Shown here: positions 1 to 64,000 of the stretch, one piece after another
How the letters are laid out: the number at the start of each line of letters is the position of its first letter
Numbering within the stretch: position 1 is the stretch's first letter
From: Blattabacterium cuenoti
GTDB taxonomy: Bacteria; Bacteroidota; Bacteroidia; Flavobacteriales; Blattabacteriaceae
Reading direction: 5' to 3'
DNA: 64,000 nucleotides
Assembly (NCBI RefSeq): GCF_014251755.1
Contig: NZ_CP059200.1
Location: 40,286-104,285, forward strand
Translations under genes and position numbers: made by a program
The notes under the pieces: model-generated
What the model was told of the DNA's origin: nothing
Databases searched by the model: none
What the model saw: only the letters and a program-made list of their open reading frames with translations

Positions 1-572
1 ATAGGGACCCCTGAATGTTTCGATATGATTTCATAAAGCTCTTTTTTCAATTTTAACATTTCTCGAACTGTTATTTCAATATCTGAAGCTTGACCTTGTG
101 TTGCTCCTATAGGTTGATGAATCATAATTCTAGAATGTTTCAATGCTGATCTTTTACTTTTAACTCCTGCACAAAGTAAAACAGCGGCCATAGATGCAGC
201 CATTCCCGTGCAAATAGTTGCTATATCCGGTTCTACAATTTGCATTGTATCATATATTCCTAATCCAGCATAAACATCTCCTCCTGGAGAATTAATATAT
301 ATTTGTATATCCTTCATAGAATCTACAGATTGTAAAAATAATAGTTGAGCTTGCACTATGTTTGCAACTTGATCTTCTATTGAAGTTCCTAAAAAAATGA
401 CGCGATCCATCATTAAACGAGAAAAAACATCCATTTGAGCTACATTTAATTTTCTTTCTTCAACAATATAAGGAGTCATGGATTTAATATAATTATTCAT
501 TGTTAAACTACTAATTCTCTTATGTTTTTTTGCATATAGCATAAACTCTTCTGATTTTTTATGACAATCCAT
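1..572 (-). CDS. clpP: ATP-dependent Clp protease proteolytic subunit ClpP (partial, C-terminus beyond window)
   Basis: This is the serine peptidase that forms the barrel of the Clp protease and degrades proteins fed in by a AAA+ unfoldase. The reading frame opens with ATG at 572 and runs off the left edge, giving about 190 residues. Visible family landmarks are the NSPGGDVYAGLGIYDT segment near residues 94-109, the nucleophile region GMAASMAA with Ser near residue 127, and the catalytic histidine region MIHQPIGATQGQ near residue 152. The catalytic Asp would lie beyond the window. The N-terminal stretch of about 40 residues before the conserved core looks like an ordinary Bacteroidota extension. 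Its likely unfoldase partner, clpC, is at 22476 and has lost its N-domain. A flavobacterial -7 box lies just upstream (596-603). Confidence 0.95.
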   Translation of the reverse strand, partial: MDCHKKSEEFMLYAKKHKRISSLTMNNYIKSMTPYIVEERKLNVAQMDVFSRLMMDRVIFLGTSIEDQVANIVQAQLLFLQSVDSMKDIQIYINSPGGDVYAGLGIYDTMQIVEPDIATICTGMAASMAAVLLCAGVKSKRSALKHSRIMIHQPIGATQGQASDIEITVREMLKLKKELYEIISKHSGVP

Positions 573-595
573 TTTTTTGAAATTGAAAATTTCAT

Positions 596-603
596 CAAAG
601 TTA
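596..603 (-). promoter_or_regulatory. Putative clpP -7 promoter box
   Basis: On the minus strand the octamer TAACTTTG matches the Bacteroidota -7 consensus TAnnTTTG. It lies 24 bases before the clpP ATG, so transcription would start near position 590. No clear -33 TTTG partner is visible, so the call rests on one box and its position. Confidence 0.4.
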
Positions 604-688
604 CTTTCTTCTATGTAAAATTTTGTAAAAAAAAGTTTATACATGCAGAAAAAATACAGAAATTAGAAATTTTTAATCTTAAAACATA

Positions 689-2155
689 TTGATTTTGTAC
701 AGAAAACTAGTAATACAAACAATTATATACTCTATAGGATTTGTATTTCCTAGAATTGTGAATTATGTTTTTTTAAAATTTTTTACTGTTTTTTTTAAAA
801 GAGAAGAATTCTCTCTTTATACAGATATGTATGCATTATCTTTCATCGTTATAGGATTTCTTTCTTTTGGATTAGAAAATACCTACTTTAGATTTTTATA
901 TAAAAAAAATTATAACAAAGAAATTGTTTTTTCAACGGGAGTTATAATACAATTGTTGATTAGTTCTTTTTTTTTGGTAATTTCTATAATTTTAATAAAG
1001 TATTTATCTTTCATTGCTGGATATCATCATCATTCAGAATATTTTTTCATGTTTTTTTTTATTATCTTTTTTGATACAATTTGTGTTCTTCCTATGGCTT
1101 GGCTTCGTGCAAATGATAAACCTGTACAATATTCTACAATAAGTATTGTAAATATATTAATACAATCATTTCTAATGATATATTTATTTTTTTATTCTGA
1201 TAATATTTTTTATGGTAAAAATACTTTCTTTTTTTTCATTTTTAGATGGATTAGTTCTTTTACAGATAAAATAGGTTATATATTTTTTTCGAATATGATC
1301 TCTTCTTTACTAAATTTATTTTTAGTACTTCCTATTCTTTTGAAAAAAGTAACTATAAAAAAATTTAATAAAAATCTGGCTATCAAAATGATAAATTATG
1401 GAATTCCTATTATGATAGGAACTATAGCTTTTTCTATTAATGAAAATTTAGATAAAATTTTGATTAAAAGATGGGTTTCAGATGAAATAAATGGATCTTA
1501 TTCAGCTTGTTATAAAATCGCCTCTTTCATGAGTTTGTATCTTAGAATTTTTAGATTAGGAATTGAACCTTTTTTTTTTAGAAAATCTAAAGATTCCGAT
1601 GCAATATATTTTTATGAAGAAATCATTTATATGTTTATTTTATTGGGATTAATTTTTTATGTGTTAATATGTGGAAATATTAACATATTTATGGAATTTT
1701 TAATTGATAAAAAATATCATGTAGCTATTCCCATTATTCCCATAATAATGATGGGAAATCTTTTTTTGGGAATTTATACGAATTTATCCATCTTTTATAA
1801 GATTATAGATAAACCTATTATTGGAACTTATATCTCATTAATTGGTGTATTGATTACTTTTTTATTTAATGCTATTTTTATTTTTATTTCTACTGATAAC
1901 AGTTTTATGATTCCGGCTTGGGGTACTTTTACGTCTTATGGATTTATGCTCATAGTTTTATATTTTTGGGGAAAAAAACAGTTTTTACAATTTTGTAATA
2001 AAAAAATTAAAAATATTATAATGCATTTTTTATTTGCACTTTTTATCGTATTTATGATAAAAAAAGAAATGGAATTAAGCTTTTTATTACAATTTTTATA
2101 TCTAATAATTATTTTTTTTTTAGAGAAAAAAAGATTGTCCAATTTAATCAAATAA
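689..2155 (+). CDS. Polysaccharide/lipid flippase of the MOP superfamily (Wzx-like)
   Basis: A 488-residue, almost entirely hydrophobic protein with about 12-14 predicted membrane segments and short Lys-rich loops. It resembles polysaccharide biosynthesis flippases of the MATE/Wzx/MurJ superfamily, which move lipid-linked sugars across the inner membrane. The segment NYGIPIMIGTIAFSINENLD near residues 233-252 is typical of the second half of such exporters. No ATG lies near the start of the conserved region, so TTG at 689 (or 695) is the probable start. It is followed by the remains of dut and by a sugar nucleotidyltransferase, an order familiar from free-living Flavobacteria. The substrate cannot be told from sequence. 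Residual envelope sugar metabolism is an inference from the neighbour at 2572. Confidence 0.75.
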   Translation: MILYRKLVIQTIIYSIGFVFPRIVNYVFLKFFTVFFKREEFSLYTDMYALSFIVIGFLSFGLENTYFRFLYKKNYNKEIVFSTGVIIQLLISSFFLVISIILIKYLSFIAGYHHHSEYFFMFFFIIFFDTICVLPMAWLRANDKPVQYSTISIVNILIQSFLMIYLFFYSDNIFYGKNTFFFFIFRWISSFTDKIGYIFFSNMISSLLNLFLVLPILLKKVTIKKFNKNLAIKMINYGIPIMIGTIAFSINENLDKILIKRWVSDEINGSYSACYKIASFMSLYLRIFRLGIEPFFFRKSKDSDAIYFYEEIIYMFILLGLIFYVLICGNINIFMEFLIDKKYHVAIPIIPIIMMGNLFLGIYTNLSIFYKIIDKPIIGTYISLIGVLITFLFNAIFIFISTDNSFMIPAWGTFTSYGFMLIVLYFWGKKQFLQFCNKKIKNIIMHFLFALFIVFMIKKEMELSFLLQFLYLIIIFFLEKKRLSNLIK

Positions 2156-2164
2156 AAATAAATT

Positions 2165-2545
2165 TTGCATAAAAAAATATATCGATCCACTTTAGTTTCC
2201 AGTATAAGAAGACCTGTTGAAATCAATTTTTTGAAAAGAAAATTGATTTCAACAGGTCTTCTTATTTATGAAAAACCTAGATGTTCTTTTTTTTTTAAAA
2301 AAAAAATGATAGAATCTATTTGTATCATTCATCTTACAAAAAAAAAAGAACATCCATTCTATAATGAAATTCAAATCATTGTAATAAACGTTTTTTCTGA
2401 AAAAAGAAATATAATCATTAAACCCAATGAAGAATTAGGAATATTAGATATCGTTACAGATGTTAAAATAAAATGGAAAAAATGTTCTATTTTAAATAAA
2501 AGTGTAAGAGGAAATAATAGTTTTGGAAGCACTGGAATATTATAA
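2165..2545 (+). pseudogene. dut: Degenerate dUTP diphosphatase (dUTPase) with catalytic motifs lost
   Basis: The frame is open for 126 codons, but the product cannot be an active dUTPase. The C-terminus RGNNSFGSTG is the family's motif V (usually RGxGGFGSTG), KRKLISTGLLI near residues 24-34 matches the strand before motif II, and IIIKPNEELGILDIV is an eroded motif IV. Motif I (GMDLRA) is absent, the RSG of motif II is gone, and the motif III aspartate region (normally IDADYRGEI) reads HPFYNEI, so the catalytic Asp is missing. The N-terminal part is replaced by the left arm of a perfect inverted repeat (2204-2265) whose right arm encodes the conserved KLISTGLLI stretch. The position between flippase and nucleotidyltransferase matches dut in free-living relatives. 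A non-catalytic protein could still be made. Confidence 0.8.
2204..2265. repeat. Perfect 27-bp inverted repeat with 8-nt loop
   Basis: Arms 2204-2230 and 2239-2265 are exact reverse complements, separated by eight bases (2231-2238). The right arm codes for a conserved dUTPase segment, so the left arm is probably the new copy, made by template switching. No U-run follows on either strand, so it does not look like a Rho-independent terminator, although as RNA it would be a very stable hairpin in the dut message. Confidence 0.95.
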
Positions 2546-2571
2546 TAAATAAAAACAAATAAAAAAATAAT

Positions 2572-3597
2572 ATGAAAATTATAATCCCCATGGCGGGAAA
2601 AGGATCACGTCTTTTTCCACATACTTTAAATACTCCTAAACCATTGATACATATTGCAGGAAAAACAATTTTAAGAAGACTGTTGGAAAATTTATCCAAA
2701 CTTATTCAAGTTTTTTCTATACAAGAGATAATTTTTATTTTAGGAAACTTTGGAAATCAAGTAGAAAAACAATTAATACGTCTATCTCATGATATGAAAA
2801 TTCATCCTATTATATATTATCAAGTGATCCCCCTTGGTACAGCAGATGCTTTGTTAAAGGCTAAAAAATCTTTAACAGGAGAACCAATTATTGTAGCTTT
2901 TTCTGATTCGTTATTTTATCATCATTTTTTTGATAAAGAAATTACTACTCATCAAATAGATAACATTATATGGACAAAAAAAGTTAAAAATCCTCATTTA
3001 TTTGGCGTAGTCAAATATTCTTCTTCAGGAATCATTACTCATTTTATAGAAAAACCAAATAGTTATGTATCAAATTTTGCTATTGTTGGACTTTATTATT
3101 TTAATAATAGTCTGCTTTTAAAAAAAGAATTACAATTTTTATTAGATCATAACATTAAGAATGAACAAGAATATCAGTTAACTTCGGCTTTAGAAAATAT
3201 GAGAAAAAAAGGAGAAAGATTCATTATCAAACAAGTAAAAGAATGGATGGATTTTGGTAATCAAAAAAAAACTATTTGTTCAAATTCCAAAATATTATCC
3301 ATTGAATCTAAAAATTCAGAATTAATTCATAAAAAAGTCATTATAAAAAATAGTTTGATTATAAAACCTTGTTCAATAGAAGAAAATACAAGTATTGAAA
3401 ACAGTATTATAGGTCCTTATGTTTCAATAGGAAAATTCACAAAACTAAAAAATAGTAATATAAAAAAATCTATAATTCAAAATTATACAATCATTCAACA
3501 CGCAAATTTAAGTCATTCAATAATAGGAAATCACTCTATTTATATAGGAGAAAAAACAAAAAAAATAAGTTTGAGTGATTATTCTGTTTTCAAATAA
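2572..3597 (+). CDS. Sugar-1-phosphate nucleotidyltransferase with C-terminal hexapeptide repeats
   Basis: This makes an activated sugar nucleotide from a sugar-1-phosphate and an NTP. The N-terminus MKIIIPMAGKGSRLFP is the nucleotide-binding signature of the NTP_transferase family (usual form GxGTRLxP), followed by PKPLIHIAGKTIL. ADALLKAK near residue 90 and the acidic pair in VAFSDSLF are the substrate and metal segments; the usual GD appears as SD. From about residue 255 the repeating I/L-rich pattern (IKNSLIIKPCSIEENT, IENSIIGPYVSIG) indicates a left-handed beta-helix, as in glucose-1-phosphate thymidylyltransferase-like and GlmU-like proteins. Length 341 aa suits a bifunctional-looking architecture. 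The specific sugar and base are not determinable. It sits 26 bases after the dut remnant and probably shares its transcript. Confidence 0.8.
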   Translation: MKIIIPMAGKGSRLFPHTLNTPKPLIHIAGKTILRRLLENLSKLIQVFSIQEIIFILGNFGNQVEKQLIRLSHDMKIHPIIYYQVIPLGTADALLKAKKSLTGEPIIVAFSDSLFYHHFFDKEITTHQIDNIIWTKKVKNPHLFGVVKYSSSGIITHFIEKPNSYVSNFAIVGLYYFNNSLLLKKELQFLLDHNIKNEQEYQLTSALENMRKKGERFIIKQVKEWMDFGNQKKTICSNSKILSIESKNSELIHKKVIIKNSLIIKPCSIEENTSIENSIIGPYVSIGKFTKLKNSNIKKSIIQNYTIIQHANLSHSIIGNHSIYIGEKTKKISLSDYSVFK

Positions 3598-3639
3598 ATC
3601 AAATATTCATAATTTTTTTTATATTTGAAAAAAAATTCC

Positions 3640-3852
3640 ATGTACATGGATTTTATTTCTATTTTCTCTATACCACTTGGTACTTTTGGTACCACAGAAA
3701 TCGTAGTTATTGTCATTCTTGCTCTTTTACTGTTTGGAGGTAAAAAAATTCCGGAATTAATGAGGGGATTGGGAACTGGATTGAAAGAATTTAAAAAAGC
3801 TTCTGAAGAAGAAAAAAATTCAGAATCAGAAGTTAAAAAGGAAAAAAAATAA
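3640..3852 (+). CDS. tatA: Sec-independent (twin-arginine) translocase subunit TatA/TatE
   Basis: A small protein with one N-terminal membrane helix (about residues 15-32) and the signature [26 protein letters not shown], that is, the FG hinge, amphipathic helix and charged tail of TatA. TatA oligomers form the pore that carries folded twin-arginine proteins across the inner membrane. ATG at 3640 or 3646 is preferred. A TTG at 3625 is possible but overlaps a TATATTTG sequence (3620-3627) that looks like a Bacteroidota -7 box. No tatC is in the window. One clear Tat client is present, ActB at 31105, whose N-terminus carries SRRDFLK. Confidence 0.9.
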
Positions 3853-3901
3853 GAAATTTTTCTTTCATTTTACGTTTTACGTTTGTTGATTAGGACTTTT
3901 C

Positions 3902-3919
3902 TTTCTAAAATTTTAGAAA
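3902..3919. repeat. 18-bp perfect palindrome beside the tandem repeat
   Basis: TTTCTAAAATTTTAGAAA is its own reverse complement. It runs into the first unit of the tandem array that follows, so the first repeat copy supplies its right half. It could be an operator or a weak cruciform. No ligand or regulator can be named. Confidence 0.6.
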
Positions 3920-4014
3920 CTAATCAAACTCATCCATTTTAGAAACTAATCAAACTCATCCATTTTAGAAACTAATCAAACTCATCCATTTTAGAAACTA
4001 ATCAAACTCATCAA
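3911..4014. repeat. Tandem repeat, four copies of 26 bp, upstream of the lytic transglycosylase
   Basis: The unit begins TTTTAGAAACTAATC and ends AAACTCATCCA. Copies lie at 3911-3936, 3937-3962, 3963-3988 and 3989-4014. The first three are identical and the last differs at one base near its end. The array ends three bases before the ATG at 4018, so it fills the 5' untranslated and promoter region of that gene. There are no spacers, so it is not a CRISPR array. Confidence 0.97.
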
Positions 4015-4017
4015 ATA

Positions 4018-5115
4018 ATGGAAACAACAAAAATAAGAAATATTATGTTTTTTGTGTTCATATTAAAAAGTTTGGTCATTCAATCTATATCAAAACCATT
4101 CTTGGAGCAAAAAAATGTAATCAATTATCATAAAAATGTTTTTAATCCAAAATTAGATTTAAATAATATACATGCAGAAAAATTATGGAATAAAACATTA
4201 GGAGGAAAAAAAAAATCTTTATCTGGAAAAAAGTACTCTCAAAATAAAAAAAAAAATACTGTTATTCTCAATGTTAATACTGAAGAATTAAAACGAAGAC
4301 TAAATTTTTTAAATCAAAAATCTCAAATAAAAATATTAAAATACAACAGTATAGTACATGCTTCTATAGAAAGTTATATTCGTATGAATAAATATATAGG
4401 AAAAATTATTTCACTATCAGATTTTTTTTTTCCTATGTTTGAAGAAAAACTTGAAAATTACCGTCTTCCAAAAGAATTAAAATATTTAGCTATTATAGAA
4501 TCCAATTTAAATCCTGTTGTGACTTCTAAAGCAGGAGCAAAAGGTATTTGGCAATTTATGCCTGAAACTGGAAAAATATATAATCTTGAGATTAATCATC
4601 TTTATGATGAAAGAAATGATCCTATTAAATCTACAGAAGCAGCTTGTAGATATTTGAAATTTTTGTATAAAAAAATAGGAAATTGGGAGTTTGTTTTAGC
4701 CGCTTACAATGCAGGACCTGGAACAGTGGACAAAATATTACAGAAATATAAAAATCGAAAAAATTTTTGGGAATTATTGGAATTTTTTCCGAAAGAAACC
4801 CAGAATTATATTCCAAAATTTATAGCTATTAATTATGTAATGAATTATTATAAGGAACATAATATTTACAAACATTATTCTTCTCCTTACAAATACAAAT
4901 ATAAAGAAACAATATTAATACCTATAAAGCAAAAAATTTCATTGAAATTTTTTGCTTTTAATTTAAATCTTTCCTATCAAGATTTAATCCTTCTCAATCC
5001 GCAATATCTTGTAGATCTTATTCCTTCAGGAAATAAGTTAAGATTGCCAAAAAATAAGATTTTTCTTTTTAAAAAGAAGGATATATTTTTTTTGAAAAAA
5101 ATCCATACAAATTGA
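4018..5115 (+). CDS. mltD: Membrane-bound lytic murein transglycosylase (MltD-like) with LysM-like C-terminus
   Basis: This cuts the glycan strands of peptidoglycan, leaving 1,6-anhydro ends. An N-terminal hydrophobic stretch (residues 10-25) is a probable signal or anchor. The goose-lysozyme-type SLT domain spans about residues 140-270: LKYLAIIESNLNP holds the catalytic Glu, and AGAKGIWQFMPETG and AAYNAGPGTVDKIL are the other family signatures. The last 70 residues (QKISLKFFAFNLNLSYQDLI, IPSGNKLRLP) resemble a single LysM peptidoglycan-binding module. The start directly follows the four-copy 26-bp repeat (3911-4014). Retention fits a symbiont that still builds a cell wall. The function is well supported, while MltD rather than another SLT family is a best guess from the LysM-like tail. 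Confidence 0.88.
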   Translation: METTKIRNIMFFVFILKSLVIQSISKPFLEQKNVINYHKNVFNPKLDLNNIHAEKLWNKTLGGKKKSLSGKKYSQNKKKNTVILNVNTEELKRRLNFLNQKSQIKILKYNSIVHASIESYIRMNKYIGKIISLSDFFFPMFEEKLENYRLPKELKYLAIIESNLNPVVTSKAGAKGIWQFMPETGKIYNLEINHLYDERNDPIKSTEAACRYLKFLYKKIGNWEFVLAAYNAGPGTVDKILQKYKNRKNFWELLEFFPKETQNYIPKFIAINYVMNYYKEHNIYKHYSSPYKYKYKETILIPIKQKISLKFFAFNLNLSYQDLILLNPQYLVDLIPSGNKLRLPKNKIFLFKKKDIFFLKKIHTN

Positions 5116-5162
5116 TTGTTTTCATCTTTATCTATAAATAATAGAAAACATGTTTCTGTATT

Positions 5163-6194
5163 ATGAATCAAACTGATTTATTGAATGAAAAATTAATTTT
5201 CAAAACTATGAACGAAAAAATTGAACAAAAAAGAAAATCTTTACAACTTGTATTGGAAAAAATGGATAAAATATATGGGAAGGGAACTGTAATGCAAATG
5301 GGAGATTCTCATATAAAAAATTTAGAAGTTATTTCTTCTGGGTCTTTAGGTTTAGATATTGCTTTAGGTATAAAAGGATTTCCAAAAGGTCGTATCATTG
5401 AAATATTTGGACCGGAATCTTCCGGTAAAACTACTTTAGCTTTACATGCTATAAATCAATCTCAAAAATTAGGAGGTTTTGCTAGTTTCATTGATGCAGA
5501 ACATGCTTTTGATCGTATTTATGCTCAAAAAATAGGAGTAAATATAAAAGAATTAATTATATCTCAACCAGATAACGGAGAACAAGCACTAGAAATTGTA
5601 GATAATTTAATTAGATCTGGTGTTATTGATATTATAGTAGTTGATTCTGTAGCGGCTTTAACACCTAAAAGTGAAATAGAAGGAGAAATGGGTGATTCTA
5701 AAATCGGATTACAAGCGAGATTAATGTCTCAAGCTTTGAGAAAGCTAACATCTAGTATAGGAAAATCTAAAAGCATATTGATATTTATTAATCAATTGAG
5801 AGAAAAAATAGGAGTTTATGGAAATCCAGAAGTCACAACAGGAGGGAATGCTTTAAAATTTTATTCCTCAATACGATTAGACATTCGAAAAGGAAATCAA
5901 ATTAAAAACGGAGAAAAAATATTAGGAAATAGAACCAAAGTAAAAGTAGTAAAAAATAAATTATCTCCTCCTTTTAGAACTGCCGAATTTGACATTATGT
6001 ATGGAGAAGGAATTTCAAAAATTGGAGAAATTTTGGATATAGGAGTAGATTTAGGAATTCTAAAAAAAAATGCTTCTTGGTTTAGCTATGGAGATATAAA
6101 ATTAGGTCAGGGAAGAGATTCTGTAAAAGAATTCTTAAAAAATAAAGAAAATATCATAAATGAAATACAAAACAATATATATAAGAATATATGA
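5163..6194 (+). CDS. recA: Recombinase RecA
   Basis: A strand-exchange ATPase for homologous recombination. Walker A GPESSGKT lies at residues 83-90, with FIDAEHAFD (catalytic Glu region), the Walker [20 protein letters not shown] and the L2 region [20 protein letters not shown] all in order. ATG at 5163 gives 343 aa. The in-frame ATG at 5208 (328 aa) would better match relatives, which begin shortly before the conserved [18 protein letters not shown] segment, so the real start may be 5208. The stop overlaps the next gene by four bases, indicating co-transcription. All key residues are present. Recombination capacity has therefore been kept, which matters given the decay of other DNA maintenance genes here (dut, nth, dnaX). 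Confidence 0.97.
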
Positions 6195-6955
6195 AAATTA
6201 CTTTTTTGGGAACTGGAACTTCTCAGGGAATTCCCGTCATTGGATCTAAACATCCGGTATGTTTATCGAAAAACTCTAAAGATAAAAGACTTAGAAGCTC
6301 TATTTTAATTGAAAAAGATAAAAAAATTTTTTTGATAGATTGCGGACCAGATTTTCGTTATCAAATGCTAAGAAGTAATTACGAAAAATTAAATGCCATT
6401 TTTATGACACATGAACATCAAGATCATATAGGAGGATTAGACGATATAAGACCAATAAAGATGAAAAAACCCATTCCCATTTATGGATTACGTAGAGTTA
6501 TAGAAAGTTTAAAAACAAGATTTTGTTATATTTTTTCGCAAAACAAAAAATCAAATATTTCCAAAATTTCTGTTCATGAATTAGATAATTATAAAAAATT
6601 TTTTTTCGTAGAAAATTTGAAAATTTTCCCTTTATCCATATGGCATGGACATCTTCCTATTTTAGGATTTCGTATAGAAAATTTTGCGTATATCACGGAT
6701 GCTAGTAGTATTCCTATTCAAACCATACAACAATTAAAAGGGATAAACATATTGGTATTAAATGTATTAAGAAAAATAGTCAAAAATTCTTTTCCTTTCA
6801 TGCTTTCTGAAACTTTAAATATTATTCAAATAATTCGTCCTAAAAAAACTTATTTAACACATATTAGTCATACATTTGGATTTCATGAAGAAATTGAAAC
6901 ACAATTACCTAAAAATGTATATCTGGCTTATGATAGATTAATTATATATGTATGA
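6191..6955 (+). CDS. MBL-fold metallo-hydrolase, PhnP-like family
   Basis: A metallo-beta-lactamase-fold hydrolase of 254 residues. [15 protein letters not shown] at the N-terminus is characteristic of the PhnP/phosphoribosyl cyclic phosphodiesterase branch. The zinc-binding motif appears as [15 protein letters not shown] near residues 75-89, with further ligands in WHGHLP and YITDAS, and a late histidine in [12 protein letters not shown]. Relatives hydrolyse phosphodiesters or nucleotide-like substrates, and Bacteroidota members are common but mostly uncharacterised, so the substrate is unknown. The ATG overlaps the recA stop (ATGA), so it is translated from the recA message. The metal ligands are intact, so it is probably an active enzyme. 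Confidence 0.85.
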
Positions 6956-7001
6956 TAAATTAACACAATAAAAATCCTATGTTAAAAAAAAATACAGGTA
7001 A

Positions 7002-10000
7002 ATGCAACAAATAAAAAAAATACTTTTTTCCACAAAAATTACTTCCCTACTATTCTTATTATTAGCCTTATCTATGGCTATAGCTACTTTTATAGAGAAA
7101 ATATATTCTACAGATGTATCAAAAATATTTATTTACGAATCTACTTGGTTTGAAGTTATTATGTTCCTTATTATAATAAACCTGATAGGAAATATATGGA
7201 AATATAAATTATGGAGTTATAATAAATTACCTTTATTCATTTTTCATTTTTCATTTATATTCATTTTTATTGGTGGAATTTTTTCTAGATATTTCAGTTT
7301 TGAAGGGACAATGTCTATAAGAGAAGGAAAAATAAATGGAAAAATACTTTCTAGTAAAAATTATATAAAATTAAAAATAAATCAAGGACCTAACACTAGG
7401 TTTTATCATGATCCTTATATTTTTTCTTCTTTTCATAATGGATATCAAGGAGTGTTTTTTTTTAAAAAAAATCCTTTGAAAATTAAAGTCATAGATTATA
7501 TTCCATGTGCAAAAATATTTTTATCAAAAGAAAAAAACGAAGAAAAATTTATAAAAATAGTTTCAACAAATCAAAAAAAAAGAACGGAACATTTTGTTAA
7601 AAATGGTGAGATTATAAATGTTAATGGAATTTTATTTTCTTTTAATAGAAAAATTCCTTTTGGAATTATAATTTTTGAAAAAAATCATAGACTTTATATA
7701 AAATCATCTTTTTCAGGTAAAAGCATTAACATGATAAATAGAAAAATCAGTTTTTTTTCAAAAAAAGTTGATCATCTATTGAAAATTAAACATTTATATC
7801 AAATTAAAACCAATCGAAACCATGAAATAATGCAATGGGTTATTCCTGATAGAGTTGTAAAAGGAAAATTAAAATATGTAAAATCATGTGATCATGAAGA
7901 AGAAGAAAATAATAAATTAAGTGCGATTACGGCAAAAATATCATTTCAAAATCAATCCAAACTAGTAACCTTTTTAGGAGGAAAAAATACCACAAATATG
8001 AGTCCTCCTTTATTTTTTAATAATTATAAAATATCCATTGGATATGGATCAATTTTTTTTAATCTTCCTTTTTTTATAAAATTAAAAAAATTCAAATTGG
8101 AAAATTATCCAGGTTCTGAATTTCCATCCACTTTTATAAGTCATGTAACATTAATAGATAAAAATAAGAAAAAAAACTATTTCATTTATATGAATCATGT
8201 TTTGAATTATAAAGGATTTCGATTTTTTCAATCTGGATACGATCCAGATGGAAAAGGAACTCATTTTTCTGTTAATAATGATTATTTAGGAACATATTTT
8301 TCCTATATAGGTTATATTTTTATGAGTATAGGGATGTTTTTTACTTTATTTTGGAAAGGTACTAGATTTAATGATCTTAAAAAAAAACTAAAAGATTTAT
8401 CTTATAAAAATTATTCAATATTATTTATTGGATTTTACTTTATAAGTAGTATACAAAATTTTGTATTTTCTCAAATACAAGAATTAAAAAAAATACCGTT
8501 AGAAAACGTTTCTGATGCAATTCATATTCCTAAAAAACATGGAGATAATTTTGGACGTCTATTAGTACAAGATCAAAAAGGTAGAATTAAACCTATTAAT
8601 ACAATCGCTATTGAATTACTTAGAAAAATACACAAAAAAGATTCTATAGGGAATTTAGATGCAAATCAATGGTTTATATCAATTCATCAAGATAATATAT
8701 TTTGGACAAAAATTCCTTTTATTAAAGTTGATAAAAAAGGAGGACATGAATTTTTAAATAAAGTAAAAGCAAATCGACAATATTATGTTTCTCTTATGGA
8801 TTTATATTTTATAGATTCAAAAATTTCGAAACTAAAATTTATTCTTCAAGAAGATTATGAACGAGCTTTTTCTAAAAATCCTTTTCAAAGAAATGAATAT
8901 GATAAAGCCGTATTGAATCTTAGTGAACGTGTAGGAATAATGCATGAAATTTTTCAAGGAAAATATATCCGTATTTTTCCTATTCCTCATGATGTCAATC
9001 AGACTTGGTCTAGTTGGGTATCCAATTCAAATAAATTGAATCCTTTGGGTTTATCTATGTTTAATGATTATCTTAAATCTTTATTATTTTCTCAACATGA
9101 AAAAAATTGGAATATTGCGAATAAAGAAATTCAAAAAATACGATTATATCAAATCAAGTATGCAAAACCTATTTTGCCTTCAGAAAATAAAATATATGTA
9201 GAAATTATTTATAACAAATTAAATATATTTTATATATTATCTTTTTTATATGCTTTTTTTGGAGTTATTATTATTATTCATTCTTTTTTAACAATTTTTT
9301 TGAAAAAAAAATATATGATTTTTTTTTCAAAAATGTTTATTTCCATTTTATTCGTTCTATTTATTTTTAATTTTTTCGGATTAATTTCCAGATGGTATAT
9401 TTCTGGACATGCTCCATGGACTAATGGATATGAATCTGCGATTTTTATTAGTTGGTGTTTGATCGGTATAAGTTTTTTATTTTATAAAAATCAATTTGTT
9501 TCAGGAATCACAGCTTTAATCGCATCCATTTTACTGATTGTTGCACATTATGGAAATGTGATGGATCCAGAAATAACCAATTTGGTTCCCGTATTAAAAT
9601 CTCATTGGTTGATTATACATGTTGCAACCATCACATCGAGTTATGGTTTCTTTTTAACAGGAGCATTTTTGGGTTTTTTAGTCCTGTTCCTTTTTATATT
9701 AAAGGTATGTTTTCGTAATTATAGTGAAATGATTTACATTCATATTGAAAAATTGACTATTATTAATGAAATATGTTTGACTATAGGACTTTTTTTATTA
9801 ACCATAGGAACTTTTTTAGGTTCTGTATGGGCAAATAATAGTTGGGGACGTTATTGGAGTTGGGATCCTAAGGAAACTTGGGCTTTGATTAGTATAATGA
9901 TTTATGCTTTTTTATTACATATGCGATTAATTCCATATTTTAGAAGCATATTTATTTTTAATTTTTCCAGTATTTTATCTGTAAGTTCTATTTTAATGAC

Positions 10001-10166
10001 TTATTTTGGAGTAAATTACTATTTATCAGGACTACATTCTTATGCAAAAGGAGATCCTATTTCTATTCCTTACTGGATCTATTATAGTTTGTTAGTTTTG
10101 TTAATTGTATCTATTTTATCTTATTATTCATTCAAATTTCATAACAAAAATAAAAAATATCAATAA
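7002..10166 (+). CDS. ccsBA: Fused System II cytochrome c synthase CcsBA (ResB-CcsA)
   Basis: This carries heme out across the inner membrane and attaches it to CXXCH motifs of c-type cytochromes. The 1054-residue protein is a fusion. The N-terminal ResB/CcsB part has about three membrane segments in the first 100 residues, a large periplasmic domain, and another helix near residue 435. The C-terminal CcsA part, from about residue 740, has many helices and the heme-handling WWD-type motif WGRYWSWDPKETW at about residue 947. SRWYISGHAPWTNGYESAIF and external histidines (LIIHVATITSSYGFF) also fit CcsA. Such fusions are normal in Bacteroidota. Its clients are visible here: the hexaheme ActA and the monoheme ActE of alternative complex III. 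Confidence 0.93.
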   Translation: MQQIKKILFSTKITSLLFLLLALSMAIATFIEKIYSTDVSKIFIYESTWFEVIMFLIIINLIGNIWKYKLWSYNKLPLFIFHFSFIFIFIGGIFSRYFSFEGTMSIREGKINGKILSSKNYIKLKINQGPNTRFYHDPYIFSSFHNGYQGVFFFKKNPLKIKVIDYIPCAKIFLSKEKNEEKFIKIVSTNQKKRTEHFVKNGEIINVNGILFSFNRKIPFGIIIFEKNHRLYIKSSFSGKSINMINRKISFFSKKVDHLLKIKHLYQIKTNRNHEIMQWVIPDRVVKGKLKYVKSCDHEEEENNKLSAITAKISFQNQSKLVTFLGGKNTTNMSPPLFFNNYKISIGYGSIFFNLPFFIKLKKFKLENYPGSEFPSTFISHVTLIDKNKKKNYFIYMNHVLNYKGFRFFQSGYDPDGKGTHFSVNNDYLGTYFSYIGYIFMSIGMFFTLFWKGTRFNDLKKKLKDLSYKNYSILFIGFYFISSIQNFVFSQIQELKKIPLENVSDAIHIPKKHGDNFGRLLVQDQKGRIKPINTIAIELLRKIHKKDSIGNLDANQWFISIHQDNIFWTKIPFIKVDKKGGHEFLNKVKANRQYYVSLMDLYFIDSKISKLKFILQEDYERAFSKNPFQRNEYDKAVLNLSERVGIMHEIFQGKYIRIFPIPHDVNQTWSSWVSNSNKLNPLGLSMFNDYLKSLLFSQHEKNWNIANKEIQKIRLYQIKYAKPILPSENKIYVEIIYNKLNIFYILSFLYAFFGVIIIIHSFLTIFLKKKYMIFFSKMFISILFVLFIFNFFGLISRWYISGHAPWTNGYESAIFISWCLIGISFLFYKNQFVSGITALIASILLIVAHYGNVMDPEITNLVPVLKSHWLIIHVATITSSYGFFLTGAFLGFLVLFLFILKVCFRNYSEMIYIHIEKLTIINEICLTIGLFLLTIGTFLGSVWANNSWGRYWSWDPKETWALISIMIYAFLLHMRLIPYFRSIFIFNFSSILSVSSILMTYFGVNYYLSGLHSYAKGDPISIPYWIYYSLLVLLIVSILSYYSFKFHNKNKKYQ

Positions 10167-10169
10167 ACA

Positions 10170-10967
10170 GTGAATTTTCATTCGTTTTTTTTTAAAAAAC
10201 ATTTCAGAAAAAAAAAAAGTACTTTATTTAGAGATGCATTTGGTAATTTTCATTTTATAAAACGTTTTTTAATTTTTACTTTTGGTTGTATTTCTTATAA
10301 TCGTTATAATGGATTTAATCGATTGCATTTGGAAGGAACTGAATATATAAAAAATTTACCTGATAAAAAAGTTCTTTTTGTATCTAATCATCAAACTTAT
10401 TTTGCAGATGTTTTTGCTATGTTTCATGTATTTTGTAGTGTAAAAAATGGTTTTATCAATAGTATTAGAAATCCTATTTATCTTTTAAATCCGAAAGTTA
10501 ATTTATATTATGTAGCAGCAAAAGAGACTATGAATCAAGGTATTTTAACTAAATTATTTATGTATTCAGGAGGAATTACTGTGAAAAGAATTTGGAAAAA
10601 AGAAAAAAAAAAAATTAATTGTTCTATAAATATATTATCTGATATCACTCGTATGGGTATCGCGATCAATGATGGGTGGTTAATTACTTTTCCACAAGGT
10701 ACAACTCAAGCTTTTGCTCCTGGACGAAGAGGAATTGTTCACGTTATCAAAAAATACACTCCTATTGTTGTTCCCATTGTAATAGATGGATTTCAAAAAG
10801 CCTATGATAAAAAAGGAATTCGCATTAAAAAAAAAGGAGTATTACAAAAAATGAAATTTAAAGAACCTATTCAAATGGATTTGAAAAAAGAAACGACAGA
10901 TTCTATTATGGAAAAAATTATGGATGCCATCGAACAATCTCCAAAATATAAAAAGGATAATTCATAA
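10170..10967 (+). CDS. plsC: 1-acyl-sn-glycerol-3-phosphate acyltransferase (PlsC family)
   Basis: This adds the second acyl chain to lysophosphatidate, producing phosphatidate for phospholipids. The acceptor-site motif reads SNHQTYFADVF, the Bacteroidota version of the HX4D box with one extra residue between His and Asp. The second motif, TFPQGTTQAFAPGRRG, corresponds to the FPEGTR phosphate-binding box. An Arg-rich region (SGGITVKRIW) lies between them. The start is GTG at 10170, three bases after the ccsBA stop, so translation is probably coupled. The coding sequence contains a run of twelve A (10603-10614) read in frame as lysines, a likely spot for polymerase slippage. The gene appears intact; specificity for this exact acyltransferase step is inferred from family. 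Confidence 0.85.
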   Translation: MNFHSFFFKKHFRKKKSTLFRDAFGNFHFIKRFLIFTFGCISYNRYNGFNRLHLEGTEYIKNLPDKKVLFVSNHQTYFADVFAMFHVFCSVKNGFINSIRNPIYLLNPKVNLYYVAAKETMNQGILTKLFMYSGGITVKRIWKKEKKKINCSINILSDITRMGIAINDGWLITFPQGTTQAFAPGRRGIVHVIKKYTPIVVPIVIDGFQKAYDKKGIRIKKKGVLQKMKFKEPIQMDLKKETTDSIMEKIMDAIEQSPKYKKDNS

Positions 10968-10982
10968 ATTTCAAATAAATAA

Positions 10983-13661
10983 ATGAAATATAAATTAATC
11001 AAAGATACTTTTCTAAACTTTTTTCAAAAAAAAAAACATAAAATTATTCCTTCTTTTCCCATTTATTCGAAAAATGATCCCACTCTTTTTTTCGTTAATG
11101 CCGGAATGAATCCTTTTAAAGACTATTTTTTAGGACATGTAACCCCTGAATATACGAGAATAGCAAATATTCAAAAATGTCTTAGAATTACGGGAAAACA
11201 CAATGATTTAGAAAATGTAGGATATGACAATTATCATCATACTATGTTCGAGATGTTAGGAAATTGGTCTTTTGGAGATTATTCAAGAAAAGAAACGATA
11301 GAGTGGGCTTGGGAATTATTAACTAAAATATATCATATTTCTCATCAAAATATTTATGTTTCTGTTTTTATTGGAGATAAAAAAGATGAATTATCCATAG
11401 ATAAAGAAACTTTGAAATTTTGGAAAACGTTAATTAACGAAAAAAATATTCTTTTTTTTGGAAAAGAATATAATTTTTGGGAAATGGGATCAACAGGACC
11501 TTGTGGCCCTTGTTCAGAAATTCATATAGATTTAAGAAATGAAAAAGAAAAAAAAGTTTTGTCTGGAAGATATCTTATTAACAAAAAACATCCTCAAGTA
11601 ATAGAAATTTGGAATCTTGTTTTTATAGAATTTATAAGAAAATCAGATGGAACATTGGAAAAACTTTATAAAAAACATGTAGATACAGGAATGGGTTTGG
11701 AAAGATTATGCATGGTTTTACAAGAAAAAATTTCTAGTTATGAAACTGATATTTTTTATCCTATTATTCAAGATATAAAATACGATTTAGGAAATGTTTA
11801 TAATAAAAAGGATTTTACACAAAATGTATCTATACGGATTATAGCAGATCATCTAAGAGCTATTGTTTTTTCTATTTTAGATGGACAATTACCATCCAAT
11901 AACGGAGCTGGTTATGTAATAAGAAAAATCCTTAGAAGATCCGTTATTTTCTCTACCCGTTTTTTATCCAAAAAGGAACCTTTTATTTATAAATTTGTAG
12001 ATTCTTTAATCAAAGAAATGAAAAATTCTTTTCCAGAATTGGAAAATAAAAAAAAATATATACAAAATATTATTAAAGAAGAAGAATTATCATTTTTTCG
12101 TGTTATTAAAAAAGGAAATAAAAAAATTCAACATATCATTACCCAACATAAAGAAAAAAATGAAAAAATTATTAATGGAGAAAAAATTTTCCAATTATAT
12201 GATACTTATGGATTTCCCATGGAATTAACTAAAAAATTGGTTGAAAAAAAAAACTTGTTTATTGATGAAAAATCATTTCAAAAAAAATTATTGGAACAAA
12301 AAAAAAGATCCAAAAAAGAAAAAAACTCAATCATAAAAAAAGATTGGATACAAGTACATAATGATTTTGATCAAGGTAAAAATTTTGTGGGATATGATTT
12401 GATAGAATGTAATATTTTGATATTAAAATATAGAGAAGTAGAAAACAAACTCAAAAAAATCCATTATTATGAACTAGTTTTTTCTAAAACACCTTTTTAT
12501 CCTGAAGGTGGAGGACAATTGGGAGATACGGGTTTTATCAAAAATAAAATTGATAAAATTGATGTTTTTGATACTAAAATAGAAAATTCTATTGTTATCC
12601 ATTGTGTTCAAAGATTACCTTCAAATGTTTTTTCTTCTTTTATAGCTATAGTAAATCAAAATAGAAGAGAAGAAATTGAGAAAAATCATACTTCTACTCA
12701 TTTATTACATTTCGCTTTGAAACAAGTTTTAGGAAATCATATTCAACAAAAAGGTTCTTATGTAGGAAACGATTATATAAGATTTGATTTTTCTCATTAT
12801 CAAAAAATAAAGATTCAAGAATTGTATAAAATTGAAAATCTGGTTCAAGAATTAATTTTTTCGGATCTTTTATTAAAAACAAAAACATTTCATTCTTTAC
12901 AAGAAGCCAAAAAAAATGCTTCTTTCAGTGAAACTTTTGAAAATAAATATAAACAACAAGAAGTTCGAGTTGTTACCTTTGGAGAATCTTCCGAATTATG
13001 TATTGGAACACATGTTAAACATACTGGATTAATTCAAGTTTTTGATATTTTATCAGAATCTTCTATATCGCATGGAATACGTAGAATTAAAGCTATAACT
13101 TATAAAAAAGCAATTCAACATTTAAAATCTATTCGTGATCAATATCAATCTATAAAAAAAATGATGAAATATCCAGATAATCCTATGAAAAGTTTCTCAA
13201 TTTTGAAAAACTCTAATGAAAAATTAAAACAAAAAATATCAAAAATTCATTTCGAGAAAATAAAAATATTAAAAAAAGAATATTCTTTAAAAGCCATACA
13301 ACTATCTTCTATCAAATATATATGTGAAATTGATCTTGATCAAGAAAAAGAAATAAACATTATGAAAAAAATAGTCTTAGATTTAAGACATGAAATTCAT
13401 AATTTATTTATGATTACAGGATTTGTAAAAAATGAAAAAGTAATTCTTTTTATATCTGTTTCTGATTCTGTTATTAAAAATCATAATATTCATGCTCATA
13501 AAATCATATGTAAAATGGCTTCTCATATACATGGAAAATATTGGGGAAACTCTTCTTTTGCTACATCTATGGGAACTAAAAAAAATGGATTGAATTTAGT
13601 TTTAAAAGATGCAATAACATATCAAAATTATCTACAAAATAAATGTTTAAATTTAAAGTAA
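10983..13661 (+). CDS. alaS: Alanyl-tRNA synthetase
   Basis: Charges tRNA-Ala. All class II landmarks for AlaRS are present: the N-terminal FFVNAGMNPFKDYFLG region, the motif 2 area around FEMLGNWSFGDY, and GNMGLERL-type motif 3 seen as DTGMGLERL. The editing domain carries the zinc motif NHTSTHLLHFALKQVLG near residue 566 and the CIGTHVKHTG element near residue 672. The C-terminal C-Ala domain ends in NIHAHKIICKMA and ATSMGTKKNG. Length 892 aa is normal. It starts 15 bases after plsC and is followed 13 bases later by sucA, in a same-strand run of genes with very short gaps. The editing site His and Cys residues are kept, so proofreading is probably functional. Confidence 0.97.
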   Translation: MKYKLIKDTFLNFFQKKKHKIIPSFPIYSKNDPTLFFVNAGMNPFKDYFLGHVTPEYTRIANIQKCLRITGKHNDLENVGYDNYHHTMFEMLGNWSFGDYSRKETIEWAWELLTKIYHISHQNIYVSVFIGDKKDELSIDKETLKFWKTLINEKNILFFGKEYNFWEMGSTGPCGPCSEIHIDLRNEKEKKVLSGRYLINKKHPQVIEIWNLVFIEFIRKSDGTLEKLYKKHVDTGMGLERLCMVLQEKISSYETDIFYPIIQDIKYDLGNVYNKKDFTQNVSIRIIADHLRAIVFSILDGQLPSNNGAGYVIRKILRRSVIFSTRFLSKKEPFIYKFVDSLIKEMKNSFPELENKKKYIQNIIKEEELSFFRVIKKGNKKIQHIITQHKEKNEKIINGEKIFQLYDTYGFPMELTKKLVEKKNLFIDEKSFQKKLLEQKKRSKKEKNSIIKKDWIQVHNDFDQGKNFVGYDLIECNILILKYREVENKLKKIHYYELVFSKTPFYPEGGGQLGDTGFIKNKIDKIDVFDTKIENSIVIHCVQRLPSNVFSSFIAIVNQNRREEIEKNHTSTHLLHFALKQVLGNHIQQKGSYVGNDYIRFDFSHYQKIKIQELYKIENLVQELIFSDLLLKTKTFHSLQEAKKNASFSETFENKYKQQEVRVVTFGESSELCIGTHVKHTGLIQVFDILSESSISHGIRRIKAITYKKAIQHLKSIRDQYQSIKKMMKYPDNPMKSFSILKNSNEKLKQKISKIHFEKIKILKKEYSLKAIQLSSIKYICEIDLDQEKEINIMKKIVLDLRHEIHNLFMITGFVKNEKVILFISVSDSVIKNHNIHAHKIICKMASHIHGKYWGNSSFATSMGTKKNGLNLVLKDAITYQNYLQNKCLNLK

Positions 13662-13674
13662 AAACAGTCAGTAT

Positions 13675-16401
13675 ATGAATGATAGATATTCTTTTCTAAA
13701 TGCCATTCATTTTAAAGATATAGAATTTCTATATAACCAGTATCAAACAAATCCTAATTCAATAGAATCAAGTTGGAGTGCTTTTTTTTATGGATTCGAT
13801 TTTGGAATAAAAAACTATAACAACATTACGAAATTAGGAAAAGATAATATCATACAAAAAGAATTTTTAGTATTGAATTTAATTCACGATTATAGAAAAA
13901 GAGGTCATTTTTTCACGGATACAAATCCTATACGAAAAAGAAGAAAGCATTTTCCTTCTTTAGATTTAAAGAATTTTGGATTATCTGAAAAAGAATTAGA
14001 TACATATTTTGAAGTTGGAAAATTAATAGGAATAGGAAAAACTTCCTTAAGAAATATAATTCATCATCTAAAAAATATTTATTGTGGCTCTATAGGAATA
14101 GAATACATGTATATTTCTAATCCTGAAAAAATTCAATGGATTGAAAAATGGTTTTTAGAAAAAAAAATACAATTTCTTCCAGAAGAAAAAAAATTTTTTT
14201 TGAAAAAATTAAATGAAGCAGTGACATTTGAAAATTTTATTCATACCAAATTTGTAGGACAAAAAAGATTTTCTATAGAAGGAAATGAATCTACATTGCC
14301 TGCATTGGAAGAAATGATCGAATATGCATCCAATAAATATTTTACTGAAGATTTTATAATTGGAATGTCACATAGAGGTCGTTTAAATATACTTTCTAAT
14401 TTTTTTCAAAAAGATTATTCTCAAATATTTATCGAATTTCAAGGAAAAGAATATAAAGAAAAAACTTTTTCTGGAGATGTAAAATATCATTTAGGATTTT
14501 CAAAACACAGAAAAACTCGTAAAAATAGATATGTGAAAATCTATTTGGTTCCTAATCCTTCTCATTTAGAATCTGTAAATGCTATTGTAGAAGGTATTAC
14601 ACGTGCTAAAATAGATTTTAACTATAATCAAAATAGTAATTCTGAAAAAATTATTCCTATTTTAATTCATGGTGATGCGTCATTATCCGGTCAAGGAATT
14701 GTATATGAAGTACTTCAATTCTCTCAATTAAAAGGATATAAAACTGGAGGAACCATTCATATGGTAATGAATAATCAAATCGGATTTACTACGAATTCTA
14801 CTGAAGGTCGTTCCAGTATATATGCTACTGATATTGCCAAAATTTTGATGTCTCCCGTATTACATGTTAACGCAGATGATGTCGAATCTGTTATTCGAGC
14901 TATTTATTTCGCTGTAGATTTTAGAATGCGTTATCATGAAGATATTTTCATAGATTTATTGGGATATAGAAAATATGGACATAATGAAGGAGACGAACCA
15001 AGATTTACTCAACCTTCTTTATATAAAGCAATTTCCCAACATTCTAATTCTTACAATTTATACAGAAAAAAATTGGAAAAAGAAGAAATTATTAGTCATG
15101 ATGATGTACAAAATATGGAAAAAAAATATGAAAATATTCTTCATGTAAAATATAATGAGTCAAGTAATATTAAATGGAACGTATTGAGTTCTTTTTTAGA
15201 AGAAGAATGGAAAAATTTCCCTATAGTATATAAAAATGAAGAAATTTTTAAAAAAGTAGAAACACAATTTCCCATAGAAAGAATTATACAAATATCTCAT
15301 AAGATTTTTTCTCTTCCTAAAACGAAAAAATTTTTTAGAAAAACGAAATTGATTTTTCAAAAAAGATTAGAAATGATTCAAAAAAAATTGGTAGATTGGA
15401 GCATGGCAGAACTACTATCTTATGGAACTCTTTTATATGAAGGAATTCATATTCGTTTATCAGGAGAAGACGTGGCAAGAGGTACGTTTTCTCAACGTCA
15501 TGCTATTGTTAAAACAGAAGAAGAAGAAGAAATTATTCTTCTTAATCAAATCTGTACAAAACAAGGAAAAATGCAAATTTTTAATTCTCCTCTATCAGAA
15601 TATGGAGTTTTAGGTTTTGATTATGGATATGCCATGTATTCTCCTCATGTTTTAACTTTATGGGAAGCTCAATTTGGAGATTTTGTAAATGGAGGACAAA
15701 TCATAATCGATCAATATATTTCTTCTGGAGAAAATAAATGGAAAATTAGAAATGGAATTGTATTGTTATTACCTCATGGATATGAAGGACAAGGACCCGA
15801 ACATTCTTCTGCACGCATTGAACGTTATTTACAACTTTGTGCTAACAATAACTTATTTGTAGTCAATTGTACTACTCCAGCTAATTTTTATCATCTTATA
15901 AGAAGACAAATGAAATTAAAATATAGAAAACCTCTTATCATTTTTACTCCTAAAAGTTTGCTTAGAAATAAGCAATGTTTATCTCCAATAAAAGATCTTT
16001 CTATAGGAACGTTTCAGGAAATATTGGATGATCCTTATGTAAAGGAGATCAAAAAAATTACAAAATTAATTTTTTGTTCTGGAAAGATTTATTATGAATT
16101 GCTCAATAGAAAAGAATCTATTCAAGATAAAACAACCGCATTAATTCGAATAGAACAAATTTATCCATTAAAAATAGAGAAAGTTAAGGAACTTGTAGAA
16201 AAATATAAAAATACAAAAGAAATTTTTTGGGTACAAGAAGAACCAGAAAACATGGGATTATGGAGTTTTATTTTAAGAAAATTAGGAAATATGATTTCAT
16301 TTAATTTAATATCTCCATCTGAAAGTTCTAGTCCGTCTACAGGATCTTATATTGATTTTTTAAGAATTCAAAATAAAATATTAAAAAAAGCTTTTCTTTG
16401 A
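13675..16401 (+). CDS. sucA: 2-oxoglutarate dehydrogenase E1 component
   Basis: The thiamine-diphosphate enzyme that decarboxylates 2-oxoglutarate in the TCA cycle and passes the succinyl group to E2. The N-terminal E2-docking stretch (ESSWSAFFYGFDFG) is followed by the first conserved block SIEGNESTLPALEEMIEY, the TPP/Mg site HGDASLSGQGIVYEVLQ near residue 331, and GFTTNSTEGRSSIYATDIAK. C-terminal transketolase-type blocks include GEDVARGTFSQRHA, PHGYEGQGPEHSSARIERYLQL and the final QEEPENMGLWSF. Length 908 aa is typical. sucB follows directly (gap 45 bases). The E3 subunit (lpdA) is not in this window. Confidence 0.97.
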   Translation: MNDRYSFLNAIHFKDIEFLYNQYQTNPNSIESSWSAFFYGFDFGIKNYNNITKLGKDNIIQKEFLVLNLIHDYRKRGHFFTDTNPIRKRRKHFPSLDLKNFGLSEKELDTYFEVGKLIGIGKTSLRNIIHHLKNIYCGSIGIEYMYISNPEKIQWIEKWFLEKKIQFLPEEKKFFLKKLNEAVTFENFIHTKFVGQKRFSIEGNESTLPALEEMIEYASNKYFTEDFIIGMSHRGRLNILSNFFQKDYSQIFIEFQGKEYKEKTFSGDVKYHLGFSKHRKTRKNRYVKIYLVPNPSHLESVNAIVEGITRAKIDFNYNQNSNSEKIIPILIHGDASLSGQGIVYEVLQFSQLKGYKTGGTIHMVMNNQIGFTTNSTEGRSSIYATDIAKILMSPVLHVNADDVESVIRAIYFAVDFRMRYHEDIFIDLLGYRKYGHNEGDEPRFTQPSLYKAISQHSNSYNLYRKKLEKEEIISHDDVQNMEKKYENILHVKYNESSNIKWNVLSSFLEEEWKNFPIVYKNEEIFKKVETQFPIERIIQISHKIFSLPKTKKFFRKTKLIFQKRLEMIQKKLVDWSMAELLSYGTLLYEGIHIRLSGEDVARGTFSQRHAIVKTEEEEEIILLNQICTKQGKMQIFNSPLSEYGVLGFDYGYAMYSPHVLTLWEAQFGDFVNGGQIIIDQYISSGENKWKIRNGIVLLLPHGYEGQGPEHSSARIERYLQLCANNNLFVVNCTTPANFYHLIRRQMKLKYRKPLIIFTPKSLLRNKQCLSPIKDLSIGTFQEILDDPYVKEIKKITKLIFCSGKIYYELLNRKESIQDKTTALIRIEQIYPLKIEKVKELVEKYKNTKEIFWVQEEPENMGLWSFILRKLGNMISFNLISPSESSSPSTGSYIDFLRIQNKILKKAFL

Positions 16402-16446
16402 AATTTAAATTATAATAAATAATAAAAATTTTTTAAAATTTAAATC

Positions 16447-17667
16447 ATGACAATACAGATAAAAGTTCCTTCTCCAGGAGAATCAATTACAGAGGTAGAA
16501 GTTTCCACCTGGCTCGTAAAAAACGGAGATTATGTTCATAAAGGTCAAATAATAGCAGAAATAGATTCAGATAAAGCAACTTTAGAAATTCTTTCAGAAG
16601 AAAATGGAATAATCACTTTTATGGTAGAAAAAGGAGAAAGAGTACGAGTTGGAGATGTTTTATGTATTATCAAATCTTCCAAAAAAGATACAAAAAAACA
16701 TCTTGTTCAAGAAAAAAAAGATCATGTTGAAAAAGTTGATCCTACAAATAAAAATATTAAAATACCTTCTCCAGCTTCAAAAAAATTTTTAAAGGAAAAA
16801 AATATTTTTATAGAATCTGTTCAAGGTTCTGGAAAACATGGGAGAATAACAAAAAAAGATTGCATTTTTCATTTAGAAAAAAATAAAATTCCTATTATTT
16901 CTAATAGACCACCTATTACAGCAATGTATAATAGATCGAAAACCAAAACACCTCTTTCTTCTTTAAGAAGGAAACTTTCCGAAAGGTTAGTTTATGTAAA
17001 AAATCAAACCGCTTCTCTTACCACATTTAATGAAGTAGATATGCTAGAAATTTTTATTATTAGAAAAAAATATAAAGATCTTTTTAAGAAAAAACATGGA
17101 GTCAATTTGGGTTTTATGTCTTTTTTTACTCTGTCTTGTGTTAGAGCTTTGAAACTTTATCCAGATGTTAATGCTATGATTAGTGAAAAAGAAAAAATTA
17201 ATTTTGAATATTATGATATTAGTATTGCTATATCTGGTCCTAAAGGATTAATGGTTCCCGTAATTAGAAATGCAGAATATTTATCATTTCGTGAAATAGA
17301 ACAAAAAATATACAAATTATCAACACGGGTTCATAATGGAAAAATTTCTATAGATGAGATGACAGGAGGAACTTTTACTATTACTAATGGAGGTGTTTTT
17401 GGTTCTATGTTATCTACTCCAATTATAAATCCACCACAAAGTGCCATATTAGGAATGCATAAAATTATGGAAAGACCTGTAGTAGTTAATGGATCTATTG
17501 AAATACGTCCTATCATGTATTTATCTCTATCTTATGATCATAGAATCATTGATGGTAGAGAATCTGTAGGGTTTTTAGTATCTGTCAAGGAATCTATAGA
17601 AAATCCTATAAAATTTTTGATGGGGGGAAGTGAAGAAACTCTTTCTAAGAAATTAGAATTATATTGA
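16447..17667 (+). CDS. sucB: Dihydrolipoyllysine succinyltransferase (E2 of 2-oxoglutarate dehydrogenase)
   Basis: E2 core enzyme that transfers the succinyl group from a lipoyl arm to CoA. One lipoyl domain occupies residues 1-78, with the lipoylated Lys in EIDSDKATLEI near residue 43. A peripheral E3-binding domain follows (PSPASKKFLKEKNI, GSGKHGRITKKD) around residues 110-140, then the catalytic acyltransferase domain ending in LSLSYDHRIIDGRESV, where His and Asp of the catalytic motif are visible near residue 363. Length 406 aa is standard. It is the last plus-strand gene before a convergent minus-strand cluster (17703). No terminator hairpin is obvious in the 35-base gap. Confidence 0.96.
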   Translation: MTIQIKVPSPGESITEVEVSTWLVKNGDYVHKGQIIAEIDSDKATLEILSEENGIITFMVEKGERVRVGDVLCIIKSSKKDTKKHLVQEKKDHVEKVDPTNKNIKIPSPASKKFLKEKNIFIESVQGSGKHGRITKKDCIFHLEKNKIPIISNRPPITAMYNRSKTKTPLSSLRRKLSERLVYVKNQTASLTTFNEVDMLEIFIIRKKYKDLFKKKHGVNLGFMSFFTLSCVRALKLYPDVNAMISEKEKINFEYYDISIAISGPKGLMVPVIRNAEYLSFREIEQKIYKLSTRVHNGKISIDEMTGGTFTITNGGVFGSMLSTPIINPPQSAILGMHKIMERPVVVNGSIEIRPIMYLSLSYDHRIIDGRESVGFLVSVKESIENPIKFLMGGSEETLSKKLELY

Positions 17668-17702
17668 GTGGTGATAAAATTTAAAAAAAAGTATATTTTC
17701 AT

Positions 17703-18263
17703 CTAAAATTTTTTTCTGACATAAGGATTAGGTCTGTTTATATTTCCTATATTTATTTTTTTCATTTGTATATTTATGATTTGAATTTGATCATGTAATA
17801 AACCAGAAATATCCATTTTTTTTGCCTCTAATAGTAAAAATTCAGCTCTTTTTTTATTTCCTTTTGATAAGGAAGCGATAGCCAAATTTAATTTGGCTAT
17901 CGCTATATTTGGTTTAAATTTTAGTCCTAAATCTAAAGCTTTTTGCATATAATTTTCTGATTTAAAAATATTCTTTTCTGAATACAAAATTCCATTCAAA
18001 AAATAATAATAAGCCATTTGGTTTTTAGTTAATTGTAATTTAGGATTTTTAACATATTCTAAATATTTTTTTAATCCTTTCATGTCCTTTTTTCGTATTT
18101 TAAAAAAAGCTAATAATAAAAATTCATTCCTAAAAATAAAAAAAATAGGAATTATACTTAATAAAAGTAGAATACATCCATATAAATAATTTTTTTGAAA
18201 AAATGAAAAAATAGATCCTAAAAAAACAAACAGAAACAATACTATTTTTGAATATTTACTCAT
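17703..18263 (-). CDS. Small membrane protein with TPR-like helices, function unknown
   Basis: A 186-residue protein with two N-terminal hydrophobic helices (about residues 7-22 and 28-45) followed by repeated helical hairpins. MAYYYFLNGILYSEKNIFKS and IAIAKLNLAIASLSKGNKKRAE carry the small/large residue spacing of tetratricopeptide repeats. Similar short two-helix TPR proteins occur in Flavobacteria, but I know of no assigned function. It probably anchors a small protein-interaction domain at the inner membrane. Its ATG lies within the end of the upstream esterase gene (eight-base overlap), so the two are co-translated. The coding sequence contains a perfect 14-bp hairpin (17874-17904). Confidence 0.65.
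   Translation of the reverse strand: MSKYSKIVLFLFVFLGSIFSFFQKNYLYGCILLLLSIIPIFFIFRNEFLLLAFFKIRKKDMKGLKKYLEYVKNPKLQLTKNQMAYYYFLNGILYSEKNIFKSENYMQKALDLGLKFKPNIAIAKLNLAIASLSKGNKKRAEFLLLEAKKMDISGLLHDQIQIINIQMKKINIGNINRPNPYVRKKF
17874..17904. repeat. Perfect 14-bp inverted repeat with 3-nt loop inside the TPR gene
   Basis: AGCGATAGCCAAAT is followed by TTA and then by its exact reverse complement. It is GC-richer than its surroundings and lies in the middle of the coding region. In protein terms it encodes the near-palindromic IAIAKLNLAIAS of a TPR helix. It is probably a by-product of coding, but it would form a strong RNA hairpin. Confidence 0.9.
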
Positions 18264-18936
18264 AATTCATATTTTGATTTATTTTATTATTTTCTTTAAT
18301 CCAATTAATAAGATCTTGATAATTTAAATGATTTAAAGTGTGTCCAGATTCATACTCTTTATAAAAAAAAAGTATTTTTTTTTCCTTTAAAAATTTTAAT
18401 CCTTTTTTTGCCCAATTTACAGGAATTATAGAATCATATTTTCCATGAGATATAAAAAATTCTAAATCGTAATTATGATTGATTTTTTTTGGAAAGATTC
18501 GATCTTCTAAATATCCACTTAAAGCTATTACTTTTTTTATTTTATCAGAATTTTTTAATGCTATTGCATAACTTAAAATAGCTCCTTGACTAAACCCACA
18601 TATCCATACTGTATTTTTTTTCAATTTATATTCTTCTATGGCTTCATGGATAAAAAATGATATTTTTTCAATGGTTGTTTTAGCCTGTATTATGTTAATG
18701 AATTCGTTTTTATTATCAAAGTCTATATCATACCAAGAATATTGATTTGTTCTAATTAAATAAAAACCTTGAATACTAATTATAAAAAAATTTTCTGGAA
18801 GATCTTTTTGAAAAAAAGAAAAAAGATCTTTTTCATTGCTACCATATCCATGAATCATCAAAAAAAGAGTCTTTTCCTTTTCATATCCCGTTTCTTTTAT
18901 AAGATGTTTAATAGAAAGTTGATTTCTTAAAAGCAT
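18256..18936 (-). CDS. Alpha/beta hydrolase, phospholipase/carboxylesterase family
   Basis: A 226-residue serine esterase-like protein. The nucleophile elbow is ICGFSQGAILSYAIAL, with Ser near residue 114, followed by VIALSGYL, the catalytic-Asp region SHGKYDSIIPV and the His region YESGHTL. This arrangement matches the AB_hydrolase_2 (acyl-protein thioesterase/carboxylesterase) family, which hydrolyses short carboxyl esters or thioesters; the natural substrate is unknown. The oxyanion-hole segment appears as LMIHGYGSNEKDL near residues 25-37. It lies nine bases downstream of a LolD-type ATPase gene and overlaps the TPR gene by eight bases, forming a three-gene minus-strand operon. Confidence 0.82.
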   Translation of the reverse strand: MLLRNQLSIKHLIKETGYEKEKTLFLMIHGYGSNEKDLFSFFQKDLPENFFIISIQGFYLIRTNQYSWYDIDFDNKNEFINIIQAKTTIEKISFFIHEAIEEYKLKKNTVWICGFSQGAILSYAIALKNSDKIKKVIALSGYLEDRIFPKKINHNYDLEFFISHGKYDSIIPVNWAKKGLKFLKEKKILFFYKEYESGHTLNHLNYQDLINWIKENNKINQNMNYE

Positions 18937-18945
18937 AAAATATTT

Positions 18946-19614
18946 TTATTTATCAATTTTGTATAATGTTCCATTTTCTATTTTTAATTTTTCATCAGCC
19001 ATATTTGCTAATTGTAAGTTATGAGTAACAATTAAAAAAGTTTGTTTGAATTTGAAATTCAAAAAATCAAACAAATTATGTAATTTTTCTGCGTTTTTTA
19101 TATCTAAATTCCCAGAAGGTTCATCTGCAAAAATAATTTTTGGATCATTAATCAAAGCTCTTGCTACAGCAACTCTCTGTTTTTGACCTCCAGATAATTC
19201 TTCTATTTTTGAATTTTCATACTTAGATATATTTAATTCTTTTAATAGATCTATAGCTTTTTTTTTCACTTTTTTTTTGTTGATGAAACCTGGTAAACAT
19301 ATATTTTCTAATACAGTAAATTCAGGAAGAAGTTGAGGCGTTTGAAAAATAAAACCTATTTTTTGATTTCTTAAAATAGAAAGCTCCTTGTCTGTAAGAG
19401 ATAATATATCTTCTTTATTGATTTTTATAATAGGTTTTATTTTTTTATTTATCGTTGGTTTTTCTAAAGTTCCTAAAATATGTAATAAAGTACTTTTTCC
19501 TGCTCCAGATTCCCCTAAAATACATACTATACTTCCTTCTTTTACCATGATATTTACTCCTTTTAAAATTTTTTCTTTTCCAAAAGATTTGTAAATATTT
19601 TTAGCCTGAATCAT
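18946..19614 (-). CDS. lolD: ABC transporter ATP-binding protein, LolD-like
   Basis: An ATPase subunit of an ABC transporter of the MacB/LolD type. In gram-negative bacteria LolCDE extracts lipoproteins from the inner membrane for delivery to the outer membrane. Walker A is GESGAGKST (residues 34-42), the Q-loop lies in FIFQTPQLLPEFTVLENI, the signature is LSGGQKQRVAVARAL and Walker B is IIFADEPSGNLD, followed by the H-loop IVTHN. Length 222 aa is right for LolD. No permease gene is adjacent, so assignment to the Lol system rests on family resemblance. It is the first gene of a minus-strand operon diverging from sucC across a 78-base gap. Confidence 0.85.
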   Translation of the reverse strand: MIQAKNIYKSFGKEKILKGVNIMVKEGSIVCILGESGAGKSTLLHILGTLEKPTINKKIKPIIKINKEDILSLTDKELSILRNQKIGFIFQTPQLLPEFTVLENICLPGFINKKKVKKKAIDLLKELNISKYENSKIEELSGGQKQRVAVARALINDPKIIFADEPSGNLDIKNAEKLHNLFDFLNFKFKQTFLIVTHNLQLANMADEKLKIENGTLYKIDK

Positions 19615-19692
19615 TTTTTCGTAAATTTAAAATCCTTCTTTATAAATAAAAGAAACGAATTTTAGTTTAAATTTACTTTTAAAATTATTTCA

Positions 19693-20889
19693 ATGAATTT
19701 ACATGAATACCAAGGTAGAGAAATATTAAATTCTTTTTCCATTCAAGTTCCTGATGGAATGATTGTTTCTTCCCCTGAAGAAGCTGTAAAAGTAGCTAAA
19801 ATTTTTTTTAAAAAAACTGAAAAAAATTCTTTAGTGATTAAAGCTCAAATTCATGCTGGAGGACGAGGAAAAGCTGGAGGTATTCAAATAGTGAAAAATT
19901 TGGATGAAGTTTATGAAAAATCAAAAAACATTTTAGGAAAATTTCTAATAACTTCCCAAACTTCTAAAAAGGGAGAATTAGTTCGAAAAATTTTGTTATC
20001 TGAAGATATCTATTTTTCTGAATTCAGTCCTCCTATAGAATATTATTTATCCATATTATTAAATCGTGATATAGAAAAAAATATGATTCTTTACTCTAAA
20101 GAAGGAGGAGTAAATATAGAAGATTTTTCAAAAAAAAATCCAAATAAAATATATACAGAAGTTATAGATCCGATATTAGGACTTCAATTATTTCAAACAA
20201 AAAAAATTGGTTTCAACTTAGGAATTCATGATAATGAATCTTTGAAAAACTTTAGCTTTTTTCTATTTTCACTTTATAAAGCTTATATCACTTTTGATAC
20301 TTTATTATTAGAAATCAATCCTTTGATCAAAACATTTGATCAAAAATTTATTCCAGTTGACATAAAAATGATTTTAGATGACAATGCTTTGTTTCGTCAT
20401 AAAAAATATAATTTGATCCGTGATGATATTGATGAAATTGAAAGAGAAGCCTGTGAAGCCAAATTAAATTTTTTAAAACTGGAAGGAAATGTAGGATGTA
20501 TGGTAAATGGAGCTGGATTAGCAATGGCTACTATGGATATGATTAAATTTTGTGGAGGTGTTCCTGCTAATTTTTTAGACATAGGAGGTTCTGCGGATAT
20601 AGAACGTGTAGAAAAAGCTTTTTATCTGATATTAAAGGATAAATCTGTACAAACAATATTAATCAATATATTTGGAGGAATTGTACGTTGTGATACGGTT
20701 GCAAAAGGAATTATAAATTCTTTTTCTAATATTCATCAGGATATTAAAGTTCCTGTTGTTGTTCGTTTACAAGGAACAAATGATGAATTGGCAAAAAAAT
20801 TGATTCAACAAAGTTTATTTCCTATTTATTCTACTGATACTTTAGAAGAAGCATCTGATAAAATTCAAGAAATTTTACATATAAAATAA
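19693..20889 (+). CDS. sucC: Succinyl-CoA ligase (ADP-forming) beta subunit
   Basis: The nucleotide-binding subunit of the TCA enzyme that converts succinyl-CoA to succinate with substrate-level phosphorylation. MNLHEYQGREIL at the N-terminus, the ATP-grasp glycine-rich HAGGRGKAGGIQ near residues 56-66, EINPLI, MVNGAGLAMATMDMIK and the C-terminal FGGIVRCDTVAKGI segment are all diagnostic. Length 398 aa is normal. The alpha subunit gene sucD is not next to it, which is common in Bacteroidota. It continues the pathway step after SucAB (13675-17667) and may be co-transcribed with dnaX, which starts 12 bases downstream. Confidence 0.97.
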   Translation: MNLHEYQGREILNSFSIQVPDGMIVSSPEEAVKVAKIFFKKTEKNSLVIKAQIHAGGRGKAGGIQIVKNLDEVYEKSKNILGKFLITSQTSKKGELVRKILLSEDIYFSEFSPPIEYYLSILLNRDIEKNMILYSKEGGVNIEDFSKKNPNKIYTEVIDPILGLQLFQTKKIGFNLGIHDNESLKNFSFFLFSLYKAYITFDTLLLEINPLIKTFDQKFIPVDIKMILDDNALFRHKKYNLIRDDIDEIEREACEAKLNFLKLEGNVGCMVNGAGLAMATMDMIKFCGGVPANFLDIGGSADIERVEKAFYLILKDKSVQTILINIFGGIVRCDTVAKGIINSFSNIHQDIKVPVVVRLQGTNDELAKKLIQQSLFPIYSTDTLEEASDKIQEILHIK

Positions 20890-20901
20890 GATTGATTTTT
20901 T

Positions 20902-22365
20902 ATGAAAAAAATTTTTTCTGTATTTTCTGAAAAATATAAACCTATAAAATGGAATGAAATAATAGGACAAAAAGATATAATTCTGATTTTAAAAAAAGCA
21001 ATACAGGAAAATCGTTTATCTAAAATTTTATTTTTTTTGGGTCCAGAAGGAGTAGGAAAGAATACATGTGCACAAATTTTATCCAATGAATTAAATTCTT
21101 TTTCAGAATTAAAATATTATTCTTTGAATAGATTTGAAATTAATGGATTTTTGAATAATTCATTAGAACATATTTATAAAATAATAAATCAATCCCGTTT
21201 TTTTCCTAAATTAGGAAAATATAATATATTCATAATTAATAATATACATATGGTTTCTCAATGTTTTTTCAATTTTTTTATAAGATTTATAGAAGAAAAA
21301 CATCCACATGTCTTGTTTATTTTTTGTGGAACAGAGGAAAAAAAAATTCCAAAATTAATTTTATCACGTTGTCAAGTTTTTGAATTCAAAAGGATTTCTA
21401 CAAAAGAAATTTTTTTACATTTAAAAATGATTTCTGAAAAAGAAAATATAGAAGTAGAAAATGAAGCCTTATTGATTCTGTCAAAACATGTAAAAGGATC
21501 TATTAGTAAAGCTATTTATTTATTTGATAGATTGATTTTATATAAAAATAGTGAAAAAAAAATATCCAAAGAATTCCTAATTCAAAAATTAGGAATTATT
21601 GACGTAAAGTACTATTTCAAAATAGTAGATTATCTTTTAGATAAAAAAATACATAAAATATTCATTTTATTGGATAAAATTTTACAAAAAAAAGAAAATT
21701 CTTATGATTTAATTATAGGTTTAACCAAACATTTCAGAAATTTATTTTTATATAAAAATTATGAAACAATTTCTATTTTGAAATTAAAAAAAGAGATAAT
21801 ATTCTCTTACATTTCACAATCAAAAAAAATCTCTTATTTCTTTTTAATGAATGCTTTGAACATTTGTCTTAGATTGAAAAAAGAATATGAAAAGTTTAAT
21901 CAAAGTTATAGATTAACAATTGAAATTTATCTAATACAGTTGGCATATTTATTCGATAATAAAAAAAATGAAAATTCATTCTTAATAGAAGATGAAAAAA
22001 TTCAATGTTTACAAAAAAATTGGATCAATTTTTTACAGAAATTTTATGGAAAAATAAATCCTATTCATTTATATTTTTTGAAAAATGAAATAAAATTTCA
22101 AATTGAAAAAAATAAAATATTTTTTGTTCTTCCATATAAATTAGAAAATTTTAGTTTTTTGTTAATTCAAACACATTTTTTTAAATATTTTAAAGAAAAA
22201 TTCAATTATCCGCATTTAGAATTTGAAATAGTGAAAAAAAATTCAAGTACAATAGAACAATATAATCTTTTATATCATAAAAATAAATTAATAGAAACAT
22301 TAATAGAACGATTGAATTTAAAAATTTTTTCTTATGAAATACAAGGAAAAAAAAAATTATTGTAA
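20902..22365 (+). CDS. dnaX: DNA polymerase III gamma/tau subunit, degenerate ATPase
   Basis: DnaX normally forms the ATP-driven core of the clamp loader. Family membership is clear from FSEKYKPIKWNEIIGQKDII at the N-terminus and the overall order of motifs, but the catalytic residues are eroded. Walker A at 47-54 reads GPEGVGKN where the family has GKT. Walker B reads FIINNIHMV (about 110-118) in place of LIDEVHML, losing both acidic residues. The four-cysteine zinc module is absent, and the sensor-2 region reads KGSISKAIYL in place of GSxRDALS. The arginine-finger SRC (155-157) is kept. The C-terminal half (to 487) is highly Lys/Ile-rich and weakly conserved. It may act only as a structural, delta-prime-like subunit. 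The frame is open throughout. Confidence 0.8.
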   Translation: MKKIFSVFSEKYKPIKWNEIIGQKDIILILKKAIQENRLSKILFFLGPEGVGKNTCAQILSNELNSFSELKYYSLNRFEINGFLNNSLEHIYKIINQSRFFPKLGKYNIFIINNIHMVSQCFFNFFIRFIEEKHPHVLFIFCGTEEKKIPKLILSRCQVFEFKRISTKEIFLHLKMISEKENIEVENEALLILSKHVKGSISKAIYLFDRLILYKNSEKKISKEFLIQKLGIIDVKYYFKIVDYLLDKKIHKIFILLDKILQKKENSYDLIIGLTKHFRNLFLYKNYETISILKLKKEIIFSYISQSKKISYFFLMNALNICLRLKKEYEKFNQSYRLTIEIYLIQLAYLFDNKKNENSFLIEDEKIQCLQKNWINFLQKFYGKINPIHLYFLKNEIKFQIEKNKIFFVLPYKLENFSFLLIQTHFFKYFKEKFNYPHLEFEIVKKNSSTIEQYNLLYHKNKLIETLIERLNLKIFSYEIQGKKKLL

Positions 22366-22475
22366 ACGATTTTTCTCTTGTATAAAATTTATTTCTATTC
22401 AAATTCTTTTCATTTGTAGAAATGGAATAGATATTTTATCTTTTTTTGAATCAAATATTTTAATGATTTCAATTT
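22366..22475 (+). pseudogene. Remnant of the deleted ClpC N-domain
   Basis: Between the dnaX stop and the clpC start, the frame that begins inside the dnaX end reads FICRNGIDILSFFESN and then FVKQYKKIFF. This resembles the end of the second Clp_N repeat (usual form LLxCILRNxND...LL, then DYDxVKxxY). It meets the clpC frame at an A7T8 run near 22502-22516, where one base fewer would join KQYKKIFF to SSTYSDEDIE. The first Clp_N repeat is absent, apparently deleted against dnaX. Confidence 0.55.
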
Positions 22476-24587
22476 ATGATTCATCATTATTCGTCAAACA
22501 GTATAAAAAAATTTTTTTTCTCTTCTACTTATTCAGATGAAGATATTGAAAATGACAGTTCTTCCTTTTCTTATGGATCTGGAAGTAGTGGAACAGGTTC
22601 TGGTTATTATGGAGGGATAAAAAGTAAAACTCCTGTTTTGGATAATTTTGGAAGAGATTTGAATTCCATAGCTATGGAAGGAAAATTAGATCCCGTAGTA
22701 GGTAGAGATAAAGAAGTTGAACGTGTTTCTCAAATATTGAGTAGAAGAAAAAAAAATAATCCTCTTCTTATAGGAGAACCTGGAGTAGGAAAATCTGCTA
22801 TTGCTGAAGGATTAGCTTTACGTATTGTGCAAAAAAAAGTTTCAAGAGTTTTGTACAATAAGAGAGTGGTTGTATTAGATTTAGCAAGTTTAGTTGCTGG
22901 AACTAAATATAGAGGTCAATTTGAAGAAAGAATGAAAGCCATTATCAATGAATCAGAAAAAAATAAAGGTCTCATTCTTTTTATAGATGAAATACATACT
23001 CTGATTGGAGCAGGAGGAACTACAGGTTCTTTAGACGCTTCTAATATCTTTAAGCCAGCTTTAGCAAGGGGAGATATTCAATGTATCGGTGCAACAACAC
23101 TCAATGAGTATAGACAATATATAGAAAAAGATGGAGCCTTAGAAAGGAGATTTCAAAAAATTATTGTTCAACCTTCTTCTGAAGAAGAAACTATAGAGAT
23201 CTTAAGAAAAATAAAAGGAAAATATGAAAGTCATCATAACGTTATTTATACAGAAAAAGCAATAAGAGCTTGTGTATATCTTACTGTACGATATATTGTA
23301 GATCGTTTTTTACCAGATAAAGCCATTGATGCTTTAGATGAATCGGGATCTCGTGTTCATATTAAAAACATAAAAGTTCCACAGGAAATAGTTCTTTTAG
23401 AGAAAGAATTAGAGAGTATTCGAAAAGAAAAATCAAAAGTAGTTAAAAGTCAGAAATACGAAGAAGCGGCACGTTTACGTGATACAGAAAAACGTATTGA
23501 AAAACAATTAATGAAAGCCCAAAAAGAGTGGGAAGAATCTTCTAAAAAAAATAAAGAAATTGTATCCGAAGAGAATGTTGAAGAAGTGGTATCAATGATG
23601 AGTGGAGTTCCAATAAATAAAATTTCTCAAGCTGAAATGAAAAAATTGAGCAAAATGATAGATATCTTAAGAGAGAAAATAGTAGGACAAGATGAAGCGG
23701 TAGAAAAAATAGTAAGAGCCGTTCAAAGAAATAGAACTGGATTGAAAGATCCTAATTCCCCTATAGGTTCTTTTATTTTCTTAGGACAAACAGGGGTCGG
23801 AAAAACTTCTTTAGCAAAAATTTTTGCTAAAGAATTATTTGATTCCGAAGAATCATTGATTCGTATAGATATGAGTGAGTATATGGAAAAATTTTCTGTA
23901 TCCCGATTAATAGGAGCTCCTCCAGGTTATGTGGGGTATGAAGAAGGAGGACAATTAACGGAAATTATACGTCGTAAACCTTATTCTGTAATATTATTAG
24001 ATGAGATAGAAAAAGCACATCATGAAGTGTTTAATGTTTTGTTACAAATGTTAGATTATGGGTGTGTTACAGATAGTATTGGAAGAAAAATAAATTTTAA
24101 AAATACCGTGATTATTTTTACTTCAAATACGGGAACACAACAATTAAAAGAATTTGGTCAGGGAATAGGGTTTCATACTCAAGCAAGAAAATTAAACAAT
24201 TATATACAAAATGTACTAGAACAAGCTTTAAAACGTACTTTTTCTCCTGAATTTTTAAATAGAATAGATGATATTATTATTTTTAATTCTTTAACAAGAG
24301 AAAATATATCAAAAATAACTCGTATTGAATTGAACAAAATAATTCTTCATGTATCTAATTTAGGTTATGAATTGGTATTACTCCCTGAAGTAATAAATTT
24401 TATTCAAAAAAAAGGATTTGATCAAGAATATGGAGCTCGTCCTTTAAAAAGAGTAATAGAAAAATTTATAAAAAATCCTATATCGGAATATATAATTAGT
24501 GAAAAATTAAAAAAAGGAGATAAAATTTCACTAAAAATGAATACAAGTAATGACAATGTAGAAGTATTTATTCATCAAAAAAAATGA
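22476..24587 (+). CDS. clpC: ClpC-type AAA+ unfoldase lacking its N-terminal domain
   Basis: The ATP-driven unfoldase that feeds substrates to ClpP. Both AAA+ modules look intact: D1 Walker A GEPGVGKS at 100-107, Walker B ILFIDEIHTLIGAGG, a UVR-like linker (KYEEAARLRDTEKRIEKQL) typical of ClpC, and D2 Walker A GQTGVGKT with VILLDEIEKAHHEV. The ClpP-docking loop is present as GQGIGFHTQ (IGF tripeptide). What is missing is the roughly 140-residue double Clp_N adaptor/substrate domain; only 20 or so unrelated-frame residues precede SDEDIENDSSSF, so the protein is 703 aa. A frameshifted piece of that domain lies just upstream. The start is ATG 22476, the first in-frame start after a stop. The stop overlaps nth by four bases. 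Confidence 0.93.
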   Translation: MIHHYSSNSIKKFFFSSTYSDEDIENDSSSFSYGSGSSGTGSGYYGGIKSKTPVLDNFGRDLNSIAMEGKLDPVVGRDKEVERVSQILSRRKKNNPLLIGEPGVGKSAIAEGLALRIVQKKVSRVLYNKRVVVLDLASLVAGTKYRGQFEERMKAIINESEKNKGLILFIDEIHTLIGAGGTTGSLDASNIFKPALARGDIQCIGATTLNEYRQYIEKDGALERRFQKIIVQPSSEEETIEILRKIKGKYESHHNVIYTEKAIRACVYLTVRYIVDRFLPDKAIDALDESGSRVHIKNIKVPQEIVLLEKELESIRKEKSKVVKSQKYEEAARLRDTEKRIEKQLMKAQKEWEESSKKNKEIVSEENVEEVVSMMSGVPINKISQAEMKKLSKMIDILREKIVGQDEAVEKIVRAVQRNRTGLKDPNSPIGSFIFLGQTGVGKTSLAKIFAKELFDSEESLIRIDMSEYMEKFSVSRLIGAPPGYVGYEEGGQLTEIIRRKPYSVILLDEIEKAHHEVFNVLLQMLDYGCVTDSIGRKINFKNTVIIFTSNTGTQQLKEFGQGIGFHTQARKLNNYIQNVLEQALKRTFSPEFLNRIDDIIIFNSLTRENISKITRIELNKIILHVSNLGYELVLLPEVINFIQKKGFDQEYGARPLKRVIEKFIKNPISEYIISEKLKKGDKISLKMNTSNDNVEVFIHQKK

Positions 24588-25218
24588 ATTTTATTTCAAA
24601 AAAAATAAAAATTATTGAAAATATATTGGATTTTTTATATCCTAATCCAACTTCTACTTTGTATTATATTAATGAATATACTTTATTGATATCTATTATG
24701 TTAAGTTCTAGAACTCAAGAAAAAAAAGTCAATGAAATTACAAAAATTTTATTTAGAAAAATCAATAACCCCATAGATACAATTTATACTCCTATTGAAA
24801 ATATAAAAAATATTATAAAACATATAGGACTTTACAAGAAAAAATCTAAAAATATTTATGATTTATCTGTTATATTAATCAAAAAATATAATGGAATTAT
24901 TCCGAAAAATATTTCGGAATTAAAATTTTTACCTGGAATAGGACATAAAACTGCATCTGTTTTTTTATCCCATGTATCCAACGAATTTGTATTTCCTGTG
25001 GACACTCACATTCATAGAATGATGTTTCGTTGGAAACTGAGCAATGGAAAAAATGTTAAACAAACAGAACAAGATGCAAAACGTTTTTTCAAAAAAAAAA
25101 TTGGAAAAAATTACATCTTCAAATTATTTTTTATGCTAAAAAATATTCTCCTTCTAGAAAATGGAATTTAAAAAAAGATATTATCTATCAAGAATTATTA
25201 AACAAGAATTTATTATGA
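24584..25218 (+). pseudogene. nth: Endonuclease III, frameshifted in a poly(A) run
   Basis: A base-excision repair glycosylase/AP lyase for oxidised pyrimidines. The helix-hairpin-helix LKFLPGIGHKTASVFLSH and the catalytic VDTHIHRM (Asp present; Lys is in the HhH segment) are intact. The frame breaks at ten A (25091-25100). Read as is, the protein ends at 25171 with an unrelated tail. With one extra A the downstream frame gives KNWKKLHLQIIFYAKKYSPSRKW and continues to TGA at 25216-25218, an excellent match to the usual LHLQLIxxGRxYCPARGW segment. So a single A was lost, or the sequence is wrong. RNA polymerase slippage on A10 could restore some full-length product. The restored tail has no Fe-S cluster cysteines, as in some Flavobacteria. 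ATG overlaps the clpC stop. Confidence 0.85.
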
Positions 25219-25226
25219 TAAAATTT

Positions 25227-25577
25227 TTAAAAAGGTAAATCATCAAAATCATCAGATGATAAAGGAGGAGATGTTGAAGTCATTTTATTTGAAGTTTTTT
25301 CCGTAGAATAATGTTCTATTTTCCATCCTTGAATAGAATTAAAATATCTAATAATTCCTTCAGGATTTTTCCATTCTCTTCCCCGAATGTTTATGAATAT
25401 TTTTATTTTATCTTTTGGTTTTACATTTTCTAACAAATCCACTTTATCTTGAATAAATTCAATTAATATATTTTGAGAATATGGCTCTTCAGTAGTAAGA
25501 ACTATTTCTCTTTTTTGAAATCCACTATCAAATTTTTGAATATCAAATAGTTTTTTTACGTTTCCTATGATTTCCAT
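25227..25577 (-). CDS. DUF3127 family protein with SSB-like acidic tail
   Basis: A 116-residue protein of the DUF3127 family: an N-terminal OB-fold-like beta domain (MEIIGNVKKLFDIQKFDSGF, KREIVLTTEEPY, ILIEFIQDKVDLLENVKPKD) and a disordered Ser/Thr-rich linker ending in DDFDDLPF. Such proteins are widespread in Bacteroidota. I know of no proven function. The C-terminal tip closely resembles that of single-stranded DNA binding protein (DDDIPF), which recruits repair and replication proteins, so a role with single-stranded nucleic acid is a reasonable inference. It ends eight bases from the restored nth stop on the opposite strand and lies 12 bases downstream of the SPFH gene. Confidence 0.8.
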   Translation of the reverse strand: MEIIGNVKKLFDIQKFDSGFQKREIVLTTEEPYSQNILIEFIQDKVDLLENVKPKDKIKIFINIRGREWKNPEGIIRYFNSIQGWKIEHYSTEKTSNKMTSTSPPLSSDDFDDLPF

Positions 25578-25589
25578 GGAACTTAAAAT

Positions 25590-26531
25590 TTATTTTTTTT
25601 TACTGTTATTCTTTTTTTTAAGAGTTTCTCCAATTTGGTTAGAAACATTAAATGATGTAATCATATTATTTAACATTTCACTAGCAGATCCTGGTGAATT
25701 GGGTAATAAAATTAAATTAGTATTTCCATTTTCTCCCATAGATTGGAGAGTATCATAGTGTTGCGTCACAACAATCAAAGCAGAAGCTTCTTGTGAATTA
25801 ATTCCTATATTGTTTAACACTTCTACAGATTCTAGAATTCCTCTAGCTATTTCTCTGCGTTGATCTGCTGTTCCTTTTCCTTGTAATTTTTTACTTTCAG
25901 CTTCTGCCTTTGCTTTAGCTACAATTTTAATTCTATCAGCTTCTGCTTGATATTCAGAAGCAACCTTCTCTCTTTCAGCTGTATTAATGCGATTCATAGC
26001 CAATTTTACTTGTTCATCTGGATCAAGATCTGTAACTAATGCTTTAATTATAGAATATCCATAATTTAACATAGATCCTTCCAATTCTCCTTTAACTGCA
26101 AGAGCTATATGATCTTTTCGTTCGAAAACATCATCTAAACGCATTTTTGGAACTTCTGCTCTCACTACATCAAATATATAAGAAGTGATCTGAGCATGAG
26201 AATTATCTAACTTATAAAAAGCTTCATATACTTTATCTTGGATAACCTTAAATTGAACCGATACTTTAACTTTAACAAAAACGTTATCTTTCGTTTTTGT
26301 ATCTACTAATACATCTAATTGTTGAATTTTTAATGTAAGTTTTCCTATTATATTATCCATAATAGGAACCTTAAAATTTAATCCAGCATAACGAATACTA
26401 TGAAATTTACCCATTCTTTCAAGAATAGCTGCTGTCTCTTGGTTTACTATAAAGATAAAACTAGAAAAAATAGATAAAATCAAGAGAACCAATATACCAT
26501 AAAATAGTAAACTGAAAATACTCATATTCAA
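25590..26531 (-). CDS. SPFH/Band 7 (stomatin-like) membrane protein
   Basis: A 313-residue slipin/QmcA-type protein. One N-terminal membrane helix (residues 6-28) is followed by the prohibitin-homology domain: VNQETAAILERMGKFHSI, GLNFKVPIMDNI, QQLDVLVDTKTKDNVFV and ALVTDLDPDEQVKLAMNRIN. A long Ala/Glu/Lys coiled-coil follows (AEREKVASEYQAEADRIKIV). Relatives form ring-like microdomains in the inner membrane and influence membrane-protein turnover through FtsH-type proteases. The start ATG at 26531 lies five bases after the Fe-S assembly gene. The C-terminus is Lys/Asn-rich and variable. Family assignment is secure; the cellular role is inferred. Confidence 0.9.
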   Translation of the reverse strand: MNMSIFSLLFYGILVLLILSIFSSFIFIVNQETAAILERMGKFHSIRYAGLNFKVPIMDNIIGKLTLKIQQLDVLVDTKTKDNVFVKVKVSVQFKVIQDKVYEAFYKLDNSHAQITSYIFDVVRAEVPKMRLDDVFERKDHIALAVKGELEGSMLNYGYSIIKALVTDLDPDEQVKLAMNRINTAEREKVASEYQAEADRIKIVAKAKAEAESKKLQGKGTADQRREIARGILESVEVLNNIGINSQEASALIVVTQHYDTLQSMGENGNTNLILLPNSPGSASEMLNNMITSFNVSNQIGETLKKKNNSKKK

Positions 26532-26536
26532 AAAAT

Positions 26537-26854
26537 TTATAATAATCCTAATTCTAAACGAGCTTCATCGCTCATAAATTCTCTACTCCAAGGTGGATCA
26601 AATGTTAAAATAACATCTACTTCTTTTATTTCTTGTATAATAGATTGGACTTTTTCTTTAACTTCTAAAGGCAAACTTTCTGCAACCGGACAATTAGGCG
26701 TAGTTAAAGTCATTACTATTTTTACTTTATTTTTTCCAGAAATCTGAACATCGTAAATCAAACCCAACTCATAAATATCTACTGAAATTTCTGGATCATA
26801 TATAGATTTTAATACAGAAATAATACGATTTTCTAAAGAATAACTTGGATTCAT
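26537..26854 (-). CDS. DUF59/MIP18-family Fe-S cluster assembly protein
   Basis: A 105-residue protein of the MIP18/PaaD/SufT-like family, which helps mature Fe-S proteins. Diagnostic features are SVLKSIYDPEISVDIYELGLIYDV near residues 12-35, TLTTPNCPVAESLP with the conserved Cys near 56, and the C-terminal FDPPWSREFMSDEARLELGLL. In Bacteroidota this gene often sits with the suf operon; here it lies between an SPFH gene and M16 peptidases. Client proteins needing clusters in this window include ActB, IlvD and possibly others. ATG at 26854 overlaps the stop of the upstream M16 gene by four bases, so translation is coupled. Confidence 0.9.
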   Translation of the reverse strand: MNPSYSLENRIISVLKSIYDPEISVDIYELGLIYDVQISGKNKVKIVMTLTTPNCPVAESLPLEVKEKVQSIIQEIKEVDVILTFDPPWSREFMSDEARLELGLL

Positions 26855-28287
26855 TTTTCTTCTTTCTTGATTAAAGATCCAAATTGATCAAAAAAACGAA
26901 TAGAATAACCTAATTTTTTTATATTAGGTAATATATCGTGAGCTTTTCCAATAATTATGATTCTACCATTTTTTGTGAAAAAGAACTTTTTACATGATTG
27001 ATAGACATCATCTATTGTAACTGATTCGATTTTCTTTAAATAATTTTTGTAAAATCCACTTGGAAGTTTATTTCTTAATTCACATATAAAAAGATCACTA
27101 ATTCTATTAGGATCTTCAAAATCAAGAATAAATTGACCACTAATTTCTTTCTTTTTTATATTTAATTCTTCCAAAGAAATTTTTTTTTCTGTTATTTCAA
27201 AAATTTCTTTTATAAGATCTTTTATTGCTTTTTCTGTAACTTCGTTTCTTACTTGAGTATAAACTGAAAAATAACCAATATTCCTATCAGATTTCAAAAT
27301 AGAATAAGCTCCATATGTATAAGCCTTTTTTTCTCTAAGATTTAAAAATAAACGACTTTGAGGCCCTCCTCCTAAAATTCCATTCGCTAACATAGAAGAA
27401 AAATATTCTGGATCATTTTTTTTCAAACAAATCGGTCCACCAAAACAAATAGTAGATTGGGTTAAAGAAGGAATATCCACTATATCTATTTCTATTTTAG
27501 ATGGAATCACATATTCTTTGATAATCGGTTCATCTATAATAGATGATTTCTGTTTCCATTTGGAAAAATAAAGATCACACAATTTTTCCGCTTCTCTTTG
27601 AGAAATGTCTCCAATAAAAGAAAGATAGGATATGTTGGGTATATAATATTTTTCATATAATTTCTTCAAATCATGAAGAGTAATATTTTTAATTGTATCA
27701 TGAGTCTCGTATTCTCCATAAGGATGATTTTTTCCAAAATATAAAACATTTCGTACTCTTTGTAAAATAGCATTGGGTTCTTTTTCTGAAAGACTCAGAT
27801 CTATAATTCTTTGTTTAATGATTTTATCCAATTCTTTGGAATTATCAAATTTGCTATTCATCAAAATATCACTCATTATAGATACAGATTTATTCAAATA
27901 TTTTTTCATAGTGAAAATAGATGTCTCAGAGAAAGAAGTATATAAACTACATCCCATATAATCAATCATATCGTCTAATTCTTCTTTAGTATGATTTTCT
28001 GTACCAGAACGAAGCATTTGACCCAAAATTTTTTTTATTCCAGTCTTATCTTTTTCCAAAAAGGGTTTATAATCCAACTCTAAACCAATTCTAACTAAAG
28101 GAAGTTTATGATTTTCTACAATGAGAACTTTTAATCCATTTTTCATTTGAAAAAACTTAGGTTTTTCAATGTTGATAGTCGTCTTTCTTTTGAGAGATGG
28201 TGGGGGGACATTTCGATTAAATATATGAGCAAACATAATTATTGTATGAAAAAAAATTATTACAGCAAGGATTATTTTGAAAATCAA
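26851..28287 (-). CDS. M16B peptidase-like protein, non-catalytic subunit
   Basis: A 478-residue M16 (insulinase/pitrilysin) family protein with an N-terminal hydrophobic signal-like helix. The fold is recognisable from FQMKNGLKVLIVENHKLPLV, KRIIDLSLSEKEPNAILQRV, FGGPICLKKNDPEYFSSML and GILGGGPQSRLFLNLREKKA. The zinc-binding HXXEH is missing; the equivalent position reads LGQMLRSGTENHTKEEL. Two-gene M16B systems usually pair an active subunit with an inactive one that supplies the substrate-binding R/Y motif, and the active partner lies immediately upstream (28289-29650). Probably a periplasmic or membrane-anchored heterodimeric zinc protease. Start codon TTG at 28287 follows the partner's stop by one base; ATG at 28236 is an alternative that would trim the signal helix. 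Confidence 0.88.
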   Translation of the reverse strand: MIFKIILAVIIFFHTIIMFAHIFNRNVPPPSLKRKTTINIEKPKFFQMKNGLKVLIVENHKLPLVRIGLELDYKPFLEKDKTGIKKILGQMLRSGTENHTKEELDDMIDYMGCSLYTSFSETSIFTMKKYLNKSVSIMSDILMNSKFDNSKELDKIIKQRIIDLSLSEKEPNAILQRVRNVLYFGKNHPYGEYETHDTIKNITLHDLKKLYEKYYIPNISYLSFIGDISQREAEKLCDLYFSKWKQKSSIIDEPIIKEYVIPSKIEIDIVDIPSLTQSTICFGGPICLKKNDPEYFSSMLANGILGGGPQSRLFLNLREKKAYTYGAYSILKSDRNIGYFSVYTQVRNEVTEKAIKDLIKEIFEITEKKISLEELNIKKKEISGQFILDFEDPNRISDLFICELRNKLPSGFYKNYLKKIESVTIDDVYQSCKKFFFTKNGRIIIIGKAHDILPNIKKLGYSIRFFDQFGSLIKKEEK

Positions 28288-28288
28288 T

Positions 28289-29650
28289 TTATTTATCTGT
28301 ATTCTCGTTATCTGGAATATTATATAAACGAACTCTATTATTTTTATTTAAATATTTATTAGCAACTTTTTTGATATCTTCTGGAGTTATTTTTCTATAT
28401 TTTTCTATATCCGTATTAATTAAATCAGCATTATGATAATATAAATAATAGTGAGACAAACTTGCAGTGATTCCACTCATAGAATAATTGTCTGAAATAA
28501 ATTTTTTTTCAAAACAGTTTTTTTGTTTTTCCAATTCATATTGTGTTATTCCTTTTTCTTTTAAAAGATCTATTTCATCATCTATTATTTTTGTCAATTG
28601 ATCTATTGTAATACCAGGATTAATTAATCCATATATCATAAAAATACCATAATCTTCCATTGTATCTAAAGATGATCCCGCATAAGAAGCGACTTGTTTC
28701 GTATTTACAATATTTTTTATTATGCGAGAACTCTCTCCAGAAGAGAATACATGATCAATAATTTTTAATACATAAGAATCTTTATCTGTGAGTTTTGGAA
28801 CTCTATACGATAAAAATACTCCAGGAACTTTAGTATTTTTATCTACGTAAGTAAAAAATATTTCTTTCTTCATTGGTTCTTCTTCTATTTTGTTCATTTG
28901 AAAATTTCTTGTTCCTTTAGGGATAGATGAAAAATATTTTTGAATCAGTGTTCTAGCTTCATTCATATCGAAATCACCAGATACTACTAAAACCGCATTG
29001 TTCGGAACATAGTAAGTTTTATAAAATTCTTTATAATCAGCTTCTGTCGCAGTATCTAAATCTTGATATAATCCAATAATTGGATATTTATATGGATGTT
29101 TTTTGAATAATAAAGAAGGAATTATCTCAGAAATGGATTTTACATATGGCTGATTCTCTACACGCATCTTTTTTTCTTCTTTGACCACTTCTCTTTGAAT
29201 ATTAATACTTTCTTCATCAACTTTAGCATGAAGCATTCTTTCTGATTCTAACCACAAAGCTAATGGAAGACGATCAGATGGTAAGATTTCGTAATAACAA
29301 GTTTCATCATGATTTGTATAAGCATTATTTTTTCCTCCATTATAGGCTATGTACTTAAAATATTCTCCTTTTTTAATATTTTTGGATCCTTCAAACATAA
29401 GATGTTCGAAAAAATGAGCAAAACCCGATTTTCCAGGAGTTTCGTTTTTACTTCCTACATGATACAAAACAGAAATAGAAACTAAAGGGGTTGTCTTGTC
29501 TTGATGTAAAATAACATGCAACCCATTTGATAGTTTTTCTTCGAAAAACTTAATTTGATACAACTCTTTAGAACGGTTAAAGTTTTTGGGGGTCAAATGA
29601 TTCAGTATCATAGTTATAAACATTAATAAAAAAATGAAAAAACCATTCAT
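28289..29650 (-). CDS. M16B family zinc protease, catalytic subunit
   Basis: A 453-residue M16B metallopeptidase with an N-terminal membrane or signal helix (residues 4-16). The inverted zinc motif HFFEHLMFEGSKNI is intact, and the downstream zinc-ligand Glu is in NIQREVVKEEKKMR about 75 residues later. The second half holds the YRVPKLTDKDSYVLKIIDHV segment of the C-terminal M16 domain. It forms a tight pair with the inactive M16 protein one base downstream. Similar pairs are widespread in Flavobacteria and thought to degrade peptides in the periplasm; the substrate is unknown. It diverges from actA across 110 bases. Confidence 0.92.
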   Translation of the reverse strand: MNGFFIFLLMFITMILNHLTPKNFNRSKELYQIKFFEEKLSNGLHVILHQDKTTPLVSISVLYHVGSKNETPGKSGFAHFFEHLMFEGSKNIKKGEYFKYIAYNGGKNNAYTNHDETCYYEILPSDRLPLALWLESERMLHAKVDEESINIQREVVKEEKKMRVENQPYVKSISEIIPSLLFKKHPYKYPIIGLYQDLDTATEADYKEFYKTYYVPNNAVLVVSGDFDMNEARTLIQKYFSSIPKGTRNFQMNKIEEEPMKKEIFFTYVDKNTKVPGVFLSYRVPKLTDKDSYVLKIIDHVFSSGESSRIIKNIVNTKQVASYAGSSLDTMEDYGIFMIYGLINPGITIDQLTKIIDDEIDLLKEKGITQYELEKQKNCFEKKFISDNYSMSGITASLSHYYLYYHNADLINTDIEKYRKITPEDIKKVANKYLNKNNRVRLYNIPDNENTDK

Positions 29651-29760
29651 GAAACAAAGTTAAAGATTCAAAAAAGAAATTTACGAATTTTTTTTTCCAA
29701 AAGATGGTATTTTTTCTTTTATTCTATTTTTGTTATAAAGTTATGAATTCATAATATAGT

Positions 29761-31071
29761 ATGAGAAGAATTTTATTTTTTATTTTCATTTTTTCTTTTT
29801 TTTTAATAGAAAAAGGAAAATTAAAAGCTGATAAAGGAGATGTTGAAAATGGAATGGAACTTTTTAAAAAAAATTGCACAGCATGCCATTCCATAGATTT
29901 AGAAAAAAAAATGATAGGACCTGCTTTACATGGAGTGACTGAAAAAAGGAATCGTAAATGGTTACATCAATGGATTAAGAATAATAAATCTTTAAGAGAA
30001 AGTGGAGATAAAGACGCTTTAAAAATCTACAAAGAATATGGAAATATAGAAATGAATCCTTTTCCTCAATTATCTGAAAAACAAATAGATGATATTTTAT
30101 CGTTTATAACCAATCCCGATTCAATAAAAAAAAAAGAACATCATGAAATAAATCATAATAATGAAAATCATGAAAATGATAAAGAAGAAAATCAATTTTT
30201 AGTCAAATTAATTATTTTTTGTTTTGGAATTTTATCTTTAATTCTACTTTGGATTTTATATAGAATACAAATTCTAATCAGGTTAATTAATGAAGGAGAA
30301 ACAAAGGTTACTACTTTTAGAAGAAAAAATTTCATAATAAATGTTTTATACAAAAAAATATTAGGAAATGACAAAAAAAAGTGGTATCTGTTTTCTTGTT
30401 TTACAGGATTTTTTTTGTTATTTGGAATATATGAAACTTGGAATTTTTTAATGAAGATAGATGTCAATAAAGGATATAAACCTAAACAACCTATTTATTT
30501 TTCTCATAAAATTCATTCTGAAATTAATAAAATTGATTGTCAATATTGTCATTCTTCGGCAAAGTATGGTAAAGTATCTGGAATTCCTTCAGTCAATGTT
30601 TGCATGAATTGTCATATAACTATTCATGAATATAATGGAGATTATTTGGAAAAAGGAAAAAGTAGAGATGAATATAATCAAGAAATACAAAAAATTTATA
30701 AGGCGATAGGATGGGATCCAGAAACAAGAAAATATTCTAAAAAAATTCATCCCATTCAATGGGTTCGCATTCACAATATGCCAGATTTTGTCTATTTTGA
30801 TCATTCTCAACATATCCTTACAGGAGAAAAATCGATTAAAAAATTAAAAAAAGTAAATTTAGTTTGTAATGCTTGTCATGGAGAAATTCAAAAAATGGAT
30901 ACAGTAGAAATGTCTAATGATTTTACTATGGAATGGTGTATCTCTTGTCATAAAAACGTGGGAATAGACAAAAAAAATCAATATTATAAAGAATATTTTC
31001 CAAGCAAAACGAATCAAAAAATCACTGTTGATATGATTGGAGGAACAGAATGTGCTAAATGTCATTACTGA
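29761..31071 (+). CDS. actA: Alternative complex III, multiheme cytochrome c subunit ActA (hexaheme fusion)
   Basis: Cytochrome subunit of the quinol-oxidising alternative complex III, which replaces cytochrome bc1 in many Bacteroidota. A signal peptide (residues 1-18) precedes a monoheme domain with CTACH near residue 39. A membrane helix follows near 150-170 and another near 215. Then comes the classical pentaheme ActA part with CQYCH (about 260), CMNCH (281), CNACH (370), CISCH (393) and CAKCH (430). So six CXXCH sites are present, a fusion of a small cytochrome to ActA. All need CcsBA (7002) for heme attachment. It is first in an operon with actB-F, diverging from the M16 genes. No clear -7 box was found upstream. 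Confidence 0.95.
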   Translation: MRRILFFIFIFSFFLIEKGKLKADKGDVENGMELFKKNCTACHSIDLEKKMIGPALHGVTEKRNRKWLHQWIKNNKSLRESGDKDALKIYKEYGNIEMNPFPQLSEKQIDDILSFITNPDSIKKKEHHEINHNNENHENDKEENQFLVKLIIFCFGILSLILLWILYRIQILIRLINEGETKVTTFRRKNFIINVLYKKILGNDKKKWYLFSCFTGFFLLFGIYETWNFLMKIDVNKGYKPKQPIYFSHKIHSEINKIDCQYCHSSAKYGKVSGIPSVNVCMNCHITIHEYNGDYLEKGKSRDEYNQEIQKIYKAIGWDPETRKYSKKIHPIQWVRIHNMPDFVYFDHSQHILTGEKSIKKLKKVNLVCNACHGEIQKMDTVEMSNDFTMEWCISCHKNVGIDKKNQYYKEYFPSKTNQKITVDMIGGTECAKCHY

Positions 31072-31104
31072 AATAGGAATGAAAAAGCGAATAAAAAAAT
31101 TATT

Positions 31105-34086
31105 ATGAAATCAAATAAAAAGAATAAAATATTAGACAATCTTAATCCTATAAAGGATCTTTTTCAAGGAAGAACATCTAGACGTGATTTTCTTAAGTGG
31201 GTAGGGTTTAGTACCGCTTCTGTGACTTTATCCGCTTGTAAAGGACCAGTTGTTAAATCTATTCCTTATGTAGTCAAACCAGAGAATATCACTCCAGGAA
31301 TTCCGAACTATTATGCATCAACTATGATTGATTCTTTCGATATAGGAAGTGTTTTAGTGAAAACAAGAGAAGGTCGTCCTATAAAAATAGAACCTAATTT
31401 TTCTTCTGAATTTTTTAATACAACTTCTGCAAGAATACAATCTTCTTTATTATCTCTTTATGATGAGGAAAGATTAAAAAATCCTTCTTTAAAAGGAAAA
31501 AAAAGTTCTTGGAAAGAAATAGATAATTATATTATTCAAAATTTGAAATATTTATCTAAAACAAAAAAAAATATAATTTTTCTTTCTTCTTCTTTTCCAA
31601 GTTTTTCTACAAAAAAATTGATTCAAGATTTCAAGAAAAAATATCCTCGTACGAAATGGGTTACTTATGATCCTATTTCATATTCCAAAGCTTTGGATGC
31701 TTCAGAAAAAATATTTGGAATTCGAGGATTTCCAATTTTTGATTGGAATAAATCAGAATTAATAGTTTCGTTTGATGCTGATTTTTTGGGAGATTGGAGT
31801 CCTGAAAATATGGCTAAATTTTATGTTTTTAAAAGAAAGCCTGAAAAAAATATGATGCAACATATTCAAATAGAAAGCAATATGACAATAACTGGAGCAA
31901 ATGCAGACATTCGTTTATCTAGAAAGCCTTCTGAAATAAAACAAATGTTGATTGAAATTTTTCAAAACATTTGTTTAGGAAAGCAAATAAAGGATAAAAA
32001 TGCAAAAAAAGTAGCTTCATTAATAAATAAAATGGGATCTAAAAGTGTAATTTTTGCAGATGGAGATCAAGAATCTTATGAATTATCTTTTTTAATCAAT
32101 CAAAAAATTAATAGTCATGCATTGCAAAATGATAAATATATTTTTTCAAAAGAAAGTAATGATAATAAATTCAATAATTTTTTGAAAGATTTAGAAAACG
32201 AAAATGTTGGAGGTTTATTTATTCATAATGTTAATCCTATTTACAGTCTTCCATTATCTATTTATAAAAAAGTAAAACAATTTATAAAAAAAATACCTCT
32301 AACAGTTTCTCTTTCCATGAGTAAAGATGAAACCAATGAAGTCATGGATGTATCAGCTCCTATTCCTCATTGGTTAGAAAGTTGGGGAGATACTTATCCT
32401 GTGACTAATGTTTATACATTAATTCAACCTACAATTCAATGTATTTTTAATACAAGACAATTTCAGGATTCTTTAATAATTTGGAGTGAAATTCAAGAAA
32501 AAAATTATTACGAATATTTGAAAAAAACTTGGGAAAAAAATATTATTCCAAAATCCAATGTTTCTTCCTTTAATGAAGCTTTATTTTATGGTTTGGTAAA
32601 AATTAAAAATCATAAACCTATTTCAAACAATTTTTCAATAAATCAAAAAAAAATCAAAAAATATGAAAAAAAAATAGTAAAAGGAAAAAAAATAAAAACA
32701 AATTTTGAACTTAGATTATATACTAAAATTAGTATGGGGGATGGTCATCAATATAATAATCCTTGGTTACAAGAACTTCCAGATCCTATTACACGCACTA
32801 CATGGGGTAACTATTTAACTATATCATATTCTGATGCAAATAAAATGGAATTAAAAAATTGGAATTCTGGAGATGGATCTTTAAATGGAAACTGTGTGGA
32901 TTTGATTAAAAATAATCAAAACATCATCCAAAATATTCCTGTATTTATTCAACCTGGACAAGCTTTAGGATCTTTAGGATTAGCTTTTGGTTATGGACAA
33001 AAAAAGGGAAAATTGTCTAAGATTGTTCACGGAAAAAACGCTTATAGAATCTATGAAAATTTTTTCATAATACAAGATAATATAGAACTAAAAAAAGTGG
33101 ATAAAATCCATAAATTTTCTTGCGTACAGTTACATCATACAATGGTAGGAAGAAATTTAGTGAAAGAAACAGATTTAGATATATTCTTAAATAAACCAAA
33201 AGAAATTTGGAATGAAAAAGAAAAAGTTTCAACTCATAAAGGAATGCTTTTTCCAGAAGAAATTTCTATTTGGAATCCAAATAATCATAAAAATAAAGAA
33301 AAAAAGAATGGACATCATTTTAATTTATCTATAGATTTAAATGCTTGTATTGGATGTGGAGCTTGCATTATTGCATGTCATTCTGAAAATAATGTTCCTG
33401 TTGTTGGAAAAGAAGAAATAGGAAAATATAGAGATATGCATTGGTTACGTATAGATAGATATTATTTTTCAGATGATCCATCTTCAGAAACAAGCAATAA
33501 TGAAAACAACATTTATGAAAATCCAAAAGTAACTTTTCAACCAATTATGTGTCAACATTGCGATCATGCTCCTTGTGAAACTGTATGTCCAGTTGGAGCC
33601 ACTTCTCATGGAGAACAAGGACAAAATATGATGACTTACAATCGTTGTGTAGGAACTCGTTATTGTGCGAATAATTGCCCTTATAAAGTAAGACGATTTA
33701 ATTGGTTTAATTATGTTAATAATCAGAAATTTGATTTCAACATGAATAATGCTTTAGGAAAAATGATACTAAATCCAGATGTGGTTGTCAGAACCAGAGG
33801 TGTCATGGAAAAATGTTCTTTATGCATACAAAGAACACAATATGTGATAGGAATCGCAAAAAAAGAAAATAGAAAAATTCAAGATAAAGAACTTGAAACA
33901 GCTTGTAGTGTTTCTTGTCCAACCCAAGCTATCACTTTTGGTGATATAAACGACCCTACTAGTCTCATTTCTAAAAAAATAAAAAATCCTAGATCTTATA
34001 AACTATTAGATTTTATAGGAGTAAAACCTAATGTTTCTTATCAATTAAAGATTCGAAATCAAAATGAAATAGAAAAAATGAAATAG
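31105..34086 (+). CDS. actB: Alternative complex III iron-sulfur/molybdopterin-like subunit ActB
   Basis: The large periplasmic-face subunit: an N-terminal twin-arginine signal (SRRDFLKWVGF near residues 24-34), a long domain related to molybdopterin oxidoreductases but without cofactor (known for the family), and a C-terminal ferredoxin-like domain. From about residue 747 the cluster-binding motifs are CIGCGACIIACHSEN, CQHCDHAPCETVCPVG, CVGTRYCANNCPYKVRRFNW and a CSLCIQRTQ block with a later CSVSCPTQAI. Together these provide ligands for three [4Fe-4S] and one [3Fe-4S]-type clusters. Length 993 aa is normal. The Tat signal gives the retained tatA (3640) a client. It starts 33 bases after actA and ends eight bases before actC. 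Confidence 0.96.
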   Translation: MKSNKKNKILDNLNPIKDLFQGRTSRRDFLKWVGFSTASVTLSACKGPVVKSIPYVVKPENITPGIPNYYASTMIDSFDIGSVLVKTREGRPIKIEPNFSSEFFNTTSARIQSSLLSLYDEERLKNPSLKGKKSSWKEIDNYIIQNLKYLSKTKKNIIFLSSSFPSFSTKKLIQDFKKKYPRTKWVTYDPISYSKALDASEKIFGIRGFPIFDWNKSELIVSFDADFLGDWSPENMAKFYVFKRKPEKNMMQHIQIESNMTITGANADIRLSRKPSEIKQMLIEIFQNICLGKQIKDKNAKKVASLINKMGSKSVIFADGDQESYELSFLINQKINSHALQNDKYIFSKESNDNKFNNFLKDLENENVGGLFIHNVNPIYSLPLSIYKKVKQFIKKIPLTVSLSMSKDETNEVMDVSAPIPHWLESWGDTYPVTNVYTLIQPTIQCIFNTRQFQDSLIIWSEIQEKNYYEYLKKTWEKNIIPKSNVSSFNEALFYGLVKIKNHKPISNNFSINQKKIKKYEKKIVKGKKIKTNFELRLYTKISMGDGHQYNNPWLQELPDPITRTTWGNYLTISYSDANKMELKNWNSGDGSLNGNCVDLIKNNQNIIQNIPVFIQPGQALGSLGLAFGYGQKKGKLSKIVHGKNAYRIYENFFIIQDNIELKKVDKIHKFSCVQLHHTMVGRNLVKETDLDIFLNKPKEIWNEKEKVSTHKGMLFPEEISIWNPNNHKNKEKKNGHHFNLSIDLNACIGCGACIIACHSENNVPVVGKEEIGKYRDMHWLRIDRYYFSDDPSSETSNNENNIYENPKVTFQPIMCQHCDHAPCETVCPVGATSHGEQGQNMMTYNRCVGTRYCANNCPYKVRRFNWFNYVNNQKFDFNMNNALGKMILNPDVVVRTRGVMEKCSLCIQRTQYVIGIAKKENRKIQDKELETACSVSCPTQAITFGDINDPTSLISKKIKNPRSYKLLDFIGVKPNVSYQLKIRNQNEIEKMK

Positions 34087-34094
34087 AAAAAATT

Positions 34095-35465
34095 ATGTTA
34101 AATCATTATGAATCTCCTATAAGAACCCCCCTCATTTTAGGAAAAAAAACATTGAAAAATATTACAGATGATATATTCAATCCTATAAAAAATAAAGCAG
34201 GAAATCTATGGTGGATCTCTTTATTGATTTCTATTTTAGCTTTTTTATGGGGATTAGGATGTATTTTTTATACAATTGGAACAGGTATAGGTGTATGGGG
34301 GTTAAACAAAACAATTAATTGGGCCTGGGATATTACCAATTTCGTTTGGTGGGTTGGAATTGGTCATGCTGGAACTTTGATTTCAGCTGTTTTGTTATTA
34401 TTTCGTCAAAAATGGCGTTTATCTATTAATCGTTCAGCAGAAGCTATGACTATTTTTGCAGTAATACAAGCTGGATTATTTCCTATTATTCATATGGGTA
34501 GACCATGGAATGCTCATTGGGTTTTACCCATTCCCAATCAGTTTGGATCTTTATGGCCCAATTTTAATTCTCCTTTATTGTGGGATGTATTTGCTATTAG
34601 TACTTATTTTTCTGTTTCTACAGTTTTTTGGTTTATGGGATTAATTCCAGATTTTGCAATGATACGAGACCGTATTTCAAATCCTTTTCAAAAAAAAATC
34701 TATAACATTCTTAGTTTTGGATGGGGGGGAACATCAAAAGATTGGCAAAGGTTTGAAGAATTGTCTTTAATTTTAGCTGGATTATGTACTCCATTGGTAT
34801 TTTCTGTTCATACCATAGTTTCTTTTGATTTTTCCACTTCTGTAATTAAGGGTTGGCATAGCACAATATTTCCTCCTTATTTTGTTGCAGGTGCTATATT
34901 TTCTGGTTTTGCTATGGTACAAACTTTACTAGGTGTTGCAAGAAAAGTTCTTTCTCTAGAAGATTATATTACCAGAAATCATATTGAATATATGAATATG
35001 ATTATTTTATTAACAGGAGGAATTGTTTTATTAGCTTATATTTCAGAATTTATTATTGCTTGGTATTCAGGAAATCCTTTTGAAAAATTTATTTATTTTT
35101 CTTTAGAAGCATCTAAAGGACCATTTTGGTGGGCCTTTTGGTCTTTAATCATTTGTAATGTCATTATTCCTCAATTTTTATGGATTAAATCTGTACGAAG
35201 AAGTTTTTTCTGGTCTTATGTCATCGCTATTGTCATAAATATTGGAATGTGGTTTGAAAGATTTGACATTATTGTTTTAAATCTAAGTCATGATTATCTT
35301 CCTTCTTCTTGGACTGGTTTTATTCCTTCATTTGTAGATGTTGGTATCTTTATAGGGACGATTGGTTTATTTTTTATCCTGTATTTGTTATATATACGTG
35401 TTTTTCCTGTTATTTCACAAGCAGAATTAAAAACAATATTGAACTCAGATCATAAAAAAAAATAG
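34095..35465 (+). CDS. actC: Alternative complex III quinol-binding membrane subunit ActC (NrfD/PsrC-like)
   Basis: An integral membrane subunit of 456 residues with about ten helices, related to NrfD/polysulfide reductase PsrC, where menaquinol is oxidised. Recognisable stretches are TNFVWWVGIGHAGTLISAVLLLFRQ near residues 82-105, HMGRPWNAHWVLPIPN, VFSVHTIVSFDFS and ASKGPFWWAFW. Charged residues within helices (the H and R above) match the quinone-site region of the family. It is tightly packed between actB and actD (4-8 base gaps), consistent with one translation unit. The frame is intact and of normal length. Confidence 0.95.
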   Translation: MLNHYESPIRTPLILGKKTLKNITDDIFNPIKNKAGNLWWISLLISILAFLWGLGCIFYTIGTGIGVWGLNKTINWAWDITNFVWWVGIGHAGTLISAVLLLFRQKWRLSINRSAEAMTIFAVIQAGLFPIIHMGRPWNAHWVLPIPNQFGSLWPNFNSPLLWDVFAISTYFSVSTVFWFMGLIPDFAMIRDRISNPFQKKIYNILSFGWGGTSKDWQRFEELSLILAGLCTPLVFSVHTIVSFDFSTSVIKGWHSTIFPPYFVAGAIFSGFAMVQTLLGVARKVLSLEDYITRNHIEYMNMIILLTGGIVLLAYISEFIIAWYSGNPFEKFIYFSLEASKGPFWWAFWSLIICNVIIPQFLWIKSVRRSFFWSYVIAIVINIGMWFERFDIIVLNLSHDYLPSSWTGFIPSFVDVGIFIGTIGLFFILYLLYIRVFPVISQAELKTILNSDHKKK

Positions 35466-35469
35466 TGAA

Positions 35470-35991
35470 ATGAAGAATATATGTGTACATGCATTATATG
35501 ATGATGATCATACGTTAATAAATAGTATAAAAATTATACAATATCATAATTATAACATATCTGAAGTTTATTCTCCTTTTCCTATTCATAATTTAACTGA
35601 AGTGTTAAAACTAAAAAAAACCAATTTATCTTTTTTATCTTTTATATATGGATTATTGGGCTTTTGCATAGCTTGTATATTCACTTGGTATACTATGGTT
35701 TGGGATTGGCCTCAAAATATTGGAGGAAAACCTTCTTTTTCTTGGATTAGAAACCTTCCTTCTTTTATTCCTGTTATATTTGAATTTTCAATTTTTTTTT
35801 CTGCACATTTTATGTGTATTACTTATCTTATTCAATGTAGATTATTTCCAGGACGGATATCAAAAAATCCGGATTCAAGAACTACTGATAATATGTTTTT
35901 AGTAGAAATTCATACTAAAAAACATTCCAAAAAATTAGTGAATCTATTAAAAGAAAATGGAGCAATAGAGATTGTGATAAAACAATTATAA
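35470..35991 (+). CDS. actD: Alternative complex III subunit ActD (DUF3341)
   Basis: A 173-residue membrane protein with an N-terminal soluble part (ICVHALYDDDHTLINSIK), two membrane helices (about residues 58-78 and 95-118) and a C-terminal cytosolic tail ending LVNLLKENGAIEIVI. This is the DUF3341 architecture of ActD, the small subunit that sits beside ActC in the membrane domain. No cofactor is bound. The KPSFSWIRNLPSFIPVIFEF segment between the helices is well conserved in the family. It starts four bases after the actC stop and is followed 29 bases later by actE. Confidence 0.93.
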   Translation: MKNICVHALYDDDHTLINSIKIIQYHNYNISEVYSPFPIHNLTEVLKLKKTNLSFLSFIYGLLGFCIACIFTWYTMVWDWPQNIGGKPSFSWIRNLPSFIPVIFEFSIFFSAHFMCITYLIQCRLFPGRISKNPDSRTTDNMFLVEIHTKKHSKKLVNLLKENGAIEIVIKQL

Positions 35992-36020
35992 GTCCAATTA
36001 GAATAAAAAAATATAGTATT

Positions 36021-36635
36021 ATGAATAAATATTTATACAAATTTATTATTATTTTTTTTTATATGATTTTATTTCTATTTCTAGAATCTTGTTGGTTTGA
36101 TAAAACTCAACCTAATGTAGTATATATGCCTGATATGTATTATTCAGAAGCATATGAACCTTATTCAGATCCTTATTCATACAATAAAAAAGATAAAAAC
36201 ATTAAAGTTCCTTTATTTTCAAAAGAAAAAACTTCTTCACTCTATCCAGTAGAAGGAACTGTTTCTAGAAATGATTTATTTTATAATTTGATAAATATAA
36301 AAAATAAAGGATTGAATTATTCGAAGAATATCATTCAAAATCCACTATATAGTATTCATTACGAAAAAAAAGAAATTACAATAAAAAAAGGAAAAAAATT
36401 GTATCAAATCAATTGTTCTATATGTCATGGTAAAAATGGAGATGGACAAGGAGAATTGGTTAAAAACGAAAAAATTTTTGGAATTCCTAATTATAAAGAT
36501 AGAGATCTTACCATTGGTAGTGTTTATTATGTCATTACATATGGAAAAAATAATATGAATTCTTATGCTTCACAATTAAATGAAATAGATCGATGGAGAG
36601 TCTCAGAATATGTTCTGTTTTTAAAAAATGAATAA
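36021..36635 (+). CDS. actE: Alternative complex III monoheme cytochrome c subunit ActE
   Basis: A 204-residue c-type cytochrome. The N-terminus is a lipoprotein-style signal: a hydrophobic stretch ending FLFLESCWF, with a Cys near residue 24. The conserved PDMYYSEAYEPY segment is typical of ActE. The single heme site is CSICHGKNGDGQG near residue 132, with the distal Met probably in NNMNSYASQL. It hands electrons from ActA/ActB to the terminal oxidase. It is two bases upstream of actF. Family placement is secure from context and the conserved N-terminal tyrosine-rich stretch. Confidence 0.93.
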   Translation: MNKYLYKFIIIFFYMILFLFLESCWFDKTQPNVVYMPDMYYSEAYEPYSDPYSYNKKDKNIKVPLFSKEKTSSLYPVEGTVSRNDLFYNLINIKNKGLNYSKNIIQNPLYSIHYEKKEITIKKGKKLYQINCSICHGKNGDGQGELVKNEKIFGIPNYKDRDLTIGSVYYVITYGKNNMNSYASQLNEIDRWRVSEYVLFLKNE

Positions 36636-36637
36636 AC

Positions 36638-37879
36638 ATGTATCAGTTTTATACAATGAACAAAAAAATTATCATTTTTATGATAATAATCGTAGGTTTT
36701 ATTTTTATTTCTTTAGATAAAATGTTTCTTGATCAAAAAAAACAAATTGTTTCAGAAAAACAGTATGTTGTCACAACGAATCATAAACCTTGTACCGCAT
36801 TATATATTTCAATTTTTTATTTTACTTCTATATCTTTAGGAGCATTGTTTTTTTTAGGAATACAAAATATATCAAAATCAGGTTGGTCCGTGATTATTCA
36901 TCCGATCATGGAGGAAATTTCTTCTTTTATTCCATATGGGTTTTTTATGATTTTTATCATTTTATTATTAAATGCTATGGATATAGTACATATATTTCAT
37001 TGGATGAATTCAGATTTATATAATCCTATTTCTTTAAAGTATGACAAAATTATTGCCAGTAAAAAAATTTTTTTGAATATTCCATTTTTCTTAGTGAGAA
37101 GTATTCTTTATGTATTAATATGTAGTTTTTTTTATTTAAAGATCAAAAGAATATCTTGTACATTATATATATCCCATTCATTAAATGATTATAAAAAATT
37201 ATATTTTATATCTCTTCTTTTCGTTATATTTTTTTCTTTTATTTCCATATTTATGACATGGGATTGGATCATGTCTTTAAATCCACATTGGTTTAGTACT
37301 TTATTGGGGTGGTATGTTTTGAGTAGTTTTATGATAACAGGAATAAGTACTATCACAATAATATCTATTTATCTTAACAAAAAAGGATTGTTTCCTTTAT
37401 TTAGAAAAAGTCATTTACATGATCTTAGCAAATATCTATTTTCTGGTAGCTTGTTGTGGACTTATTTTTGGTTTTCACAATTTTTTCTGTATTGGTATGG
37501 AAATATTCCAGAAGAAATTACTTATTTTATAAAAAGAGAAGAAATTTACAATTCTATCCATTTTTGGATGCTAATTCCTAATTTTTTAGTTCCTTTTTTT
37601 GGTTTAATTAGTAGTAAAAGCAAATCAAATAAAAAAATAGTCTTTTTCGTTTCTTTAATTTTACTCATAGGCCATTACATCGACACATACAATTTAATAG
37701 CTCCAGATATTAATGAAGGTGTAAAATTTTGTATATTCGAAATCATAGGTTCTTTATTAATTATAGGAGGATTTTTTGTTTATATTTTATTTTCCAATTT
37801 TAGTAAAAGAAAAATCAATTCTTCTGAAGGAAATCCTTTTTTTCAGGAAAGTAAAAATTATAAGTATCCTTATATGTAA
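36638..37879 (+). CDS. actF: Alternative complex III membrane subunit ActF
   Basis: A 413-residue polytopic membrane protein (about ten helices), related to ActC, completing the membrane domain of alternative complex III. Conserved-looking pieces include FMTWDWIMSLNPHWFSTLLGWYVLSSF and WFSQFFLYWYGNIPEEITYF, with HFWMLIPNFLVPFFGLI later. Such WDW-MSL and YWYGNIPEE blocks are diagnostic of ActF. ATG at 36638 overlaps the end of actE; 36656 is a second possible start. In free-living relatives cytochrome oxidase genes often follow; here the operon ends and convergent trkA follows, so the terminal oxidase must be encoded elsewhere. Confidence 0.93.
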   Translation: MYQFYTMNKKIIIFMIIIVGFIFISLDKMFLDQKKQIVSEKQYVVTTNHKPCTALYISIFYFTSISLGALFFLGIQNISKSGWSVIIHPIMEEISSFIPYGFFMIFIILLLNAMDIVHIFHWMNSDLYNPISLKYDKIIASKKIFLNIPFFLVRSILYVLICSFFYLKIKRISCTLYISHSLNDYKKLYFISLLFVIFFSFISIFMTWDWIMSLNPHWFSTLLGWYVLSSFMITGISTITIISIYLNKKGLFPLFRKSHLHDLSKYLFSGSLLWTYFWFSQFFLYWYGNIPEEITYFIKREEIYNSIHFWMLIPNFLVPFFGLISSKSKSNKKIVFFVSLILLIGHYIDTYNLIAPDINEGVKFCIFEIIGSLLIIGGFFVYILFSNFSKRKINSSEGNPFFQESKNYKYPYM

Positions 37880-37993
37880 AGATTCCATCTTTTTTTTAAA
37901 AAAAAACTTCAATGTTACTTACGTTTTGTAAAAACTAAAAAAAGTTTTATAAAAATTCATTTTCATAAAAGAAAGAATAAAAAGAAAATGAAT

Positions 37994-38680
37994 CTATTTT
38001 TTATCTTTTATAAAATTCATGATAGATTTGTTAGAACCAAAAAGAGTTAATATATCCCCATTTTGTAAAACAGTCTCTCCTGTAACCAATCCTATGACTT
38101 TTCTTGTATGAGTTCCTTTAGATGACAATGGATTATGGATGTCTCGTATTACGGTAATTAAAGAAACAGAATATTTTTGTGTCAATTTTAAACTTTTCAC
38201 AGATTTTCCACTAAAAGAATATGGAGAAAAAACTTCTGCGATAGAATGCTTATTATCTACTCTGAAATAATCTAAAGCATAATTAAAAGATATTTGTTTC
38301 GTCAAACGAAACGCTGCATCTTGTTCTGGATGAATCACGTTATTAATTCCCATAGCTTCTAATATTGTATCATGTATTTTGGATAAAGATCTACTTACAA
38401 TTTTCAAATTTTTATATTTTTTAAGTATAGCTGTAGTTACGATTGATGACCCTTCGTTTTCTCCAATTGCTACAATTCCTAAATCTGCTTGTTGAATCGG
38501 TAATACTTTGTAAGCCGCTTCATTATTTGCATCCATACATACTACATTTGCTATATGATCTTTCAATAAATCCACTTTTTCCATTTTATGATCTATACCA
38601 AAAACTTCATGTCCATTATCTGTTAAATTAAGAGCTAAAGATCTTCCAAAATTTCCTAACCCAATAATTATAATTTTCAT
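37994..38680 (-). CDS. trkA: Potassium uptake regulatory subunit TrkA/KtrA
   Basis: Cytosolic gating subunit of a Trk/Ktr potassium channel. The RCK_N domain starts MKIIIIGLGNFGRSLALNL, a Rossmann GxGxxG nucleotide site at residues 7-12, followed by the acidic FGIDHKMEKV and VCMDANNEAA. The C-terminal RCK_C domain is seen from about residue 145 (SIAEVFSPYSFSGKSVKSL, GETVLQNGDILTLFGSN). At 228 aa it has one RCK unit, like KtrA rather than the duplicated E. coli TrkA. It is encoded 22 bases downstream of the pore subunit gene trkH and converges on the act operon across a 114-base gap that contains no clear feature. Confidence 0.93.
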   Translation of the reverse strand: MKIIIIGLGNFGRSLALNLTDNGHEVFGIDHKMEKVDLLKDHIANVVCMDANNEAAYKVLPIQQADLGIVAIGENEGSSIVTTAILKKYKNLKIVSRSLSKIHDTILEAMGINNVIHPEQDAAFRLTKQISFNYALDYFRVDNKHSIAEVFSPYSFSGKSVKSLKLTQKYSVSLITVIRDIHNPLSSKGTHTRKVIGLVTGETVLQNGDILTLFGSNKSIMNFIKDKK

Positions 38681-38702
38681 ATTTTCTGTTTACTTACTCT
38701 TC

Positions 38703-40520
38703 TTAATTAATAAGAACATTTCCTTTAGGATATCTGTAATAATGATGAGAACCAATTTTATTTTTTCTCAAAAATCCAATCATAACATTAAAAATTCCTA
38801 TTCTTCCTAACAACATTAAAAGTATTAAAATTAATTTACTTCCGTTTGACAAATTAGAAGTTATTCCTAAAGATAATCCTGCTGTAGAAAAAGCGGAAAA
38901 TACTTCAAAAGAAATTGATAAAATATTTTCTTTTGGATCCAAAAAAATTATAAGTAAAATACTTATGTATATAACGATTATAGATAACATAATAATAGAA
39001 AAAGATAATCGAATCGATTCCGAAGATATTTCTTTTCTTTGTATTTCTACTCTATTTTTTCCTCTAGATAAAGAAATAATATTCATTAACGCTAATGCAA
39101 AAGTACTTGTTTTTATCCCTCCACCAGTAGAAGCGGGAGAAGCTCCTATCCACATCAAAAAAATAGTAAAAAAAATAGTAATGGGAGTAAAAGTATTCAT
39201 ATTTAATACATGAAATCCAGCTGTTCTAGATGTAGCGGAAGAAAAAAATGAAACAATCCATTTTCCATGAAAAGAAGAATGTTCGGAAAGAGAACAATGA
39301 TATTCACTTATATAATAAAAAACGGTTCCAAAAAAAAGCAAAAAAAAAGTGGTTAGTATAACAATTTTTGTATTTAAAGTTACTACATGTACAGGACATC
39401 GAAAATCTTCATCTTTAAATATTTTTAAAAAATATTTTTTAATACTCAACCATATATATGCAAAAAAATTAAATAAAATGTTAAAACCTATTCCTCCCAA
39501 TATTAGTAAAAAAGCGATAATTAATTGAAATAGATAATTAAATCTCACAGATTGTGAATATAATCCTTGACTTAGGGTAGAAAATCCACTATTACAAAAA
39601 GCGGATATAGAATGAAAAATAGAAAAAAACAAAAGATTATCAGATTCTATTGAATTTTTTTCTTTAATAGAAAAATAAATTAATAAAGTTCCTATACATT
39701 CTACTGTTAAAGTAAACAGGACTACTTTTACAGCTAAACTAAGAACGTTATTTGTTGTTTTTGTATTTAAAAAATTACTAATAAAAATAGCTTCCTTAAA
39801 AGAAAATCCATCTCTAAAAAAGTAACTAAAAAATGAAGTTATAGTTAAAATACCCAATCCTCCCAGTTCTATTAATATAAGTATAAAAATTTTTCCTAAA
39901 TATGTAAAATCTTTAGCTGTATCTAATACTACTAATCCTGTTACACATACCGCACTAGTAGAAGTAAATAAAGCATCTATAAATGATATTTTTTTGACTA
40001 CTGTAGATGCAGGAAGCATTAATAAGATAGAACCCAAAAAGGATAAAAAAACAAAACTTGTAATGAATATAAAAGCAGGATTATGAATTTTGACGTATAT
40101 TATTCGTATAAAATAAGTGATACGAATCAAAACATATAAAATTAAACTAATAAGTGTGTATATTTTTATATCTGAAGTTATATTAGTTATATTTTCATTA
40201 TGATAAAAGAAAAAAATTTTTAAAAAGGAAAAAATAAAAGAAAACATCAATATACAAAGGGATAAAACAATCATGGATTTATAACCTTTTTCAAGATTTT
40301 TATCAAGAAGAATAAAAAAGTGTAACATACTTATTATTAATACAATTCCTAAAAGGATTTCGACATTAAAAAATAGAAAATTTTTCCATCCTAAAGAAAG
40401 AATTATATAAATAAATATAATTGGAGTAAACATATTCAAAACATTTTGAAATCTAATTTGAATCATGATTTTTGTATGAAAAATTTTAATTTTTTGATCA
40501 TAATTTTGTATAAATAACAA
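38703..40520 (-). CDS. trkH: Potassium uptake channel subunit TrkH/KtrB
   Basis: A membrane pore protein of the Trk/Ktr family. Selectivity-filter loops are visible: TSTSAVCVTGLVVLDTAKD in the first repeat, SISAFCNSGFSTLSQGLYS in the second, SSATSRTAGFHVLNM in the third and FSAFSTAGLSLGITSNLS in the fourth, each with a central Gly. Extra N-terminal helices (first 130 residues) are common in Bacteroidota. The longest frame starts with TTG at 40520 (605 aa); ATG at 40466 (587 aa, MIQIRFQNVLNM) is an equally good or better start. It works with TrkA just downstream. A small hairpin (40536-40558) lies upstream of the TTG. Confidence 0.92.
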   Translation of the reverse strand: MLFIQNYDQKIKIFHTKIMIQIRFQNVLNMFTPIIFIYIILSLGWKNFLFFNVEILLGIVLIISMLHFFILLDKNLEKGYKSMIVLSLCILMFSFIFSFLKIFFFYHNENITNITSDIKIYTLISLILYVLIRITYFIRIIYVKIHNPAFIFITSFVFLSFLGSILLMLPASTVVKKISFIDALFTSTSAVCVTGLVVLDTAKDFTYLGKIFILILIELGGLGILTITSFFSYFFRDGFSFKEAIFISNFLNTKTTNNVLSLAVKVVLFTLTVECIGTLLIYFSIKEKNSIESDNLLFFSIFHSISAFCNSGFSTLSQGLYSQSVRFNYLFQLIIAFLLILGGIGFNILFNFFAYIWLSIKKYFLKIFKDEDFRCPVHVVTLNTKIVILTTFFLLFFGTVFYYISEYHCSLSEHSSFHGKWIVSFFSSATSRTAGFHVLNMNTFTPITIFFTIFLMWIGASPASTGGGIKTSTFALALMNIISLSRGKNRVEIQRKEISSESIRLSFSIIMLSIIVIYISILLIIFLDPKENILSISFEVFSAFSTAGLSLGITSNLSNGSKLILILLMLLGRIGIFNVMIGFLRKNKIGSHHYYRYPKGNVLIN

Positions 40521-40759
40521 TTAATTGCTTAAAATGATTGATTTAATAAGAATCAATCCTATCTAAATGTTCAAATTTAGAATATTTAGGTTTGATTAAA
40601 ATATGTCTAAAATCAATAAAAAAGTAATTTTTTTTGTCATATGGGGTAGTAAGAAGGAGAAATAAATGGAACTGTATTTATAGGTTTTATCTGAAAAATA
40701 GCACATGGTGCACTATTTTCATTATTTTAAATTTTTTTCTCACAAAATGTATGTATTTT
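40521..40759. other. 239-base intergenic region with two small hairpins, no recognised gene
   Basis: Between tsaB and trkH (both minus strand). It holds an 8-bp perfect hairpin (40536-40558: GATTGATT, 7-nt loop, AATCAATC) just before trkH and a second hairpin (40695-40719). On the minus strand a frame without a start reads ENSAPCAIFQIKPINTVPF and on to a stop, which I cannot assign; it could be the tail of a lost gene or chance. No -7 box, tRNA or known riboswitch was seen. Confidence 0.5.
40695..40719 (-). terminator. Possible Rho-independent terminator after tsaB
   Basis: On the minus strand AAAATAG, a 2-nt bulge (TG), CAC-type pairing and CAT loop form a stem of about ten pairs (core GCAC/GTGC), and the 3' side ends in a short T-run (CTATTTTTC). 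It lies about 40 bases after the tsaB stop. The bulge and weak U-tract keep confidence low. Confidence 0.35.
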
Positions 40760-41401
40760 TTATAAATAAAAAGGAATAAATTTTTCGATATCATCGAATT
40801 TTTTTTTACAAAATTTTTTATAAGAAATGAGAGACATATCCATTGCAGATGGCATCTTGTATAAAAATTCTCTTTTTCCTGTAATGAATTTCTTCTTTTT
40901 AAGAGAAGAAATATTTCCTATAATAAAATGGACTTTTTTATATTCTGATATCGATTTTAAAAAATCGTTATCTAATTTTTTTATTCTAATGGGATTTAAT
41001 CTTTTTTTTGATTCATTAAATAATGAAGTATAGAAAAAATCAGATTTAACATGTATCATGGGAATTAAGAATCCTTTTTTTATGTTTATTTTATAACTCA
41101 TTACTGTCAATGTATCTACAGATAACAAAGGAATATTTAAAGCACAACACAATCCTTTAGCCGCCGATGCCCCTATTCTTAAAGAAGTATAGGATCCTGG
41201 TCCTTTGCTAACACAAACAGATTTTAAATCTTTAAGATGAATTCCGGAAATGCTTGTAGCATATTGTATAAATGTGTGCAATTTTTCTGAATGAAAATAT
41301 TCTTTTGAACATTCTTCTATAGAAGTTAAACATATTCCATTTTTAGCAATGCTGACTGAACAATTTTTTGTAGAAGTTTCTAAATTTAGAATTAAAGACA
41401 T
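40760..41401 (-). CDS. tsaB: tRNA threonylcarbamoyladenosine biosynthesis protein TsaB
   Basis: A partner of TsaD in making the universal t6A37 modification of tRNAs that read ANN codons. The N-terminus LILNLETSTKNCSVSIAKNG is the ASKHA-fold start typical of TsaB, followed by the signature VCVSKGPGSYTSLRIGASAAKGL and then LLSVDTLTVMSY. The frame extends to 41434, but ATG at 41401 places the start directly before the conserved LNLETST segment, removes the overlap with the divergent nadE and is preferred (213 aa). The C-terminal half is less conserved, as usual for TsaB. TsaC, TsaD and TsaE are not in the window. Confidence 0.9.
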   Translation of the reverse strand: MSLILNLETSTKNCSVSIAKNGICLTSIEECSKEYFHSEKLHTFIQYATSISGIHLKDLKSVCVSKGPGSYTSLRIGASAAKGLCCALNIPLLSVDTLTVMSYKINIKKGFLIPMIHVKSDFFYTSLFNESKKRLNPIRIKKLDNDFLKSISEYKKVHFIIGNISSLKKKKFITGKREFLYKMPSAMDMSLISYKKFCKKKFDDIEKFIPFYL

Positions 41402-41424
41402 ATATATTAAATTTTTGAAAATTA

Positions 41425-42237
41425 ATGTATTCAAATCAAATGATAAGAACAGAAAAAGTAATTCGATATATTGTTTCCTGGTTGAAAAAATATATTCAAA
41501 AATCTAAATCTAATGGTTTTATTATTGGAATATCTGGAGGAGTGGATTCTTCCGTAACTTCTTTTTTAGTAGCTATGACAAAATTTCCTACTATCATATT
41601 AGAAATGCCTATTTTGGAAAAAGAAAAAAATTTGTTTCCTATAAAACATGCAAAATTTTTGAAAAAAAAATTTTCGAATGTTCATTATTTTGAAAAAGAT
41701 TTATCTGCTTTATTCAAAACTTTTTGTCATACAACGAATGATATTCAAAAAAATTCTAAACTTTCTTTAGCATTAGCTAATGTAAAATCTCGTATTCGTA
41801 TGTTAACTTTATACTATTATGCTAATATAAAAAATTATCTTGTTGTTGGAACTGGAAATAAAGTGGAAGATTTTGGAGTCGGTTTTTTTACAAAATATGG
41901 AGATGGAGGAGTGGATTTACATCCAATAGCTGATTTAACTAAGAGTGAAGTTCGTTTTTTAGCTAAAAAATTAAATATTCTTGATGAAATTCAAAAAGCA
42001 AAGCCAACGGATGGACTTTGGGAAGATCAACGATCAGATGAAGATCAATTAGGAGCGACTTATGAAGAATTAGAATGGGCAATGAAAATTATGAAAACAA
42101 AAAATTATACTTTTTCTGAAATAGAATATCAAATTTTAAAAAAATATAAAATGTTACATCAAAAAAATAGACATAAAATGATTCCTATTCCTATATGTAA
42201 AATACCTGATGATATAAAAAATTCTATTTTATTATGA
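41425..42237 (+). CDS. nadE: NAD synthetase, ammonia-dependent
   Basis: Catalyses the last step of NAD synthesis: amidation of nicotinate adenine dinucleotide. The ATP-pyrophosphatase P-loop is GISGGVDSSVTSFL near residues 33-46, followed by the conserved SRIRMLTLYYYAN, VVGTGNKVEDFGVGFFTKYGDGGVD with the second signature, and KPTDGLWEDQRSDEDQLGATYEELE. At 270 aa it lacks the glutaminase domain, so it uses free ammonia. Nitrogen-recycling symbionts would have ammonia in supply (an inference). It diverges from tsaB with only 23 bases between starts, so the two promoters must overlap. Confidence 0.95.
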   Translation: MYSNQMIRTEKVIRYIVSWLKKYIQKSKSNGFIIGISGGVDSSVTSFLVAMTKFPTIILEMPILEKEKNLFPIKHAKFLKKKFSNVHYFEKDLSALFKTFCHTTNDIQKNSKLSLALANVKSRIRMLTLYYYANIKNYLVVGTGNKVEDFGVGFFTKYGDGGVDLHPIADLTKSEVRFLAKKLNILDEIQKAKPTDGLWEDQRSDEDQLGATYEELEWAMKIMKTKNYTFSEIEYQILKKYKMLHQKNRHKMIPIPICKIPDDIKNSILL

Positions 42238-42282
42238 ATAAGAAAAAATATTCAACAATAAATCATAACAGAATCGTTTTTG

Positions 42283-42290
42283 TAACTTTG
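42283..42290 (+). promoter_or_regulatory. Putative folE -7 promoter box
   Basis: TAACTTTG matches the Bacteroidota -7 consensus TAnnTTTG, 25 bases upstream of the folE ATG, in the 77-base gap after nadE. No convincing -33 TTTG at the expected distance. It implies folE-cysS can be transcribed independently of nadE. Confidence 0.45.
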
Positions 42291-42314
42291 TTTTCCATGG
42301 ATTAAGTTCATTTT

Positions 42315-43004
42315 ATGATGGAAGGAAAACATAATAAAATTAAAAAAATAAAATTGAATCAAAAATATAATTCTATTTTAAATCATTCAATTAATCCAGA
42401 TTTGACTTCACAAAATAACGTTTGTTTTATGAGTGATGAAGAAAAAATTGAAAAAATAAAAAAACATTTTTTTCATATTATGGAAGTTTTAGGGTTGGAT
42501 ATGAATGATGATAGTTTACGAAAAACACCAAAACGAGTTGCAAAAATGTTTATACAAGAAATCTTCAGTGGTCTTAATCCAAAGAATTCTCCTAATTTTT
42601 CCATTTTTGAAAATAAATACAAATATAACCAAATGTTAATAGAAAAAAATATAACAGTTTATTCCACTTGTGAACATCATTTTCTTCCCATCATAGGAAA
42701 AGCACATGTAGGTTATATTTCTAATGGAAAAGTTGTAGGTCTTTCTAAAATCAATAGAATTGTCAACTTTTATGCAAAAAGACCACAAGTTCAAGAACGT
42801 TTAACAATACAAATTGTTCAATCCTTAAAAAAAATGTTAGAAACACAAGATGTAGCTTGTATTATAGAGGCAAAACATTTGTGTGTTAATTCTCGTGGAA
42901 TTAAAGATACAGATAGTAGTACTGTTACTACTGAGTTAATAGGATCCTTTAAAACAAATTCAGAAATTCGAAAAGAATTTTTGCATCATATTGGAATTTC
43001 TTAA
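42315..43004 (+). CDS. folE: GTP cyclohydrolase I
   Basis: The first step of folate synthesis: GTP to 7,8-dihydroneopterin triphosphate. Conserved landmarks are DDSLRKTPKRVAKMF near residues 59-73, the zinc and active-site segment YSTCEHHFLPIIGKAHVGYI near 115-134, GLSKINRIVNFYAKRPQVQERLT, and VACIIEAKHLCVNSRGIKD with the second zinc-ligand Cys. The catalytic histidines and both cysteines are kept. Length 229 aa with a slightly long Lys/Asn-rich N-terminus. A methionine pair (ATGATG) makes the start 42315 or 42318. cysS begins at the base following the stop, so the two are co-translated. Confidence 0.96.
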   Translation: MMEGKHNKIKKIKLNQKYNSILNHSINPDLTSQNNVCFMSDEEKIEKIKKHFFHIMEVLGLDMNDDSLRKTPKRVAKMFIQEIFSGLNPKNSPNFSIFENKYKYNQMLIEKNITVYSTCEHHFLPIIGKAHVGYISNGKVVGLSKINRIVNFYAKRPQVQERLTIQIVQSLKKMLETQDVACIIEAKHLCVNSRGIKDTDSSTVTTELIGSFKTNSEIRKEFLHHIGIS

Positions 43005-44471
43005 ATGAAAAAAATGGAGGAAAAGAGTTATCAACAAAAAAATAGAAATCATTTAAAAATATATAATTCTTTAACAGAAAAAAAAGAATTATTTCATCCG
43101 ATTCATAAGGAATATGTTGGTATTTATGTATGTGGACCTACGGTTTATAACTACTTACATTTAGGAAATTGTAGAACTTTTATATCATTTGATATTGTTT
43201 TTCGTTATTTAAAACATTTGGGATATAAAGTTCGTTATGTAAGAAATATTACTGATGTTGGACATTTAGAAAATGAAAATTTTGATATAGAAGATAAAAT
43301 TTCTCAAAAATCTCGTATAGAAGGACTTGAACCCATGGAAATTGTTCAAAAATACACTATTTCTTTTCACAACTTATTAAATGTTTTAAATGTATTACCT
43401 CCAAGTATAGAACCTACGGCTACAGGTCATATTATAGAACAAATAGATATGATTCAAGAGCTAATTCAAAAAAAATTAGCATACGAAGTAAATGGATCTG
43501 TTTATTTTGATTTAAAAGAATATAGAAAATTCTATCCTTATGGGGTGATTAGCAAAAATAAAATCGATCAACTTTTTTATAAAAAATTAAAATTTATAGA
43601 AGAAAAACGTGGATTTCATGATTTTTCTCTTTGGAAAAGAGCTCATTCTAATCATATTATGAATTGGAATTCTCCATGGGGAAGAGGATTTCCTGGTTGG
43701 CATATAGAATGTACTACAATGAGTACAAAATATTTAGGAGAAACTTTTGACATCCATGGTGGAGGAATAGATTTAAAATTTCCTCATCATGAATGCGAAT
43801 TAGCACAAGCGATAGGAATTTATAACAAAAGTTATTTTGCTCATTATTGGATGCATACGAATATGCTCACTTTAAATGGAAAAAAGATGAGTAAATCTAC
43901 AGGAAATTTTTTGGAATTAAAAGACATCATTTATAACAAAACTTTTTTTCCTAGTATTTTCAGGTTTTACATTTTACAAACCCATTATAGAAACATTATG
44001 GATTTTTCCAATAAAGGACTAATAGAAGCTGAAAAAGGATATCATAAAATCATGAAAGCTATAAAAATATTAAAACATTTAGAACCTAAGACTAAAACAT
44101 CAAAAAATTTAGACATTTTTAATGTTCATCATTGGATATATATTTGTTATCAAGCTATTAATGATGACTTTAATATTCCTTTATTAATAACTCATTTATT
44201 TCAAATTTCTACACTCATCATTAATAATTCCATTCAAAACATATCTCATTTTCATCTATTAAAAAAATATATGATTTATTTTGTTTTTGATATTTTAGGA
44301 ATTCAAGAAATCAACTATCATGAAGAAAATTCTAAAAAATTAAACACCCTCATTGAGGGATTGATCAAATTTCGTACAGAAGAAAGAAAACAAAAACATT
44401 GGATTATTTCAGATAAAATTAGACAAGAACTGTATTCTATAGGAGTTTTATTACATGATAAAAAATTATAG
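43005..44471 (+). CDS. cysS: Cysteinyl-tRNA synthetase
   Basis: Charges tRNA-Cys. The class I HIGH-like motif is in [17 protein letters not shown] near residues 44-60 (the first Cys is a zinc ligand), the zinc site continues with [12 protein letters not shown] and [18 protein letters not shown], and the KMSKS loop is [15 protein letters not shown] near residue 293. Length 488 aa is usual. ATG at 43005 abuts the folE stop; 43014 is an alternative. The 3' end is followed by the remains of a cystathionine gamma-synthase/lyase gene on the opposite strand. Confidence 0.96.
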
Positions 44472-44475
44472 ATAT

Positions 44476-45334
44476 AAAAAAAAGCTTGATCAAGATCTTC
44501 AATAAGATCTTCTGCGTTTTCTATTCCAAGAGATAAACAGAATCATAGAATTTTGTATTCCTGCATTCATTCTGATTTATAAAGGAGTATATTTGTGAGT
44601 CATAGTTGCTGGATAACAAATTAAACTTTTTGTCTTTCCCCAACTTTCTGACAAAAAAAATAATTTTGTAGAAGTCACAACTTGTTTTGCTGATTTTACT
44701 GTATTTTTTTTTCAACTAAAAGAAACAATTCCTCCAAAATATCGTTGTTGTTTTACTGCAAAAAAATGATTTTTATGATGAGATAATCCAGGATTATAAA
44801 CTTTATCTAGTTCATCATTTTTTTTGTTTTTTTTTAAAAAAGAAGCGATTTGTAAAGCATTTTGTTGAAATTGTTTTTTTGATACGTCAATATAACGTTT
44901 GTCTTCCTCTTACAGTTGCATTTTGCATATACTTTAGTTTTTCATAATACAACAAATATGGTTTTTTTGAGAGTAATTAATCCATCTAATACATCTGAAT
45001 ATCCTGATAAATATTTTGTAGAACTATGAATTACTATATCTGATCCTAATTTCAAAGGATTTTGAATGGCAGGAGAAGCAAATGTGTTATCTACAACAAC
45101 TAAAATAGTTGGATTTTTTCTTTTTATTTTTTTACTAATTAATTCTATATCAAATATTTTCAACGTAGGATTATTCGTTATAGGATAATCAAATCCTTTA
45201 TGAACACCAGAAACTTCTTGTACGTAAGTTGAAGTTTGATATATTATTGGTGTGAAAATGGAACCTGTAAGAGGATCATATAAAATATTTTGAATAATTT
45301 TTGTTTTTTCCTTCATCGTTATAATGAATTTCAT
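44476..45334 (-). pseudogene. Decayed cystathionine gamma-synthase/beta-lyase (Cys/Met metabolism PLP enzyme)
   Basis: Reading the minus strand gives, in order but in shifting frames, the pieces of a Cys/Met PLP enzyme. From 45334: IYQTSTYVQEVSGVHKGFDYPITNNPT, then after a deletion of about 100 residues FDIELISKKIKRKNPTILVVVDNTFASPAIQNPL and the PLP-lysine segment HSSTKYLSGYSDVLDGLI. Further down, with stops and frameshifts, come PGLSHHKNH and FGG-type fragments, the end motif SWGKTKSLICYPATMTH, and LGIENAEDLIEDLDQAF next to cysS. The start, middle and C-terminus are all recognisable, but there is an internal deletion and several disruptions, so it is dead. Whether it was metB, metC or a cysteine-forming lyase (mccB-like) cannot be told. 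Loss would affect transsulfuration between Cys and Met. Confidence 0.9.
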
Positions 45335-45378
45335 ATAATATCGTATGCAAATGTATTCAAAACATGAAAATATAATTG

Positions 45379-45411
45379 TTTGAAATTTTTTATAAAAAAA
45401 ATATAAATTTG
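45379..45411 (+). promoter_or_regulatory. Flavobacterial-type promoter of the atp operon
   Basis: TTTG at 45379-45382 and TAAATTTG at 45404-45411 match the Bacteroidota -33 and -7 boxes (TTTG ... TAnnTTTG), with a 21-base spacer. The atpB ATG follows 21 bases later, leaving a short leader. This is the best two-box promoter of this type I found in the window. Confidence 0.6.
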
Positions 45412-45431
45412 TTTCCTATTTTTCGATGTAA

Positions 45432-46505
45432 ATGATTTCAAAACAAATAATATATTCTCTATTCTTTTTTTTGTTTTTATTTTTGTTTGTCGAATCTTCT
45501 GATAAAAATCAGAATGTGAAAATACAAAATGAAAATAAAAATAATATGGATATAGCTCATATTATTTTGGATCATGTCAATGACTCTCATGAATGGCATA
45601 TTGCAGGAACTCCAAATCATGGAATTATTTTTTCTTTGCCAGTTATTTTATGGAATAATGGGTTAGAAGTTTTTTTTTCCTCTAAATTTTCATGTGAAAA
45701 TGTGGTAAAAGGAAAATATGGATATTATAAGATGTTTAGAGAAACAATATATAAAACCAATGATATTGGATTATTACATATGGATTCTAAAGGAAATCCA
45801 AAAAATGATAAACCTTGGGATTTTTCTATTACAAAAAATGTGGTATCCATTTTTATATCCTCTTTTTTGTTATCTTATCTTTTCATACGAATGAAACGTA
45901 GTTATAAAAATCATCAAATGAAATGGAGTTTAGGAATTTTTTTAGAATTTTTAATTTTGTTTATACGGGATGAGATTGCAATCCCTAATATTGGAAAAAA
46001 ATATAAAATATTTCTTCCTTTTTTGTTAACATCCTTTTTTTTTATATTAATTAATAATTTGATAGGTATTATTCCAGGATTTCCAAATGTAACAGGAAAC
46101 ATAAATATTACATTAGTATTAGCTATTATGACATTTATTGTCACCAATATAAATGCAAATATGAGTTATTGGAAACATATTTTTTGGATGCCAGGAGTTC
46201 CAATGGGTATTAGACTGTTATTAGCTCCTATAGAATTTATTGGAATTTTTATTCGTCCATTAACTTTGTGTATTCGATTGTTTGCTAATATTACTGCTGG
46301 ACACATAATTATTTTAAGTTTTATTTGTCTCATTTTTATTTTTAAAAATTTTTTCGTAACTGGTTTTTCCATAATTTTCGGTTTTTTTATTTCTATGTTA
46401 GAAATTATGGTTGCTTTTTTACAAGCTTTTATTTTTACAACTTTATCTTCCTTACTTATAGGAATGTCTGTGAAAAATTATGATTATGACAATGAAATAT
46501 ATTAA
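45432..46505 (+). CDS. atpB: ATP synthase F0 subunit a
   Basis: Proton-channel subunit of F0. A signal-like N-terminal helix and a long periplasmic extension (to about residue 140, with DSHEWHIAGTP and LPVILW) precede the membrane part, as usual in Bacteroidota. The essential Arg lies in PLTLCIRLFANITAGHII near residues 277-294, with the conserved LLTSFFFILINNLIGIIPG earlier and a final helix segment LQAFIFTTLSSLLIG. Length 357 aa. It is first in the operon atpB-E-F-H-A-G. The preceding promoter-like boxes (45379-45411) are well placed. Confidence 0.95.
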   Translation: MISKQIIYSLFFFLFLFLFVESSDKNQNVKIQNENKNNMDIAHIILDHVNDSHEWHIAGTPNHGIIFSLPVILWNNGLEVFFSSKFSCENVVKGKYGYYKMFRETIYKTNDIGLLHMDSKGNPKNDKPWDFSITKNVVSIFISSFLLSYLFIRMKRSYKNHQMKWSLGIFLEFLILFIRDEIAIPNIGKKYKIFLPFLLTSFFFILINNLIGIIPGFPNVTGNINITLVLAIMTFIVTNINANMSYWKHIFWMPGVPMGIRLLLAPIEFIGIFIRPLTLCIRLFANITAGHIIILSFICLIFIFKNFFVTGFSIIFGFFISMLEIMVAFLQAFIFTTLSSLLIGMSVKNYDYDNEIY

Positions 46506-46517
46506 AAATATTATTAT

Positions 46518-46745
46518 ATGAATATAGATTTAACTTACTCAGGTTTAGCTGCTTTAGGATCTGGTATTGCAGTAATAGGAGCGGGATTAGGAATTGGAAA
46601 AATCGGAAGTTCCGCAATGGATGCCATTGCTAGACAACCTGAAGCTTCAAATAAAATACAGAATGCTATGATTATAGCGTCTGCATTGATTGAAGGAGCC
46701 GCATTATTTGGAATAGTCACTACATTATTAGCTGTATTTAAATAA
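46518..46745 (+). CDS. atpE: ATP synthase F0 subunit c
   Basis: The small rotor subunit: 75 residues forming a helical hairpin. The first helix has the glycine-rich GSGIAVIGAGLGIGKIG, the polar loop is ARQPE, and the second helix carries the ion-carrying Glu in ASALIEGAALFGIV near residue 59. The absence of Ser/Thr after this Glu suggests proton rather than sodium coupling (an inference from family rules). It sits 12 bases after atpB and eight before atpF. Confidence 0.97.
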   Translation: MNIDLTYSGLAALGSGIAVIGAGLGIGKIGSSAMDAIARQPEASNKIQNAMIIASALIEGAALFGIVTTLLAVFK

Positions 46746-46752
46746 AAATCCA

Positions 46753-47241
46753 ATGGATTTAGTTACTCCTTCTATTGGACTCATTGTTTGGCATACAATA
46801 ATATTTATAATTCTCATGTTGTTTCTTTCAAAATTTGCTTGGAAGCCCATAATAAATTTTATTGATCAAAGAGAGGAAGAAATTAAAATATCTATTGAAA
46901 AAGCAGATCAAGTGAAAAAAGAATTGAAACATGTAGAAAATCAAAAAAATAAAATTTTAAAGGAAACTTATATGAAAAGAGATATGATTTTGAAAGAAGC
47001 TATTCAAATCAGAGAAAAAATAAAATCAAAAGCTAAAGAGGAAGGAATAATAGAAAAGAAAAAAATTATAGAAGAGACAAAAAAAAATATTCAAATAGAA
47101 AAACAAGTTGCTATTCGTCAATTAAAAAATAAAATAGGAGATATTTCTATTCAAATATCCGAAAAAATATTAAAAAGAGAGTTAGATCAATACGATAAAC
47201 AAGATAAATTTATAAAAGAATTAGTAGATAAATTGTCCTAA
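46753..47241 (+). CDS. atpF: ATP synthase F0 subunit b
   Basis: Peripheral-stalk subunit. An N-terminal membrane helix (residues 8-27, IGLIVWHTIIFIILMLFLS) is followed by the conserved FAWKPIINFIDQREEEI and a long charged helix that dimerises as a coiled coil. The Lys/Glu/Ile-rich heptads run to the C-terminus at residue 162. Length is normal. It lies immediately before atpH, the subunit its C-terminus binds. Confidence 0.95.
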   Translation: MDLVTPSIGLIVWHTIIFIILMLFLSKFAWKPIINFIDQREEEIKISIEKADQVKKELKHVENQKNKILKETYMKRDMILKEAIQIREKIKSKAKEEGIIEKKKIIEETKKNIQIEKQVAIRQLKNKIGDISIQISEKILKRELDQYDKQDKFIKELVDKLS

Positions 47242-47245
47242 TCTA

Positions 47246-47797
47246 ATGTTTTCAAATAAAAAGAAAAAAATCATTCAACATTACGCTAGAGTTTTTTTTG
47301 AGTTTTCTGTTATGAATATGAATGATAATGATATTGAATTTTTTTATCAAAAAATAAAAAAAGTATGTTTTTTTTTAAGTAAAAACATAAATATATATAG
47401 AATTATAAACACAAATCTATTATATACTGAAAAAAAAATAAAAATTTTCAAAAAAATATTTTATAATTTTGATGTTTTACTTTTTAAATTTATTAAACTC
47501 CTCATTTTAAAAAACAGAGAATCTTTTTTGAAAGAAATTCTTTTAGAATACAATAGAATATACGAAGAAGATAAAAAAGGATTTGTAAAATCTATTGTAA
47601 TTTCTGCTTTTCCTTTGAAAAAGGATATACAAGAAATGATTGCGCATAAAATAATATCTAAGAAAAAAAAATTTCTTATTTTTAATCAAATTGATAAATC
47701 TATTATTGGAGGCTTTCTATTTCGTATAGGATATAAAGAATGGAATTTTAGTATTCAGGAACAGTTGTTTCATATTCAAAAAAATATATTTCATTAA
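47246..47797 (+). CDS. atpH: ATP synthase F1 subunit delta
   Basis: Links the b stalk to the top of F1. Sequence conservation is weak, as usual for delta, but length (183 aa), position between atpF and atpA, and the pattern [13 protein letters not shown] at the N-terminus and [22 protein letters not shown] near the C-terminus (usual form D.SLIGGFxLRxGD) identify it. The protein is unusually rich in Lys, Ile and Phe. The frame is intact. Confidence 0.9.
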
Positions 47798-47823
47798 TTA
47801 AAAATAAAAGTTTTTATTCTCAT

Positions 47824-49404
47824 ATGTCAGATTTAAAATATTCTGAAATATCATCAATTCTTAAAGAAGAATTATCAAATTTTCAATTTGAATCCAAATT
47901 ATCCGAATTTGGTGTTATTGTTCAAATAGGAGATGGTGTTGTTAGGTCTTTTGGACTAAATTCCGCTTTTTATGGAGAATTAGTAGAATTCCAGAATGGA
48001 ATTAAAGGAATGGTTTTAAACCTAGAAGAAGATCATGTTAGCATCGTTTTACTTAGTCCATCAAAAAATTTGAAAGAAGGAGATATCGTAAAAAAAACTG
48101 GAAAAATTTTTTCTATCAAAGTAGGAGAAAATATGTTAGGTCGTGTTGTAGATATATTAGGAAATCCTATAGATGGAAAAGGACCTATAGAAGGAAAACT
48201 ATTTGAAATGCCATTGGAAAGAAAGGCTCCAGGTGTGATTTATAGAGAACCGGTTCAAGAACCTCTTCAAACTGGTATAAAATTTATAGATTCTATGATT
48301 CCTATTGGAAGAGGACAGAGAGAATTAATTATTGGAGATAGACAAACTGGAAAAACGACCATAGCTATTGATACAATTATCAATCAGAAGAGATTTTTTG
48401 AAAAAAAAAATCCTGTTTATTGCATTTATGTAGCCATTAGTCAAAAAGGATCTACTATAGCAAGAATTTCAAAAATATTACAAGAAAAAGGAGCGATGTC
48501 TTATACAATTATAGTGGCGGCAAACTCTTCTCATCCAGCTTCTATGCAAGTTTATGCTCCTTTTTCTGGAACGGCAATAGGAGAATATTTTCGGGATACC
48601 GGTCGTTCTTCTTTAGTGATATATGATGATCTTTCAAAACAAGCGGTTTCTTATAGGGAAATATCCCTATTATTAAGACGTCCACCTGGTAGAGAAGCCT
48701 ATCCAGGAGATGTTTTTTATTTACATTCTCGTCTTTTAGAACGATCAGCTAAAATAATAAAAGATCAAAAAATGGCTGAAAAAATGAATGACATTCCATT
48801 TTCTATTAGAAGACAAATAAAAGGTGGAGGTTCTTTAACTGCTTTGCCTATTATTGAAACTCAATCTGGAGATATTTCTTCTTATATTCCTACTAATGTT
48901 ATTTCTATTACAGATGGGCAGATTTTTTTAGAAAAAGATTTATTCCATTCTGGAATTCGTCCTGCAATTAATGAAAGTATATCTGTTTCTCGTGTAGGGG
49001 GATCTGCACAAATTCAATCTATGAGAAAAATATCTGGAACTCTAAAATTAGATCAAGCTCAATTCAGAGAACTAGAATCTTTTTCAAAATTTGGTTCTGA
49101 ACTAGATTCATCTACTACGAATATTTTAAAAAAGGGAAGAATTAATATGGAAATATTAAAACAAACTCCTCATACTCCCTATGATATAGCAGATCAAATA
49201 GCTATTATTTATGCCGGTACTAAAAATTTACTTAAAAAGGTTCCTATTGATAAAATTTCAGATTTTGAAAAAGAATATCTTTTTTATTTAAACGAAAAAC
49301 ATGAAAATGTCTTAAATTCTTTAAGAAACGGAATTTTTGACAAAAAAATATCTGACATTTTAGAAACAGTTGCTTTAAAATTAAGTGATAAATACGTTTC
49401 TTAA
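47824..49404 (+). CDS. atpA: ATP synthase F1 subunit alpha
   Basis: Non-catalytic nucleotide-binding subunit of F1. P-loop GDRQTGKT lies near residues 173-180; other hallmarks are [58 protein letters not shown] and the alpha-specific [17 protein letters not shown]. Length 526 aa is standard. It is two bases upstream of atpG. The beta and epsilon subunits (atpD, atpC) are not here; in Bacteroidota they form a separate operon. Confidence 0.98.
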
Positions 49405-49406
49405 TT

Positions 49407-50285
49407 ATGTCTAATCCAAAAGAAATCAAGAGAAGAATATTATCTATAGAATCAGTTATAAAAACGACAGAAGCAATGAAAATGATTTCTATAGTAAAAT
49501 TACGAAAATCAAAAAATTTACTGATGAAAGTAAAAATTTATTTAGATTCCATAAAGACAATTCTATTTGATCTTTTGTTTACAGAAAACAAAGAAAAATT
49601 TGAAAAAAATCCATTCTTTTCAGAAAAAGGAAAAATAAAATTATTTATTGTATTTACTTCTGATCGTGGTTTATGTGGTTCTTTTAATTCTTCAATTTTT
49701 TCAAAAATTAATCATATTTTTCAAAAAAAAAGGTATTTTCATAATAATGAATGTTTATTTTTTCCTATTGGAAAAAAAGGATTCGATTTTTTATGGAAAA
49801 AAAAATATAATATGTACAATCAAAATTGGATTGAAAACGATTTATTCCATCAAAAAATCCAATCTTTAGTATCAGAGTTCATTTTTTGTTTTTTAAAAGA
49901 AAAGTTTTCTTCAATTTATTTAATCTACAATCACTTGAAAAAATCCTCCTTTCAAGAAGTAGTTATAGAAAAATTTCTTCCTATTCCTATTAAGGATTTT
50001 AGAAAAAAAACATTAGAATTTTCCTATATTTTAGAACCTTCTCAAAAAGAAATATTAAATTTTATAATTCCAAAATTTTTAAATGCAAAATTATTAAAAA
50101 TTTTTTGTAAATCTACCACAGCAGAACATACATCTCGTATGATATCTATGCATAAAGCTACAGAAAATGCATCTGATATTAAACATGATCTAATGTTAAA
50201 TTATAATAAAGAAAGACAAACTACGATTACTAAAGAAATACTTGAAATTATAAGTGGATTAGAATCTTTAAACAAAAAAAAATAA
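49407..50285 (+). CDS. atpG: ATP synthase F1 subunit gamma
   Basis: The rotating shaft of F1. N-terminal SNPKEIKRRILSIESVIKTTEAMKMIS, the middle FTSDRGLCGSFNSSIF, and the C-terminal TTAEHTSRMISMHKATENASDI with KERQTTITKEILEIISG are signatures of gamma. At 292 aa it is of normal length, with a divergent Lys/Phe-rich central domain. It is the last gene of the operon; trpS follows after 64 bases. Confidence 0.96.
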   Translation: MSNPKEIKRRILSIESVIKTTEAMKMISIVKLRKSKNLLMKVKIYLDSIKTILFDLLFTENKEKFEKNPFFSEKGKIKLFIVFTSDRGLCGSFNSSIFSKINHIFQKKRYFHNNECLFFPIGKKGFDFLWKKKYNMYNQNWIENDLFHQKIQSLVSEFIFCFLKEKFSSIYLIYNHLKKSSFQEVVIEKFLPIPIKDFRKKTLEFSYILEPSQKEILNFIIPKFLNAKLLKIFCKSTTAEHTSRMISMHKATENASDIKHDLMLNYNKERQTTITKEILEIISGLESLNKKK

Positions 50286-50349
50286 AAACAATTTCAATTC
50301 AAATTATATTATATATTTATTTACAACAAAACAAAAACATAATTTTTTT

Positions 50350-51351
50350 ATGGAAAAAAAAATAATGTTAACAGGAATTAGAAGTACAGGAACTCCTCAT
50401 TTAGGGAATATTTTAGGTGTTATTATTCCGTCTGTATCCATAGCTAATCAAAATACAAAACATTCTTCATGTATATTTATAGCGGATTTACATTCAATGA
50501 TTCAAATAGAGAAAGATAGTATGACAACAATCAAAAATAATACTTATCAAATTGCAGCTGCATGGTTAGCTTTTGGATTAAATATAGATAATTGTTTATT
50601 TTACAGACAATCTGATGTTTCATTTGTTACTGAATTAGCTTGGTATTTCAATTGTTTTTATCCATACCAAAGACTTGCATTAGCTCATGCTTTTAAAAAG
50701 GAAATAAAAAAAATAGATCAAGAAAAAATAAGTGTTGGGTTATTTACTTATCCTATTTTAATGGCTGCTGATATTTTACTTTATAATGCAAAACTTATTC
50801 CAGTAGGAAAAGATCAATTACAACATATAGAAATAACTCGTCGCATCGCTAATTTTTTTAATAAAAAAATAGGAAAAAAATTATTTGTATTACCTCATGC
50901 TTTTTTACAAAAAAATATGTTTGTGATAGGAACAGATGGAAAAAAAATGAGTAAATCTAAAAAAAATTGTATAAATATTTTTTCTTCAGACGAAATTTTG
51001 AAAAAACAGATTATGAGTATTCGCACAGATAGTAAATCTGTAAAAGAAAAAAAAAATCCAGAAACTGATTATATCATGTCTTTATATAGTTTGATAGCTC
51101 CTGTGGATAAAATAGAGATCATGAAAAAAAAATATCTAGAAGGAGGATATGGATATTATGAGGCAAAAATTTCATTATATGAGTATATCATTCATAAATT
51201 TTCATCGGAAAGAGAAAAGTTTTTTTCTTTCATAAAAAAGAAATCTTTATTGGATCATATTTTAGCTTCAGGTGCTAAAAAAGCAAATAAAATAGCTTAT
51301 GAAAGATTAAATTTTATTAGAAAGCATTTGAAATTCAATCCTATAATTTGA
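50350..51351 (+). CDS. trpS: Tryptophanyl-tRNA synthetase
   Basis: Charges tRNA-Trp. The class I HIGH equivalent is GTPHLGNILG (residues 15-24), the KMSKS loop is TDGKKMSKSKKN near residue 198, and the Trp-binding region is visible in FIADLHSM and YPILMAADILLYNA, with PVGKDQLQHIEITRRIA following. Length 333 aa is typical. The 64-base gap upstream has no clear promoter. Downstream is the grpE regulatory region. Confidence 0.97.
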   Translation: MEKKIMLTGIRSTGTPHLGNILGVIIPSVSIANQNTKHSSCIFIADLHSMIQIEKDSMTTIKNNTYQIAAAWLAFGLNIDNCLFYRQSDVSFVTELAWYFNCFYPYQRLALAHAFKKEIKKIDQEKISVGLFTYPILMAADILLYNAKLIPVGKDQLQHIEITRRIANFFNKKIGKKLFVLPHAFLQKNMFVIGTDGKKMSKSKKNCINIFSSDEILKKQIMSIRTDSKSVKEKKNPETDYIMSLYSLIAPVDKIEIMKKKYLEGGYGYYEAKISLYEYIIHKFSSEREKFFSFIKKKSLLDHILASGAKKANKIAYERLNFIRKHLKFNPII

Positions 51352-51367
51352 TTTATAAAATGTTCTT

Positions 51368-51410
51368 TGTCATTATGACATAATTATATTTTTTGGCAAA
51401 AATTTTGCCT
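51368..51410 (+). promoter_or_regulatory. Sigma-54-like promoter with adjacent inverted repeat, upstream of grpE-dnaJ
   Basis: TTGGCAAAAATTTTGCC (51393-51409) has GG at 51395-51396 and GC at 51407-51408, exactly ten bases apart, as in the -24/-12 (GG-N10-GC) sigma-54 element. Thirteen bases upstream of it is TGTCATTATGACA (51368-51380), a 5-3-5 perfect inverted repeat of operator type. The predicted start near 51420 is about 30 bases before the grpE ATG. An alternative reading is that GGCAAAA/TTTTGCC is a small terminator for trpS, but its loop is too short for a full stem. Confidence 0.5.
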
Positions 51411-51450
51411 TTTACAGTCCATAGAATTATTTTGAAAATATTTTTATATT

Positions 51451-52008
51451 ATGGATATCAATCAAAAAAATACTGAAAAACAGTCAAAATTATCTCATCA
51501 AATAGATGATGAAAAATCTTGTTCTTGTCAACAAGAAGAGCCCCATGATCCATTAAAAAAAGAAATTGAATTTTTGAAAAAAGAATTAGAAAAAGAAAAA
51601 GATAAATTTTTGCGTCTTTTTGCAGAATTTGAAAATTATAAAAAACGGATTCAAAAAGAAAGATTTGATATTTTTAGAGATGTTCATGAACAAATTCTTA
51701 TAGATTTAATTCCAATTTTAGATGATTTTGAACGAGGAATTAAAGAATTAAGAAAATATAAAGAGGAACATCCTGTAAAAGGATTTTTTTTGATACAGGA
51801 AAAACTTATTAAAATTTTAAAAGAAAAGGGATTAAATAAAATCAAAATAAAAAAAGGAGATGATTTTAATACGGATTTCCATGAAGCGATAACACAAATT
51901 CCAGCTATTACGGAAAATTTAAAAGGGAAAATTATAGAAATTATAGAAGCGGGATATATTCTAAAAGAAAAAATAATACGACATGCTAAAGTCATTATCG
52001 GAAAATAA
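51451..52008 (+). CDS. grpE: Nucleotide exchange factor GrpE
   Basis: Releases ADP from the chaperone DnaK. A charged N-terminus and a long helix (about residues 30-70; LKKEIEFLKKELEKEKDKF) for dimerisation precede the conserved FAEFENYKKRIQKER, LIDLIPILDDFERGI and the C-terminal beta domain ending EIIEAGYILKEKIIRHAKVIIG. Length 185 aa. It is 14 bases from dnaJ and preceded by a sigma-54-like promoter element. dnaK itself is not in the window. Confidence 0.96.
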   Translation: MDINQKNTEKQSKLSHQIDDEKSCSCQQEEPHDPLKKEIEFLKKELEKEKDKFLRLFAEFENYKKRIQKERFDIFRDVHEQILIDLIPILDDFERGIKELRKYKEEHPVKGFFLIQEKLIKILKEKGLNKIKIKKGDDFNTDFHEAITQIPAITENLKGKIIEIIEAGYILKEKIIRHAKVIIGK

Positions 52009-52021
52009 TTAATTTATCTTC

Positions 52022-53140
52022 ATGATGAAAAAAGATTATTACGAAGTATTAGGAGTTTCTAGAAATGCTTCTCCAGAAGAAATTAAAAAAGCTTATCGAA
52101 AACTAGCAATCAAATATCATCCAGATAAGAATTTAGATAATAAAAAGGAAGCGGAAGAAAAATTTAAAGAATCAGCTGAAGCTTACGAAGTCTTAAGCAA
52201 TCCAGAAAAAAGACAACGGTATGATAAATTTGGACATTCTGGAATAAAAGGAAGTGGATTGGGTTCAGGAATGAATATGGAGGATATTTTTGAAAATTTT
52301 GGAGATATTTTTTCTGATGCATTTGGTGAAAGTTTTTCTAGTTTTGGTTTTGGAAAATCAAATAGACATAAAACTATTAAAGGAAGTGATTTAAGAATCA
52401 GAGTCAAACTTTCATTAGAAGAAATAGCTAATGGAATAGAAAAAAAAGTTAAAGTGAAGAGACTCAAAGTTGCCAAAGGCATCAAATTTAAAAATTGTGC
52501 ATCTTGTAATGGAACTGGACAAATAGTCAGAGTCACTAATACTCTTCTAGGAAGAATGCAAACTACTTCTCAATGTAGGGGTTGTTATGGAACTGGAAAA
52601 ATTATAGAAAATATTCCTTATGGAGCGAATAAACATGGATTAATTAAAGAAGAAGAATTAGTGAATATTAAAATTCCAGCAGGTCTTACAGAAGGAATTC
52701 AATTGAAAGTTTCTGAAAAAGGAAATGAAGCCCCATTTGGTGGTATTCCTGGAGATTTGATTGTATTAATTGAGGAAATTCCTAATCCTAAATTAAAAAG
52801 AGAAGGAAGTAATATTCATTATGATTTGTACATATCATTTCCAGATGCAATATTGGGAGCTTTAAAAGAAGTTCCTACCATTAATGGTAAAGCAAGAATC
52901 AAAATAGATCCAGGAACACAATCAGGAAAAACTCTTAGATTAAAAAATAAAGGATTGCCTAATCTTGAAGGATATGGATATGGAAGTCTTTTTATTCATG
53001 TCAATGTTTGGACTCCAAAAAAAATTAATGAAGAACAAAGAAAATTTTTTGAAAAAATGAGAAAAAATGAAAATTTTCTTCCTCATCCCGGAAATTCAGA
53101 AAAATCGTTTTTTGATCGTGTAAGAGAAATGTTTTCTTAA
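52022..53140 (+). CDS. dnaJ: Chaperone DnaJ
   Basis: The J-domain co-chaperone that stimulates DnaK. The J domain (residues 1-70) has the HPD signature in IKYHPDKN, followed by a Gly/Phe-rich linker and the C-terminal substrate-binding region. The zinc domain holds only two CXXCXGXG motifs, CASCNGTG and CRGCYGTG, rather than four; as far as I know this reduced form is usual in Flavobacteria and not damage. Length 372 aa. Translated with grpE from the same transcript. Confidence 0.95.
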
Positions 53141-53243
53141 AAACAAATTTTAGAATCATTTTCTAATTCTTAATAGAGTCTTGTACTGAAGATTGTTAGA
53201 TTTCATTTTATTTTATTGATTTCAATATGATTCTTATTACATT

Positions 53244-54479
53244 ATGATGCAAAAAAAAGTAGTAGTTGGACTTTCAGGAGGAGTAGATTCCAGTGTTGCT
53301 GCATTAATCCTTAAGAAAAAGGGGTATGAAGTTATTGGCTTATTTATGCATAATTGGGAAGAAGAAAATTCTAATCATTATAATAAATGCACTTGGAAAG
53401 AGGATAGCATTGATGCTATGTTAGTAGCTAAGCAATTAAATATTCCCTTTCAAGTAATCGAAATGAAAAATGAATACAAAAAACATATCATAAACTACAT
53501 GTTTAACGAGTATAGATTAGGAAAAACCCCTAATCCAGACATTTTGTGTAATAGAAAAATAAAATTTAACATTTTCTTGAAAAAAGCTATTGATTTAGGA
53601 GCAGATTTGATTGCTACAGGACATTATGTAAATAAAGAAAAAATTGTAAAAAATAGAAAAACAATTTATCGTCTTTTGATTGGAAAAGACCTAAATAAAG
53701 ATCAATCATATTTTTTATGTCAATTAACACAATATCAACTGAAAAAATCTATATTTCCATTAGGTTTATTAACTAAAAATCAAGTAAGAAAAATAGCAGA
53801 AATGCACAAATTATGGAATGCTCATAAAAAGGAATCTCAAGGTTTATGTTTTGTAGGTAAAATTAATTTATTCAATTTCCTTAAAAAAAAAATTACTCCA
53901 AAAAAGGGAGAAATAGTATGCATTAATTCTAATGCTTCATTATATCAAGAAAAAAAATCCTTTTCTTCTAAAGAAGAAGAATTATTTTTCTTATCAAAAA
54001 AAAAAAAATACAAAAAATCAGATGGAAAAATAATTGGATATCATAAAGGAGCCTTTTCTTTTACTAAGGGACAACGTAAAGGAATAGCATTAGGAGGTTA
54101 CAAGGAAGCACTTTTTGTAATAGCTACTGATGTAGAAGAAAATATTGTTTATACAGGAATGGGTAAAAAACATCCAGGATTATATAGAAAATCTTTGTTT
54201 ATTCAGGAAAAAAATATTCATTGGGTACGGAAAGATCTTACTCTTTTTGAAGGAGAAAAAATGAATGTTCTTTGTAGGATTCGTTATAGACAACCATTAC
54301 AAAAATCAAAATTATATAAAATAAGAAAAGGAATGTTCATAGAGTTTGAAAGTATGCAATGTGCTATAACGGAAGGACAATTTGCTGTTTGGTATCTTGG
54401 AAAAGAATTAATCGGATCAGGAATCATTTCTATGATTTTACATTTTGTTATTTTTTTAAAAATTGAATTCAATTTTTAA
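53244..54479 (+). CDS. mnmA: tRNA-specific 2-thiouridylase MnmA
   Basis: Adds sulfur to the wobble uridine of Lys, Glu and Gln tRNAs. The PP-loop is VVGLSGGVDSSVAAL near residues 6-20, the first catalytic Cys is in NPDILCNRKIKF near 101, and the second in ESQGLCFVGKINLFNFL near 201. FTKGQRKGIALGG and the C-terminal beta-barrel (YRQPLQKSK, EGQFAVWYL) complete the enzyme. It reads through a run of thirteen A (53996-54008) in frame as lysines, the longest homopolymer I noticed in a coding region here. Start ATG 53244 or 53247. The 103-base gap upstream has no recognised feature. Confidence 0.96.
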   Translation: MMQKKVVVGLSGGVDSSVAALILKKKGYEVIGLFMHNWEEENSNHYNKCTWKEDSIDAMLVAKQLNIPFQVIEMKNEYKKHIINYMFNEYRLGKTPNPDILCNRKIKFNIFLKKAIDLGADLIATGHYVNKEKIVKNRKTIYRLLIGKDLNKDQSYFLCQLTQYQLKKSIFPLGLLTKNQVRKIAEMHKLWNAHKKESQGLCFVGKINLFNFLKKKITPKKGEIVCINSNASLYQEKKSFSSKEEELFFLSKKKKYKKSDGKIIGYHKGAFSFTKGQRKGIALGGYKEALFVIATDVEENIVYTGMGKKHPGLYRKSLFIQEKNIHWVRKDLTLFEGEKMNVLCRIRYRQPLQKSKLYKIRKGMFIEFESMQCAITEGQFAVWYLGKELIGSGIISMILHFVIFLKIEFNF

Positions 54480-54712
54480 AAAAATGTATATTTTATATTA
54501 AACTTCATAAGTTATTTATGAATAGATCAAAAAAATAATAATTTTTTAAAAAAAATACATAAAAACATATTTTATATAATATATTTTTTTATATTTTTGC
54601 ATATTATATAATTTAAAATTTCTTGCATAGTTTATTTTCATTAAACTATTCGAGTTTTGTTTTTTTATCCCTACTTTTTCAGTATGGCTTTTTGATTTAT
54701 TTATTCAATTTC
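54480..54712. other. 233-base AT-only-like leader upstream of ilvD
   Basis: Extremely AT-rich. A TATTTTTG at 54592-54599 fits the -7 consensus TAnnTTTG but lacks a -33 box. The ilvD frame is open upstream to 54623 (TTG), but family comparison puts the start at 54713. I saw no leader peptide rich in branched-chain codons and no clear attenuator hairpins. Confidence 0.45.
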
Positions 54713-56398
54713 ATGAAAAAAAAAATTAACAATTTTAGCAAAAAAATCACGAAAGAACCTAATTTACCAGCAGCACATGCTATGTTGTATGCAACAGGAA
54801 TAAAAGAGTCAGATTTTTGTAAAGCTCAAATAGGAATTGTTAGTAATTGGTACGAAGGAAATCCTTGCAACATGCATTTAGATAAACTGGCCAGAAAAAT
54901 AAAATCATCGGTTATAACTAAAAATTTAGTAGGATTTCAATTCACTACTATTGGAGTAAGTGATGGAATTACTATGGGTACTCCAGGAATGAGATATTCA
55001 CTTCCTTCTAGAGAATTAATAGCAGATAGTATAGAAACAGTAGTAGATTCTCATCATTATGATGGAGTAATAGCTATACCTGGATGTGATAAAAATATAC
55101 CAGGAGTTATGATTGCTTTGCTAAGATTGAACAGACCATCTATCATTGTATATGGAGGGAGTATTTCTTCCGGTTATTATAATGGAAAAAAATTAGATGT
55201 TATTTCTTCTTTTGAAGCCTTAGGAAAAAAAAATACTAGTCAAATTACTGAAAATGAATACAAAAATATCGTAAAACATTCTTGTCCAGGACCAGGAGCT
55301 TGTGGAGGTATGTATACCGCAAATACTATGGCTTCTGCTTTGGAAGCTATGGGAATGATGCTTCCTTATTCTTCCTCTTCTCCTTCAACAAGTGAAAATA
55401 AAAAAATAGAATGTGAAGAAGTTTCTACATATATTAAAAATCTATTAAAAAAAAATATTAAACCAAAAGATATAATAACAAAAATTTCCATAGAAAATGG
55501 TGTAAAATTAGCAATGTGTTTGGGCGGATCTACTAATTTGATTTTACATTTTTTAGCTATTGCTAAATCAGCAAATATTGATTTTTCTTTAAAAGACTTT
55601 CAAAAAATTAGCAATCAAGTTCCTCTCATCGGAAATCTCAAACCAAGCGGAATTTTTTTAATGGAAGATCTTCACAAGTATATAGGAGGAATGCCTGTTA
55701 TTATAAAATATTTATTAAATGAAGGAATATTATCAGGAAATTGTTTAACCGTTACTGGAAAAACATTATCTGATAATATGAAAAATATTCCTAATATAAC
55801 TTTTAATCAAAAAATTATTCATTCTTTAGATAATCCCATAAAAAAGAACGGACATATTAGAATTTTGTATGGAAATTTATCCCCCGAAGGGGCTATAGCT
55901 AAAATTACTGGAAAAGAAGGAACAATTTTTAGAGGAAAGGCTCATGTTTTTAATTCGGAAGAAGAAGCAAATTTAGCCATTTTAAATAATAAAATTTTAC
56001 CTGGAGTGGTCATTGTAATTCGATATGTGGGGCCAATAGGAGGACCAGGAATGCCAGAAATGTTGAAACCAACATCATACATTATGGGATCCGGATTAGG
56101 AAAAAAAGTTGCTCTTATTACAGATGGTAGATTTTCAGGAGGATCACATGGTTTTGTCGTAGGACATATCACTCCAGAAGCACAATCTGGAGGATTGATT
56201 GCTTTAGTACAAAATGATGATTTTATTAAGATAGATACGGAAAATAATATCATTACTCTTGAAGTAAAAAATGAAGAAATTCAAAAAAGGAGAAAAACGT
56301 GGACTCCTCCTTTATTAAAAATTCAGAATGGTTATTTATATAAATATACCAAAATGGTATCTTCAGCTTCTGAAGGATGTATTACAGATCAATTTTAG
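54713..56398 (+). CDS. ilvD: Dihydroxy-acid dehydratase
   Basis: Fe-S enzyme that dehydrates dihydroxy acids to the keto-acid precursors of valine, leucine and isoleucine. Cluster and substrate motifs are intact: GIPGCDKNIPGVM-type segment (AIPGCDKNIPGVMIALLRLN) near residue 120, CPGPGACGGMYTANTMASALEAMG near 190, and the C-terminal LITDGRFSGGSHGFVVGHITPEAQSGG. Length 561 aa from ATG 54713, which matches the usual 558-560; the upstream extension to 54623 is unlikely to be translated. First gene of the ilvDB(N)C cluster; ilvB follows at 13 bases. Confidence 0.96.
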   Translation: MKKKINNFSKKITKEPNLPAAHAMLYATGIKESDFCKAQIGIVSNWYEGNPCNMHLDKLARKIKSSVITKNLVGFQFTTIGVSDGITMGTPGMRYSLPSRELIADSIETVVDSHHYDGVIAIPGCDKNIPGVMIALLRLNRPSIIVYGGSISSGYYNGKKLDVISSFEALGKKNTSQITENEYKNIVKHSCPGPGACGGMYTANTMASALEAMGMMLPYSSSSPSTSENKKIECEEVSTYIKNLLKKNIKPKDIITKISIENGVKLAMCLGGSTNLILHFLAIAKSANIDFSLKDFQKISNQVPLIGNLKPSGIFLMEDLHKYIGGMPVIIKYLLNEGILSGNCLTVTGKTLSDNMKNIPNITFNQKIIHSLDNPIKKNGHIRILYGNLSPEGAIAKITGKEGTIFRGKAHVFNSEEEANLAILNNKILPGVVIVIRYVGPIGGPGMPEMLKPTSYIMGSGLGKKVALITDGRFSGGSHGFVVGHITPEAQSGGLIALVQNDDFIKIDTENNIITLEVKNEEIQKRRKTWTPPLLKIQNGYLYKYTKMVSSASEGCITDQF

Positions 56399-56411
56399 TT
56401 TTGTTTGTTGT

Positions 56412-58106
56412 ATGGAAAGAAAATTATTTTCTGGTTCAGAAATAGTAATAAAAACACTATTATATGAAAAGGTTGAATATATATTTGGATATCCAGGGGG
56501 AGCAATTATGCCCATATATGATTCTTTACACGATTATTTAAATTCAATTTCGCATATTCTCATGCGTCATGAACAAGGATCCATTCATGCAGCACAAGGA
56601 TACGCTAGAGCAACTGGAAAAATCGGAGTATGTTTTACTACTTCAGGTCCAGGAGCTACTAATTTAATTACCGGATTGGCAGATGCTTTAATAGACAGTA
56701 CTCCTATTGTTTGCATTACTGGCCAAGTATCCTCTCATTTATTAGGAACGGATGCTTTTCAAGAAATAAATATAATAGATATTTCTATTCCTGTAACCAA
56801 ATGGAATATTCAAGTTTTAAAAGCTAAAGATATTTGTGAATCAATTCAAAAAGGATTTTTTATAGCTAAACAAGGTAGACCAGGACCTGTATTGATAGAT
56901 ATAACTAAAGATGCTCAGTTTCAAAAAACTGTATTTCACTATACACGTTTTAAATATATAAAAAATTTTTATCCATATCCTTGTATAGAAAAGGAAAAAA
57001 TTATGGAAGCTGCAGCTTTAATCAATTCGGCTGAAAGACCTTTGATTCTTGTAGGTCAAGGAGTGATTTTAGCGGAAGCAGAAGAAGAATTTAAAAAATT
57101 TGTTGAAAAAACTGGAATTCCAGTAGCTAGTACTCTATTAGGATTAGGATCATTGGATAGTTATCATTCTTTATATGTAGGAATGTTAGGAATGCATGGT
57201 AATTATGCTCCCAATATTTTAACTAATCAATGTGATATTCTTATTGCGGTAGGTATGCGATTTGACGATCGTGTAACTGGAGATGTTAAAAAATACGCTA
57301 AACAAGCTAAAATCATTCATTTAGAAATAGATTCTTCCGAAATTAATAAAAATATTTTATGTCACATTCCAATTTTGGGAGATTGTAAAACATCTTTAAA
57401 AAAATTGATTCTTTATGTGAATAAATCTATTCATCCAGAATGGAAAGATAAATTTTTTCATCTTAAAAAAAAAGAAAAGACGATAGTAATACAAGGAGAT
57501 CTTTATCCAAAAAAGAAAGGAATTACCATGGGTGAAGTGATTAAATGGATCAATCAATACAAGAACAAAAATGCAGTTCTTGTAACTGACGTAGGACAAC
57601 ATCAAATGATAGCTTCAAGATATTTTCATTTTACGTGCAAAAAAAGTCAAATCACTTCTGGAGGATTGGGTACTATGGGTTTTGCTTTACCGGCTTCTAT
57701 AGGAGCTCAATTAGGTGTTAAAAATAGGCAAATTCTTTGTATTGTAGGAGATGGAGGTTTTCAAATGACAATCCAGGAAATGGGAACTATCTTACAATAT
57801 AAGATACCCGTTAAAATTGTACTATTAAATAATAATTTTTTAGGAATGGTACGTCAGTGGCAACAGCTTTTTTTTGATAAACGTTATTCATGTACAAAAT
57901 TAGTTAATCCAGATTTTATAAAATTAGCTCATGCTTATAACATAAAAGCAAAAAAAGTAAATAAAAGAGAAGAATTAGAAAAATCAGTAAAAAAAGCATT
58001 GAATTACAAAAAAGCTTTTTTATTAGAAGTTCTCATCGAAAAAGAAGATAATGTTTTTCCTATGATTCCTTCAGAAGCCGCTGTAGATGAAATTCGTTTA
58101 ACATAA
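56412..58106 (+). CDS. ilvB: Acetolactate synthase large subunit
   Basis: A TPP-dependent enzyme that makes acetolactate (valine/leucine) or acetohydroxybutyrate (isoleucine). Landmarks: IFGYPGGAIMPIYDSL near residue 25, MRHEQGSIHAAQGYARATGKIG with the catalytic Glu, FTTSGPGATNLITGLADALIDSTP, and the TPP/Mg motif GDGGFQMTIQEMGTI near 446. ATG 56412 gives 564 aa. The frame extends upstream to 56328, but that part overlaps ilvD and is not conserved. Its regulatory subunit gene ilvN follows but is frameshifted, so the catalytic subunit may work alone or with a slippage-rescued partner. Confidence 0.96.
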   Translation: MERKLFSGSEIVIKTLLYEKVEYIFGYPGGAIMPIYDSLHDYLNSISHILMRHEQGSIHAAQGYARATGKIGVCFTTSGPGATNLITGLADALIDSTPIVCITGQVSSHLLGTDAFQEINIIDISIPVTKWNIQVLKAKDICESIQKGFFIAKQGRPGPVLIDITKDAQFQKTVFHYTRFKYIKNFYPYPCIEKEKIMEAAALINSAERPLILVGQGVILAEAEEEFKKFVEKTGIPVASTLLGLGSLDSYHSLYVGMLGMHGNYAPNILTNQCDILIAVGMRFDDRVTGDVKKYAKQAKIIHLEIDSSEINKNILCHIPILGDCKTSLKKLILYVNKSIHPEWKDKFFHLKKKEKTIVIQGDLYPKKKGITMGEVIKWINQYKNKNAVLVTDVGQHQMIASRYFHFTCKKSQITSGGLGTMGFALPASIGAQLGVKNRQILCIVGDGGFQMTIQEMGTILQYKIPVKIVLLNNNFLGMVRQWQQLFFDKRYSCTKLVNPDFIKLAHAYNIKAKKVNKREELEKSVKKALNYKKAFLLEVLIEKEDNVFPMIPSEAAVDEIRLT

Positions 58107-58156
58107 TAATTAATAAATAATAATGATTGATAAATAAAATCATATATAAAAACACT

Positions 58157-58461
58157 ATGAAGCATCAATTCAGAATAATAATTTTAGGGGAAAAAAAACA
58201 AGATTATTAAGTAAAATTCTTCTTCTTATATTCCATCGAATAAATATTAAAACTGATCATACTAATGTAGTATCTAGTAAGAATAAAAATGAAACCATCA
58301 GTAATATTCAATATGTTTTAGACTTAAAATGTAAAGAAGAACAATTATTGAAAATCAAAAAATCAATTGAAAAGTTAATTGGAATTATTCATGTTTATGA
58401 TTACAAATTAGAAGAAAAAATTCAAAACAAAACTTATGGAAAAAAATGGATTTACCACTAG
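58157..58461 (+). pseudogene. ilvN: Acetolactate synthase small subunit, frameshifted in a poly(A) run
   Basis: Regulatory ACT-domain subunit of acetolactate synthase. ATG 58157 gives MKHQFRIIILGEKK and then stops at TAA because the run at 58191-58198 has eight A. Adding one A restores KTRLLSKILLLFHRINIKTD, VVSSKNKNETISNIQYVLDL, LIGIIHVYDYKLEEKIQNK and a stop at 58459-58461, a 101-residue ACT protein with no other defect. The single-base loss with an otherwise perfect frame suggests recent inactivation or continued expression through transcriptional slippage. At about 100 residues it is shorter than the two-domain form (about 170 aa) of free-living Flavobacteria. Confidence 0.9.
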
Positions 58462-58501
58462 ATACAACATATTAAATTACTTAAATTAAATCATACAAAT
58501 T

Positions 58502-59560
58502 ATGAAAATTAAATTTGGATCAATAAAAGAAACTATCATTACAAGAGATGAATTTCCATTATCTAAAGCTAGAGAAATTTTAAAAAAAGAAACTATTTCT
58601 GTATTAGGTTATGGAATTCAAGGTCCTGGACAATCTCTTAATTTAAGAGATAATGGATTTCAAGTGATAGTAGGACAAAGAAAACATTCTTATTCTTGGG
58701 ATAAAGCATTAAAAGACGGATGGATAGAAGGTCAAAATCTTTTTTCTTTGGAAGAAGCTTCTGAAAAAGGGACAATACTCATGTATTTGCTATCAGATGC
58801 CGGTCAAATTTCTTTTTGGCCTACTCTTATAAAATATTTAATTGAAGGAAAATCTTTATATTTTTCACATGGATTTGGATTAACTTTTTGTCATCAAACA
58901 AAAATATTTCCCCCTAAAAAAATAGACATTTTTTTAGTAGCACCCAAAGGATCAGGAACAAGTTTAAGAAGACTTTTTCAACAAGGAAAAGGAATTAATT
59001 CTAGTTATGCTATTTATCAGGATTATAGCGGAAATAGTTTAGAAAAAACTTTATCAATTGGAATCGGAATAGGGTCTGGATATTTATTTGAAACAAATTT
59101 TAAAAATGAAGTATTTTCTGATTTAGTGGGAGAAAGAGGAACTTTGATGGGAGCTATACAAGGCATTTTTGCAGCACAATATCAAATATTAAGAGAAAAA
59201 GGTCATTCTCCTTCAGAATCTTTCAACGAAACGGTAGAAGAATTAACACAAAGTTTGATGCCACTAATATCGGAAAAAGGAATGGATTGGATGTATGCTA
59301 ATTGCTCTACAACTGCACAAAGAGGTGCTTTAGATTGGTGGAAAAAATTTAGAGATGCAACTCTTCCAATATTTCAAGAATTATATCATGAAGTATATTC
59401 TGGAAATGAAGCAAAAAGAATTATTAAAGTTAATAGTAACATAGATTATAGAAAAAAATTACAAAAAGAATTACAAGATCTTAGAAAAAGTGAATTATGG
59501 AAAGTGGGATCCATTATTCGGAACCTTAGACCGGAAGAAAATAAAGATAAAAATTTATAA
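58502..59560 (+). CDS. ilvC: Ketol-acid reductoisomerase
   Basis: Converts acetolactate to dihydroxyisovalerate (NADPH and Mg). The nucleotide-binding GYGIQGPGQSLNLRDNG lies near residues 37-53, followed by the partner-specific VIVGQRK, LLSDAGQISFWP and FSHGFGLTF blocks. The metal-binding domain carries DLVGERGTLMGAIQGIFAAQ and NETVEELTQ, and the C-terminal CSTTAQRGALDWW closes the site. Length 352 aa, a class I-like enzyme with a Bacteroidota-type spacing. Between the frameshifted ilvN and the ilvA remnant, ilvC is intact, so the valine and leucine branch is likely still used. Confidence 0.95.
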   Translation: MKIKFGSIKETIITRDEFPLSKAREILKKETISVLGYGIQGPGQSLNLRDNGFQVIVGQRKHSYSWDKALKDGWIEGQNLFSLEEASEKGTILMYLLSDAGQISFWPTLIKYLIEGKSLYFSHGFGLTFCHQTKIFPPKKIDIFLVAPKGSGTSLRRLFQQGKGINSSYAIYQDYSGNSLEKTLSIGIGIGSGYLFETNFKNEVFSDLVGERGTLMGAIQGIFAAQYQILREKGHSPSESFNETVEELTQSLMPLISEKGMDWMYANCSTTAQRGALDWWKKFRDATLPIFQELYHEVYSGNEAKRIIKVNSNIDYRKKLQKELQDLRKSELWKVGSIIRNLRPEENKDKNL

Positions 59561-59573
59561 TATTTACTGATAA

Positions 59574-60069
59574 AAGATTGAAAAATAAATTCAAAGGATT
59601 CTTTTATTCTTACAAAGAAAGAATTAAAGCTAAAAATCTTTTAAAAGATATTATTAATGAAACTTCATTACAGAAAAATTCTCTTTTATAAGAAAAATAT
59701 AAAGCGAATGTTTTTCTCAAAATAGAAGACTTACAAATTATACGTTCATATAAAATTAAAGGGGCTTATAATAAGATAAAAAGTTTATCTCATATAGAAC
59801 TGAAAAAAAAGATTATTTCATTGTAAAATTTATACAAAAAGCTGGTGTTTTAAAGGAATTCGTCAATAATAATATATTGGGGACCAAAGATGATATTACC
59901 TATTTTGAATATTCTAAAAAAAACTTCCAAAGAAGAAGGAACTGCAGTAATAGGAATAAAATTAGCAGATAAGAACGAATTTTATGGATTGATAGGAAAA
60001 ATGAAAAAACATAAAGTTCATTTTCAATATTTAAATAAAAATCCAGATTTATTTCGTGTTCTAATTTGA
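59574..60069 (+). pseudogene. ilvA: Threonine dehydratase remnant
   Basis: Biosynthetic threonine dehydratase is the first committed step of isoleucine synthesis. The 5' piece reads [26 protein letters not shown] (usual KREDLQxVRSYKIRGAYNK, with the PLP lysine) but has a stop (59689-59691) before it and another at 59824-59826. The next piece, in another frame, is the C-terminal regulatory domain [24 protein letters not shown] then, after a further shift at an A8 run, [21 protein letters not shown] and a terminal FRVLI. About 250 middle codons, the bulk of the catalytic domain, are deleted. The gene is dead. It marks loss of isoleucine synthesis from threonine unless a second enzyme exists elsewhere. 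Confidence 0.92.
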
Positions 60070-60094
60070 AAAAGAAATAAATGAATTTATTTTG

Positions 60095-60179
60095 TACCCA
60101 CGACTGGATTTGAACCAGCACATCCTAATCGGATACCACCCCCTCAAAGTGGCGTGTCTACCATTTTCACCACGTGGGC
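60095..60179 (-). tRNA. tRNA-Leu (anticodon GAG)
   Basis: Read on the minus strand, a class II tRNA of 85 bases: acceptor GCCCACG pairs with CGTGGGT (one G-U), the D-arm has GGTAGACAC, anticodon stem CCACT/GGTGG surrounds TTGAGGG, giving GAG at positions 34-36, a long variable arm (TATCCGATTAGGATG) and a T-arm with GGTTCAAATCC. CCA is not encoded. GAG reads CUC and CUU codons. It is on the strand opposite to its neighbours, between the ilvA remnant and dapB. Confidence 0.95.
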
Positions 60180-60249
60180 TTTCTTGATCTTACTCATTGG
60201 TTGTTTTGTATATCATTCCATTTATATATATACTTATTCTCTATTCATT

Positions 60250-60257
60250 CAAATATA
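60250..60257 (-). promoter_or_regulatory. Putative -7 box for the tRNA-Leu gene
   Basis: On the minus strand TATATTTG matches TAnnTTTG. It would start transcription near 60243, about 64 bases before the tRNA. No paired -33 box is obvious. It overlaps the region that would serve the divergent dapB. Confidence 0.3.
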
Positions 60258-60294
60258 AAATTTATTAAGACTTCATCAAAAAAAAAATATAAAC

Positions 60295-60302
60295 TATCTT
60301 TG
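60295..60302 (+). promoter_or_regulatory. Putative dapB -7 promoter box
   Basis: TATCTTTG fits TAnnTTTG, 38 bases before the dapB ATG, in the 161-base gap between the tRNA and dapB. No TTTG at the expected -33 distance. The rest of that gap shows no other feature. Confidence 0.4.
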
Positions 60303-60340
60303 AATGAATTATGAATTCTGTTCAAATCAAATAAAATAAT

Positions 60341-61051
60341 ATGAATATAGCAATAATAGGATATGGAAAAATGGGAAAATCGATAAAAAAAATAGCTAAG
60401 ATTAGAAATCATAAAATTTCATTATGTTATGATGATACCCCTTCTTTACTTTTATTAAAGAATTCAAATTCAGATGTAGCAATAGAATTTAGTCAACCTC
60501 ATTCCGCATTCAAAAATGTAAAAATTTGTATAGAAAATGATATTCCTATTGTAAGTGGAACGACAGGATGGCTTGAAAAATTTGAAATTATTAAAAAAAT
60601 ATGTAAAAAAAAAAATGGATCTTTTTTGTATTCTTCCAATTTTAGTATTGGAATGAACATTTTTTTCGAAATTAATAAAAAATTGTCTAAACTGTTACAG
60701 TTATATGATAAAGATTATGAAGTAACAATCGAGGAAATTCATCACAAAGAAAAAATAGATAAACCTAGTGGAACAGCTATTTCTTTAGCAAAAGATATAA
60801 TGAACAATAAAATGAAAAAAACATGGATTTTGGATGAAAGAAAAACAAAAAACCAAATTTTGATTTTGTCAAAAAGATTCGATCATGTACCAGGAATACA
60901 TATCGTTAAATATGAATCTCAAATAGAGGATATAAAAATTCAACATCAAGCTCATAACAGAGAAGGTTTTGCATTAGGTGCTGTTATTGCAGCAGAATGG
61001 ATACAAAACAAAAAAGGTGTTTTTTCTATGAAAGAAGTTTTAGGAATATAA
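60341..61051 (+). CDS. dapB: 4-hydroxy-tetrahydrodipicolinate reductase
   Basis: A step of the diaminopimelate/lysine pathway. The N-terminal Rossmann motif is IAIIGYGKMGKSI (residues 3-15), followed by VAIEFSQPHSA, VSGTTGWLEK, YSSNFSIGMNIFFEIN and the catalytic region VTIEEIHHKEKIDKPSGTAISLAKDI near residues 128-153 with the paired His and Lys. Length 236 aa, near the usual 240-270. The products serve peptidoglycan and lysine for the host. lepB follows after 12 bases, as in free-living Flavobacteria. Confidence 0.96.
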   Translation: MNIAIIGYGKMGKSIKKIAKIRNHKISLCYDDTPSLLLLKNSNSDVAIEFSQPHSAFKNVKICIENDIPIVSGTTGWLEKFEIIKKICKKKNGSFLYSSNFSIGMNIFFEINKKLSKLLQLYDKDYEVTIEEIHHKEKIDKPSGTAISLAKDIMNNKMKKTWILDERKTKNQILILSKRFDHVPGIHIVKYESQIEDIKIQHQAHNREGFALGAVIAAEWIQNKKGVFSMKEVLGI

Positions 61052-61063
61052 AAATATCTTTTT

Positions 61064-62539
61064 ATGTATACATATTTAATTTTTAGCGGAATTTTTTTAT
61101 TTATTGAACATGTTATTCATATTTTAGGAACATGGAAGTTTTATAAAAAATTGGGGATTCCATCTTGGAAAATTTTTATTCCTATATATAATATTTTCAT
61201 TCTTTTAAAAATTTATAAAAGATCTATATGTTGGATTTTTCTATTGTTTATTCCATTAACTAGCATTATATTGATTTTCATTTTGTGGATGGATTTAATT
61301 TTTACTTTTTTAAAAAAAACGAAAAAACATTTTTTTTTATTTTTTTTATCTGCAGGATTATATATTTATTACATAAATTTTTTTAAAAAAATTCCCATTT
61401 TTAAAATTGAAAATATAAAAAAAAAAGAAGAAAATATAGGAATTTTATTAGCTATGATTTTTTCTTTTATTACTCATACTTATATTGTTCAACCTTTTGT
61501 GATTCCCACTTCTTCTATGGAAAGAACTTTATTAGTAGGAGATTTTCTATTAGTCAGCAAAATTCATTATGGATTACGAATGCCTATATCTCCTATATAT
61601 ATCCCTTTTACACATAATAATATCATTGGAAATATAAAATCTTATATCTCTATTTTTCAATGGCCTTATTTTCGTTTTTCTTCCATACAATCTGTACAAA
61701 GAAATGATATCGTAGTTTTTAATTTTCCTAAAGATTATAATCATAAAATAATAGATCGAAAAGATCATTATATTAAACGTTGTGTAGGATTACCAGGAGA
61801 TTTAATTTCTATTAAAAAAGGGATTTTATTTGTGAATTATAAAAAAGAAAGATCTTTTTTAGAAAAACAACAAGCTTATTTTATTAAAACAGAAAATATT
61901 CCTTTAAATGTGGAATATCTTGAAAAAGAAATGGATGTTAAAGATATTGAATATATTGGAGAAAAAAATAATGAACATTTTTACCAAATTATGTTAAATG
62001 AAAAAAAAGCAGTCGATATAAAAAATTTATTTGAAAACATAATTTTTATAAAAAAGTATATTCTACCCATTCATTTTAAGGAACATTATATATTTCCTAA
62101 TCACTTTGATTGGAATAGAGATTTTTTTGGTCCATTACACATACCTAAAAAAGGAGAATTCATTAAATTAAATTCAAAAAATCTTCATATTTATAATGAA
62201 ATTTTCAATTATGAAAAAGTTGAAAAAATTGATATAGTTTCAAAAAAATATTACAAAGTAAAAAAAAATTATTATTTCATGATGGGAGATAATAGACATA
62301 ATTCATCTGATTCTCGTTATTGGGGTTTTGTTCCAGAAGATCATATAGTAGGTAAACCGATATTTATATGGATGAGTATAGATTGGGATAGAAAAAATCC
62401 TATAAATATATTTAGTTGGAAATTTCGTTGGGATAGAATGATGAAAACAATAGATGGAAAACATTCTTATTTATCTTTATTTTTTTTATTTTCATTTGTA
62501 TATATAGTTTATTTTTTATTTAAAAGTGAAAAATCATGA
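61064..62539 (+). CDS. lepB: Signal peptidase I (Bacteroidota-type, extended)
   Basis: Removes signal peptides of exported proteins at the inner membrane. The first 120 residues hold about four membrane segments (a DUF5684-like region common in Flavobacteria). The peptidase follows: catalytic Ser in [19 protein letters not shown] near residue 150 and the Lys in [13 protein letters not shown] near 237. An unusually long insertion (residues 250-400) separates these from the final box [28 protein letters not shown]-terminal helix ends the protein. At 491 aa it is far longer than E. coli LepB but normal for this phylum. All catalytic motifs are intact. Confidence 0.95.
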
Positions 62540-62541
62540 AC

Positions 62542-63243
62542 TCAATAAAAAGTATTTTTTTCATTATAAAAAAAACTTCCTATAAAATAACCAGATAAAA
62601 TTCCACCAATATGAGCAAAGTGAGCGACTCCAGGTGCTAAATTAAAAATTGCAGAAATTAAACTTCCAAAAATGAAAATAGTCATGGCTTTCCGAACTGC
62701 TATTGGAAAAGGAAAAGGAAGAATGAAAATTTTATGTTCCGGAAAAAATTTAGCAAAAACTCCTACGATTCCACTTACGGCTCCAGAAGCTCCCATCATA
62801 GGGGAATACATAGAACTATAAAGATTCATTTTTTGTTCTTCATTTAAAGAATCTAACGTTTTTTGAGCTTGTGAAAAATCTAAAGTTTGAACAAAGTAAT
62901 ATAAAACACCAGTATTAAAAATAATTTGAAATAATGCGGCTAAAATACCTGATAAAAAATATATAATTATAAATTTTTTGACTCCTAACAAAGTTTCTAT
63001 CTGTCCTCCAAACATAAATAAAGCCAACATATTAAAAATGATATGCAAAAAAAGTCGTTTGGAATGTACAAACATATGAGTTAAAATTTGATAGAATTCA
63101 AATCGTTCATCTAAAGGATGATATAAAGAAAGGATGCTATCTATTTTATATTGTGAAAAAACAAAAGTAGCTGTATACACAAGTATATTAATACTAATTA
63201 AATGTTTGACAGCATCTGAATTGAAATTGGTATAAAAATTCAC
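62542..63243 (-). CDS. Rhomboid family intramembrane serine protease
   Basis: A 233-residue membrane protein with six to seven helices. The nucleophile motif is MMGASGAVSGIVG with Ser near residue 152, and the catalytic His is in VAHFAHIGGILSGYF near residue 209; the N-terminal LTHMFVHSKRLFLHIIFNMLALFMFGG is the typical loop and helix segment. Rhomboids cut transmembrane substrates; the target is unknown. It converges on lepB (two-base gap) and follows mutL by three bases, the same gene neighbourhood seen in Flavobacteria. Confidence 0.93.
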   Translation of the reverse strand: MNFYTNFNSDAVKHLISINILVYTATFVFSQYKIDSILSLYHPLDERFEFYQILTHMFVHSKRLFLHIIFNMLALFMFGGQIETLLGVKKFIIIYFLSGILAALFQIIFNTGVLYYFVQTLDFSQAQKTLDSLNEEQKMNLYSSMYSPMMGASGAVSGIVGVFAKFFPEHKIFILPFPFPIAVRKAMTIFIFGSLISAIFNLAPGVAHFAHIGGILSGYFIGSFFYNEKNTFY

Positions 63244-63246
63244 TTT

Positions 63247-64000
63247 TTAAAAAAAATTTTTGTTTAAAACAAAAAACACGGGATCTCCTGAATACGTATA
63301 ATTTGGATTATGACAAGAAAATAAATCTTTGATGATACATTTCATTCTTTCAGGATATAACTTTGTTCCATATTTTATAGATGCAGATTTAGATATGATT
63401 TGGAGAAGTTTTTTTTTATTATTTTTTTTTCCTTTAATAAAATTATATGTTATAATATTTTGAATAACTTCAATCAACAGATTTTGTTGTATCTGTTCAG
63501 GAATAGAATACAAATAAACGTATTTTTTACAAATATATAAATGAAAACCAAAACTGATTAAATCATTTTTTATATTCTTCAAAGAAAGAGATTCTTTTTT
63601 CAAAAGTTTTACTTTTATAGGAAAAAGAAATTGTTGACTGATCAAATTTTTTTTTCTATAAAAAAATTCAAATAGTATGTTTTGATGTGCTCTATGTTGA
63701 TCCACCCATACCATATACTCATCATTCAAAACAAAAATTATATATTTCCTCTTAATTTGAAAAGTTTTTATCTCTTCTTTTTTATTATGATGATAAACAA
63801 GATGATATAACTCATTTGTTAATTGACAATTTTTTTTAAATGTCCCATATTCATTGAATTTATGAGAAAAATTTTCTAGTCGAACGATTTTTTCTTTATC
63901 ATAAAGTTTATCATACAAATTATTTAATAAGGAATCTTTTTTTAGTGATTTACAAGATAAAAAAATATCATAGTTTTTTAATTCTTTATTTTTTACTTTA
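63247..64000 (-). CDS. mutL: DNA mismatch repair protein MutL (partial, C-terminal part)
   Basis: The frame is open from 63247 to the right window edge; a TTG at 63918 is internal, so the gene starts beyond 64000. The C-terminal dimerisation domain is visible: KYIIFVLNDEYMVWVDQHRAHQNILFEFF and the closing IIKDLFSCHNPNYTYSGDPVFFVLN, which corresponds to the usual LFxCxNPxxxPxGRP end. The N-terminal ATPase is outside the window. The endonuclease metal motifs (DQHAxxER and CPHGRP) are replaced by DQHRAHQ and TYSGDP. The first is, as far as I know, common in Bacteroidota MutL, so this protein is probably a non-nicking MutL. Confidence 0.9.
   Translation of the reverse strand, partial: KVKNKELKNYDIFLSCKSLKKDSLLNNLYDKLYDKEKIVRLENFSHKFNEYGTFKKNCQLTNELYHLVYHHNKKEEIKTFQIKRKYIIFVLNDEYMVWVDQHRAHQNILFEFFYRKKNLISQQFLFPIKVKLLKKESLSLKNIKNDLISFGFHLYICKKYVYLYSIPEQIQQNLLIEVIQNIITYNFIKGKKNNKKKLLQIISKSASIKYGTKLYPERMKCIIKDLFSCHNPNYTYSGDPVFFVLNKNFF

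Follow-up and report, generated by a model that had tools for sequence, protein, structure and literature searches.

Across the cockroach symbionts of the genus Blattabacterium, the active-site motifs of dUTPase appear to be divided between two genes. The gene at the native chromosomal dut locus has lost motifs I–IV and kept motif V, the gene of plasmid type has kept motifs I–IV and lost motif V, and this reciprocal loss between two dUTPase genes of one cell was observed in all 12 genomes having both. We consider it likely that the chromosomal gene encodes a non-catalytic subunit (beta) of a two-gene dUTPase, with the plasmid-type dut encoding the other subunit (alpha). Our more specific proposal, which we favor with less assurance, is an obligate alpha2-beta heterotrimer with one active site, with one subunit gene on the plasmid and the other on the chromosome in nearly the whole genus. 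The first-pass annotation had taken the chromosomal gene for a dut destroyed by an inverted duplication; it probably encodes a working partner subunit instead.

The Chromosomal Copy at the Native dut Locus

The stretch of DNA analyzed here (the window) covers 64 kb (G000:C1:40286-104285) of a 625,920-bp genome, G000, and its features are listed in Table 1. Homologs of the open frame at 2165-2545 were found in 49 of 49 Blattabacterium genomes, with a frame of at least 120 codons in 45. As a single sequence, its protein had no Pfam match and scored 30 bits against a cut-off of 103 with the NCBIfam dut models (E = 3e-7 and 3e-4). A profile of the family aligned with canonical Duts over 118 columns (hhalign, 98.8% probability, E = 7e-17) and matched solved dUTPases in the PDB (7n56 at E = 7e-12); judged by these profile comparisons, the product is a divergent dUTPase homolog. 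AlphaFold2, given only three input sequences, modeled it at a mean pLDDT of 32.8, too low to inform on the fold. In free-living Flavobacteriales, the only dut has five motifs and is flanked in most cases by these flippase and nucleotidyltransferase genes, and thus the frame occupies the native dut locus. A PLSDB search with the DNA of this locus returned zero matches.

Table 1. Features of the window, in window positions.
Feature	Position	Strand	Remarks
Polysaccharide flippase gene, upstream neighbor	689..2155	+	Pfam Polysacc_synt; adjoins dut in outgroup loci too
Putative beta subunit gene, divergent dUTPase paralog at native dut locus	2165..2545	+	TTG start, TAA stop, 126 aa
Degenerated motif I position, STLVS, about residues 8-12	2186..2200	+	Alignment with 20 canonical Duts
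Left arm of perfect 27-bp inverted repeat, coding IRRPVEINF (residues 14-22)	2204..2230	+	Only in G000 and sister G016
Right arm of 27-bp inverted repeat, coding KLISTGLLI, conserved strand before motif II	2239..2265	+	Arm comparison and alignment
Second inverted repeat, left arm, 17 bp, 41-nt loop	2280..2296	+	Inverted-repeat scan of window
Degenerated motif II position, FFKKK	2291..2305	+	Motif table
Second inverted repeat, right arm	2338..2354	+	Inverted-repeat scan of window
Degenerated motif III region, without the catalytic Asp	2342..2371	+	Alignment and motif table
Degenerated motif IV position, NEELGI	2426..2443	+	Alignment and motif table
dUTPase motif V, RGNNSFGSTG, residues 115-124; sole active-site motif kept	2507..2536	+	R-x4-FGS[ST]G match
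Sugar nucleotidyltransferase gene, downstream neighbor	2572..3597	+	Pfam NTP_transferase E = 2.6e-30; adjoins dut in most outgroup loci

In the alignment with 20 canonical Duts, the protein retains none of the motif I Asp, the motif II RSG, the motif III Asp and the motif IV Gln; the first three losses had been recognized in the first-pass annotation, and the fourth is added here. Neither GMDLRA nor an intact motif III, which the inverted-duplication model would expect at this locus in other Blattabacterium, was present among the aligned copies, and the loss of motifs I–IV from the chromosomal gene is genus-wide. Overlooked in that annotation were the C-terminal motif V and its absence from the second dut. 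The pattern R-x4-FGS[ST]G was found at the C-terminus in 49 of 49 genomes, four frameshifted genes included, among chromosomal copies whose mean pairwise identity is 50% (minimum 32%). Its R, F, G, S and final G are invariant (45/45 aligned copies), T is replaced by S in two copies, and two of the inner glycines are substituted in most species. Because the codons of motif V vary synonymously, the constraint on it lies at the protein level, and the alternative that the 3' end is conserved for its DNA, for example as a promoter of the next gene, can be dismissed. Conserved residues of the core strands (T30, N75, I85 and W104) were also identified, along with new genus-fixed residues in the dead sites, where Lys has taken the place of the motif II Ser (40/45) and His that of the Asn preceding motif III (43/45).

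A Second dut Gene That Ends before Motif V

Contrary to the view that the dut of this genome was destroyed, a separate dUTPase gene with motifs I–IV exists in G000, integrated in the chromosome outside the window (G000:C1:138736-139131). Of the 12 genomes in which genes of this type were found, nine carry them on a 3–4 kb plasmid, and the other three (G000, G016 and G002) have them in the chromosome; the plasmid gene is already known and annotated as dut in published Blattabacterium work. Our outgroup set comprised 20 flavobacterial Duts, each with all five motifs. All 20 outgroup and all 12 plasmid-type proteins have the full set of catalytic residues in motifs I–IV (with a conservative R to K change in motif IV in two of the latter), and the motif I Asp is D in every member of both sets. 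Motif V is complete in all 20 outgroup Duts and all 49 chromosomal copies, and in none of the 12 plasmid-type Duts. In each of these 12 genomes, the plasmid-type Dut stops just past the conserved Trp that precedes motif V, and no frame up to 240 nt beyond the stop encodes the motif, which rules out access to it by recoding or frameshifting. The plasmid Dut of the Periplaneta americana symbiont lacks motif V as well. This absence appears not to have been remarked on in the open-access literature that we found.

The tree nested the plasmid-type clade within flavobacterial Duts, at modest support; the chromosomal copies formed a clade whose branches were too long for it to be placed. A phage origin of the plasmid dut was rejected, as the best phage match reached 61% identity versus 66% for a flavobacterial chromosomal dut. 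A scan of the genome contigs recovered two loci only. The G000 genome contains no dUTPase/DCD-family gene beyond the chromosomal gene and the plasmid-type dut. Since thymidylate synthase is present in G000 and no other protein of this family is, dUTP hydrolysis should matter to the cell; the lack of a third gene likewise leaves beta without another obvious partner.

The 37 genomes without a plasmid-type dut are single-contig assemblies. NrdB, also plasmid-borne, was found in the same 12 genomes as the plasmid-type dut and in no others of the 49. NrdA was found in 41 genomes, 30 of which belong to the 37. For the Diploptera symbiont (G048, one of the 37), the authors report that the plasmid was cut out of the contig (PMC7453276). 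Because NrdB is missing from the same genomes and plasmid removal has been reported, the absence of the plasmid dut more likely represents missing data produced by assembly practice; true plasmid loss is unlikely, given that NrdB is absent from the same genomes and 30 of them keep NrdA. Reciprocity was thus read directly in 12 genomes, the assemblies of the other 37 holding the chromosomal gene only, and as far as it is readable the reciprocal state appears fixed across the genus.

Several observations concern the genes that accompany the plasmid dut. The plasmid genes dut, DUF1599, VRR-NUC and nrdB are integrated in the G000 chromosome at about 138–142 kb of G000:C1, and dut and nrdB are also chromosomally integrated in G016 and G002. 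A conserved CxxC tail (S-G/E-CxSCES) closes plasmid NrdB at loci L114 (G000:C1:136500-142500), L081, L082 and L108, and the chromosomal NrdA of G000 (579 aa; locus L113) ends without one. NrdA is classically the subunit with the redox CxxC at its end; the present pattern is possibly a second tail-in-trans arrangement, or it may be normal for this NrdA/NrdB subclass. Two near-identical tandem copies of nrdA, about 2001 bp apart, were observed in G003 (L111, G003:C1:347500-352500) and G037 (L112, G037:C1:353200-358000), and a duplication with the same spacing in G028; they are either a real duplication or an assembly artifact.

The Hairpin Is Younger than the Motif Loss

The perfect 27-bp hairpin reported in the first-pass annotation within an open dUTPase-like frame is real: its arms are exact reverse complements separated by an 8-nt loop. 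It is the longest perfect inverted repeat of the window, and the second longest, of 17 nt, lies in the same frame. No inverted repeat of at least 14 nt arose in three Markov-simulated windows, and RNA transcribed from this frame has a folding energy of -100.8 kcal/mol (z = -9.3). The second repeat includes T10/A10 tracts, and the frameshifts of relatives sit at poly-A tracts. Alignment agrees that the right arm encodes the conserved strand before motif II. The first-pass annotation put the left arm exactly where motif I should be, but its counterpart in the alignment is the strand that follows this motif (ANLSESITLKP in canonical Duts, ANIKKSISINF in relatives).

Among the Blattabacterium copies, the hairpin is absent outside G000 and its sister species G016, which has a 23-bp version in the same open frame. 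Two arm sites co-vary between these genomes, reading ATAAGAAGACC/GGTCTTCTTAT against ATCAAAAGACC/GGTCTTTTGAT. Other relatives, G002 among them, have an imperfect inverted repeat with matching ends and a mismatched core, which represents the ancestral arms; in G000 and G016, the left-arm core changed so as to complement the right arm (KSISI to RPVEI), which yielded the 27-bp and 23-bp stems. The hairpin is probably a later, local product of template switching, which in the ancestor shared by G000 and G016 acted between two segments forming an imperfect inverted repeat and converted a few codons of a strand under weak constraint while leaving the frame unbroken. Templating from arm to arm, already proposed as the likely origin, is supported by the imperfect ancestral arms and the co-varying sites, and the matched differences at two sites support the further suggestion of ongoing correction between the arms, which continued after the two genomes split. 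The proposed destruction of dut by a recent inverted duplication did not survive these comparisons: motifs I–IV are lost genus-wide and the hairpin is confined to G000 and G016, so the loss of the catalytic motifs is older than the hairpin, and a close relative has the same open frame with arms that diverged in a co-varying way. Perfect inverted repeats of at least 13 nt number 5 in 19 kb of this gene and 2 in 108 kb of flanks, small numbers in both cases, and such an excess is expected of a weakly constrained region.

A Model for a Two-Gene dUTPase

According to a 2025 review, each active site of a trimeric dUTPase combines motif III of one subunit with motifs I, II and IV of a neighbor and motif V mostly of the third (PMC12524310). 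In the proposed enzyme, alpha would supply motifs I–IV, and the C-terminal arm of beta, motif V, would close over the bound dUTP. An alpha2-beta trimer would then have a single complete site, formed by motifs I, II and IV of one alpha, motif III of the other alpha and motif V of beta, and its remaining two sites would lack either motif III or motifs I, II and IV owing to beta. The arms of alpha itself would reach dead sites only, and motifs I–IV of beta would belong to dead sites only, so that the motifs missing from both genes would be exactly those of the two dead sites. Trimers of alpha3, beta3 or alpha-beta2 would have no complete site. If motifs V and III came from one subunit, as in a minority topology, no mixture would work, and the pattern therefore predicts the usual topology.

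Whereas reciprocal loss, locus orthology and protein-level constraint can be read in the genes, a physical alpha-beta complex, its stoichiometry and its catalysis are what we infer. Several considerations speak against the two-gene reading: truncated alpha alone might stay active enough, a trimer-competent fold is putative for beta, the gene is frameshifted in four genomes, and the reciprocity was read directly in 12 genomes.

Alternative Explanations

The chromosomal copy could be a decaying pseudogene, drifting after the plasmid Dut took over its function, with the hairpin as one more scar. The loss of catalytic motifs I–IV would fit such decay, as would the higher density of perfect inverted repeats than in the flanks (0.26 versus 0.02 per kb) and a dN/dS of 0.29–0.63 between the closest pairs, compared with about 0.13–0.25 for the neighboring gene in the same pairs. 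Four copies, in G001, G020, G032 and G045, are moreover frameshifted in mid-gene near poly-A or poly-T tracts. Rescue by slippage is a known idea in endosymbionts, and a full-length subunit in these four genomes would need either such rescue or a sequencing error. However, 45 of the 49 frames are open, whereas a crude neutral simulation kept the frame intact in 0.4% of its runs once 80 substitutions had accumulated; dN/dS stays below 1; and motif V, precisely what the plasmid Dut is without, is invariant as protein in 49/49, even 3' of the four frameshifts. Ten close pairs showed 161/112/206 differences at codon positions 1/2/3. The chromosomal copy is under protein-level constraint, the pseudogene reading is strongly disfavored, and the first-pass suggestion that a non-catalytic protein is still made probably holds.

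Two further explanations grant the chromosomal protein a function. It could be a non-catalytic regulator or moonlighting protein of dUTPase fold, unrelated to the catalysis of alpha, with truncated alpha acting alone as a weak dUTPase. The new genus-fixed residues in its dead sites would suit such a role, and bovine immunodeficiency virus offers an example of an inactive dUTPase-related protein that matters (PMC4261571); but conservation is strongest in motif V, which is known for closing the dUTPase site, and the loss of motif V from alpha in 12/12 genomes would be left unexplained. We regard this explanation as unlikely. Alternatively, beta, or its C-terminal half only, might act in trans as a lid that attaches to the outer face of an alpha trimer and stays out of the trimer itself. 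In the four frameshifted genes, the part left intact is the last 65–69 codons with motif V, as an outside lid would predict, yet the 45 full-length frames and the conserved T30, N75, I85 and W104 suggest that the jelly-roll is needed, and we give this arrangement very little credence.

Relation to Known dUTPases and Significance

The chromosomal protein resembles the homotrimeric all-beta dUTPase (Dut, PF00692 / TIGR00576) in homology along most of the chain, in its native locus and in motif V. The homotrimeric enzyme has five motifs in one gene and three equal sites, whereas in Blattabacterium the motifs are split over two genes and the pair could have at most one complete site per trimer. 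The monomeric herpesvirus dUTPase (Epstein-Barr virus type) likewise involved duplication, loss of redundant motifs and one complete site (PMC12524310), but its copies are fused in one chain rather than encoded by separate genes on plasmid and chromosome. Similarly, the three-domain pseudo-heterotrimeric dUTPase of Drosophila virilis places non-identical dUTPase domains in a trimer-like enzyme; unlike the Blattabacterium pair, it has five motifs per repeat and three sites in one chain. The dUTPase-related protein of bovine immunodeficiency virus (74 aa) is an inactive relative that is nevertheless required; it is viral, shortened and without a partner dUTPase missing the complementary motif, whereas beta has such a partner.

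We found no description of a two-gene dUTPase in open-access papers. If the proposal is true, this would be, to our knowledge, the first trimeric dUTPase in nature to assemble its one active site from two gene products. It would also clearly exemplify complementary degeneration acting on individual active-site motifs. A further implication would be that dut calls made from either gene alone misread both, as one seems complete without its lid and the other seems a relic. Importantly, once the plasmid copy had lost motif V, both genes, and hence the plasmid, would be indispensable, which would offer a reason for the persistence of a 3–4 kb plasmid in a highly reduced genome and for the retention of a broken-looking dut.
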